Shown here piece after piece: positions 1-40,771 of a DNA stretch of 40,771 bases (positions are counted from its first letter, which is position 1; each line of letters starts with the position of its first letter). The translations under genes were made by a program, and so were the position numbers. Origin of the DNA: Winogradskyella sp. (GTDB lineage: Bacteria > Bacteroidota > Bacteroidia > Flavobacteriales > Flavobacteriaceae); assembly GCF_016744625.1 (NCBI RefSeq), contig NZ_JADGDZ010000013.1, forward strand, positions 17,660-58,430. The letters run 5' to 3'. The notes under the pieces were generated by a model. The model had not been told where the DNA came from and did not search any database. It saw nothing but the letters and a program-made list of their open reading frames with translations.

Positions 1-591
1 TTGAATAGGTGCTTAGATCAATACCAGCTTCACCAGCCACTTCAATAGTATCATCTACATCAGCACCAAAATCATCGTACTTAATTTCGTTAATCCAAAT
101 ATTTTCGGCAACAGGAGGTGTTCCAAAAGTCTGTAATGGATTAATGTTATTATAGCTTTGAGAGATTTCTTCTATCCAAGAAAAATCAGAATACATTGTC
201 CCATCACCTTGCAATTGAATGGATAAACCAGCTGATGAGCTAGCGCCAGAAATACCAATATCAGTAGATGTCATTCCGTTAGCAGGTCCATCAATAGCCA
301 TAAATGATCCTTCATAGCTCAAAAACTGAATAACCGCATTAGAGGGCCCAACTAGAGCAATAGCGTCAGGCCCATTTTGTATGGCTCCAAAGTTAAAAGC
401 TATAGCACCAAATCCATTTTGTTCGTCATCGATTGTACCAGAAAGCAGAGTAGTATTATACATAGCACCATTACTACCATTATAGAGCACTATTGAATAG
501 GTGCTTAGATCAATACCAGCTTCACCAGCCACTTCAATAGTATCATCTACATCAGCACCAAAATCATCGTACTTAATTTCGTTAATCCAAA
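1..591 (-). repeat. In-frame 492-bp tandem repeat, 99 bp perfectly conserved
   Basis: Positions 1-99 are identical to 493-591 (offset 492 bp, 164 codons). The identity stops at position 100 versus 592, where the first copy meets the signal-peptide junction. It continues leftwards to the window edge, so the true identical length is at least 99 bp. Both copies encode the start of an LTD-like domain (WINEIKYDDFG). Confidence 0.9.
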
Positions 592-673
592 GGTTTTGAG
601 CACTTAATGTTGTGCCAAATAAAATTAATCCAATGATTAAAATTTTTTCTTTAAGAGTAATTGTGTTTTTCAT
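1..673 (-). CDS. Secreted repeat protein with lamin-tail-like domains, 5' part only
   Basis: This is the N-terminal part (224 codons) of a minus-strand gene that runs off the left edge of the window, so its full length and C-terminus are unknown. The start is ATG at 673. Residues 1-26 form a signal peptide (MKNTITLKEK, a hydrophobic core, then LSAQ). The mature part begins WINEIKYDDFGADVDD, then an IEVAG segment and a YSIVLYNG segment. That pattern resembles the lamin-tail-like (LTD) beta domains found at the N-terminus of many secreted Bacteroidota proteins. After 164 residues the same domain starts again with identical DNA, so the protein is a tandem-repeat surface or secreted protein. A T9SS sorting domain may lie beyond the edge but cannot be seen. 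The function is unknown. The gene shares an upstream sequence block with the fibre protein at 950-4807. Confidence 0.8.
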   Translation of the reverse strand, partial: MKNTITLKEKILIIGLILFGTTLSAQNLWINEIKYDDFGADVDDTIEVAGEAGIDLSTYSIVLYNGSNGAMYNTTLLSGTIDDEQNGFGAIAFNFGAIQNGPDAIALVGPSNAVIQFLSYEGSFMAIDGPANGMTSTDIGISGASSSAGLSIQLQGDGTMYSDFSWIEEISQSYNNINPLQTFGTPPVAENIWINEIKYDDFGADVDDTIEVAGEAGIDLSTYS

Positions 674-719
674 AAAAATGAATTTTTAAACATACTTTCA
701 TAAACCTAAAGAGATTATT

Positions 720-727
720 CAAAAGTA
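720..727 (-). promoter_or_regulatory. Candidate -7 box for the left secreted protein
   Basis: Read on the minus strand this is TACTTTTG, a perfect match to the Bacteroidota -7 consensus TAnnTTTG, 47 bp before the ATG at 673. No good -33 TTG is seen at the usual distance, so the site may depend on an activator or may be a chance match. Confidence 0.35.
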
Positions 728-782
728 TATATTGATTAATAGCGTATAGAAATTTATAGGTTAATTGTTATTGATAAAATAT

Positions 783-843
783 TTTATTGGGAATGCGTAC
801 TTTTTTTAGTGGCTAGCTTAGAACACTTGGTGAGTGTTTTTTT
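783..843 (-). promoter_or_regulatory. Possible LytTR-type operator block, copy 1 (weaker)
   Basis: TTTATTGG at 783-790 and TTTAGTGG at 805-812 form an imperfect direct repeat 22 bp apart. AACACT at 822-827 and AGTGTT at 833-838 follow as an inverted repeat, then a T-run. From 805 the block aligns without gaps (offset 4157) with 4962 onward, upstream of the fibre gene: TTTAGTG, ten bases, AACACT, six bases, GTGTTTTT. It lies 110-170 bp upstream of the minus-strand ATG at 673. The inverted repeat plus T-run could also act as a small plus-strand terminator, but no plus-strand gene precedes it. Confidence 0.4.
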
Positions 844-861
844 ATAACCTAATTTGAGAAT

Positions 862-892
862 GAAAAAGCCACTCCCTACAGCAGCTTTTTCC
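862..892 (-). terminator. Candidate terminator of the fibre-protein gene
   Basis: Read on the minus strand, AAAAAGC (890-884) pairs with GCTTTTT (869-863) around a 14-nt loop. The hairpin lies about 60 bp past the stop codon of the gene at 950-4807 and ends in a T-run. The stem is mostly A-T, so support is moderate. Confidence 0.45.
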
Positions 893-949
893 TCAAAAAC
901 ATAATCGTTCTTTCAAACAATTACTACTCAATGTTCAATTATTAATTGT

Positions 950-3900
950 TTAATCTTCAGTTGTACTTGCAGTTTCAGAAGTGGTCGAATTACTTTTGTT
1001 TTCTAGTGCAAGTAAACGCACTTCTAATTGCTGAAGTTTGCTTAATCGCTGTTTTAGAATTTTGTTTTCTGCTTCAAGAGTTTCCATTTTTAAATTTAAT
1101 TCTTTGACCTCTTTTTTTAATTCTTGTGTAGCTTTAATTGCAACTACTCCTGTGGCACTATAATCCATGTGATATACATCTTCTTCTTTGTGATAAGAAA
1201 TTAATTCTGGATATATTTTATCCACATCTTGAGCAACCATTCCTATGTAGCTTTTAAGTCCATTATCGGCTTTATATTTGTATGTTAATGGTTGCAATTC
1301 CATGAAATTATCCCAAGAGAAATACAAATCTTTAAAATCCTTTTTTAATCTCCTATCTGATGTTGCAGTATATACTCCTGAAACATCATTAATATTAGAT
1401 ATCGATGTCGTACCTTGATTTGTAGAATAGAATCTTAAATCACCTGTGCCTGATGATACATACATGCGTATCCAATTATTGTTATTTGTGTTCTGTAATT
1501 TCATACCACTTGTAGTACCACTATTTCCATGAAATACATGAAAATCAATATCCGGAAATCCTGCAATACCTGCTCTATTTGCACTAGCATCAATTCTAAG
1601 CATATTAGCATTGCTATCAGACTCTACTCTGAAATCTCTGTTAGCACCTTGCTCGTTAAAAACAAACTGTGAATTAGTATCAAGATCCACACTAACATTA
1701 CCATTTTCTCTCAGTATAAACCTAGCATCATCGCCATCATCGAGCATTTGCGCTATAATTGTACCTGTTGTATTAACATCTCGCCATACCATATCTCGTC
1801 CTAATGTGGTTGTTCCTGCATCATTGATTTCAAAAACACCAGTTCCGTTATCTTGGATAATAAAGTCTCCTGTGTTACTTAAGTTAAAACGTGTATCAAA
1901 ATTTCCGTAAGTAATTGCAGTGTCTTCTGTAAGTGCACCTCCCCATTGTATGCGATCTGCTCCTGCGTCAACATTAAGTCCGTTGTTGGCGGTTGCAGTT
2001 ACGGTTAAGTTTCCTGATGTTCCGCCACCAGTAAGTCCTGCGCCAGCAGTAATAGCTGTTACATCTCCAACAGTTGGTGTTTGCCAAGACAGGACACCAG
2101 CAGCATTAGTGGCCATTACTTGACCGTTTGTACCTCTAGACGCTGGTAAAATATAATTATTTGTCGTCGTAGTACCAACAGAAACTCTCCCTAAAAAGTA
2201 ACCAGCATAACTGTTAGATTTTGTTGCACTACTATAGATTCCATAGTGTGTACCACCAGCACTAGAAGAGATAAGGTTGTATGTTCCGTATTTGTTTCCT
2301 GTTCCTGTTGCTGAGTTATTAAATACATTTCTAGAGCCATAATAATCACCATTAGCTGTATTACTAAATGTTGTATATGTTCCATTCATTCCACTAGTTC
2401 CTGGTGTACCAGTTGTAAATGAGTTCCTAATACCTGTAGTTTCAGCTGCTGTTGATGCTTCCTGAAATTCGTTAAACACACCATATAAATTTGCAGCGCT
2501 AGTACCACGCATACCATTGTATGTGCCATAATGATTTCCTGTACCTGCATTATCTAGGTTGTTGAAAGTACCAAACTGAAAGCTGGGTGACGCACCTGCT
2601 ATAAAGTTTCTGGTTCCATATTGGCTGCCAGAAGCTGTAGAACTTATAGTATTAAAAACACCATATTTCTGCCCTGCACCTGTGCCATCATTACGTGTGC
2701 GAATAGCATGACTCCGACCTGTACCACCACTAGATTTTACAACATAAATGCCATTGGTTTCATCAGCAGTATTATCATTTTTGTCTACATATATAACTTC
2801 TAATTCATCTCCTGTATTTTCTACAAGATGTAAAGGATGTGCTGGGTTTGAAGTGCCTATACCTATATCACCAGAGTCTTCTACAAAAAACACATTATCA
2901 CTATCATCTTGTATAGCGAAGTCACCTGTGCTATTAAGATTAATAGCAAAGCTTCTAGTGCCTTGACTAATAGTAGTATTTTCGATCAGTGCTCCTCCTA
3001 ATCGAATATCATTGGCATTAGTGGTTAATCCATTTGTGCCAACTGCGTTAATAGTAACATTGCCAGTAGCACCACCACCAGTTAGACCTGTTCCTGCAGT
3101 AATTTGGTTAATATTTCCTGGATTATCCAAACTAGATAGATTTACAGTTTGTGCAGTACCATTTTCTATACCAACTGTTAAAATATTTGTAGAGGTATTG
3201 AATATTAAGTTCTCAATATCTTGGTCGTCAGTACCTGTGCCATCCTGTAAACCAGATAAATCTATAGTAGTAGTATTTCCGGCTTCTTCTATTTCTAAAT
3301 TTGTGCCAGTTAAGATACCAGAAGTGATTATTTCGTTCCCAATTACAGTATCAGCATCACTTGCAATATGTGTGTTTAAATTTATTGTATTTGTGCTAAT
3401 AGCAGTGCTATTATTTCCAATATCCACATTGTTATTATTGATATCAATAGTGTTGTTACTTATATTATTGGTATTGTTAGTTATAATAGTAGTATTGTTT
3501 CCAATATTTAAAGTGTTGAAACTAATATCGGACGTATTGTTATTGATGCCAGTTGTATTTAGGATAATGTTGTTGGCATTGGTGATAATATCACTAGTAT
3601 TATTATTTATATCGCTAGTATTTATTAAGATATTAGCCGCATTAGTGGTAACTTCTGTAGATTGGTCTAAAGTTGATACATCAACAATTTCATTTGAGCC
3701 GTTTTGAATACCAATTGTTAGGTTTGTACCTGAGAGTCCTGAACCAGAAATGTTTTGATTATCGGTATTTGCAAATACTGTTGAGGCATTAACAAAATTT
3801 ACTTGTCCTAAGTTGTCAATTTGCATAATGTCTCCATTATTCCCTCTAAAAGAAGGTAAACTATAATGATTTACATTTGTTGTTCCAATAGAAACGGCAC

Positions 3901-4807
3901 CACTGAAATAACCAGCATAACTTCCAGTCTTAAGAACTTCAGAGTATAATCCATAATGAGTACCACCAGATGAAGTTGGAACTGATGTGTAAAAACCATA
4001 TCTTGATGCATTTCCAGCTCCTTCAATATCAGATTTGTAACCATATAAAGCTCCAACATTAACATTAATATTCATGTCCATCCAACTTCCATAAAAATTA
4101 CCTACCCTTGACGTTGGTTGGTCGATACGATATAAGAACCCTGAAGCTTCCGAATAAGTAATATTAGAATTGGTAACATATACACCAGCAGTTTGAAGTA
4201 AGCTATGTTCACTAAAGGCAATATCGGCTCGAAAATTATTTAAATCATTTGTGCCCACAATAGCAGATTTATTACCAGTACTATTTGTACCATTTTGATT
4301 AACAACAAGTCCATTTCCAGTATTATGGTCTTTGTTAATTACCATGGCATCTACACCTGAGTTTATATTTCCAATGTCAATAGTGTTAGAATTATTAGTG
4401 ATGGTTAAATTATAATTTCCTGGAGTATTTGTCCCTATAAGAGTTCTTGCAGTAATTAAATCTCGATAAATGTTGTTTCCTGATACTGTCCAATCATTAT
4501 CATTAAGGCTACCTGACACAATTTTAATCCAGTTACTAGCGGTATCATCCCAATAATAAAAACCTTTACCATCTGCAGCTGAGCCAGTGTAAAAAATAAG
4601 TATACCATCTCGAGTAGCTCCAGGAGCTGTAGGAAATACACTCATACGAGGAATTAGAATTCCGTCATTATTGGCAGGACTTGTTGCACTACTAGCCGTA
4701 ATGTCTAAACTGGCTTGAGGGTCTGTATTACCGACACCAACTTGGGCATTTATGGCATAAAAAAATAGAAATAGTACTAAACTGAAGCGTAGGTTTTTAA
4801 CGTTCAT
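950..4807 (-). CDS. Fibre-like surface protein with S74 intramolecular chaperone domain
   Basis: A 1285-residue protein counted from ATG 4807. The frame is open up to a TTG at 4843, but ATG 4807 gives a clean signal peptide (MNVKNLRFS, hydrophobic core, INAQ). The next part, VGVGNTDPQASLDI, is typical of flavobacterial tail-fibre-like proteins. Residues 393-470 hold Ile at every seventh position in an Asn-rich stretch, as in trimeric adhesin stalks. Residues 283-338 and 853-908 are an internal duplication (THYG, SYAGYF, ILP/SLP, RG.NG). Two GLTGGG segments also repeat. The C-terminus has the S74 chaperone signature TSDRRLKKDF, with Ser1150 and Lys1155 spaced as in the endosialidase self-cleavage dyad, then a coiled coil. 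It is probably a trimer that cleaves itself after folding. No T9SS sorting domain is seen. The ligand is unknown. Candidate operators lie upstream, and the two-component pair is next door. Confidence 0.85.
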   Translation of the reverse strand: MNVKNLRFSLVLFLFFYAINAQVGVGNTDPQASLDITASSATSPANNDGILIPRMSVFPTAPGATRDGILIFYTGSAADGKGFYYWDDTASNWIKIVSGSLNDNDWTVSGNNIYRDLITARTLIGTNTPGNYNLTITNNSNTIDIGNINSGVDAMVINKDHNTGNGLVVNQNGTNSTGNKSAIVGTNDLNNFRADIAFSEHSLLQTAGVYVTNSNITYSEASGFLYRIDQPTSRVGNFYGSWMDMNINVNVGALYGYKSDIEGAGNASRYGFYTSVPTSSGGTHYGLYSEVLKTGSYAGYFSGAVSIGTTNVNHYSLPSFRGNNGDIMQIDNLGQVNFVNASTVFANTDNQNISGSGLSGTNLTIGIQNGSNEIVDVSTLDQSTEVTTNAANILINTSDINNNTSDIITNANNIILNTTGINNNTSDISFNTLNIGNNTTIITNNTNNISNNTIDINNNNVDIGNNSTAISTNTINLNTHIASDADTVIGNEIITSGILTGTNLEIEEAGNTTTIDLSGLQDGTGTDDQDIENLIFNTSTNILTVGIENGTAQTVNLSSLDNPGNINQITAGTGLTGGGATGNVTINAVGTNGLTTNANDIRLGGALIENTTISQGTRSFAINLNSTGDFAIQDDSDNVFFVEDSGDIGIGTSNPAHPLHLVENTGDELEVIYVDKNDNTADETNGIYVVKSSGGTGRSHAIRTRNDGTGAGQKYGVFNTISSTASGSQYGTRNFIAGASPSFQFGTFNNLDNAGTGNHYGTYNGMRGTSAANLYGVFNEFQEASTAAETTGIRNSFTTGTPGTSGMNGTYTTFSNTANGDYYGSRNVFNNSATGTGNKYGTYNLISSSAGGTHYGIYSSATKSNSYAGYFLGRVSVGTTTTNNYILPASRGTNGQVMATNAAGVLSWQTPTVGDVTAITAGAGLTGGGTSGNLTVTATANNGLNVDAGADRIQWGGALTEDTAITYGNFDTRFNLSNTGDFIIQDNGTGVFEINDAGTTTLGRDMVWRDVNTTGTIIAQMLDDGDDARFILRENGNVSVDLDTNSQFVFNEQGANRDFRVESDSNANMLRIDASANRAGIAGFPDIDFHVFHGNSGTTSGMKLQNTNNNNWIRMYVSSGTGDLRFYSTNQGTTSISNINDVSGVYTATSDRRLKKDFKDLYFSWDNFMELQPLTYKYKADNGLKSYIGMVAQDVDKIYPELISYHKEEDVYHMDYSATGVVAIKATQELKKEVKELNLKMETLEAENKILKQRLSKLQQLEVRLLALENKSNSTTSETASTTED

Positions 4808-4940
4808 AACAACATGTTTTGGAGCCTTCTTCTTTGTAAACAACTAAGGGGTAATCTATGTAGAGAAGTCGTTTAAAAGCGTAATAACTGATTAATAGCT
4901 AAGTAAAGCTATCTTATAACCAAGGTATTAGGATTTTGTT

Positions 4941-4997
4941 TTTAGTGAATCTAACTTTTTTTTTAGTGAGTGCAGTTTAACACTAGTTATGTGTTTT
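4941..4997 (-). promoter_or_regulatory. Putative LytTR operator upstream of the fibre gene, copy 2
   Basis: TTTAGTGA occurs at 4941-4948 and again at 4962-4969, exactly 21 bp apart, the second preceded by a C and a nine-T run. An inverted repeat AACAC (4979-4983)/GTGTT (4991-4995) follows, as in copy 1. On the minus strand the repeat reads TCACTAAA. A degenerate -7-like TACCTTG (4927-4921) lies just downstream. LytTR domains are known to bind direct repeats about two helical turns apart; the link to the adjacent regulator is inferred. Confidence 0.55.
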
Positions 4998-5021
4998 TAA
5001 GAGGGTACCGTTTAGCATTAA

Positions 5022-5711
5022 TTATATGCTTTTTAACTTACTCACTACTAAACTTTTTTGTGATGCACTTAATGGTATGCTATCGTTTTCTAGAGAAATA
5101 GTGGTTTTATCAACTCTTAAGACGTGTCTTAGGTTGACCACATAAGAACGATGTGTCTTTATAAAATCATTACCTTCTAATTGCTCAGAGACATGCTTAA
5201 GTGTATGAGGTACTAAATAAGTTTTTGTAGTTGTATTGATATAGCAATAGTTGTCAAATGCTTTAAGGTGACTGATAGTGTTTTGATTAATACGATGCAG
5301 TCTGCCTTCATGTTTAATGGTTAAAAAATGTTGTTTTGAATCGTTATAGTTATGCCAAGCGAGTTCAATATTGGTGCGTAAACCTGTTTCTGTAAAAGGT
5401 TTAACAATGTAACCCAGAGGATTAGTGTGTTTAACGCGTTCTATGGTATTAGGATCTGTTTGAGACGAAAGAAATAAATATGGTAAGTTTTTTTTGTCTA
5501 ATTCAGTAGCTAAATCGACACCATCTTTATCTCCCGAAAGCTGAATATCTATAAGTGTCAAATCTGGTTTTAGTAATTCTATATCTCTTAAGGCTGAAGT
5601 ATAATCTTCTGCGTCACCAACGGCAAAAAAACCTTGTTTACGCAAAGCTACTTCAATAGTAGATACAATTAATGGCTCGTCTTCAACGATGTAGATATTT
5701 AGGGGTTTCAA
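5022..5711 (-). CDS. LytTR-family response regulator
   Basis: A 229-residue DNA-binding response regulator, probably the partner of the histidine kinase encoded just upstream (109-bp gap). The receiver domain (about 5-120) shows the acidic pocket E10/D11, phospho-acceptor D55 (LIDIQLSG), Ser82/Ser83 in the usual Thr/Ser position and K104 (YIVKPF). The LytTR domain (about 128-227) shows the typical FIKTHRSYVVNLRHV segment. The start codon is TTG at 5711; the frame is closed by a TAG further upstream and no in-frame ATG precedes the conserved IYIVEDE strand, so TTG is the only sensible start. The gene has its own upstream region with the 21-bp direct repeat, which suggests autoregulation. Target genes are inferred to be the two secreted-protein genes downstream. 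Confidence 0.9.
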   Translation of the reverse strand: MKPLNIYIVEDEPLIVSTIEVALRKQGFFAVGDAEDYTSALRDIELLKPDLTLIDIQLSGDKDGVDLATELDKKNLPYLFLSSQTDPNTIERVKHTNPLGYIVKPFTETGLRTNIELAWHNYNDSKQHFLTIKHEGRLHRINQNTISHLKAFDNYCYINTTTKTYLVPHTLKHVSEQLEGNDFIKTHRSYVVNLRHVLRVDKTTISLENDSIPLSASQKSLVVSKLKSI

Positions 5712-5731
5712 ATTATATATATTTAGAACTT

Positions 5732-5758
5732 CAAACTAATGAATCAATATTTTATCAA
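5732..5758 (-). promoter_or_regulatory. Candidate promoter of the LytTR regulator
   Basis: On the minus strand TTAGTTTG (5739-5732) matches seven of eight positions of TAnnTTTG. A TTG (5758-5756) lies 16 bp upstream, slightly closer than the usual 19-20 bp. It sits directly downstream of the putative operator at 5767-5795. Confidence 0.35.
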
Positions 5759-5766
5759 TGTTTTTT

Positions 5767-5795
5767 TTTAGTGAAAGCCTCTTTTTTTTTAGTCA
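5767..5795 (-). promoter_or_regulatory. Putative LytTR operator upstream of the regulator, copy 3
   Basis: TTTAGTGA at 5767-5774 and TTTAGTCA at 5788-5795 are 21 bp apart, the second again preceded by a C and nine T. Over 29 bp this matches the block at 4941-4969 at all but about six positions, most of them in the spacer. It lies 56-84 bp upstream of the TTG start of the response regulator, a fitting place for autoregulation. Confidence 0.55.
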
Positions 5796-5819
5796 ATACT
5801 GTTTTTTAATAGTATCACC

Positions 5820-7778
5820 TTAAAGTAAATTATACTTTTTCATTATTAAGGTTGCTTCCGTTCCTTTATTTATTTCAGATTTATAACTTAAAGTTGCATT
5901 TAATTTTTTCGATAAAGCTTTCATCAGCGTAATACCGAAAGAGGTGTTTTTAACTTCACCTTCAAAGCCTTTGCCATTATCAATAACTTTTAATGCTAAA
6001 TGCTCACCTTCTTTATGAAACTTAATATCAATTTTGCTTTCAGAAGTCATATTCTTAAAAGCATGCTTTAAGGTATTCACAATAAGCTCATTTAAGATTA
6101 AACCAACAGGAGTAATAGTTTCAATATCTAGAACCAATGGTTCTGCGTTAAGTTGATATTGAATAGATTCTGATTCAAACTGATGGCTTTCAAAAATATC
6201 ACGTACTAAGTCACTAAAATAATCTTGAGTATTAATACCAATAAGCTCGTCTTTATTATATAACCTCTGATGAATTAGGACCATAGAACGCACTCTGTTT
6301 TCGGCTTCTTTTATGGCGATTTTTGCTTCTTTGTCCTCAACACTTTCTGATTGTAAGTACAATAAACTAGATACAATTTGAAAACTATTCTTTACACGAT
6401 GATGTGTTTCTTTAAGAAGTATGTTTTTCTCATCAACAGTAGCTTCTAATAATTTCTTCTGCTTTGCAAGCTTAATGCTCTGTTTTTTATTTCTGTAAAA
6501 GAAAAATCCTAAAACAAGAGCTAATAGTAAGCCTAGTCCAGCTAAATAGGAATACAACTTACTTTGCTTTTCCTTAGCTTCAAGTTCTAATGCGTTAAGT
6601 TCTTGAGTTTTGTTAAACTCGTATTGCATCTCTTGCTGAGTTTGTTTTTTGATATTATTTTCATTGAAAATAGAATCGTTGGTTTTAGTTAGAAGCTGAT
6701 AATTCTCTAAGGCTTTGTTGTACTCACCAGCAGCTTTGTAAGCTTTAGATAAACAATCGCAAGCATCAGATGTTAGTTCTAGATTCCCGGCTTCAATAGC
6801 TAATTGTTTTGCTTTACTACAGTCTTTTATCGCTAAATCGTATTTTTTAGTTTCATAAAAAAGACTTCCTCGATAGTTTTTTGAAATAGTTAAATTTTCA
6901 ATAACTCCAGCATCTTTATAGAATTGATGAGCTGCATTTAAATTTATCAGTGCTTCATTATAATTTTTTAATTTAGAATGTGCATTACCAATATTTAAAA
7001 TTGAACTCATAATAAAGCGCTTAGGTGCCTTACCTTTTTCTTTAAGTACTTTACCCTCTTCAAATAGTACTAGTGCTTCATTGTGCTTTCCTTGATTTAG
7101 TAATAAGTCACCTTTGTTTGAAATAATAATTCCTGCATTAACAAAAGAACCTAAACTTAGTGCAGCTTTATAGGCATTATTATAATAATCAGCAGCCTTA
7201 TCAAACTCTTCCATTTGATTATAATAATTGGCCAATGAATTATTAAGTACCAAACTTTCACCTTTAAATTTATGACGTTGTGGCTCATCTAACCTTAAGG
7301 TGTCAATTTTGTCTAAAGAACGTTTAGAATTAAGCATGGTAGCAATAGCAAGGGAAATATTTCCTTGTTTTCTATAAATGGCGCTTTTGGTCATTAGGTT
7401 AGAAGCTCTTAAAAAAGGCATGGTGTCATCGTTTACATAAGAAATTGACTTGTCTAAGTATACTACTGCAGAATCCAATTGACTATTATAATAGAAGAAA
7501 TTACCTAAGGAGTAGTAAGAATTAGCAAATTGCTTTGCATCCTTATTCGCTTTAGAAATGATAATTGCTTTGTCTATTAAAATACGAGAGTCTTTAGAAT
7601 AACGGAGCTGACCAGCATTGCTAGTAAGTGTTCTTATTTTTTCGAAATTATCATCGTAAGTATCTACAATGTTAATTAAGGAATCAATGATTTTTTGTTT
7701 ATCTAAATTGTTTTGAGATTGTAAAAGACTTGAAAAGCATAACAAGAAAATAAGGTAAGGGTATTTCAATTTAGCCAA
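5820..7778 (-). CDS. TPR-containing HisKA_2 sensor histidine kinase
   Basis: A 652-residue membrane sensor kinase. Residues 1-22 are a signal peptide (LIFLLCFSSLLQSQ). Residues about 30-370 form TPR-like helical repeats outside the inner membrane. A coiled coil (about 375-407) leads to one transmembrane helix (about 409-427). The HisKA_2 domain has the phospho-acceptor motif ETHHRVKNS (His459/His460), followed by a HATPase domain with N box LNELIVNTLKHAF (562-574), G1 DNGKGF (600-605) and SFGITLM (613-619). This layout is common in Bacteroidota kinases paired with LytTR regulators. The 26-bp gap to the glycosylasparaginase gene upstream allows read-through from the glycan locus. The TPR part may bind a protein or envelope signal; the ligand is not known. 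Confidence 0.92.
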   Translation of the reverse strand: MAKLKYPYLIFLLCFSSLLQSQNNLDKQKIIDSLINIVDTYDDNFEKIRTLTSNAGQLRYSKDSRILIDKAIIISKANKDAKQFANSYYSLGNFFYYNSQLDSAVVYLDKSISYVNDDTMPFLRASNLMTKSAIYRKQGNISLAIATMLNSKRSLDKIDTLRLDEPQRHKFKGESLVLNNSLANYYNQMEEFDKAADYYNNAYKAALSLGSFVNAGIIISNKGDLLLNQGKHNEALVLFEEGKVLKEKGKAPKRFIMSSILNIGNAHSKLKNYNEALINLNAAHQFYKDAGVIENLTISKNYRGSLFYETKKYDLAIKDCSKAKQLAIEAGNLELTSDACDCLSKAYKAAGEYNKALENYQLLTKTNDSIFNENNIKKQTQQEMQYEFNKTQELNALELEAKEKQSKLYSYLAGLGLLLALVLGFFFYRNKKQSIKLAKQKKLLEATVDEKNILLKETHHRVKNSFQIVSSLLYLQSESVEDKEAKIAIKEAENRVRSMVLIHQRLYNKDELIGINTQDYFSDLVRDIFESHQFESESIQYQLNAEPLVLDIETITPVGLILNELIVNTLKHAFKNMTSESKIDIKFHKEGEHLALKVIDNGKGFEGEVKNTSFGITLMKALSKKLNATLSYKSEINKGTEATLIMKKYNLL

Positions 7779-7804
7779 AATTTTAGAAGGTTAGTTCCTA
7801 CAAT

Positions 7805-8824
7805 TTACGAATTTTCTGTCTTATTGAAAAAATTAGATTGAATTTGTTCATTGACTCCATCTTGAAATTTAGTCATACTAAACCATTGATGAATTGAGTA
7901 ACTTCCTGTTTCACCTTTTTTGTTTACTGCGATATAACCAACTTGAAAATTTTTGTAATCACTATTAGGCTTATTTACGATTCTACTAATAGCTTCTTCA
8001 CATGCTGCTTGTGGTGATTTTCCTTGTCGCATCAATTCTACAACTAAAAAGCTACCAACAGTTTTTACAACTTCTTCACCCAAACCAGTTGCTACTGCAG
8101 CACCAATTTCATTATCTACAAATAATCCAGAACCTATTATTGGCGAATCACCAACACGTCCTCCCAATTTATATGCCAATCCACTTGTTGTGCAAGCACC
8201 GGAAATATCACCATTCTTGTCAATGGCTAACATACCGATGGTATCGTGATTTTCAATATTAATTATGGGTTTGTATTTGGCTTCTATTTTCCATTTTCCC
8301 CATGCTTCTTTTGAAGCTTCGGTTAATAAATTTTCTGGTTCAAATCCTTTAGATACGGCAAATTGTTTTGCACCTTCACCTGCTAACATTACATGAGGTG
8401 TGTTTTCCATTACTTGTCTTGCTACAGAAACTGCATGCGTTATGTCTTTAAGATAAACTACAGCTCCGCAGTTGCCATGTTTGTCCATAATACACGCATC
8501 TAAAGTAACATTTCCATCTCTATCTGGTAATCCGCCTTTTCCAACAGATTGCCCTTTTTCATTGGCCTCTTCAACTCTACAACCTTGCTCTACAGCATCT
8601 AGAGCATTGCCTCCTGCTTGTAAAACTTCCATGGCTTTTGCTGTAGCATCTATAACATGCCATGTAGCAATAACCATTGGAAAACCTTTAAAGTCAGTAA
8701 TAGCTTTAACATCTTCATCTGCTAATTTTTTAGAAGTTGCTTCATCACAATTTATCAAAGTACTTCCTACAGCTAAACCAACTCCAGTTAGAGAAGCGTT
8801 TTTTATAAAATGTCGTCTTTTCAT
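7805..8824 (-). CDS. N4-(beta-N-acetylglucosaminyl)-L-asparaginase, Tat lipoprotein
   Basis: A 339-residue glycosylasparaginase (Ntn-hydrolase) that cleaves the GlcNAc-Asn bond, the last step in N-glycan breakdown. The leader MKRRHFIKNAS has twin arginines, a hydrophobic stretch and a lipobox (STLINC, Cys26), so the protein is probably folded first, exported by Tat and lipid-anchored. The autoproteolysis and catalytic site is ENHDTIGMLA with Thr195 as the new N-terminal nucleophile, as in the characterised Elizabethkingia enzyme. The GGRVGDSPIIGSG and ATGLGE segments are also typical. The length fits the family. The gene overlaps the transporter gene by 4 bp (ATGA), so the two are translationally coupled, which fits uptake of the freed sugar. 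Confidence 0.93.
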   Translation of the reverse strand: MKRRHFIKNASLTGVGLAVGSTLINCDEATSKKLADEDVKAITDFKGFPMVIATWHVIDATAKAMEVLQAGGNALDAVEQGCRVEEANEKGQSVGKGGLPDRDGNVTLDACIMDKHGNCGAVVYLKDITHAVSVARQVMENTPHVMLAGEGAKQFAVSKGFEPENLLTEASKEAWGKWKIEAKYKPIINIENHDTIGMLAIDKNGDISGACTTSGLAYKLGGRVGDSPIIGSGLFVDNEIGAAVATGLGEEVVKTVGSFLVVELMRQGKSPQAACEEAISRIVNKPNSDYKNFQVGYIAVNKKGETGSYSIHQWFSMTKFQDGVNEQIQSNFFNKTENS

Positions 8825-10137
8825 ATTGCTATTTTTTTAGAATTCTTATAACCATACCAAAGTATATAACCATAACAAACTGTTATGAATAAAAAGGCCA
8901 ATTTAAAGCCTATGTTATCGATTAAGGTTCCACATATTAATGGGATTATTGCACCACCAACTATAGCCATACAAAGTAAACCAGAACCTTTAGGCTTTAG
9001 CTCACCAATACCATCAATCGCTAATGTAAAAATTGTTGGAAACATTATTGAATTGAATAATCCAACAGCTAAAATACTCCACATAGAAAGTAAACCTGTT
9101 GTGCTAATAGAAACGATAATCAAAGCAATTGCGATCGCAGCAAAAATTCCTAATACTTTACCAGGTTTCATTATTTTGGTTAAATAAGAACCAACAAAAC
9201 GACCAACCATTGCGCCAGACCAATAGAAAATCACAAAAATCCCTAGTAAAGCTTTATCATCTGCACCATCTAAGGATTTAAAAAAAACATTTGCTACTGT
9301 ATTAGCTATATTCATTAAGGTTTCACTTTCTGTAATAATCGGAACCATATTCATATCTTGAAAATAGTTAACCAAAAAACTTCCAATAGAAACTTCAGCT
9401 CCGACATAAAAAAAAATACCTAAAACACCAAGAATTAGGTTTTTGTTTTTAAAAGCTTCTTTGTAGGTTCCTGTAGAATCTTCATTAATCATTTTTGGCA
9501 GTTTAGCAAAAACAAAAACGACCGAAATAGCTACAATAAAAACTGCAAGTCCTAAAAACGGAGTTTGAACTGCTGATGCTTCTGATGCCAAATAAGTATC
9601 TAATGTATCTCCAGAAAGTGCAGCAATTTCTTCAGAACTTTTAATCTTATCACTCAGAATAAATAAGGCTCCAACAGCAGGAGCAATTGCAGTTCCTAGC
9701 GAATTAAAAGCTTGGGATAAATTTAATCGACTCGATGCACCATCTTCACTTCCTAAAACAGCAACAAATGGGTTTGCTGCAACTTGTAATATTGTCATAC
9801 CGCCTGCTAGTATAAAATAGGCAACTAAAAACACTCCGAAAACTCGATAAGAAGCCGCAGGATAAAATAATAGACAACCTAATGCCATAGTTAGTAAGCC
9901 TAGAATTATTCCTCGTTTATAGCCAATTTTAGATAAGATGTAACTCGCAGGTATTGATAATACAAAATAAGCACCAAAGAATGCAAATTGAACTAAAATA
10001 GCTTGAGCATAACTGAGTGTAAAAAGCTCTCGAAGCCTAGGTACTAAAGAATCAACTAAAACCGTTATAAATCCCCAAAGAAAGAATAAGGTGGTTAGTA
10101 AAATAAAAGAGGAACGATAGGATTTTTGTTGCGACAT
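8821..10137 (-). CDS. Sugar MFS transporter of the FucP/NagP/GluP family
   Basis: A 438-residue, 12-helix inner-membrane major facilitator for sugar-proton symport. The N-terminus FILLTTLFFLWGFITVL and the segment AANPFVAVLGSE, followed by SRLNLSQAFNSLGTAIAP, mark the FucP family, which includes glucose/galactose transporters and the N-acetylglucosamine carrier NagP. It sits between a glycosylasparaginase and the GH92/GH20 pair, so GlcNAc or mannose is the likely substrate, but sequence alone does not separate these options. It ends 4 bp inside the asparaginase start and follows the VOC gene by 2 bp, in one operon. Confidence 0.9.
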   Translation of the reverse strand: MSQQKSYRSSFILLTTLFFLWGFITVLVDSLVPRLRELFTLSYAQAILVQFAFFGAYFVLSIPASYILSKIGYKRGIILGLLTMALGCLLFYPAASYRVFGVFLVAYFILAGGMTILQVAANPFVAVLGSEDGASSRLNLSQAFNSLGTAIAPAVGALFILSDKIKSSEEIAALSGDTLDTYLASEASAVQTPFLGLAVFIVAISVVFVFAKLPKMINEDSTGTYKEAFKNKNLILGVLGIFFYVGAEVSIGSFLVNYFQDMNMVPIITESETLMNIANTVANVFFKSLDGADDKALLGIFVIFYWSGAMVGRFVGSYLTKIMKPGKVLGIFAAIAIALIIVSISTTGLLSMWSILAVGLFNSIMFPTIFTLAIDGIGELKPKGSGLLCMAIVGGAIIPLICGTLIDNIGFKLAFLFITVCYGYILWYGYKNSKKIAI

Positions 10138-10139
10138 AT

Positions 10140-10505
10140 TTAATTGATTTCTAGTTCTTGTCCGAATTGAATTCTATAACCATTGCAATCATATATGGCA
10201 AACTCTCGCATGCCATATTCAAAATTTTCTATCGGATAACTAATCGTTACTTTATCTTTTAGAATCTGCCAAATAACATCAATATCATCAACATAGATAT
10301 ACAATCCTCCTGTAAATACAGGTTTTGGCTGCTTGCCTTCATTAAATCTTGAAGACAGCATAATACTAATATCATCTTTTTGAATAAAGGCCCAGGCATC
10401 CTCCTCTCTGTCTATGCACTTAAAGTCGAGATGAGACTCATAAAACAAAATGGTGTCATCCATGTTTTTGACTTCTAATGTTGGTACTAATGCGTTAAAT
10501 GCCAT
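10140..10505 (-). CDS. VOC-superfamily (glyoxalase/bleomycin-resistance-like) protein
   Basis: A 121-residue single-domain cytoplasmic protein. The pattern is VPTLEVKNMDDTILFYESHLDF, later GLYIYVDDID and ending YDCNGYRIQFGQEL, the layout of half a VOC unit. The start is taken as ATG 10505, one base after the GH92 stop codon. A longer frame from 10526 would overlap GH92 and only adds an unconserved-looking MKFLLNN. The glutamine-containing FGQE end replaces the usual FxE metal ligand segment. The substrate is unknown. Its place inside the glycan operon may be coincidental or linked to sugar-derived aldehydes; that is inference only. Confidence 0.8.
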   Translation of the reverse strand: MAFNALVPTLEVKNMDDTILFYESHLDFKCIDREEDAWAFIQKDDISIMLSSRFNEGKQPKPVFTGGLYIYVDDIDVIWQILKDKVTISYPIENFEYGMREFAIYDCNGYRIQFGQELEIN

Positions 10506-10506
10506 A

Positions 10507-13437
10507 TTATTTAATAGAAATTTCATCTACAAAAATCCAACTACTGCCATCATAAGGATAACCTAAATGCCATTCAGGTACTTTTCCAAGTTTCTTAGCA
10601 ACAATTTTCACATATTTATAGTTGGTGATTGGGATTTTAAATTCAATTGTTTTAATTTCTAGTTTACTATTTCTTTCTGCTGAATTAATCTTTTGCACAG
10701 GTAAAGCTTTAAAAGTCTTATTGTCATTTGAAACCAAACACTGCACTTCTGTCGGATAAAAAATCCATGCACCTTGATCTTGTAGAAAGTTAACCTTTAC
10801 TGATGAAATACTCTTTTGAGAACCTAAGTCTACTGTCGCAATTATATCTGTATTATGATAACCTTGCCAACTACCAGTTCTGTAATTTTTAGTGCTTCTT
10901 ATGCCGTCAATTAAAGCATCATTTCCACCAGCAGAATATTGATTCGCAAATTCGCTTTCTAGTGCAATACTAAGATTTGGATCTATCTTGTAAAAAGGTG
11001 TCGTTAAAACAGGACTTTTTAATTCTCCTTTTTCTGAATATAATTTTATTTCAGCATCCTTAGATATGGTAAATGGTTTTTTATACAATTTAAAGTCATC
11101 ATTATTTATAGCATAAAATATGTCAGCATCTTTTTCTGAAGTCGCTAAAACAACTTCTGTAGAACCTCTAAATGTAATATCTCCTTTGGCTATAAATGGT
11201 GAAGGTAAAATGATGTGGTCTGTGATTTCGGTTCTTGGCTCGTTGCCTTCTGTTGTTCCCCATGTTGAAGGTTGATTCGTCATCGTAAACTCTAAAGAGC
11301 CTCCTGAAACTATAACATCATGACTTAAATAGGTGTTTTTCAAAATTTCGCCATTCAGTTTTGCACTTTCAATATAAATATTAGTATCACTTAAATTATT
11401 AGCAATAATGTTGAATTGTTTCCCACTTTCAAGATTGATAGTCGCTTTATCAAAAAGTGGAGTTCCTATGACATACTGATTGCTTCCTGGTGTAACTGAA
11501 TAAAAACCCATTGAACTTAATACATACCAAGCACTCATTTGACCGCAATCTTCATTACCTGAAACACCATCAGGATCATTATTATAAAGCTCGGTTAAAA
11601 TTTGATGAACTTTCTCTTGTGTTTTGTGTGGTTTGTTTACAAAATTGTAGAGATAAGCCATGTGGTGACTTGGTTCATTACCATGAGCGTATTGCCCAAT
11701 TAAACCAGTAATATCTGATTGATCGCGACCTGAAGTTTCAGTCTTTGCAGAGAATAACTCATCGAGTTGTGCTTCTAATTTATCCTTGCCTCCAATTAAA
11801 CCAATAAAACCTGAAACATCTTGAGGTACATAAAAGCTATACTGCCAAGAGTTAGCTTCAGTATAATTAAAATTCACTTCATAAGGATCGAAAGGTGCAA
11901 ACCACGTATTCCTAAAACGCCCTCGCATAAATTTAGTTTCAGGATCAAATACATTTTTGTAATACTGTGCACGCTGAATGTATGTTTTGTAGTCTTCAGT
12001 CTTGCCCATTTCTTTAGCCATTTGTGCAATCGTCCAATCATCATAAGCATATTCTAAGGTTTTAGAAACCGATTCACTTTCTTCGTCTACAGGAATAAAT
12101 CCATATTTTTTATAAGCTTCTAAACCAAATTTATCTCTTGTTGACGAATGTTTCATGGCTTCAAAAGCCTTCTCAATATTGTATCCTCTAATGCCTTTTA
12201 GATAAGCATCTGCAACAACTGGTACAGCATGATAACCAATCATACAATCTGTATAGTTTCCTGCCAAATCCCACATTGGCATAATCCCACCTTCATCATA
12301 TTTGGCCAAAAAAGTATTGATAAAATCGTTGGTTTTTTCTTGTTCGATTATGGTATAAAGTGGATGCGCAGCTCGGTAAGTATCCCAAAGCGAAAAAACT
12401 GAATAGTAATCAAAATCAGCATTATGGATTTTTAAATCCATACCTCTATAACGTCCATCAACATCTTGATAACGTTGAGGTGCTAACATAGTATGATATA
12501 AGGCTGAATAAAAATTGGTTTTTTTATCTAAATCATCACTTTCAATTACAATTTTTTCAAGTTGTTCTTCCCAATAATTCTGAGCTTCTTTTTTAATAGT
12601 TTCAAAGTCCTTATTTTCTATTTCGGCTTCTAAATTTTTACGAGCACCAGCAATGTCAACAGAAGAAATTCCGACTTTAATATAGATAGGTTCATTATTT
12701 GGATTAATAAAATTTAATGATGTTCTTCTGGCTCCAGGCATTCCGAATTCAGGAGGAGATTGCAATATGTCATTAAAAGGATGAGAGGTTTTAATAACAA
12801 AAAATAAGCGTTGATCCTTTGCCCATGCTGATGAATGCCGATAACCTTCGATTTCAGTATTTGAAATCTTGTCGATTTTCGCATCTAAGACTTTATCTCG
12901 ATGTTCTAAATCTAAGATTAAGAACTGATCTTGACTAGAAGGGTATTGATATTTATGAATTCCACTTCGTTTTGAAACTGTCAATTCTACATCAATATTT
13001 GTTGAATCTAAATGAACTTTATAATAACCTGGTTCCGCCACTTCATTATCATGAGAAAAATGTGCACGATAGCCTTTTTCACCATTAGCACCATTATTAA
13101 AATTAGTTTCATTAGTTGGCATTAAAAGTACATCTCCATAGTCGCTAATTCCTGTTCCGCTGAGATGTGTATGCGAAAATCCGTAAATATAGCTGTCTGT
13201 ATAATGATAGCCAGAGCAACCATCCCAACCTTCTAATCGTGTGTCTGGACTCAATTGCATCATTCCAAATGGCATCGTAGCACCAGGATATGTATGACCA
13301 TGTCCACCAGTTCCAATAAAGGTATTTACATAGCTAGTTAGTGGTTGGTCTTTCTTTACTTTGAGAATTGAAGGTGAATTATTGCAGCTTAAAAAAAGAG
13401 CTAGTACAATTAAAAAGAAGGTTAGCTTAAAGTTCAT
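10507..13437 (-). CDS. GH92 alpha-mannosidase lipoprotein with C-terminal F5/8-type domain
   Basis: A 976-residue exo-alpha-mannosidase (mostly alpha-1,2 in this family) that trims high-mannose N-glycans. The start is set at ATG 13437 because this gives a lipoprotein leader (FLIVLALFLSC, Cys18). The open frame to 13566 would overlap the divergent hex gene. The N-terminal signature is VNTFIGTGGHGHTYPGAT. Catalytic-region motifs are HGNEPSHH (Glu588) and GNEDCGQMSAWY (Glu629/Asp630), in a Ca-dependent (alpha/alpha)6 barrel. After about residue 745 a chitobiase-like beta domain (ITFRGSTEVVLAT) and a discoidin-like F5/8 domain follow, ending WIFVDEISIK. The same two-domain tail occurs in the divergent GH20 enzyme. 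The reaction and folds are family knowledge; exact linkage specificity is inferred. Confidence 0.93.
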   Translation of the reverse strand: MNFKLTFFLIVLALFLSCNNSPSILKVKKDQPLTSYVNTFIGTGGHGHTYPGATMPFGMMQLSPDTRLEGWDGCSGYHYTDSYIYGFSHTHLSGTGISDYGDVLLMPTNETNFNNGANGEKGYRAHFSHDNEVAEPGYYKVHLDSTNIDVELTVSKRSGIHKYQYPSSQDQFLILDLEHRDKVLDAKIDKISNTEIEGYRHSSAWAKDQRLFFVIKTSHPFNDILQSPPEFGMPGARRTSLNFINPNNEPIYIKVGISSVDIAGARKNLEAEIENKDFETIKKEAQNYWEEQLEKIVIESDDLDKKTNFYSALYHTMLAPQRYQDVDGRYRGMDLKIHNADFDYYSVFSLWDTYRAAHPLYTIIEQEKTNDFINTFLAKYDEGGIMPMWDLAGNYTDCMIGYHAVPVVADAYLKGIRGYNIEKAFEAMKHSSTRDKFGLEAYKKYGFIPVDEESESVSKTLEYAYDDWTIAQMAKEMGKTEDYKTYIQRAQYYKNVFDPETKFMRGRFRNTWFAPFDPYEVNFNYTEANSWQYSFYVPQDVSGFIGLIGGKDKLEAQLDELFSAKTETSGRDQSDITGLIGQYAHGNEPSHHMAYLYNFVNKPHKTQEKVHQILTELYNNDPDGVSGNEDCGQMSAWYVLSSMGFYSVTPGSNQYVIGTPLFDKATINLESGKQFNIIANNLSDTNIYIESAKLNGEILKNTYLSHDVIVSGGSLEFTMTNQPSTWGTTEGNEPRTEITDHIILPSPFIAKGDITFRGSTEVVLATSEKDADIFYAINNDDFKLYKKPFTISKDAEIKLYSEKGELKSPVLTTPFYKIDPNLSIALESEFANQYSAGGNDALIDGIRSTKNYRTGSWQGYHNTDIIATVDLGSQKSISSVKVNFLQDQGAWIFYPTEVQCLVSNDNKTFKALPVQKINSAERNSKLEIKTIEFKIPITNYKYVKIVAKKLGKVPEWHLGYPYDGSSWIFVDEISIK

Positions 13438-13476
13438 CAAAAAGATTGTTAATTTTAATGCATCTAATATAGTAAA

Positions 13477-15750
13477 ATGCAAATCAAGAAAGTAGTTGTC
13501 ATTTGTCTTTTTGTACAGTTGTTGTTTAATTGTCAAGAAAAAGAAATTTATAATGTTGAAGTTCAAATCATTCCAAAACCTTCAAAACATATAGTTAATA
13601 AAGGTCATTTTGTTTTAAGTAGTTCTTCAGGATTGAATTATCCAGAAGAGTTAAAAGTTTCAGCAGAATTTTTTAAATCATTTATTGAACAAGGAAAAGC
13701 GATTCGTCTTGGTAAAGGAAATGATATAAATTTTATTGTAGATACAACTATAGATAATGATGAAGGTTATAATCTGGAAATTTCACCGAATAATATAAAA
13801 ATAAAGGCGAAAACAGATCATGGAGCTTTTTATGCTGTTCAGACTTTGCGACAATTACTGCAACCAGAATTTGAAAATGGAAGTTTTAAAACAGAACAAG
13901 CTAATATTTCTTGTATGTCAATTACTGATGCTCCACAATTTGTTTATCGTGGCATGCATCTCGATGTTGGTAGACATATGTTTTCAGTAGATTTTATAAA
14001 GAAATATATTGATGCTTTGGCTATGTTGAAAATGAATACCTTTCATTGGCATCTTACAGAAGATCAAGGTTGGCGTATTGAAATAAAAAAGTATCCGAAA
14101 CTTCAGGAAATTTCTGCATTTAGATATGAAACACTTGTTGGACATTATGGAGACCAGCCACATCAATTTGATGGTGAAAAATATGGAGGTTATTATACAC
14201 AAGATCAAATAAAAGATATTGTAGCATATGCAGAATCCCGTTTTGTAACTGTTATTCCCGAAATTGAATTACCTGGACACGCACAAGCTGCTATTGCTGC
14301 ATATCCTGAATTAGGTTGTACAGGAGAACAAGTCAATGTAGCAAAAAAATGGGGTGTTTTTGAAGATATTTACTGTTCAAAGAACGAAACATTTGAATTT
14401 CTTGAAGATGTTTTGGATGAGGTTTTAGAGTTGTTTCCGAGTAAGTATATTCATATTGGTGGTGATGAAGCACCAAAAACACATTGGAAAAATTGTAAAT
14501 CTTGCCAACAACGAATTAAAGACGAAGGCTTAAAAGACGAACACGAATTACAAAGTTATTTTATTTCTAGAATAGAAAAATATTTGAATTCTAAAGGCAG
14601 ACAGATTATAGGTTGGGACGAAATTTTAGAAGGAGGTTTAGCACCTAACGCAACTGTAATGTCTTGGCGTGGGTTTGATGGAGCAATAGAAGCGGCAAAA
14701 CAAAAGCACAACGTTATTTTAACACCTGGTTCATATTGTTACTTTGATCATTATCAATCCGAAAACGGAGATGAACCGTTGGCGATTGGTGGTTTTTTAC
14801 CATTAGAAAAAGTATATAATTTTAATCCAATTCCGGAAGAGTTAACTGCAGAAGAAGGCAAATATGTGCTTGGAGCCCAAGGCAATGTTTGGACAGAATA
14901 TATGCCAAACTCTAAACATGTAGAATACATGATTTTTCCGAGAATATTGGCATTAAGCGAAGTGGTTTGGTCTAATTCTGAAGAAAAAAATTATAAAGAA
15001 TTTGTGTCAAGAGTTGAAAATTTTAATAAACGATTAGATGTCTTAGATATTAATTATGCTAATCATTTGTATGAAATAGAAGGCGAATTAATTACAAAAG
15101 AGAACCAGATTGTTTATCAAATGACAACAACCTCTAAAGGCAAAGACATTAGGTTTACTACTGATGGTTTAGAACCAACTGTAAATTCTAAAATTTATGA
15201 AAAGCCTGTGCCAATTACCGAAAGTATAAACTTAAAGGCAAGGGTTTTTGATTCAGAAAAAGAATTGGGAAAGATTTTTTCTCAAGACATTAATATGCAT
15301 AAAGCTGTAGGTGCGACAATAACTATTAATAATGAACCAAATAAAGCATATCAAGGCAGTGGGCCAGAAGGATTAATTAATGGAATTTCTGGTAGTGATA
15401 CTCGTTATGGTGATAAGGAATGGTTAGGGTTTTGGGGAGATGATATTGAAATTACGATTGATTTAAAAGAAGTAAAGCACATTAATTCCATTGAAACAAG
15501 ATTTCATAATGGACAAGGTCAATGGATTTATGCACCTAGAGAAATAGAAATCGCATTTGGTGATGATGGATTTAAAACTCATAAAATTAGTGCATATGAT
15601 AATTTGATTGTTAATTTTAAATCAACTTTTGAAGGGGGAAAAACTAAGAAAATTCGATTTAGAATCCCTAATTATGGAACAATACTAGAAGGGAAACAAG
15701 GTGCAGGACAAAAATCATGGACGTTTATTGATGAAATAATAATTAATTAA
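13477..15750 (+). CDS. GH20 beta-N-acetylhexosaminidase lipoprotein
   Basis: A 757-residue exo-beta-hexosaminidase that removes terminal GlcNAc, for example from the chitobiose core of N-glycans. The leader MQIKKVVVICLFVQLLFNC has a loose lipobox (LFNC, Cys19). The GH20b domain (about 27-150) precedes the catalytic TIM barrel, which begins YRGMHLDVGRHMF. Other motifs are HWHLTEDQGWRIEIK and the catalytic Asp-Glu pair in HIGGDEAP (Asp330/Glu331). After about residue 540 come a chitobiase C-terminal-like domain and an F5/8-type domain ending SWTFIDEIIIN, the same tail as GH92. The start is only 39 bp from the divergent GH92 start. A stop at 15750 is followed at once by a REP-like repeat. Confidence 0.94.
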   Translation: MQIKKVVVICLFVQLLFNCQEKEIYNVEVQIIPKPSKHIVNKGHFVLSSSSGLNYPEELKVSAEFFKSFIEQGKAIRLGKGNDINFIVDTTIDNDEGYNLEISPNNIKIKAKTDHGAFYAVQTLRQLLQPEFENGSFKTEQANISCMSITDAPQFVYRGMHLDVGRHMFSVDFIKKYIDALAMLKMNTFHWHLTEDQGWRIEIKKYPKLQEISAFRYETLVGHYGDQPHQFDGEKYGGYYTQDQIKDIVAYAESRFVTVIPEIELPGHAQAAIAAYPELGCTGEQVNVAKKWGVFEDIYCSKNETFEFLEDVLDEVLELFPSKYIHIGGDEAPKTHWKNCKSCQQRIKDEGLKDEHELQSYFISRIEKYLNSKGRQIIGWDEILEGGLAPNATVMSWRGFDGAIEAAKQKHNVILTPGSYCYFDHYQSENGDEPLAIGGFLPLEKVYNFNPIPEELTAEEGKYVLGAQGNVWTEYMPNSKHVEYMIFPRILALSEVVWSNSEEKNYKEFVSRVENFNKRLDVLDINYANHLYEIEGELITKENQIVYQMTTTSKGKDIRFTTDGLEPTVNSKIYEKPVPITESINLKARVFDSEKELGKIFSQDINMHKAVGATITINNEPNKAYQGSGPEGLINGISGSDTRYGDKEWLGFWGDDIEITIDLKEVKHINSIETRFHNGQGQWIYAPREIEIAFGDDGFKTHKISAYDNLIVNFKSTFEGGKTKKIRFRIPNYGTILEGKQGAGQKSWTFIDEIIIN

Positions 15751-15753
15751 TTT

Positions 15754-15850
15754 GTCATTCTGAGGACGAAGGACGTGGGAATCTTTTAAATTGAAATTAT
15801 AAGTAAAAAACAAACAGATTGCCACATCGCTATAAAGCGTCTCGCAATGA
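15754..15850 (+). repeat. REP-like inverted repeat element
   Basis: The left arm (GTCATTCTGAGGACGAAGGA, running to about 15791) and the right arm (CAGATTGCCACATCGC, ending CTCGCAATGAT near 15851) are imperfect reverse complements around an AT-rich loop. The GTCATT..GAG..GAA..CGT and GATTGCC..TCGC..CTCGCAATGA pattern resembles dispersed extragenic palindromes common in flavobacterial genomes. Its G+C is higher than the flanks. It could form a long RNA hairpin between hex and cutC. Only one copy is seen in the window. Confidence 0.65.
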
Positions 15851-15864
15851 TGTTAATTAAGAAT

Positions 15865-16554
15865 ATGAAACTAGAAATCTGTGCCAACTCATACCAATCC
15901 GTAAAAAATGCTCAAGAAGCAGGTGCACATCGCATTGAATTATGCCAAGAATTATCCGTTGGAGGAATAACGCCTTCTTATGGTTTATTAAAACAAGTAA
16001 AAGAAAATTTAAAGATTCCTATTTTCGTTTTAATTAGACCTCGAGCTGGCAATTTTGTTTATTCAGAAGATGAATTTGAAATTATGAAACATGATATTCA
16101 ACTGTGTAAAGATTTATGTTGTGATGGCATTGTGGCTGGTGTTTTAAATTCAGATAAGACTATAGATGTTGAGCGTACAAAAGAATTAATAGAGTTATCA
16201 AAACCATTACCATTTACATTCCATCGTGCATTTGATGAGGTTGCAAACCCGAAAAAAGCATTAAATCAGTTAATCGATTTAGGTGTAGAACGTGTTTTAA
16301 CTTCTGGGCAAGAAGTTTCTGCTGAAAAAGGTTTGAAATTGCTCAATGAATTGAATATAATTTCAAAAAATAGAATTATCATTCTTGCAGGTGGAGGTAT
16401 CAATTCGGAAAATGCAAATAAGTTTAAAACTATTAGATTAATAGAGATTCACGCATCAGCTTCATCTCAATTAGAAGAGTGTAATTCATTATTTTCGACA
16501 CCATTAATCTATTCAGATCCTCGAAAAATTAAAGCCATTTTAGATGCGATATAG
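15865..16554 (+). CDS. cutC: CutC-family TIM-barrel protein
   Basis: A 229-residue CutC homologue. The start is ATG 15865, giving the conserved MKLEICANSYQS beginning. An upstream in-frame ATG at 15847 lies inside the REP-like element and is unlikely. Family marks are AGAHRIELCQ, LSVGGITPSYG, VLIRPRAGNFVYS, FHRAFDE, RVLTSGQE and AGGGIN. CutC has been called a copper-homeostasis protein, but its biochemical role is poorly supported and it is a cytoplasmic TIM barrel without an obvious metal-transport fold. Here it lies between GH20 and GH2 genes and its 3' end overlaps the beta-mannosidase start by 11 bp. This tight coupling suggests a role tied to sugar catabolism, which is inference. Confidence 0.9.
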   Translation: MKLEICANSYQSVKNAQEAGAHRIELCQELSVGGITPSYGLLKQVKENLKIPIFVLIRPRAGNFVYSEDEFEIMKHDIQLCKDLCCDGIVAGVLNSDKTIDVERTKELIELSKPLPFTFHRAFDEVANPKKALNQLIDLGVERVLTSGQEVSAEKGLKLLNELNIISKNRIIILAGGGINSENANKFKTIRLIEIHASASSQLEECNSLFSTPLIYSDPRKIKAILDAI

Positions 16555-19015
16555 TTTACTGCTTTTAATACTTGTATGTTTTAGTTGTCAACCAAAGCAT
16601 GATGTTCCTGTTACAATAGAATTGAATACCAATTGGCAGTTTAAAAAAGTAAATGATACACTTTGGCAATCCGCGACTGTTCCTGGAAATGTGCATTCAG
16701 ATTTACTAGATCACAGTTTAATAGAAGATCCATTTATTGGAGGCAATGAAAAGGATGTACAATGGGTTTCTGAAACTGATTGGGAATACAAAATCACATT
16801 TTCAGTAGATGAAAAAATACTTCAAAAGAAAAACATAGAATTAAATTTTGAAGGCTTAGATACTTACGCTTCTGTGTATTTAAATGATATTTTAATTCTG
16901 AAATCCGATAATGCTTTTAACTCTTATTTGATAGATGTAAAACAGTTTGTTAAGTCTGAAAATAATTTGAGAATAGTTTTTGAACATACTTTAAAACATG
17001 AAGAAGCAGAAAAAACGAAGTTGTCATATCAATTACCTGAGGGCAATCGTATCTTTACTCGAAAAGCACAGTTTCAATATGGTTGGGATTGGGGACCGAA
17101 ATTAAACACAAGTGGAATTTGGCGACCAATTACACTTGAAGCTTGGAATGATGTTCGAATTCAAGATTTTCAAATTATTCAGAAAAAATTAAATGATTCA
17201 ATAGCTGTGTTGGAGGCGGATTTGTCATTCAAAGGTTTTTGGCAAGATGATATTTACATTGATTATTATGTTAATGATAATTTCATAGGAACTCATGATA
17301 TAGAAATGTCTAAAAATTTTGGAATGTTTTTCAATTTTGAAATAAAGATGCCAAAGCTATGGTGGCCACACAATCTAGGAGAGCCTTATTTGTATGATTT
17401 AAAAGCGGTTGTTAAAAAAGATGATAAAATTCTAGACAGCATTTCAATTAAAAAAGGATTAAGAACTATTGAGCATATTGCCGAAAAAGATGATAATGGA
17501 GAATCATTCTATTTTAAAATCAATGACTTGCCAGTTTATGCAAAAGGAGCGAATTACATTCCTCAAAATAGCTTGCAGAATAAAGTAACTGATGCACATT
17601 ATGAAAGCTTATTAAATGATGTCGTTAATGCCAATATGAATATGCTCAGAGTTTGGGGTGGAGGTATTTATGAGAATGACATTTTTTACGACTTATGCGA
17701 TGAGAAAGGCATTTTAATTTGGCAAGATTTTATGTTTGCTTGTGCTATGTATCCTGGAGATAAAGGTTTTTTAAATATAGTAGAGCATGAAGTATATGAC
17801 AATGTAAAGAGACTTAGAAACCATGCGTCAATTGCATTATGGTGTGGAAATAATGAAAATTCAGAGGGTTGGCATCGTTGGGGCTGGCAAGCAGATAGAA
17901 GCGAGGAAGAGAAAGAAGAGATTTGGAATAACTACTTAAAAGTGTTCGATTCTATTTTGCCAAAAACAGTTGCTAGTTTAACAGATGTAGATTATTGGGA
18001 GTCTTCACCTAAATATGGACGAGGAAATCTTAAATATAAAACGGAAGGAGACGCACACGATTGGTGGATTTGGCATGATGGTTATCCTTTTGAACATCTC
18101 GAAGAAAACGTGCCACGTTTTATGAGTGAGTTTGGTTTTCAGTCTTTTTCTAGTTATGAAACAATTCGCTATATCAATCAGAATGATTCAATTGAAATAA
18201 GTTCGGAAGGTTTTAAGAACCATCAAAAGCATTCGAGAGGTTTTCAGATAATAGAAGATTATATGAAGCGTGATTTTCCTGTTCCGACTGAGTCAGAAGA
18301 TTATGTGTATATGAGCCAATTATTGCAAGCTTATGGAATTACAAAAGGTATTGAAGCACAACGACGAGCAAAGCCTTATAATATGGGAACTTTATATTGG
18401 CAACTCAATGATTGTTGGCCAGCGGTTTCATGGTCGAGTATTGATTATTTTGGGAATTGGAAAGCTCTGCATTATAAAGCTAAGCGAAGTTTTGAGGATG
18501 TATTGATTTCTTCAAAAGTTGAAAATAACATACTTAAAACATGGATTGTTAATGATAGTCTTCAATCTAAAAAAGGACAGTTATCAATGCGATTATTAGA
18601 TTTTGATGGTAAAGTGATATGGAAAAATTCTAAATCAATTGAGGTTGATGCAAACTCAAGTACTATGCAATTCGAGGTAGATTTAAATACAATTCAATTT
18701 AATAAAGATGACGTAGTTTTAGTTTCAAAATTCAATAATGAAATTTCATACTTCTATTTTGTAAAACCAAAAGACTTAAAATTAAAATCTAAAGTTATTC
18801 AAAAGAAAATCACAAAAATTAATGATGGTTTTAATATTGAATTATCGAGTAGAACACTTCAAAAGGATGTGTTTTTGTTTACTAAAAACAAAGGTCATTT
18901 TTCAGATAATTTCTTTGATATGCTACCAAATGATAGACTTATTATTCATTTTAAAACAGAGCATAAAACACTAGATGATTTACAGCTAAAAAGCTTTAAC
19001 AATTTCATAAGATAA
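16544..19015 (+). CDS. GH2-family beta-mannosidase lipoprotein
   Basis: An 823-residue exo-beta-mannosidase that hydrolyses Man-beta-1,4-GlcNAc, the core linkage of N-glycans. The leader MRYSLLLLILVCFSC has a lipobox (Cys15). N-terminal GH2 sandwich domains contain VPGNVHSDLLDH, QFQYGWDWGPKLNTSGIW and WWPHNLGEP, all typical of beta-mannosidases. The TIM barrel has NMLRVWGGGIYE, the acid/base Glu438 in WCGNNE and the nucleophile Glu529 in MSEFGFQSF, plus YWQLNDCWPAVSWSSID. The length matches bacterial family members. Translation probably starts inside the last codons of cutC (11-bp overlap). It is probably attached to the periplasmic or outer membrane face. Confidence 0.93.
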   Translation: MRYSLLLLILVCFSCQPKHDVPVTIELNTNWQFKKVNDTLWQSATVPGNVHSDLLDHSLIEDPFIGGNEKDVQWVSETDWEYKITFSVDEKILQKKNIELNFEGLDTYASVYLNDILILKSDNAFNSYLIDVKQFVKSENNLRIVFEHTLKHEEAEKTKLSYQLPEGNRIFTRKAQFQYGWDWGPKLNTSGIWRPITLEAWNDVRIQDFQIIQKKLNDSIAVLEADLSFKGFWQDDIYIDYYVNDNFIGTHDIEMSKNFGMFFNFEIKMPKLWWPHNLGEPYLYDLKAVVKKDDKILDSISIKKGLRTIEHIAEKDDNGESFYFKINDLPVYAKGANYIPQNSLQNKVTDAHYESLLNDVVNANMNMLRVWGGGIYENDIFYDLCDEKGILIWQDFMFACAMYPGDKGFLNIVEHEVYDNVKRLRNHASIALWCGNNENSEGWHRWGWQADRSEEEKEEIWNNYLKVFDSILPKTVASLTDVDYWESSPKYGRGNLKYKTEGDAHDWWIWHDGYPFEHLEENVPRFMSEFGFQSFSSYETIRYINQNDSIEISSEGFKNHQKHSRGFQIIEDYMKRDFPVPTESEDYVYMSQLLQAYGITKGIEAQRRAKPYNMGTLYWQLNDCWPAVSWSSIDYFGNWKALHYKAKRSFEDVLISSKVENNILKTWIVNDSLQSKKGQLSMRLLDFDGKVIWKNSKSIEVDANSSTMQFEVDLNTIQFNKDDVVLVSKFNNEISYFYFVKPKDLKLKSKVIQKKITKINDGFNIELSSRTLQKDVFLFTKNKGHFSDNFFDMLPNDRLIIHFKTEHKTLDDLQLKSFNNFIR

Positions 19016-19032
19016 GGCTGTAAGCATATTAG

Positions 19033-19040
19033 TATCTTTG
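19033..19040 (+). promoter_or_regulatory. Candidate -7 box for the metallophosphoesterase gene
   Basis: TATCTTTG matches TAnnTTTG exactly and lies 17 bp before the ATG at 19058, allowing a short leader. No clear -33 TTG is seen at 19-20 bp upstream. Confidence 0.45.
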
Positions 19041-19057
19041 ATAATTAATTTTTTTAT

Positions 19058-20293
19058 ATGATCCGTTGGATAATTTTTATTGTAATCATTGGTGTTGCAG
19101 ATTTTTACGCCTTTCAAACTTTACGTACCTTAACTAAGAGTACTTGGTGGTATGCTGTATATTGGTTGTTTACAATTGCCATTTTAGGAAATTTTATCTA
19201 TCAATTTTTTGGCTTTAATCGTAGTGATGGATTTTCTCATAGTAATTCTTACGCTGTTGGTTTTTTAATAGCTATGGCTGTGCCAAAATTGGTATTAATT
19301 ATCGTCATGTTTGGTGAAGATATTTTTAGAGTACCACAAGCTATTTACAGTTACTTCACTCAGAATAGTAATCTAGAGGGTAATCATTTTCCAGCTCGTA
19401 GAAAGTTTGTGAGTCAGATTGCTTTAGGTATGGCAGCGATTCCTTTCGCTTCAGTTTTATATGGTATTTATAAAGGGAAATATAACTTTAAGGTTTTAAA
19501 CTATACGTTGTATTTTGAAGATTTACCAGATGCCTTTGATGGTTATAAACTCACTCAAATAAGTGATGTACATTCTGGCAGTTTTGATAATATTGACAAA
19601 GTAGAATACGCTATAGATTTAATAAACGAGCAACAATCTGATGTTATTTTGTTTACAGGTGATATGGTAAATAATAAAGCCACAGAGATGCATCCTTATT
19701 TGGATATCTTCAAAAAACTAAAGGCTAAAGATGGTATGTATTCGGTTTTAGGAAATCATGATTATGGTGATTACGTAGATTGGGATTCTGATGAAGCAAA
19801 AGTGCAAAATCTTTTGGATTTAAAAACACTTCAAAAAGATATTGGTTTCGATTTACTCTTGAATGAAAACCGATTTATAGAAAAAGATGGACAGCGTATT
19901 GCTTTGGTTGGTGTTGAAAATTGGGGAATAGGTGGTTTTAAACAAGCTGGTGATTTAAAGAAAGCGTCTAGCCTAGTAGATAAAGATGATTTTAAAATAC
20001 TAATGAGTCACGACCCAAGTCATTGGGATGCTGAGGTAGTTAATGATGCTTATCATTATCACTTAACATTAAGTGGTCATACTCATGGTATGCAATTTGG
20101 AATTGAAATACCAGGTTGGTTTAAATGGAGTCCAGTAAAATGGCGATACAAGCGTTGGGCAGGCATCTATGAAGCGCTAGATCAATATATAAATGTCAAT
20201 AGAGGTTTTGGGTATTTAGCTTTTCCTGGTCGTGTAGGTATATGGCCAGAAATTACAGTAATAGAGCTCAAAAAAGGAAAGAAAGAAGCCTAA
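19058..20293 (+). CDS. Membrane-anchored calcineurin-like metallophosphoesterase
   Basis: A 411-residue protein with about three N-terminal membrane helices (about 3-20, 32-52, 67-86), a further hydrophobic segment near 120-137, and a calcineurin-like phosphoesterase domain. Metal-binding motifs are present in order: ISDVHSG (Asp170, His172), TGDMVNN (Asp202), GNHDYGD (Asn233, His234), MSHDP (His318) and SGHTHGMQFG (His341, His343). This layout resembles the YaeI/YkuE type of envelope phosphodiesterases. The natural substrate is unknown; lipid-linked or nucleotide substrates are possible. It follows the beta-mannosidase by 42 bp but seems to have its own promoter. Confidence 0.88.
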   Translation: MIRWIIFIVIIGVADFYAFQTLRTLTKSTWWYAVYWLFTIAILGNFIYQFFGFNRSDGFSHSNSYAVGFLIAMAVPKLVLIIVMFGEDIFRVPQAIYSYFTQNSNLEGNHFPARRKFVSQIALGMAAIPFASVLYGIYKGKYNFKVLNYTLYFEDLPDAFDGYKLTQISDVHSGSFDNIDKVEYAIDLINEQQSDVILFTGDMVNNKATEMHPYLDIFKKLKAKDGMYSVLGNHDYGDYVDWDSDEAKVQNLLDLKTLQKDIGFDLLLNENRFIEKDGQRIALVGVENWGIGGFKQAGDLKKASSLVDKDDFKILMSHDPSHWDAEVVNDAYHYHLTLSGHTHGMQFGIEIPGWFKWSPVKWRYKRWAGIYEALDQYINVNRGFGYLAFPGRVGIWPEITVIELKKGKKEA

Positions 20294-20362
20294 TTGTTTT
20301 AAAATGCTTATTTTTATGTTGCTCATTACGAACTTACTAGAGTTTGCCATTAAAATTTGATG

Positions 20363-20370
20363 TAGGTTTG
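20363..20370 (+). promoter_or_regulatory. Candidate -7 box for the thioredoxin-fold gene
   Basis: TAGGTTTG matches TAnnTTTG. A TTG at 20344-20346 lies 16 bp upstream. The ATG of the next gene is 31 bp downstream. Confidence 0.4.
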
Positions 20371-20400
20371 TATAACACGTTTGACTAAAAACTATAACGT

Positions 20401-20697
20401 ATGTCAAAATTTGGGGAATTAATAGATGTAGATATTCCTGTTCTATTAGACTTCTATACAGAATGGAATGATCCATCTACTGCAATGCATCCTGTACTTA
20501 GAGATGTAGCTGCTGCAATGGGAGATAAAGCCAAAGTCATTAAAATTGATGTGGATAAAAATAAGGAACTAGCCGAAGCACTTAGAGTTAAGGGATTGCC
20601 GACTTTGATTATCTACAAAAATGGTGAAATGAAATGGAGACACAGTGGTGAGCAAGATGCTAATACTTTAATCGGAATTATTCAAGAATACATTTAG
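20401..20697 (+). CDS. Thioredoxin-fold protein lacking both active-site cysteines
   Basis: A 98-residue cytoplasmic protein with the thioredoxin fold pattern: VLLDFYTEW (strand beta-3 of the fold), KVIKIDVDKNKELAEALRVKGLPTLIIYKNGE (helix, cis-Pro67 and beta-4/5), and a C-terminal helix. The usual WCGPC is replaced by WNDPST (22-27), and the whole protein contains no cysteine, so it cannot do dithiol chemistry. The length matches a normal thioredoxin, so the gene is intact and not decayed. It may act as a binding scaffold or chaperone. It is convergent with the deacetylase gene, with one base between the stop codons. Confidence 0.88.
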   Translation: MSKFGELIDVDIPVLLDFYTEWNDPSTAMHPVLRDVAAAMGDKAKVIKIDVDKNKELAEALRVKGLPTLIIYKNGEMKWRHSGEQDANTLIGIIQEYI

Positions 20698-20698
20698 G

Positions 20699-21337
20699 CT
20701 ATAAGGCTTTAAATACGTAGCCCATTTTTTTATAATATTCTAAAACTTTAGGTAACACATGTTTTAAATTTCGTGATGCTTTTATACTATCATGGAAAAC
20801 AATAATACTACCTTCTTTTGCTGCTGAAATTACATTATTATAGCACGTATTCTCGTTTATAGAACTATCCCAATCATAGGACAAAACGTCCCAAAGTATA
20901 ACTCTATAACCACGTTTTAATAGTTTTTTACTCTGCTTATTTTTAAACTTGCCATAAGGTGGTCTAAACATTGGTGTGGAATCATCAGTTTTAAAATTAT
21001 TGATAATTTTTTCCGTTTTTAAAACATCTTTGTAGTATACCTTAGTTTTATGTTTCCAGCCTTTTAGATGATTATATGTGTGATTTCCAACGGTGTGACC
21101 TTCAGTAATTATGTGTTGAAAAATTTCTGGATGCTTTTCGATATTATTTCCAATACAAAAGAAAGTCGCTTTAGCATTAAAATCTTTTAATGTTTGAAGT
21201 ACCCAATTCGTGATTTCTGGTGTTGGACCATCATCAAAAGTGAGATATAGTTCTTTTTTATCTGTTTGGATATTCCAGACAAAATTCGGAAATAATGTTT
21301 TTACAAATCCAGGTGTTTTTGCTGGAATTATCTGCAT
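20699..21337 (-). CDS. Polysaccharide deacetylase (NodB homology domain)
   Basis: A 212-residue carbohydrate esterase of family 4 type. The five NodB motifs are present: TFDDGPT (Asp35/Asp36), HTYNH (His86, His90 metal ligands), RPPYG, DVLSYDW and IVFHDS. It removes acetyl groups from N-acetylated sugars such as peptidoglycan or other envelope polymers; the substrate cannot be told here. No signal peptide is evident (MQIIPAKTPGFVKTLFPNFV is only weakly hydrophobic), so the cell location is uncertain. It follows the DUF2723 gene by 6 bp in the same direction, suggesting co-transcription. Confidence 0.9.
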   Translation of the reverse strand: MQIIPAKTPGFVKTLFPNFVWNIQTDKKELYLTFDDGPTPEITNWVLQTLKDFNAKATFFCIGNNIEKHPEIFQHIITEGHTVGNHTYNHLKGWKHKTKVYYKDVLKTEKIINNFKTDDSTPMFRPPYGKFKNKQSKKLLKRGYRVILWDVLSYDWDSSINENTCYNNVISAAKEGSIIVFHDSIKASRNLKHVLPKVLEYYKKMGYVFKAL

Positions 21338-21343
21338 ACTAAT

Positions 21344-24300
21344 TTAATCTTCTGGTGATATATTTTTAATAGTATCCTTAACAGTTGATTGTAAATCGAT
21401 ATCATCAGGAACTTCAGGTAATTCGTCATTATTATAACGATTCATTAATTTATCAAAAAGACCTAAGTAACCATTAAATTTCTTAGTTTCTTCTAAAGCA
21501 AATTCCTTATCATTATATATAACTAAAATATCAATCAATGCTCTATAGCGTTGAATATCTAAATAAATGTCCTCTCCAACTTTTCGTTCTTGATTCTCTA
21601 ACGAAAGACTGCTGTAATACATTAAATTTTCTTGATATTTATTAGCTACATCTTTATAAAGTGCTCTCCCCTTTTCTATGTTGCCAATTTCGTAATAGGC
21701 ACTTACATAAGGCTCTAGTAATGAGTAAAATCCAAATTTATCCACTGGCATTTTTTTCATAGCTATATCTGCAACTTCTTCAGCCTTATCTAATTTGTCT
21801 TCGTTGATAAGTTGCTCAATTAGTCGTGCTAAATTACCTCTGTATGTAATTCCGTTTCGTCTAGTTTCAATATCATGATAAATGTTTTCTCCACTTCCTC
21901 CCCATTCCCATGATTTAACCATGTCGTACATTAAATCGGGATCTACTCGACCCATATCATAAGGATTAGCTCTATCAACAGCTGTTTTTATAGGCACTAA
22001 TTTGTAGCACATACCGTCTAATTGTAAATAATCCTTAAGCCATACGTAATCTTCAGCACCAAAGGCTCCACCAGTAAAATAAATTGGTCGTTCCCAATTG
22101 TTATTGGCAATAATATCTAACATTAAGAGTCGATTTTTGTAAATATAACTACCTTCAATTTCTGTATATAGATTGTCCTCTATTTTATCAGCGTCCTTTG
22201 GTTTAACGATCCCATTTTTTAGAACCATATCTTTATTTACAGGAATACTTATACTACGTGTTGGAAAATAATTAGAGTTTAATAAGTGGCTAGGATATTG
22301 TCTTGGATCTTCACCTTGCTTTTCTACTACATATCTAAATTTTGTACTAGGTTTTTCACTAGCGACAAAATCCATAAAACTTTGAAGAGGTAAAGTGTCC
22401 TTGGTTATTTCTCTTCTAATAATAACATCTCTAGTTCCACCTCGATATTGCTTATGAGTTAATTGCGACGGAATAGGGTCACTTTCATAGGCTTTACGCT
22501 TCATTTGATCGATATACCAATCGGTTTGAAATAAACTGGTATTAACCACACGCACATCAGTACGGACTCCTTCAATTTCTTGTAAATACCACAATGGGAA
22601 TGAGTCATTATCTCCAATTGTAAACAGAATTGAGTTTGGCGCACAAGACTCTAAATACTTACGAGCCATAGCGTTTGCAGTGTGCTTTCCTGAACGGTCA
22701 TGGTCATCCCAGTTATTAGCAGCTAAAACACCAGGCACTATAATAATGCATGCTAATGTAATTGCTGGTGCTAAAAGTTTTGACTTTATATTAGATTTTA
22801 AAAGATCATAAATAGCATATACACCAAAACCAATCCAAATAGTAAATACATAAAACGAACCTACAACAGAATAATCTCTTTCACGAGGTTCAAAAGGTCT
22901 TACGTTAGTATAAAACTGAATAGCTAAGCCTGTTAATAAGAAAAACACAAGTAATACCCAAAAGCGTTTCATATCTGAGTATAATAAAAAGAAGAATCCA
23001 GCTAAGCCTAGTAATAATGGTAAGAAATAGTATGTGTTCCTCGCTTTATTATCTACTACATCTGTAGGTAAGTTGTCTTGAGAAAGGCCTAAATGAAGTT
23101 CATCAATAAATTGTATTCCAGAAATCCAATTTCCATTGAAATCATCATATTTTCCTTGAATATCATTTTGTCGTCCTGTAAAGTTCCACATAAAATAACG
23201 CCAATACATATAGCCAAACTGGTATTGAAACATGTACATGGTATTGTCTACAAACGAAGGCTTTTCTATGACTAAATATTGCTGTCCATAACGTCTCAAG
23301 AACTGATCGTAATCTTCATAATCTATCTCGCCTTGAGCTATACGCATTCTAAAATCATTCACAATTTGATCGAATCGTCGTTTTTCTTGTACAGAATATT
23401 GACCAGCTTGTTCTTCATCTAGACCAGCATTAAGGGCTTCTTTATAAGCACGAGTTTGTAGATTAGGATCGACTTTAAAGTCGATTAAACCAGTAAACAT
23501 CATGTAGTTTTCTGCATGTTCGCTACTCCACATTCGTGGTAGTATAGAAGCATGTCCGTGGTTATAGTTTTGTTTACTATTCTCCCAGTCGTTTATGATA
23601 ACGTACTTCCCTAGTTCATCATCACGTTCGTAATTCTTCTTGTCATCTATAAATGGCTTATCTTCATCCTGTCCAGAATAAATTTCAGTAAACTGTGGTC
23701 CATAGAATAAATGAGTCTCAGGATATTGTTCTAAATTATAATAAGCTAGTAATTCTCTTGCATCAGAAGGGTCATTTTCATTAATAATAACTTGAGCATT
23801 TGCACGTATTGGAAGCATCATCCAAGATGAAAATCCAATAAAAATAAACATAAGGGCAAGTACTAGAGTATTGGTATGTAGCATTCCTTTTTTTCTAGTA
23901 AAATTCAAACCAAAATAGAATAGACCAATAACAATTAAAGCTGTAATTATGGTGCCTGAATTAAAAGGTAGCCCAATTGAATTCACAAAAAATACTTCTA
24001 AATAACCAAAGAGTTTTAAGGTTGAAGGTAATAGAAGTTTAAAGATAAAAAGTAAAATTGCCGCTGAAGCTACATTGGCAATTATAAAATTCTTTATAGT
24101 AATTGTTTTATAATTCTTAAAATAATAGATTAAACCAATTGCAGGAATAGTTAATAAACCCATAAAGTGAACTCCAAAAGATAAGCCAATGACAAAGGCA
24201 ATAAGGATAAGCCATCTATTGCCTCTAGGTTTATGCATGTCTTGTTCCCAGCGTAAGGCGAGGTAAAACATCACAGCCATTATAAGGGTTGCCATGGCAT

Positions 24301-24742
24301 AAACTTCGGTTTCTACTGCGTTAAACCAAAACGAATCTGTAAATGTAAAAGCTAAACTACCAACTAAAGCACTTCCTAATATAGCATATCCTTTACTAGG
24401 ACTTGGATCTTTTTCGTAATTAACTAATTTCACAAGTAAAATGCTTATCGTCCAAAACATAAACAGAATGGTAAAAGCACTTGCTACTCCACTCATCATA
24501 TTCATTATCATACCAATTTGTGACGGCTCTAAAGCAAACATTGAGAAAAATGCTCCCAACATCTGAAATAGTGGTGCTCCAGGCGGATGTCCTACTTGCA
24601 ATTTAGATGAGGTTAAAATATATTCTCCAGCATCCCAAAAACTAACGGTTGGTTCAATGGTTAGTGCATACACTGTAAATGCTATAGCGAAAGCAAACCA
24701 TGCTAAAATATTATTCCACTTTTTAAAGTTAAAATCTGTCAT
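21344..24742 (-). CDS. DUF2723 (TMEM260-like, GT117) multi-pass membrane protein with C-terminal repeats
   Basis: A 1132-residue inner-membrane protein. The start is ATG 24742 (MTDFNFKKW); an ATG three codons upstream (24751) is an alternative. The N-terminal signature YALTIEPTVSFWDAGEYILTSS, then GHPPGAPL, is that of DUF2723, with the catalytic-type acidic pair in WDAGEY as in GT-C enzymes. About 12 membrane helices fall in residues 10-330 and 585-690. A large soluble region (690-1130) has FTIGDNDSFPLWYLQ and TPR-like helices near the end. The human relative TMEM260 is a protein O-mannosyltransferase (CAZy GT117), so a protein glycosylation role is plausible in bacteria. Bacteroidota O-glycosylate many envelope proteins, which fits. 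Confidence 0.88.
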   Translation of the reverse strand: MTDFNFKKWNNILAWFAFAIAFTVYALTIEPTVSFWDAGEYILTSSKLQVGHPPGAPLFQMLGAFFSMFALEPSQIGMIMNMMSGVASAFTILFMFWTISILLVKLVNYEKDPSPSKGYAILGSALVGSLAFTFTDSFWFNAVETEVYAMATLIMAVMFYLALRWEQDMHKPRGNRWLILIAFVIGLSFGVHFMGLLTIPAIGLIYYFKNYKTITIKNFIIANVASAAILLFIFKLLLPSTLKLFGYLEVFFVNSIGLPFNSGTIITALIVIGLFYFGLNFTRKKGMLHTNTLVLALMFIFIGFSSWMMLPIRANAQVIINENDPSDARELLAYYNLEQYPETHLFYGPQFTEIYSGQDEDKPFIDDKKNYERDDELGKYVIINDWENSKQNYNHGHASILPRMWSSEHAENYMMFTGLIDFKVDPNLQTRAYKEALNAGLDEEQAGQYSVQEKRRFDQIVNDFRMRIAQGEIDYEDYDQFLRRYGQQYLVIEKPSFVDNTMYMFQYQFGYMYWRYFMWNFTGRQNDIQGKYDDFNGNWISGIQFIDELHLGLSQDNLPTDVVDNKARNTYYFLPLLLGLAGFFFLLYSDMKRFWVLLVFFLLTGLAIQFYTNVRPFEPRERDYSVVGSFYVFTIWIGFGVYAIYDLLKSNIKSKLLAPAITLACIIIVPGVLAANNWDDHDRSGKHTANAMARKYLESCAPNSILFTIGDNDSFPLWYLQEIEGVRTDVRVVNTSLFQTDWYIDQMKRKAYESDPIPSQLTHKQYRGGTRDVIIRREITKDTLPLQSFMDFVASEKPSTKFRYVVEKQGEDPRQYPSHLLNSNYFPTRSISIPVNKDMVLKNGIVKPKDADKIEDNLYTEIEGSYIYKNRLLMLDIIANNNWERPIYFTGGAFGAEDYVWLKDYLQLDGMCYKLVPIKTAVDRANPYDMGRVDPDLMYDMVKSWEWGGSGENIYHDIETRRNGITYRGNLARLIEQLINEDKLDKAEEVADIAMKKMPVDKFGFYSLLEPYVSAYYEIGNIEKGRALYKDVANKYQENLMYYSSLSLENQERKVGEDIYLDIQRYRALIDILVIYNDKEFALEETKKFNGYLGLFDKLMNRYNNDELPEVPDDIDLQSTVKDTIKNISPED

Positions 24743-24845
24743 GAAAACCATTCTTATTGATGCTGGCGAATTTACTAATAATTACGATACAGCCTACGTT
24801 TTTAAGTTAACGTTAAGTAATTTCAATTATTTTCTTGTATTTTTT

Positions 24846-24875
24846 TTGTACAAGTGAAACTTTGTTATAAATTTG
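24846..24875 (+). promoter_or_regulatory. Promoter of tRNA-Gln
   Basis: TTG (24846-24848), a 19-bp spacer and TAAATTTG (24868-24875) match the Bacteroidota sigma-A promoter exactly. The tRNA begins 20 bp after the -7 box. Confidence 0.8.
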
Positions 24876-24894
24876 CATCCTCATTTTGAGAGAT

Positions 24895-24970
24895 TGGCCT
24901 ATGGTGTAACTGGCAACACATTGGTTTTTGGTACCAAAGAGTCTAGGTTCGATCCCTAGTGGGCCAACCA
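24895..24970 (+). tRNA. tRNA-Gln (anticodon TTG)
   Basis: The 76-nt sequence folds fully. The acceptor stem is TGGCCTA/TGGGCCA, the D arm GTGT..ACAC, the anticodon stem TTGGT/ACCAA with loop TTTTGGT and anticodon TTG, and the T arm CTAGG-TTCGATC-CCTAG. Discriminator A and CCA are encoded in the DNA. Confidence 0.96.
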
Positions 24971-24973
24971 GAA

Positions 24974-25007
24974 AAAAAATCCTAATCAAAATTGATTAGG
25001 ATTTTTT
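24974..25007. terminator. Bidirectional terminator between tRNA-Gln and the usp gene
   Basis: AATCCTAATCAA pairs with TTGATTAGGATT around a short loop, flanked by an A-run on the left and a T-run on the right. It can stop the tRNA transcript on the plus strand and the universal stress protein transcript (stop at 25029) on the minus strand. Confidence 0.85.
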
Positions 25008-25028
25008 CATTTCTATACGTTATTGTTT

Positions 25029-25853
25029 CTAAATCTTAAATGTAATCACTGGTCTATTAGCATGATTAACCAAGTCTTCACTAATACTGCTATTAAAAAA
25101 GTGAGCAATGCCTTGTCGTCCATGTGTGCTAATACCAATAAGATCAGCATCAATATCTTTAGAGAAATTTAAGATACCTTGTTCTACAGTAGTATCATTA
25201 TGGATTGTGATGGTATAATTTTCAAAGGTTTGTCCAGCAATAAAATCGTTGACACGAGTATTTGCATCATGTGTTGTAATGAAGTTATTTGCTGTATTTA
25301 CCATTAATAAATGAATTTTTGCACTAACTGCTTTAGCAAATTTTACAGCTTGCTTGTAAGTTTCTTTATTGTCATTTTTAAAGTCTGAAGCAAATACAAA
25401 ATCAGTAATATCGAATGTGCTATGTTCATTTTTTATAACTAAAACAGGGACATCAGAAGTACGAACTACCTTTTCTGCATTAGAACCAACAAACATTTCT
25501 TTTAAACCCGAAGCTCCGTGAGATCCCATAACAATAAGGTCAATATCAAACTCTTTACAAGCATCTTTAATCTCATTAAATGTAATGTCAGCTTTTACAG
25601 TTTCATGCACAGTGAGCCCTTCTAGAAAATCACTTTCTAGTAAATCTTCAAATTTTTTGTGAGCCAATTTCATAAAGAATAAGGCTTCAGGTATATCACT
25701 TTGTACAGCTCCCGGATCTATTTGTTGCATTGGAATTTCCATCATATGTAGCAGATAAATTTCTGCATCATGCTTATTTGCTAGCATTGCAGCTACTTTT
25801 AAGGCGTTTTCTGCCTGTTCTGAAAAATCTGTAGGGACTAGTATTTTATTCAT
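25029..25853 (-). CDS. Tandem universal stress protein (UspA family)
   Basis: A 274-residue cytoplasmic protein made of two Usp domains (about 1-142 and 147-274). The first begins MNKILVPTDFSEQAENAL and carries the ATP-binding type motif GSHGASGLKEMFVGSNAEKVVR, then VPVLVIK. The second has a degraded version (GISTHGRQGIAHFFNSSISEDLV), so nucleotide binding may be confined to domain one. Tandem Usp proteins are common in Bacteroidota and respond to stress, but the partner is unknown. It is divergent from rimP and shares the terminator with tRNA-Gln. Confidence 0.92.
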   Translation of the reverse strand: MNKILVPTDFSEQAENALKVAAMLANKHDAEIYLLHMMEIPMQQIDPGAVQSDIPEALFFMKLAHKKFEDLLESDFLEGLTVHETVKADITFNEIKDACKEFDIDLIVMGSHGASGLKEMFVGSNAEKVVRTSDVPVLVIKNEHSTFDITDFVFASDFKNDNKETYKQAVKFAKAVSAKIHLLMVNTANNFITTHDANTRVNDFIAGQTFENYTITIHNDTTVEQGILNFSKDIDADLIGISTHGRQGIAHFFNSSISEDLVNHANRPVITFKI

Positions 25854-25911
25854 TGATTTTGATATTTGTTAGTCTTATAAATCTAAGAAAATAAATCCAT
25901 ATAATGAAGCT

Positions 25912-25942
25912 TTGAAAAATCAATATAAATATCGTATATTTG
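25912..25942 (+). promoter_or_regulatory. Promoter of the rimP-nusA-infB operon
   Basis: TTG (25912-25914), a 20-bp spacer and TATATTTG (25935-25942) match the Bacteroidota consensus perfectly. Transcription would start near 25949, giving a leader of about 57 nt before the rimP ATG. Confidence 0.8.
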
Positions 25943-25969
25943 CACCGTTGTTTACGAAAATGAATACAC

Positions 25970-25995
25970 GAGAGGACGAAAAGTCCTCTCTTTTT
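25970..25995 (+). promoter_or_regulatory. Terminator-like hairpin (possible attenuator) in the rimP leader
   Basis: GAGAGGAC (25970-25977) pairs perfectly with GTCCTCTC (25983-25990) around the loop GAAAA, followed at once by TTTTT. The rimP ATG is 10 bp further. The preceding usp gene points the other way, so this hairpin is not the terminator of an upstream gene; it lies inside the rimP-nusA-infB leader. Confidence 0.7.
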
Positions 25996-26005
25996 ATATC
26001 AAGAA

Positions 26006-26470
26006 ATGTTCCGAAAAACAGTAGAAGACTTATTGCAAAATGCATTAAACGAAAGACAAAATCTATTCTTAATAGATTTTGTCTTGTCTGGAGATAATGC
26101 AATTAAGATTGTAATAGATGGTGATAATGGAGTCTTGGTAGAAGATTGTATGTTCATTAGTAGAGCTATTGAGCATAATATAGATAGAGATGAGCACGAC
26201 TTTTCTCTAGAAGTATTGTCATCTGGCGCAGCAACACCATTAACTTTACCAAGACAATACAAAAAACATGTTGGTAGAAACTTAGAAATTATAACTTTAG
26301 ATAGTCAGGATTTAGAAGGAGAACTAATAGATGTAAACGACCAAGGTGTGGTTTTAAAGTGGAAAACTAGAGAGCCAAAACCTGTTGGAAAAGGAAAAGT
26401 AACAGTAACCAAAGAGGCCAATGTTACGTTTGAAAATATTAAAGAAGCAAAAGTTAAAATAAAATTTTAA
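26006..26470 (+). CDS. rimP: Ribosome maturation factor RimP
   Basis: A 154-residue cytoplasmic protein needed for 30S subunit maturation. The N-terminal alpha/beta domain (about 1-82) ends in the region LEVLSSGAATPLTLPRQYKKHVGRN, which matches the conserved family core (S.G...PL....Y..H.GR). A C-terminal SH3-like barrel follows (LEGELIDVNDQGVVLKWK). The length is typical. It is 12 bp upstream of nusA in the conserved rimP-nusA-infB order. A short frame starting at ATG 25960 overlaps its start in another reading frame (see findings). Confidence 0.95.
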   Translation: MFRKTVEDLLQNALNERQNLFLIDFVLSGDNAIKIVIDGDNGVLVEDCMFISRAIEHNIDRDEHDFSLEVLSSGAATPLTLPRQYKKHVGRNLEIITLDSQDLEGELIDVNDQGVVLKWKTREPKPVGKGKVTVTKEANVTFENIKEAKVKIKF

Positions 26471-26482
26471 TTCATATCAATT

Positions 26483-27715
26483 ATGGAAAATGTAGCGTTA
26501 ATTGAATCATTTTCAGAATTTAAAGACGACAAATTAATAGATAGAGTTACGCTGATGGCGATTCTTGAAGATGTATTACGTAATGCATTGAAGAAGAAAT
26601 ATGGCGATGACGATAATTTTGATATCATTATAAATCCAGATAAAGGGGATTTAGAAATTTGGAGAAATCGTATTGTTGTTGCAGATGGAGAGGTAGAAGA
26701 ACCAAATCAGGAAATTGAATTATCTGAAGCTCAGAAAATAGAGCCAGATTTTGAAGTTGGAGAAGATGTTGCTGAAGAAGTGAAGTTGATTGACCTTGGA
26801 AGACGTTCAATCTTAGCATTAAGACAAAACTTGATTTCTAAGATTCACGAACACGATAACACTAATATATACAAGCACTTTAAAGAGCTCGAAGGAGAAA
26901 TATACACAGCAGAGGTACATCACATTCGTCACAGAGCAATTATTTTGTTAGATGATGATGGTAACGAAATTATTCTTCCAAAGGATAAGCAAATTCCTTC
27001 AGATTTCTTCAGAAAGGGAGAAAACGTAAGAGGTATTATTGAAAGTGTAGAATTAAAAGGAAGCAAGCCAGCGATAGTAATGTCTAGAACATCACCAACG
27101 TTCTTAGAAAAATTATTTGAGCAGGAAATTCCAGAAGTATTCGACGGTTTAATTACAGTTAAAAAAGTGGTTCGTATTCCAGGCGAAAAAGCGAAGGTGG
27201 CAGTAGATTCTTATGATGATAGAATTGACCCAGTTGGAGCTTGTGTTGGTATGAAAGGATCAAGAATTCATGGGATTGTACGTGAGTTAGGAAATGAAAA
27301 TATTGATGTTATCAATTATACAAACAACATTCAATTGTTTGTAACAAGAGCATTAAGTCCGGCAAGAGTAACTTCTTTAAAATTAGATGAAGAGAACATG
27401 CGTGCTGAGGTATTGTTAAAACCAGAAGAGGTTTCTAAAGCTATTGGTAGAGGCGGTCACAACATTCGTTTGGCTGGTCAGTTAACAGGTTATGAGATTG
27501 ATGTGTTTAGAGAAGGTGCAGAAGAAGATGTAGAATTAAAAGAATTCTCTGATGAAATTGAAGGATGGATTATTGCTGAATTTAGCAAAGCTGGTTTAGA
27601 TACTGCAAAAAGTATTTTAGAACAAGATGTTGTTGATTTGGTAAAACGTACAGATTTAGAAGAAGAGACTATCGTAGAAGTGATTAGAATTCTACGTGAA
27701 GAATTTGAAGAATAA
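26483..27715 (+). CDS. nusA: Transcription termination/antitermination factor NusA
   Basis: A 410-residue RNA polymerase-binding protein. The N-terminal domain (1-125) begins with IESFSEFKDDKLIDRVTLM. The S1 domain (about 136-205) and two KH domains follow, with GACVGMKGSRIHGIVRELGNE near 250 and AIGRGGHNIRLAGQLTGYEIDV near 320. The C-terminal acidic repeats of E. coli NusA are absent, as is usual in Bacteroidota. It modulates pausing, intrinsic termination and antitermination. Because it sits behind a terminator-like leader hairpin, the operon may respond to the level of its own product, as known in enterobacteria; that is inference here. Confidence 0.96.
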   Translation: MENVALIESFSEFKDDKLIDRVTLMAILEDVLRNALKKKYGDDDNFDIIINPDKGDLEIWRNRIVVADGEVEEPNQEIELSEAQKIEPDFEVGEDVAEEVKLIDLGRRSILALRQNLISKIHEHDNTNIYKHFKELEGEIYTAEVHHIRHRAIILLDDDGNEIILPKDKQIPSDFFRKGENVRGIIESVELKGSKPAIVMSRTSPTFLEKLFEQEIPEVFDGLITVKKVVRIPGEKAKVAVDSYDDRIDPVGACVGMKGSRIHGIVRELGNENIDVINYTNNIQLFVTRALSPARVTSLKLDEENMRAEVLLKPEEVSKAIGRGGHNIRLAGQLTGYEIDVFREGAEEDVELKEFSDEIEGWIIAEFSKAGLDTAKSILEQDVVDLVKRTDLEEETIVEVIRILREEFEE

Positions 27716-27752
27716 TACCATCTTAAATTTTCAAAAATGTTATACTGACATT

Positions 27753-27782
27753 TTGAAGTTGAATAGGTATACTATATATTTA
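27753..27782 (+). promoter_or_regulatory. Possible internal promoter of infB
   Basis: TTG (27753-27755), a 19-bp spacer and TATATTTA (27775-27782) fit the consensus apart from the last base. It falls in the 86-bp nusA-infB gap, 19 bp before the ATG. Confidence 0.4.
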
Positions 27783-27801
27783 AGTTATATTACAGGCATT
27801 T

Positions 27802-30555
27802 ATGGCTCAAACAAGATTAAATAAGGTATTAAGGGAGTTAAACATCTCTATTGATCGCGCTGTGGATTTTTTAGAATCCAAGGGTGTAGAGATTGAGAAA
27901 AGTCCAAATACCAAAATTTCGCAAGAGGTTTATGATACGCTTTCTGATGAATTTCAGACAGATGCAACTAAGCGTGAAAAAGCTCAAGAAGTTAGTGAGG
28001 CTAAACTCAAAGAAAAAGAGGAGCTTCGCGAAAAACGTGAACGCGAAATTGAGGAAAAGCAAAAGAAAGAGGAAGTTGTAAAAGAAGCTACTGTAGTTAA
28101 GGCTAAAGCCGACTTAAGTGGGCCAAAGCAAGTTGGTAAAATCGACTTAGATAAAAAGCCTAAAGCCGAGAAGAAAGAAGAACCTAAAGTTGCTGAGGTT
28201 AAGGAAGAGCCTAAGATAGAGGTTAAACCTAAGGCTAAGGATAAGATTGAAGAGCCTAAGAAAGAAGTTTCAAAACCAAAAGCAGAAACTAAGAAGGTAG
28301 AAAAAGTCGAAGCTAAAGAAGAACCAAAAAAAGAAGTTAAAAAAGAAGAATCAACTGAAAAAACTGCTGAGGCAGTGGTAGAACCAGTTGAAGAAACTTT
28401 AAAAACACAATATAAAAAACTTTCTGGTCCAACAACGACAGGAAAGAAAATTGACCTTTCTCAGTTTAATAAGCCTAAGAAAAAGAAAGAAGATAAACCA
28501 GCTGCTGCAGGAGATGCTAATAAGCGCAAAAGACGTCGTATTAGTAAAGGCGGAAATGCACCTGGAGGAAAACCAAACTTCGATAATAGAAGAGGTGGTC
28601 AAAAAGGAAGAGGAGGTAACTCTAGACCAAAAGTGGTTAAGGAAGAGCCTACTGAAGAAGATGTAAAGAAACAAATTAGAGAAACACTTGAAAAACTACA
28701 AGGTAAATCTAATAAAGGAAAAGGGGCTAAATACAGAAGAGATAAGAGAGATCAACACAGAGAACAGACTGAAATTGATCAAGAAATTGCAGCAGCAGAA
28801 AGTAAAACTATAAAAGTTACTGAGTTTGTAACCGTTAGTGAGATTGCTACAATGATGGAGGTTGGAGTAACGCAAGTTATTTCGGCATGTATGTCATTGG
28901 GTATGATGGTAACGATGAATCAAAGACTTGATGCAGAAACCTTAACTATTGTTGCAGAAGAGTTTGGTTATGGAGTAGAATTTGTGACTTCAGATATAGA
29001 AGAGTCTATTGAAGAAGTTATCGATGATCCAAAAGATTTACTACCACGTGCGCCAATTGTAACAGTAATGGGTCACGTAGATCATGGTAAAACATCTTTA
29101 TTAGATTATATACGTGAAGAAAACGTTATTGCAGGAGAATCAGGTGGAATTACACAGCACATTGGGGCTTATGGAGTAGAATTAGAAAATGGACAAAAAA
29201 TAGCATTCTTAGATACACCAGGTCACGAAGCCTTTACAGCGATGCGTGCTCGTGGTGCTCAAGTTACTGATATTGCAATTATTGTGGTTGCTGCAGATGA
29301 TGCTATAATGCCACAAACTAAAGAAGCAATTTCTCATGCACAAGCGGCTGGAGTACCAATCGTTTTTGCAATAAATAAAATTGATAAGCCAGATGCTAAT
29401 CCTGAAAAAGTAAAAGAAGGATTAGCGCAAATGAACCTTTTAGTAGAAGATTGGGGAGGGAAAATTCAATCTCATGATATCTCTGCTAAGATGGGAACAG
29501 GTGTAAAAGAATTACTCGAAAAAGTATTACTCGAAGCAGAACTTTTAGAATTAAAAGCTAATCCTAATAAACCTGCAATAGGAACAGTAGTAGAAGCTTA
29601 TCTAGATAAAGGTAGAGGTTATGTATCTACTATCTTAGTACAAGCAGGTACTCTAAAAGTTGGAGATTATGTCTTAGCAGGAAAGAATAGTGGTAAGGTA
29701 AAAGCGATGCAAGATGAGAGAGGACATGATGTGAAAGAGGCAGGTCCTGCAACTCCAGTATCTATCCTTGGTTTAGATGGCGCACCTCAAGCAGGTGATA
29801 AATTCAATGTATTTGAAGATGAACGTGAGGCGAAACAAATTGCAACTAAGCGTACACAATTACAACGTGAGCAATCTGTAAGAACACAACGTCATATTAC
29901 ACTTGATGAAATCGGAAGACGTATTGCACTTGGTGATTTCCAAGAGTTGAATATTATACTTAAAGGTGATGTGGATGGTTCTGTTGAAGCATTAACTGAT
30001 TCATTCCAGAAATTATCTACAGAAGAAATTCAGGTTAATATTATACATAAAGGTGTTGGTGCAATTACAGAAAGTGATGTATTATTAGCAACAGCTTCTG
30101 ATGCGATTATTGTCGGATTTAATGTACGACCAGTCGGAAATGCAAGAATGATTGCTGATAAAGAAGAGATTGATATCAGAACGTATTCTATTATATATGC
30201 AGCAATTAACGATCTTAAAGACGCTATGGAAGGTATGTTATCTCCAGAGGTTAAAGAAGAAGTTACAGGTACTGCAGAAATTAGAGAAATATTTAAAGTC
30301 TCTAAAATTGGAAACATTGCTGGTTGTATGGTAATGAATGGTAAAATCTTTAGAAATTCTGGAATTAGAATCATTAGAGATGGTGTAGTAGTTCATACAG
30401 GTGCTTTAGAAGCTTTAAAACGATTTAAAGATGATGTTAAAGAAGTTGCAAAAGGCTACGATTGTGGTATGCAAATTAAAGGCTTCAACGATATTATAAT
30501 AGGAGATGTTATAGAGGCATTCCAAGAAGTAGAAGTGAAGAAAAAGTTGAAATAA
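27802..30555 (+). CDS. infB: Translation initiation factor IF-2
   Basis: A 917-residue GTPase that brings fMet-tRNA to the 30S subunit. An N-terminal helical domain (1-55, [24 protein letters not shown]) is followed by a long Lys/Glu/Pro-rich, low-complexity linker (about 55-320). This linker includes a Gly/Arg-rich patch ([21 protein letters not shown]). The G domain starts near 415 with G1 GHVDHGKTS (Gly424-Thr431), G3 DTPGHE and G4 NKID. Beta-barrel and C-terminal domains follow, ending [19 protein letters not shown]. The order and length are normal for Bacteroidota. It is followed by a strong terminator. Confidence 0.97.
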
Positions 30556-30571
30556 TAACAACTGTAGAAAT

Positions 30572-30600
30572 AAAAAAGCGACCATTTGGTCGCTTTTTTT
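30572..30600 (+). terminator. Intrinsic terminator of the rimP-nusA-infB operon
   Basis: AAAAAAGCGACC pairs with GGTCGCTTTTTT around the loop ATTT, ending in a seven-T run, 17 bp past the infB stop. Confidence 0.92.
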
Positions 30601-30635
30601 GTTAGATTTAGAACCTGATAATTTAAAGTTGATCA

Positions 30636-31625
30636 ATGAGATATCTTTATTACAAAGCATCTAAAAAATTTGGAGAAGGTCTATTAGACCGTCGCTCTTG
30701 TTTAATGATTTTATTGGCTGAAGCAAAGTTGAGTAATAGAACAGCTGTTGTTCCTAGGTTTCGACTTGGTTCACAACATAATAATGGAGAACTTCTAGAA
30801 AGTTATTTGATTGATGAATATATAAGTTTGGAAAACATCGATGTTGAACATATTCTCGAAGAAAAATTTTTAGACATAGAAAAGAATATTGACTCCAACG
30901 AAATTTTAAATATTGAAAATAGTCCGTTCGATTATGATACGCCTCAAACTTTAGTGATTAGAAATCTGCAAGACGATAATTTTTGGAACCTAAAAAACAC
31001 CTATGATGTTTTTAGTAAGGCTAAATTATATCATGGTGTTGGTGTTAAATTTGTAGTGCCATTGGTTGCAGCTCCAAAGCACATTAAAGATATTGGTGAT
31101 CAAATATTGAATAGTTTAGAAAAACCAATAATTGGAGTGCACCTAAGACGAGGTGATCGTTTAAATAAAAAATTGAACGACAGTATGAGTGAAGAAACAA
31201 TGTTAAGAAAGTTAAGTCGTTTCGAATATAACTCTGTTTTTTATTGCACTAATGATAGGAATTACTCGATTAATAATTCTAAGTTTCATTCAAGCAATAA
31301 ATTTAAAGCTTTACTTGGAGACATAAAGGATAACTATTTGCTATTCGCCATAGAAATGTATATCGTAGATAATTGTGATATCTCTGTGAGAACATTTAAT
31401 GATTCCTCGCCATTCTTCAACATTGGAAACAAAGAGAATAAAAACTATGCAATTTGCAATTATAGCATGCATGGTTCTAATAATAGTTTTACCAAAATCC
31501 CAGAGGAATTAGTAATATGTAATTATGAAGATTACAATAAAGATAAGAGGAGATCTTTTGTAAAAGGAAGACCTTTTATTCCTCGACTAATAAATGCGTT
31601 GAGAAGAAAACTAAAACAATCCTAA
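30636..31625 (+). CDS. O-fucosyltransferase-like glycosyltransferase (GT-B)
   Basis: A 329-residue protein not fully recognised. Its N-terminal part (LDRRSCLMILLAEAKLSNRTAVVPRFRLG) resembles the opening of protein O-fucosyltransferases, in which a glycine-rich loop is followed by an A..LNRTLV.P pattern. The segment IIGVHLRRGDRL (His169, Arg171, Arg172, Asp174) matches the HxRRxD motif that binds GDP-fucose in the alpha-1,2/alpha-1,6 and protein O-fucosyltransferase superfamily. A later segment IEMYIVDNCDISVRTFNDSSPFFN resembles the C-terminal acceptor/nucleotide region. There is no signal peptide or membrane helix, but a basic C-terminus (RLINALRRKLKQS) could touch the membrane. The donor and acceptor are unknown; fucosyl transfer is inferred. 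It stands alone after the infB terminator and is convergent with the SPOR gene (5-bp gap). Confidence 0.6.
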   Translation: MRYLYYKASKKFGEGLLDRRSCLMILLAEAKLSNRTAVVPRFRLGSQHNNGELLESYLIDEYISLENIDVEHILEEKFLDIEKNIDSNEILNIENSPFDYDTPQTLVIRNLQDDNFWNLKNTYDVFSKAKLYHGVGVKFVVPLVAAPKHIKDIGDQILNSLEKPIIGVHLRRGDRLNKKLNDSMSEETMLRKLSRFEYNSVFYCTNDRNYSINNSKFHSSNKFKALLGDIKDNYLLFAIEMYIVDNCDISVRTFNDSSPFFNIGNKENKNYAICNYSMHGSNNSFTKIPEELVICNYEDYNKDKRRSFVKGRPFIPRLINALRRKLKQS

Positions 31626-31630
31626 AGAGC

Positions 31631-32014
31631 TTATTTTTTATCTAACTTAGGCTGAAAAGGGAAAGCATTCATATATTTCTTTTTAATTTTTTTCAGAGCT
31701 CTGTCAACTTCTAATTGTGTCGCAAAATTACCTACCCAAACCTTATAATTTGGAGTGTTCCAAACAATTTCTACAGGCCATTGGCTATAAGAATTTAAAA
31801 AATTAGATTTTTCGCGTTGTGCCTTATCAGGATCTGTAGTGTCAAATACCTGGATTCTATAAACCTTTGTAGTTTTAATATCCTTCTTGTATTCTAATAA
31901 CTTGTCAATATCATTATCTTGGCTAACGTTAACCTTACCTTCTTGCGCATTTGCTGTAAGGGAAATCGCTAATAGTAAAATAGCAATACTTAAATATTTG
32001 GTTTTAAATGTCAT
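31631..32014 (-). CDS. Secreted SPOR-domain protein
   Basis: A 127-residue protein. The start is ATG 32014, giving the signal peptide MTFKTKYLSIAILLLAISL ending in NAQ; the frame from 32050 only adds an unlikely N-terminal stretch beyond the promoter. The mature part (about 45-124) has the SPOR pattern, YRIQVFDTTDPDKAQREKSN, then VEIVWNTPNYKVWVGNF and a final helix. SPOR domains bind denuded septal peptidoglycan, so a cell-wall or division-associated role is likely. It is divergent from the actA operon and is commonly found beside it in related genomes, which is recalled rather than checked. Confidence 0.85.
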   Translation of the reverse strand: MTFKTKYLSIAILLLAISLTANAQEGKVNVSQDNDIDKLLEYKKDIKTTKVYRIQVFDTTDPDKAQREKSNFLNSYSQWPVEIVWNTPNYKVWVGNFATQLEVDRALKKIKKKYMNAFPFQPKLDKK

Positions 32015-32032
32015 AATTCTGTATTTAAAATG

Positions 32033-32040
32033 CAAAGATA
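32033..32040 (-). promoter_or_regulatory. Candidate -7 box of the SPOR gene
   Basis: On the minus strand this reads TATCTTTG, a perfect TAnnTTTG match, 19 bp before the ATG at 32014. No clear -33 TTG is found at standard spacing. This site is why the start at 32050 is rejected: it would lie upstream of the promoter. Confidence 0.5.
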
Positions 32041-32136
32041 TTATATTCAACGCAAATGGTTAAAAAATGTTATTTAGAATTGGTATAAATTAAGCATTAA
32101 CAGTTCGCTAACATTTCCAAAATCGACTTTAAATAT

Positions 32137-32144
32137 TACTTTTG
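32137..32144 (+). promoter_or_regulatory. Candidate -7 box of the act operon
   Basis: TACTTTTG matches TAnnTTTG, 36 bp before the first possible actA start. The -33 position (about 32114) carries TTT, not TTG. Confidence 0.5.
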
Positions 32145-32179
32145 CGTGAGTTTTTATAAACATCTTTGTCTACATTTGA

Positions 32180-33511
32180 ATGAAAAAATCGTACCAAAGT
32201 TTAGAAGATAATTCAACTAACAATATGAAACAGGTGATCTACCGTAATTTAACCTCAAAGATTCTTCATCTCGGTTTTATTTTATTACTTACGTTTTCAA
32301 CCTCACTTACAGCTCAAGAAGGTGACCCAGTAAACGGAAAAGCACTTTATAATGCTAACTGTGCTGCTTGTCATAAGCTAGATAAGCCAATGACTGGTCC
32401 TGCATTGCGTAATATAGAAGCAAGACTAGCTGATGAGCAAGGTTTAGATAAAGCTTGGCTTAGTGCTTGGATTCGTAACAGTTCAGCATTGATTAAGTCT
32501 GGTGATGCTTATGCTAATAAAATTTTCAAGGGGTATAATGGAGTTGCAATGACACCTTATCCGGGTTTTACGGATCAAGATATTTCAGATATTTTAGCTT
32601 ATACTGCTTTACCAAAACCTGTGCCACCAGCACCTGTTCCTGGGGCAGAAGTAGCTGATCAAGCATCAGGTGGAGTTTCAAATAATTTAATTCTTGGTGC
32701 ATTAGCAGTCTTATTTGGTTTGTTAGCAATGGCACTGATTTTAGTGAAGCGTACATTAAATCGTTTTGCTGAGGCTAAAGGTATTGAAGCTATTTCAGAT
32801 GCAAAAAGCACACCTATATGGAAAGCTTTTGTTCAAAATCAATTCTTAGTATTAGTAACAGCAATATTCTTCTTGTTAGCAAGTGGTTATTTTGTGTATG
32901 GTTATTTTATGCAAGTTGGAGTTGATCAAGGATACGAGCCAGTACAGCCAATTCATTATTCGCATAGAATACATGCTGGTGATAATGGTATCGATTGTAA
33001 ATACTGTCACTCTTCTGCAAGAGTTAGTAAACATTCGGGAATACCTCCATTAAATGTATGTATGAATTGTCACAAATCAATTTCAGAAGTGGCTCCAGAA
33101 ACTTTGGCAGAAGGAAAAGAATATGGTGTAGATTACGATGCTGAAATTCAGAAATTATATGAAGCAGTAGGATGGGACGGAACTGGTTATACTGGAGAAT
33201 CTCAACCTGTAAAATGGATACGTATTCACAACTTGCCAGACTTTGCTTATTTTAATCACTCACAACATGTTATGGTTGGAGGTGTTGAATGTCAAACATG
33301 TCATGGTCCAGTTGAAGAAATGGAAGTAATGTATCAACACGCGCCATTAACAATGGGTTGGTGTATTAACTGTCATAGAGAAACAAATGTAAAAGTTAAA
33401 GACAACGATTACTATACTAAGATACATGAAGAGTTATCTAAAAAGTATGGTGTTGATCAGTTAACTGTGGCGCAAATGGGCGGGTTAGAATGTGGTAAGT
33501 GTCATTATTAA
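32180..33511 (+). CDS. actA: Alternative complex III multiheme cytochrome c subunit ActA
   Basis: A 443-residue multiheme cytochrome of the quinol:cytochrome c/oxidase oxidoreductase ACIII. ATG 32180 is used; ATG 32225 (codon 16) is an equal candidate and lies right before the signal-type helix (about 27-45, ending LTAQ). A monoheme cytochrome domain (CAACH 61-65, possible Met124 ligand) is followed by two membrane helices (about 168-190 and 220-245). Then comes a five-CxxCH domain: CKYCH 273, CMNCH 294, CQTCH 371, CINCH 395 and CGKCH 438. Six haem sites are therefore visible, one more than the classic pentaheme ActA, due to the N-terminal fusion. ACIII moves electrons from menaquinol towards a haem-copper oxidase. 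First gene of the operon, 27 bp before actB. Confidence 0.93.
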   Translation: MKKSYQSLEDNSTNNMKQVIYRNLTSKILHLGFILLLTFSTSLTAQEGDPVNGKALYNANCAACHKLDKPMTGPALRNIEARLADEQGLDKAWLSAWIRNSSALIKSGDAYANKIFKGYNGVAMTPYPGFTDQDISDILAYTALPKPVPPAPVPGAEVADQASGGVSNNLILGALAVLFGLLAMALILVKRTLNRFAEAKGIEAISDAKSTPIWKAFVQNQFLVLVTAIFFLLASGYFVYGYFMQVGVDQGYEPVQPIHYSHRIHAGDNGIDCKYCHSSARVSKHSGIPPLNVCMNCHKSISEVAPETLAEGKEYGVDYDAEIQKLYEAVGWDGTGYTGESQPVKWIRIHNLPDFAYFNHSQHVMVGGVECQTCHGPVEEMEVMYQHAPLTMGWCINCHRETNVKVKDNDYYTKIHEELSKKYGVDQLTVAQMGGLECGKCHY

Positions 33512-33538
33512 ATTAAATAAGAAGTAATTCATAATTAT

Positions 33539-36500
33539 ATGTCATCAAACAAGAAATACTGGAAAAGTGTTGAAGAACTAAACGAAAATAGTTCTATTGT
33601 TGAGGCGCTACAACAAAATGAGTTTGTGGAAGAGATTCCAACAGATGAGTTTTTAGGAGACAAAGAAGCTTTAGAGTCTTCATCTACCTCGCGTCGTGAT
33701 TTCTTAAAATACGTTGGTTTTAGTACAGCTGCAGCTTCTTTAGCAGCTTGTGAAGGACCTGTAATTAAATCAATTCCTTACGTAGTACAACCAAACGAGA
33801 TTATTCCTGGTGTGGCCAACTATTATGCAACAACAATTGCAAACGGTTATGATTTTGCTAGTGTTTTAGTAAAGACAAGGGAAGGAAGGCCTATTAAAAT
33901 TGAAAATAACACTGACGCTGCTACCAAAGGTATCGCAAATGCTAGAGTTAATGCTTCAGTTTTAGGATTGTATGATAACCTAAGAGTTAAGTCACCAATG
34001 AAAGGTGAGACTGCTATTTCTTGGGAGACTTTTATGTCTGAGACGACTTCAAAATTAAATGGACTTAGCGATGGAAAAGCTATAGTGTTTTTAACACAAT
34101 CATTACCAAGTCCATCTACAAATAAATTAATTGCAGATTTTAAATCTAAATATGGTAATGTAAGTCATGTGGCTTATGATGCTATTTCAGAATCTGCAGC
34201 ATTAGATGCTTACGAAGCGAAGTATGGAACAAGAGGAATGGCTAATTACGATTTCTCTAAAGCAAAGACTATTGTTTCTGTTGGAGCTGATTTCTTGGGA
34301 GATTGGCAAGGCGGAGGTTTTGATTCTGGTTATGCTGCAAAGCGTATTCCAGATCATGGTAAGATGTCTAGACATATTCAGTTTGAATCTAATATGTCAT
34401 TATCTGGTGCAAATGCAGACAAGCGTGTGCCACTAACACCAACTCAGCAAAAATTAGCTTTAGCTAAATTGTATAGTGAGGTTACAGGGAATTCTGCTGG
34501 TGGAACTAAACTTCCAGAAGGATTAGACGTAGCAGTTAAAGCAGCTGCTAAAGAATTGAGTTTAGCAGGAAGTAATGCTGTAGTAGTTACAGGTATTCAA
34601 GATGTTAATGCTCAGACTGTAGTATTAGAAATAAATACTTACTTAAATAGTAAAGCATTTGATCCTAAGACAACAATAAAAACAAGACAAGGAAACGATA
34701 AAGCTGTAATGCAATTAGTTTCTGATATGAATGCAGGTAAAGTTGGTGCCATCATTATGAATGGGGTTAATCCAATGTACACATTGCCAAATACTTCAGA
34801 TTTTGCTAAAGGTTTAAAGCAAACAGATTTATCGGTTGCGTTCTCAATGAAACAAGATGAGACATCAACAAATTGTCAATATATAGCAGCAACACCTCAC
34901 TATTTAGAATCTTGGGGAGATGTAGAGATGAAAACTGGTCATTATTCAATGATGCAACCAACAATTCGTCCGTTATTTGATACAAAGCAGTTTCAAGACG
35001 TATTATTAGCTTGGAATGAAAATAGTTCTTCGTACAGAGATTATTTAAAGTCAGTTTGGACTGCAGATATTCTTAATGGAGCTTCTTACAATAAAGCGGT
35101 TCAGGATGGCGTATTTGTTTCTACAACATTAGATGCTGAGATTTTAGTAGAACCTTCATCAGAAACAAATGAAGAAAACGCTATTGAAACTCCAAGTGGC
35201 AATGCAGCTAGAGCTTTAGTAAGTTCTGCTAGAGGTGGTGCTATGGAATTATCATTATATACCAAAACAGGTATGGGTGATGGTCAACAAGCAAATAATC
35301 CTTGGTTACAAGAATTTCCAGATCCTATCACAAGAACAACATGGGACAATTACTTAACTATTTCTCAGGCAGATGCTGATAGACTAGAGTTGAAAAATTG
35401 GAATGTTGCTAATGGAGGATTGAATGGTAGTTATGTTGATGTTACAGTAAATGATGCTACGATTTCTAACGTGCCAGTTATTATTCAGCCAGGACAAGCT
35501 AAAGGTTCTGTAGGTTTATCATTTGGTTATGGTAGAACAGCAGGTTTAAAACCTGAAATGCAAACAGGTGTTAATGCTTATCCATTATATCAGAACTTTA
35601 ATAGAGCTCAAGATGTAACGATTACCAAGACTACAGGTGATCATGAGTTTGCTTGTACGCAGTTGCATAATACTTTAATGGGGCGTGGAGATATCATTAA
35701 AGAAACTAATTTAGAGATATTTAACACATACAATAGAGAAGATAAAGAGCATGGCTGGAATAAAGTTCCTGTAGTGTCTTTAAATCATAATCCTGTTAAA
35801 GTTACTGAGCCTGAAGTAGATTTATGGGATTCATTTGATCGTTCAGTTGGTCATCACTTCAATTTATCTATTGACTTAAACGCTTGTACAGGTTGTGGTG
35901 CATGTGTAATTGCATGTCACGCTGAAAACAATGTTCCAGTAGTTGGTAAGGCTGAAGTAAGACGAAGTAGAGATATGCACTGGTTGCGTATTGATAGATA
36001 CTATTCGTCTGAAGATTCATTTGAAGGAGATAACGAAAAGAAGCATAATATTTCAGGTTTAAATAGCTCATTGAGTGAGTTTGGTGAGATGGAAAGTCCT
36101 GCTGATAATCCTCAAGTAGCTTTTCAGCCTGTAATGTGTCAGCATTGTAATCATGCACCCTGTGAAACGGTTTGTCCTGTTGCAGCGACAGTACATGGTC
36201 GCCAAGGTCAAAACCAGATGGCTTATAACCGTTGTGTAGGTACTAGATATTGTGCAAACAACTGTCCTTATAAAGTACGTCGTTTTAACTGGTTCTTATA
36301 TAGTCAGAATGATGAGTTTGATTACTACATGAATGATGATTTAGGACGTATGGTATTAAATCCAGATGTTGTAGTACGTTCTCGTGGTGTGATGGAAAAG
36401 TGTTCTATGTGTATTCAAAAAACACAAAAAACAATTCTAGATGCTAAGCGTGATGGTAGAGAGGTTAAAGATGGGGAATTCCAAACAGCTTGTTCTGCAG

Positions 36501-36661
36501 CATGTGGAAACGGAGCAATGGTATTCGGTGATGTTAATGACAAGCACAGTAAGATTGCAGAATTAAAAGAAGATGATCGTATGTATCACTTGTTAGAAAG
36601 CGTTGGAACAAAACCTAACGTGATTTACCAGACAAAAGTGAGAAACACATCAAAAGCATAA
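33539..36661 (+). CDS. actB: Alternative complex III iron-sulfur subunit ActB (Tat-exported)
   Basis: A 1040-residue subunit that fuses a molybdopterin-oxidoreductase-like domain (about 75-740, without expected cofactor) to a ferredoxin-like domain (about 765-1020). The Tat signal is internal, SRRDFLKYVGF, after a 50-residue acidic N-terminal segment, and is followed by SLAAC (Cys71), a likely lipid-anchor site. The iron-sulfur ligands are grouped as CTGCGACVIAC (783-793), CQHCNHAPCETVC (867-879), CVGTRYCANNC (899-909) and CSMC (955-958) with a late CSAAC. This matches the three 4Fe-4S plus one 3Fe-4S pattern known for ACIII. It is periplasmic and carries electrons between the quinone site and ActA haems. 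Confidence 0.94.
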   Translation: MSSNKKYWKSVEELNENSSIVEALQQNEFVEEIPTDEFLGDKEALESSSTSRRDFLKYVGFSTAAASLAACEGPVIKSIPYVVQPNEIIPGVANYYATTIANGYDFASVLVKTREGRPIKIENNTDAATKGIANARVNASVLGLYDNLRVKSPMKGETAISWETFMSETTSKLNGLSDGKAIVFLTQSLPSPSTNKLIADFKSKYGNVSHVAYDAISESAALDAYEAKYGTRGMANYDFSKAKTIVSVGADFLGDWQGGGFDSGYAAKRIPDHGKMSRHIQFESNMSLSGANADKRVPLTPTQQKLALAKLYSEVTGNSAGGTKLPEGLDVAVKAAAKELSLAGSNAVVVTGIQDVNAQTVVLEINTYLNSKAFDPKTTIKTRQGNDKAVMQLVSDMNAGKVGAIIMNGVNPMYTLPNTSDFAKGLKQTDLSVAFSMKQDETSTNCQYIAATPHYLESWGDVEMKTGHYSMMQPTIRPLFDTKQFQDVLLAWNENSSSYRDYLKSVWTADILNGASYNKAVQDGVFVSTTLDAEILVEPSSETNEENAIETPSGNAARALVSSARGGAMELSLYTKTGMGDGQQANNPWLQEFPDPITRTTWDNYLTISQADADRLELKNWNVANGGLNGSYVDVTVNDATISNVPVIIQPGQAKGSVGLSFGYGRTAGLKPEMQTGVNAYPLYQNFNRAQDVTITKTTGDHEFACTQLHNTLMGRGDIIKETNLEIFNTYNREDKEHGWNKVPVVSLNHNPVKVTEPEVDLWDSFDRSVGHHFNLSIDLNACTGCGACVIACHAENNVPVVGKAEVRRSRDMHWLRIDRYYSSEDSFEGDNEKKHNISGLNSSLSEFGEMESPADNPQVAFQPVMCQHCNHAPCETVCPVAATVHGRQGQNQMAYNRCVGTRYCANNCPYKVRRFNWFLYSQNDEFDYYMNDDLGRMVLNPDVVVRSRGVMEKCSMCIQKTQKTILDAKRDGREVKDGEFQTACSAACGNGAMVFGDVNDKHSKIAELKEDDRMYHLLESVGTKPNVIYQTKVRNTSKA

Positions 36662-36687
36662 TAAATTAAAGAAACAAGTATATAATT

Positions 36688-38430
36688 ATGGCGTCTCATT
36701 ACGAAGCACCTATTAGAAGACCTTTAGTAACCGGAGAAAAATCGTATCACGATGTTACTGTTGATGTAGCTAGACCTGTAGAAGGTAAAGCCAACAGAGC
36801 ATGGTGGATTGTTTTCAGCATTGCATTGGTCGCATTCCTTTGGGGAATAGGTTGTATTATTTATACCATTTCAACTGGTATTGGAGTTTGGGGTCTTAAT
36901 AAGACCGTAAACTGGGCTTGGGATATTACTAACTTCGTTTGGTGGGTTGGTATTGGTCACGCAGGAACTCTGATTTCTGCAGTACTTTTACTCTTCCGTC
37001 AAAAATGGAGAATGGCAATTAACCGTTCTGCGGAAGCCATGACAATATTTTCAGTAGTGCAAGCAGGTTTATTCCCAATTATTCACATGGGTCGTCCATG
37101 GTTAGCATATTGGGTATTACCAATTCCTAATCAATTCGGTTCGTTATGGGTAAACTTTAACTCACCTCTACTTTGGGATGTATTTGCGATTTCTACGTAT
37201 TTATCTGTATCATTAGTATTCTGGTGGACAGGTTTATTGCCAGATTTTGCAATGATTAGAGATAGAGCTGTTAAACCATTCCAAAAGAAAATTTATTCAT
37301 TATTAAGTTTTGGTTGGTCTGGTAGAGCAAAGGATTGGCAACGTTTTGAAGAAGTGTCTTTAGTACTTGCTGGTTTAGCGACACCTTTAGTACTTTCTGT
37401 ACATACAATTGTATCATTTGATTTCGCAACATCGGTTATACCAGGTTGGCATACAACTATTTTTCCACCTTATTTTGTTGCAGGTGCAGTTTTCTCAGGA
37501 TTTGCCATGGTAAATACACTTCTTATTATTATGAGAAAAGTGTGTAACCTTGAAGATTATATTACAGTACAGCATATCGAACTAATGAACATTGTAATTA
37601 TGATTACAGGTTCTATTGTAGGTGTGGCATATATTACAGAGTTATTTATAGCATGGTATTCTGGTGTTGAGTACGAACAATACGCCTTCTTAAACAGAGC
37701 GACAGGACCTTACTGGTGGGCTTATTGGTCTATGATGTGTTGTAACGTGTTCTCTCCGCAATTTATGTGGTTCAAAAAATTAAGAACGAGTATTATGTTC
37801 TCTTTCTTTATTTCAATTGTTGTGAATATTGGTATGTGGTTTGAGCGTTTCGTAATTATCGTAACATCATTACATAGAGATTATTTACCATCATCATGGT
37901 CTATGTTCTCTCCAACATTTGTTGATATCGGAATCTTTATCGGAACGATAGGTTTCTTCTTTGTGTTATTCTTATTGTATGCACGTACATTCCCAGTAAT
38001 TGCACAAGCAGAGGTTAAAACAATTTTAAAGTCATCTGGTGAACGTTATAAGAATATTAGAGAACGTGGTGATAGTTTAGTAGGTACAGGTGCAGATGCA
38101 AGAACATCAAGTTTAATTGCAAACGATGTGTCGCCAAAGAAAATAGAAACATCAACAACTGAAGATAATTCGGGTAAGGTCAATGATCTTTTAGGATCTA
38201 TAGGCGCTTTTGATTCAGCAACACAATCTGCTGATGACTTAAAAATTATAAATGGTATTGGACCAAAGATGGAAGAGGTACTTAATAGTATAGGTATTTA
38301 TTCTTTCCTTCAGGTGAGTAAGATGACTAAAAAAGAATACGACTTGTTAGATTCAATTACTGGTTCTTTCCCTGGAAGAGCAGAACGTGATGATTGGTCA
38401 GGACAAGCTAAAAATTTATTAAACAACTAA
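36688..38430 (+). CDS. actC: Alternative complex III membrane subunit ActC (NrfD-like) with added helix-hairpin-helix domain
   Basis: A 580-residue NrfD/PsrC-like quinol-binding membrane subunit. The N-terminus MASHYEAPIRRPLVTGEKSYHDV leads into about ten membrane helices (about 38-435), with the VWWVGIGHAGTLISA and HMGRPW segments typical of the quinone-site region. After a polar linker (about 440-515), residues 516-580 form a small domain. It contains DLKIINGIGPKMEEVLNSIG, then SFPGRAERDDW, a helix-hairpin-helix pattern also seen appended to ribosomal L21 and NuoE-type proteins in Bacteroidota. This extra domain is on the cytoplasmic side if the helix count is even. Its role is unknown. Confidence 0.92.
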   Translation: MASHYEAPIRRPLVTGEKSYHDVTVDVARPVEGKANRAWWIVFSIALVAFLWGIGCIIYTISTGIGVWGLNKTVNWAWDITNFVWWVGIGHAGTLISAVLLLFRQKWRMAINRSAEAMTIFSVVQAGLFPIIHMGRPWLAYWVLPIPNQFGSLWVNFNSPLLWDVFAISTYLSVSLVFWWTGLLPDFAMIRDRAVKPFQKKIYSLLSFGWSGRAKDWQRFEEVSLVLAGLATPLVLSVHTIVSFDFATSVIPGWHTTIFPPYFVAGAVFSGFAMVNTLLIIMRKVCNLEDYITVQHIELMNIVIMITGSIVGVAYITELFIAWYSGVEYEQYAFLNRATGPYWWAYWSMMCCNVFSPQFMWFKKLRTSIMFSFFISIVVNIGMWFERFVIIVTSLHRDYLPSSWSMFSPTFVDIGIFIGTIGFFFVLFLLYARTFPVIAQAEVKTILKSSGERYKNIRERGDSLVGTGADARTSSLIANDVSPKKIETSTTEDNSGKVNDLLGSIGAFDSATQSADDLKIINGIGPKMEEVLNSIGIYSFLQVSKMTKKEYDLLDSITGSFPGRAERDDWSGQAKNLLNN

Positions 38431-38438
38431 TATAGTCT

Positions 38439-38978
38439 ATGGAAGCTTCAAAAGTAATTCATGCTATTTATACAGATGATGATGTGTTAATGTCTGCCGT
38501 TAAAAAGGTTAAGGCAGAAAAGCATCACATTGAAGAAATATATACACCTTTTCCGGTCCATGGACTAGACAAGGCAATGGGACTTGCTCCAACTCGTATC
38601 GCTATTACATCATTTATGTATGGTTGTGTAGGTCTTGCAGTTTCTATTGTAATGATGAATTTTATAATGATTAAAGATTGGCCACAAGATATTGGTGGTA
38701 AACCAAGTTTTAGTTATTTAGAAAATATGCCAGCATTTGTTCCTATTATGTTTGAACTTACGGTATTTTTTGCAGCTCATTTAATGGTAATTACCTTTTA
38801 CTTAAGAAGTAGAATGTGGCCGTTTAAAAAAGCAGAGAATCCAGATCCAAGAACAACAGATGATCATTTCTTAATGGAAATTGCTGTGCATGATAATGAA
38901 GACTCATTAAGTGCATTGTTAAAAGAAACAGGAGCTGTTGAGATAAATATTGTTGATAAAGATGAAGATGCACATTAA
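38439..38978 (+). CDS. actD: Alternative complex III subunit ActD (DUF3341)
   Basis: A 179-residue membrane subunit of DUF3341. A soluble N-terminal part (VIHAIYTDDDVLMSAVKKV, then TPFPVHGLDKAMG) is followed by two membrane helices (about 56-80 and 100-125). A charged C-terminal domain follows, with DDHFLMEI and a stretch that ends GAVEINIVDKDEDAH. In known ACIII structures ActD packs against ActC and F; it has no cofactor. It starts 8 bp after the actC stop and its stop is one base before the actE start, so translation is probably coupled. Confidence 0.93.
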   Translation: MEASKVIHAIYTDDDVLMSAVKKVKAEKHHIEEIYTPFPVHGLDKAMGLAPTRIAITSFMYGCVGLAVSIVMMNFIMIKDWPQDIGGKPSFSYLENMPAFVPIMFELTVFFAAHLMVITFYLRSRMWPFKKAENPDPRTTDDHFLMEIAVHDNEDSLSALLKETGAVEINIVDKDEDAH

Positions 38979-38979
38979 T

Positions 38980-39540
38980 ATGAAGACATCCTTAAAATAT
39001 ATCGTAGTATTAGTACTATTAGTTGGACTTGTGTCTTGCCAAAAGAACTCTAGACCAAACTATCAGTTTATGCCAAATATGTATGAACCAGTTGGATATG
39101 AAGCGTATCAAGAATCTGATGCCTTTGCTAATGGAGTAGAAGGACAATTGCCTGCTGAAGGTTCAATTCCAAGAGGTGATTTTATGCCTTTCGAGATTGA
39201 AAACACAAATGAAGGCTTTGCGTTTGCGAAAGAAAATCTTAAAAATCCATTAGACACTTCCAAAATTGATTACACGGAAGGTAAGATATTATATGATATT
39301 TATTGTGGTATTTGTCATGGTACTAAAGGTGATGGAAAAGGGAAATTGGTACAGCGTGAAAAAATATTAGGTGTTCCTAGTTATGATGATGCTGGTAGAG
39401 CAATTACAACAGGTAGTATTTACCACGTAATTTATTACGGTAAAAATACGATGGGTTCTTATGCTAACCAATTGAATGAGACAGAGCGTTGGCAAGTTGT
39501 TGCTTATGTTGAAAAACTAAAGGCAGATTTAGAAAAATAA
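38980..39540 (+). CDS. actE: Alternative complex III monoheme cytochrome c lipoprotein ActE
   Basis: A 186-residue periplasmic cytochrome c. The start is ATG 38980 because it gives the lipoprotein leader MKTSLKYIVVLVLLVGLVSC (Cys20); an open frame from 38950 would overlap actD by 29 bp without adding a plausible leader. The segment PNMYEPVGYEAYQ is typical of ActE. One haem site is CGICH (109-113) in a class I fold ending WQVVAYVEKLKADLEK, with a Met in NTMGSY a probable axial ligand. It probably passes electrons from ActA to the terminal oxidase. Confidence 0.93.
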   Translation: MKTSLKYIVVLVLLVGLVSCQKNSRPNYQFMPNMYEPVGYEAYQESDAFANGVEGQLPAEGSIPRGDFMPFEIENTNEGFAFAKENLKNPLDTSKIDYTEGKILYDIYCGICHGTKGDGKGKLVQREKILGVPSYDDAGRAITTGSIYHVIYYGKNTMGSYANQLNETERWQVVAYVEKLKADLEK

Positions 39541-39562
39541 GATTTAGATAAAGATTATATAA

Positions 39563-40771
39563 ATGGAATATAAAATTTCAAATCGATTGAAAATGGGTGC
39601 TATTATTATGATAGTACTTGGCGCACTTGGTGTAGCTTATGGATTCTTTGACTCACAAGGATATACCGAAGCAAACATTACAGAGCGTTTAGCCGAAGAA
39701 CATCATGGACATGGAGATGCCCATGCTGAGGACACTCATACGGACTCTCATGCAGAAGCTGATTTACATGTAGAAGATAGTCATGGTGAAGAAGCGCATG
39801 GAGCGTCACATGCAGATGAAGATCATGGAATGAGTCATGAAGAACATGTATTACACCAAATACATAACAGACCCTATTCTGCATTATATGTTGCTGCCTT
39901 TTTCTTCTTTATGATTGCATTGGGTGTATTAGCATTTTATGCTGTTCAATATGCATCTCAAGCAGGTTGGTCACCAGTACTGTTTAGAGTTATGGAAGGG
40001 ATAACAGCTTATGTACTTCCAGGTGGTTTAATTGTATTAGCAATTGCTTTTCTTGCAGATAGTCATTTGTTTGTCTGGTTAAAAGAAGGTATGACTACCG
40101 AAGGTCATGATAATTATGATGCTTTAGTAGCTGGAAAATCTGGCTGGTTAAATAAACCTTGGTTTTTTATTAGAGGTTTAATTTTCTTAGGAGGTTGGTA
40201 TGCATATCGCCATTTTTCAAGAAAGTTTTCTGTTGCACAAGATAATACTGATGTAAATGATAATAGATATTTTAAAAAGAACTTCAGAATTTCTGCAGCT
40301 TTCCTAGTATTCTTTATCTATACGGAGTCAATGATGTCTTGGGATTGGATAATGAGTGTAGATCCACACTGGTTTAGTACTTTATTTGGATGGTATTTAT
40401 TAGCTGGTATGCTTGTATGTGGTATTACTGTAATTGCTATGATTGCGATTTATTTAAAATCTAAAGGTTTATTAGAACATGTAAATGATAGTCATATACA
40501 TGATTTAGCTAAATTTATGTTTGGTTTTAGTATTTTCTGGACTTACTTATGGTTTTCTCAATTTATGTTAATCTGGTATTCAAATATACCTGAAGAAGTA
40601 ACTTATTTTGTAACACGTATTGAAGATTATAATCTACCATTCTTTGGTATGGTAGCGATGAACTTTGTATTTCCATTTTTACTATTAATGAATAGTGATT
40701 ATAAACGTATTCCTTGGTTTGTTGTTATGGCTGGTATTGTGATTCTTTGTGGTCACTATGTAGATATATTC
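39563..40771 (+). CDS. actF: Alternative complex III membrane subunit ActF, 3' end cut by window
   Basis: The frame is open from ATG 39563 to the window end (403 codons, no stop), so the C-terminus is missing. It encodes a NrfD-like second quinone-type membrane subunit. Residues 12-29 are a first membrane helix. Residues 44-101 form a His- and acid-rich loop with 15 histidines. Further helices follow, with FFFFMIALGVLAFYAVQ, AYVLPGGLIVLAIAFLA, WDWIMSVDPHWFSTLFGWY and a run with SQFMLIWYSNIPEE, which matches the ActF family. It follows actE by 22 bp. The cox oxidase genes usually follow and may lie beyond the edge; they are not seen here. Confidence 0.93.
   Translation, partial: MEYKISNRLKMGAIIMIVLGALGVAYGFFDSQGYTEANITERLAEEHHGHGDAHAEDTHTDSHAEADLHVEDSHGEEAHGASHADEDHGMSHEEHVLHQIHNRPYSALYVAAFFFFMIALGVLAFYAVQYASQAGWSPVLFRVMEGITAYVLPGGLIVLAIAFLADSHLFVWLKEGMTTEGHDNYDALVAGKSGWLNKPWFFIRGLIFLGGWYAYRHFSRKFSVAQDNTDVNDNRYFKKNFRISAAFLVFFIYTESMMSWDWIMSVDPHWFSTLFGWYLLAGMLVCGITVIAMIAIYLKSKGLLEHVNDSHIHDLAKFMFGFSIFWTYLWFSQFMLIWYSNIPEEVTYFVTRIEDYNLPFFGMVAMNFVFPFLLLMNSDYKRIPWFVVMAGIVILCGHYVDIF

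Follow-up and report, generated by a model that had tools for sequence, protein, structure and literature searches.

A predicted local LytTR switch for S74 fibres in Winogradskyella, with paired 21-bp direct repeats and a candidate small-RNA layer

Introduction

Which genes does a LytTR response regulator encoded beside a large fibre gene control, and by which DNA and RNA elements would it do so? The question arises from a stretch of 40,771 nt of Winogradskyella sp. (Flavobacteriaceae; GCF_016744625.1, contig NZ_JADGDZ010000013.1, positions 17,660-58,430), referred to here as the window. The genes concerned are:

2..673, minus strand: repeat protein (ORF), truncated at the window edge; genomic length 282 aa
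950..4807, minus strand: fibre gene, 1285 aa, with a C-terminal Peptidase_S74 chaperone domain (Pfam)
5022..5711, minus strand: LytTR response regulator (lytTR), 229 aa, TTG start
5820..7778, minus strand: sensor histidine kinase, 652 aa, TPR repeats, HisKA_2 and HATPase_c (Pfam)

The regulator joins a receiver domain (Response_reg, PF00072, 1.8e-18) to a C-terminal LytTR domain (PF04397, 7.8e-16), both exceeding the Pfam cut-off. All 26 of its PDB matches are confined to the receiver domain, between query residues 2 and 133, and none covers the LytTR domain. The kinase gene adjoins lytTR, and a kinase match is present in each searched stretch that has a lytTR match. The fibre protein carries PF13884 (chaperone-of-endosialidase, 3.5e-12) at residues 1150-1202; the repeat protein belongs to no family in Pfam or NCBIfam.

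Results

The first-pass annotation had read T-rich blocks upstream of lytTR, the fibre gene and the repeat-protein gene as candidate binding sites of one LytTR regulon. Two of these blocks follow the consensus TTYACTAAA-N12-TTYACTAAA:

5767..5796, minus strand: direct repeat upstream of lytTR, units TTGACTAAA (5796-5788) and TTCACTAAA (5775-5767), 21 bp start to start
4941..4970, minus strand: direct repeat upstream of the fibre gene, units CTCACTAAA (4970-4962) and TTCACTAAA (4949-4941), 21 bp start to start

Their letters, coordinates and 21-bp spacing were correct on re-reading, as were the 56 and 134 bp that separate them from their respective start codons. The window holds two TTYACTAAA pairs with at most one mismatch at 20-22 bp, against a mean of 0.015 and a maximum of 1 in 200 dinucleotide shuffles. 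The best pair in each of the two intergenic regions has one mismatch, a score equalled by none of 2000 shuffles. The genome-wide scan that had been proposed as a check returned seven sites with at most two mismatches versus two for the backwards pattern. All three sites with 0-1 mismatch are no more than 7 kb from lytTR, and one falls beyond the window:

C111:16716-16747, outside the window, 6 kb from lytTR: fourth repeat pair, perfect, found by pattern search of the own genome

Both main blocks are operator-like; the one at 5767..5796 is a candidate autoregulatory operator of lytTR and that at 4941..4970 a candidate activator operator of the fibre gene. The inverted repeat TAGCT-N6-AGCTA was also considered as an operator and set aside, as it is not conserved from locus to locus.

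The repeat travels with lytTR. A pair with at most one mismatch is found at each of 31 lytTR loci with identity of 48% or more (14 from the genus and 17 from other Flavobacteriaceae genera), a count that leaves out three loci at 42-45% identity. Among five LytTR loci at greater distance, L120 and L123 are without the repeat. Near-perfect pairs on the lytTR strand number 52 at 21 bp, 5 at 20 bp and at most 2 at every other spacing, and a single one is found on the opposite strand. Within the genus, the repeat lies immediately 5' of lytTR in 12 of 14 loci, and the first target downstream of lytTR bears it in all 14. Exact matches in 47 fully listed genus genomes amount to 13, of which 12 are within 7 kb of lytTR and one is in a genome without lytTR. 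The regulon is local to the lytTR neighbourhood. Domains, conservation and spacing agree with the initial proposal of a LytTR regulator that would act on its own gene and on the fibre gene through paired direct repeats spaced by two turns. The available parts of the literature describe LytTR sites as two repeats of 9-11 nt with an 11-13 nt spacer (PMC4847170), a rule that the 9-nt units and 12-nt spacer fit, and place AgrA sites near -60 (PMC4227749), comparable to a repeat centre ~57 bp upstream of the predicted transcript start.

The fibre gene has a conserved core promoter:

4904..4911, minus strand: -7 box TAGCTTTA; TAnnTTTA in this position in 15 of 17 genus target promoters
4890..4899, minus strand: GCTATTAATC, predicted transcript 5' end of the fibre mRNA

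The sigmaA box is given as TAnnTTTG at -12 to -5 in the accessible part of its description (PMC9723704). In all 17 genus target promoters, 49-51 nt separate GCTATTAAT (in one case GCTACTAAT) from the point where the second repeat unit starts; the lytTR promoters are without GCTATTAAT. As a regulon-specific signature GCTATTAATC was rejected, with 56 copies in the own genome versus 4 of the reversed pattern. Several of the own-genome copies sit in a repeated intergenic element.

The third block, ahead of the repeat-protein gene, differs:

784..813, minus strand: third block, half-site 805-813 in register, other half degenerate (p=0.64 as a pair)
734..743, minus strand: GCTATTAATC module of the repeat-protein promoter, from the sequence

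The claim of a repeat pair at 783-812 was not confirmed: the best TTYACTAAA pair in this intergenic region has five mismatches, equalled by 64% of 2000 shuffles, and with TCACTAAAA as the unit the best pair has three. Its one good unit, GCCACTAAA (813-805), stands 70 nt ahead of the GCTATTAATC module, the same gap as for true upstream units. Since a single unit lies at this distance, the block may be a degenerate or half-site promoter. Of the three suggested targets, lytTR and the fibre gene are supported by repeats and conservation; equal standing for the repeat protein is not supported.

An RNA element recurs behind these promoters:

C111:16677-16611, outside the window: candidate small RNA, ~66 nt, ending in a hairpin with loop GUAGGG, behind the last repeat pair, no ORF
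858..895, minus strand: fibre terminator hairpin, loop GUAGGG, matched by the hairpin model

At 6 kb from lytTR, the last repeat pair precedes a short unit whose terminal loop is also that of the fibre terminator. With an apparently independent promoter, an intrinsic terminator and no ORF, this unit has the predicted make-up of a trans-acting terminator-loop small RNA. At E<=0.001 the hairpin model has only two matches in the own genome, the fibre terminator being one; GCTGTAGGGAGC has one copy there, and its control matches number 0 in 68 genomes. A repeat-driven short unit with a GUAGGG terminator is present at 7 of 14 genus loci (5 without an ORF behind it) and also in G045; G074 has such a unit without the repeat, and in G057 and G069 a similar one lies behind a NarL-type palindrome. 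The candidate two-hairpin structure was assessed over nine sequences, with few independent changes: both sides vary in 3 of 17 pairs, 96.7% of cells are paired, and the covariation score is equalled by 1 of 500 shuffles. The nine matches of model R1 below 1e-10 are its own nine building sequences, and a tenth unit (L116) is not in the model; the matches therefore show distribution and are not independent confirmation. An Rfam identity was discarded: no curated family matched the candidate, only two tRNAs scored above the gathering score (8 sources), and three matches fell far below it (4 sources). The core promoter, the fourth repeat pair with its candidate small RNA and the RNA motif shared with fibre mRNAs had been overlooked in the earlier reading.

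The GUAGGG loop has a complement in the fibre leader:

4830..4880, minus strand: leader stem-loop of the fibre mRNA, from folding
4859..4868, minus strand: CUUCUCUACA within the loop of this stem-loop, a complement of the hairpin loop GUAGGG, from folding and sequence

Folding covered 11 of the 17 genus leaders, and their consensus has five pairs, three with a compensatory change, and weak energy. Sites were counted in all 17: a CUCUAC-type site is present in 11 and absent in 6, including G010 and G050, which retain the leader stem-loop and the 3' hairpin despite the missing site. No stand-alone RNA was seen in G010 and G050, nor in G003 and G039, which have the leader site; G053 has the RNA and lacks the site. 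Complementary sites also occur at the starts of sister regulators and fibres, and their position varies (the leader loop near -60; -10 relative to the start; in NarL-type fibres, codons 5-7; in NarL-type regulators, -12). Seed pairing exceeds that of 108 neighbours at 27 fibre starts (p 1.5e-9) and 22 regulator starts (p 1.3e-4) and does not at 23 kinase starts (p 0.32), p values that count related genes as independent and concern an idea that came from the same loci. None of 200 shuffled seeds was as extreme as the real one, and two held-out loci agree with the pattern. A pairing of -9 kcal/mol is reached by just 7 of 22 regulators and by 12 of 108 neighbours, and at the own lytTR start pairing spans only ~5 bases on a reading of the sequence. 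Loop-leader covariation in other genera was rejected as evidence: of 10 loop seeds from 8 loci, two (G124, G197) paired best with the fibre leader, near chance. TYTCYCTACA is not enriched in the own genome (21 sites versus 28 in the control), a scan that does not test the own leader (CTTCTCTACA), since the first letter of the pattern mismatches it. The RNA part of the model is computational, with exceptions.

At sister loci a NarL-type regulator replaces LytTR at the identical chromosomal place, with another upstream element, TCACCCAAAAGGATGA, at a similar position, and the RNA layer is mostly retained. Both the NarL-type and the hybrid AraC-type systems of the genus resemble the LytTR locus in lying beside S74 or related fibres, with a GUAGGG hairpin and mostly a 5' GCTATTAATC; they differ in the regulator (GerE or AraC-type HTH) and in the upstream element.

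Discussion

We assign a probability of about 0.7 to the whole model, a local two-component fibre switch with a small-RNA layer. From the repeats, their conservation, the promoter register, the hairpins and the complementarity we infer the following course. The kinase would activate the LytTR regulator, a pair of which would bind the two TTYACTAAA half-sites on the same helix face, centred ~57 bp upstream of the start, and recruit RNA polymerase to the TAnnTTTR promoter. Binding and recruitment would activate lytTR, the S74 fibre gene and the ~66-nt small RNA with which the array ends. The small RNA and the fibre terminator would then, through their GUAGGG(AG) loop, pair with CUUCUCUACA/CUCCCUAC in the 5' portions of the mRNAs for fibres and regulators and tune the translation or stability of these mRNAs, most likely as negative feedback. 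A broader proposal is tentative, and we hold it at less than even odds: GUAGGG hairpins, at fibre mRNA 3' ends and in a dedicated small RNA, may form a shared code with sites of the CUCCCUAC type in the 5' ends of fibre and regulator mRNAs, retained while LytTR, NarL-type or hybrid AraC-type regulators are swapped, for feedback or mutual exclusion among fibres. As the code is retained across regulator exchange, expression of one fibre would set its own output and that of others.

Chance T-runs or generic A-tracts near promoters might be suspected in an AT-rich genome with long T runs, but the shuffle tests, the spacing histogram and the rarity of the pair in the genome rule them out as the source of the two main blocks, which are on strong evidence real. 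We give this explanation hardly any credence; it is refuted for the first two blocks and stands for the second half-site of the third. It is very improbable that the repeats are bound by a different regulator from the LytTR protein encoded beside them: a pair with 0-1 mismatch also occurs in G018 and in G001, neither of which has a close lytTR homologue, but the pair is tied to the LytTR gene over 17 loci in other genera, and the NarL-type sister loci have a different element.

A substantial minority possibility is that the GUAGGG hairpins are mere terminators that came along as fibre genes were duplicated, that the last unit is the remnant of a promoter-terminator and that the CCCUAC sites arose by coincidence, only the DNA repeats being of consequence. 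The hairpins do occupy terminator positions (26 of 54 within 420 nt downstream of an S74-type ORF), and small RNA and leader site are imperfectly linked across loci. Yet other terminators of the same loci have unrelated loops, the complementary site differs in place from gene to gene, and no shuffled seed equalled the real one. CsrA-type proteins recognize GGA loops, and an RNA-binding protein of this kind, rather than mRNAs, might bind the GUAGGG loop. G-rich terminator loops in some related loci of other genera (e.g., CGTGGGGA, ATGGGA, GAGG) speak for such a protein, which we consider improbable, as it would leave the complementary sites at fibre and regulator starts unexplained.

The two-component switch with its RNA layer would give a LytTR regulator in Flavobacteriaceae a concrete operator and promoter architecture, and large S74 fibres a dedicated switch. 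It would also propose for this family a small RNA whose seed and targets are predicted and which has a transcriptional regulator dedicated to it. Regulator exchange against a largely preserved background of core promoter, RNA motif and 5' end is a natural experiment in regulatory evolution. Titles and abstract openings among the matches listed, mostly outside subscription journals, gave no earlier description of such a system.

In the agr P2/P3 system a LytTR regulator drives its own operon and RNAIII. The predicted likeness is self-activation plus a regulatory RNA by way of paired direct-repeat promoters; the candidate RNA here is far shorter and unrelated in sequence, and no peptide-signal genes were seen. 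With AgrA (Staphylococcus aureus) and YpdB (Escherichia coli), as described in the available portions of the sources, the system shares the LytTR domain and two direct repeats of ~9-10 nt with an 11-13 nt spacer upstream of the promoter (near -60 for AgrA). It differs in TTYACTAAA, absent from the published LytTR sites compared in those portions, and in its flavobacterial-type -7 box, HisKA_2/TPR kinase, and S74 fibre and ~66-nt RNA targets. RepG of Helicobacter pylori, in the accessible part of the report, is short and uses the loop of its terminator to pair with the leaders of target mRNAs (PMC8295292). The candidate RNA is likewise short, with a terminator loop complementary to its putative target leaders, but it combines a G-rich loop with a C/U-rich target; moreover, RNA and target have a common promoter type, and the target mRNA 3' end bears the same hairpin.

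Locus and repeat pairs

The window (C111:17660-58430) comes from a Winogradskyella genome (Flavobacteriaceae), and the closest homologues of its regulator in named genomes include those of W. eximia (88%), W. psychrotolerans (86%), W. eckloniae (83%) and W. algicola (82%). The relevant features are the following:

5820-7778, minus strand, kinase
5022-5711, minus strand, LytTR regulator
950-4807, minus strand, S74 fibre protein
858-895, fibre terminator hairpin, with the loop GUAGGG as in the candidate small RNA
2-673, minus strand, repeat protein

In L032, the repeat protein and the candidate small RNA are separated by a gene (6807-7469, minus strand) whose product carries a C-terminal sorting domain of type IX secretion.

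The first-pass annotation had placed direct repeats before three of these genes. Those upstream of the regulator and the fibre are as it described them, two 9-nt TTYACTAAA units spaced 21 bp start to start; two pairs with at most one mismatch and 20-22 bp apart were observed in the window, against a mean of 0.015 per shuffled window. The third block (783-812, before the repeat-protein gene) is at chance level as a repeat pair (p = 0.64).

The regulator was searched in 68 genus genomes and 299 family genomes (E ≤ 1e-45), with matches in 19 and 21, respectively. We examined 36 stretches, corresponding to 35 loci, plus the own locus, leaving out G139, G158 and G302 (42-45% identity). A pair was required to have at most one mismatch, a spacing of 20 or 21 bp, C or T at both C positions, and the strand of lytTR. 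At least one such pair was present in 14/14 genus loci whose regulator is about 65% identical or closer; a pair immediately precedes lytTR in 12 of them and the next gene in all 14. At least one was likewise present in 17/17 loci of other genera (regulator at least 48% identical), the pair lying 2-6 kb from lytTR, not adjoining it, in L129, L130 and L136. Five genus loci are more distant (about 40-45%): in three a pair occurs that has up to two mismatches, and in L120 and L123 none stands at a gene-upstream position. In 32 pooled stretches (the first two identity groups and L132, which continues L131), spacings from 10 to 60 were scored for pairs with no more than one mismatch: 21 bp gave 52, 20 bp gave 5 and each other spacing 2 or fewer; the opposite strand gave one. 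The predicted DNA layer is well supported, about as well as comparison allows.

The annotation had also proposed a regulon to be sought by genome-wide scan. The genus-wide scan gave at least 13 exact matches (47 genomes listed in full), and 12 of the 13 listed fall within 7 kb of lytTR, the other being in G001, a genome without such a gene. In many genomes the pattern read backwards gave about as many two-mismatch matches, and for this reason the regulon looks local. At G018:C25:77661-77796, in a genome without a close lytTR, a repeat pair is followed directly by a GUAGGG hairpin, a possible relic or orphan.

Core promoter and transcript start

In all 17 genus target promoters, GCTATTAAT (once GCTACTAAT) starts 49-51 nt from where the second unit begins; 15 of them have TAnnTTTA before it, L115 and L118 deviating. 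Since the flavobacterial sigmaA box is given as TAnnTTTG at -12 to -5 (PMC9723704), transcription is expected to start at the G of GCTATTAATC or close to it, with the repeat pair centred near -57. The candidate small-RNA gene of G074, a genome without a close lytTR, stands behind the consensus TAAGTTTG, which supports this start. The 10-mer GCTATTAATC was rejected as a regulon-specific signal: the own genome has 56 copies (30 of them inspected), against 4 of the reversed sequence. Several of the copies fall in a repeated, mostly intergenic element of that genome, approximately TTCATGTG..GCTGTTCGCTATTAATCATT..GAACATGCTCGTTTCATG (for example L262, L268, L271, L278, L283, L284 and L290).

A candidate small RNA and its hairpin

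The array of the own genome ends in a perfect pair at C111:16716-16747, 913 nt beyond the window; no ORF of 60 aa lies behind it, and the promoter faces a convergent gene. A hairpin, AAAAAGUCGCU-GUAGGG-AGCGACUUUUUU, ends about 66 nt after the inferred start. This unit was present in 7/14 genus lytTR loci (own genome, G041, G037, G032, G054, G016 and G053), likewise facing a convergent gene in G041, G037, G032 and G054, and with an ORF after its terminator in G016 and G053. Beyond the 14, G045 has it as well, and so does G074, there lacking the repeat pair; G057 and G069 have at the same place a short unit with an AGUAGGGA hairpin behind the palindrome of a NarL-type system (below). Common to nine aligned copies are the terminator and a small 5' hairpin; 96.7% of cells are paired, and 3/17 pairs have changed on both sides. 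Rfam searches yielded no matching family. In L135 (G118) and L138 (G155), what follows the repeat promoter adjoining lytTR is a hairpin whose loop is of the UUGAGGAG type, with no same-strand ORF of 100 aa; this may be a further small RNA of this kind, in other genera.

The 12-mer GCTGTAGGGAGC has one copy in the own genome and occurs in 18/68 genomes, its reversed control in 0/68. A hairpin model found exactly the small-RNA hairpin and the fibre terminator in the own genome (E ≤ 0.001). At E < 1e-5 it gave 52 matches across 21/68 genomes, in 13/14 lytTR genomes (G060 excepted) versus 8/54 others, with 27/38 matches in the lytTR genomes within 16 kb of lytTR and 11 elsewhere, a distribution that is partly by construction because the model was built from 19 such hairpins. 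In the loci examined, 26/54 loop-hairpins lie at most 420 nt downstream of an S74-type ORF (blastp; some ORFs counted for two hairpins).

Exchange of the regulator in sister loci

The corresponding chromosomal position in G056, G046, G064, G065 and G074 also encodes a kinase of this family (Pfam: TPR-HisKA_2 in G056), together with a different regulator; that of G056 contains a GerE domain, and the other four carry its homologues. The palindrome TCACCC-AAAA-GGATGA (TCACCCAAAAGGATGA or close) stands 50-53 nt before GCTATTA in the fibre promoters of L230, L231, L233-L235, L115, L116 and L139, adjoining a NarL-type regulator wherever the neighbourhood was examined; G046 has a diverged version only and lacks GCTATTAAT. 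The palindrome and the LytTR type occur together in one locus in G057 (L115), G069 (L116) and G094 (L139). A third fibre type adjoins a gene of 1329-1345 aa; where tested, in L113, its product is a hybrid kinase carrying an AraC-type domain. GUAGGG hairpins were found in these sister loci.

Complementary sites in leaders and starts

CUCUAC is present in 11/17 genus target leaders; those without it belong to the targets of G010, G050, G060 and G053 and, in G003 and G039, to the first target. In nine targets the site falls within the loop of a leader stem-loop (unpaired throughout in 7 and to at least 71% in the other 2), and in G054 and G069 it is immediately upstream of the start codon. Of the 5 consensus pairs in the leader stem, 3 show compensatory change; the consensus energy is close to zero. 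A perfect complement, CUCCCUAC, stands just upstream of the NarL-type regulator start codon in G056 and G064 (UUCCCUAC in G046) and within fibre codons 5-7 in G056 and G074; the third fibre type has CCCUAC near -10. Neither the regulator nor the fibre of G065 has a complementary site, nor does the regulator of G074. Stretches like CTTTTTTTGCCC and CTTAACCTAC, common to several other genera, lie between promoter and start codon in the fibre leaders of L126-L136.

The seed UGUAGGGAGC was scored against -120 to +30 of ORFs of at least 150 aa in 21 loci. Mean energies were -10.1 kcal/mol for fibre genes (n = 27; 21 at or below -9), -9.56 for regulators (n = 22; 7), -6.99 for kinases (n = 23; 1) and -6.9 for others (n = 108; 12). 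None of 200 shuffled seeds reached the observed difference, and the best two contain GUAGGG themselves. Two held-out loci from metagenome bins, L246 and L249, whose lytTR genes are 74% alike at the DNA level, were added later and had no part in forming the idea. In both, a UGUAGGG hairpin follows the fibre gene, and the fibre leader contains UCCCUAC or UUCCCUACA and ranked 2 of 9 and 1 of 9 ORFs, respectively. Neither hairpin nor leader site was found in L247 (Algibacter, a new locus) or L248 (the same locus as L128).

The RNA layer is a computational prediction, and it has exceptions: the six leaders without a site, the small RNA of G053 with no site to match, the leader sites of G003 and G039 where no stand-alone RNA was seen, and the own lytTR start, a poor match to the seed. 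We would guess at repression as the sign of its effect, because several sites overlap starts.

Comparison with known systems

The candidate Winogradskyella RNA would, by its anatomy, work as RepG does (PMC8295292). Published LytTR sites comprise repeats of 9-11 nt with spacers of 11-13 nt (PMC4847170), and AgrA repeats lie near -60 (PMC4227749); in both spacing and position, these agree with the Winogradskyella repeat pairs.
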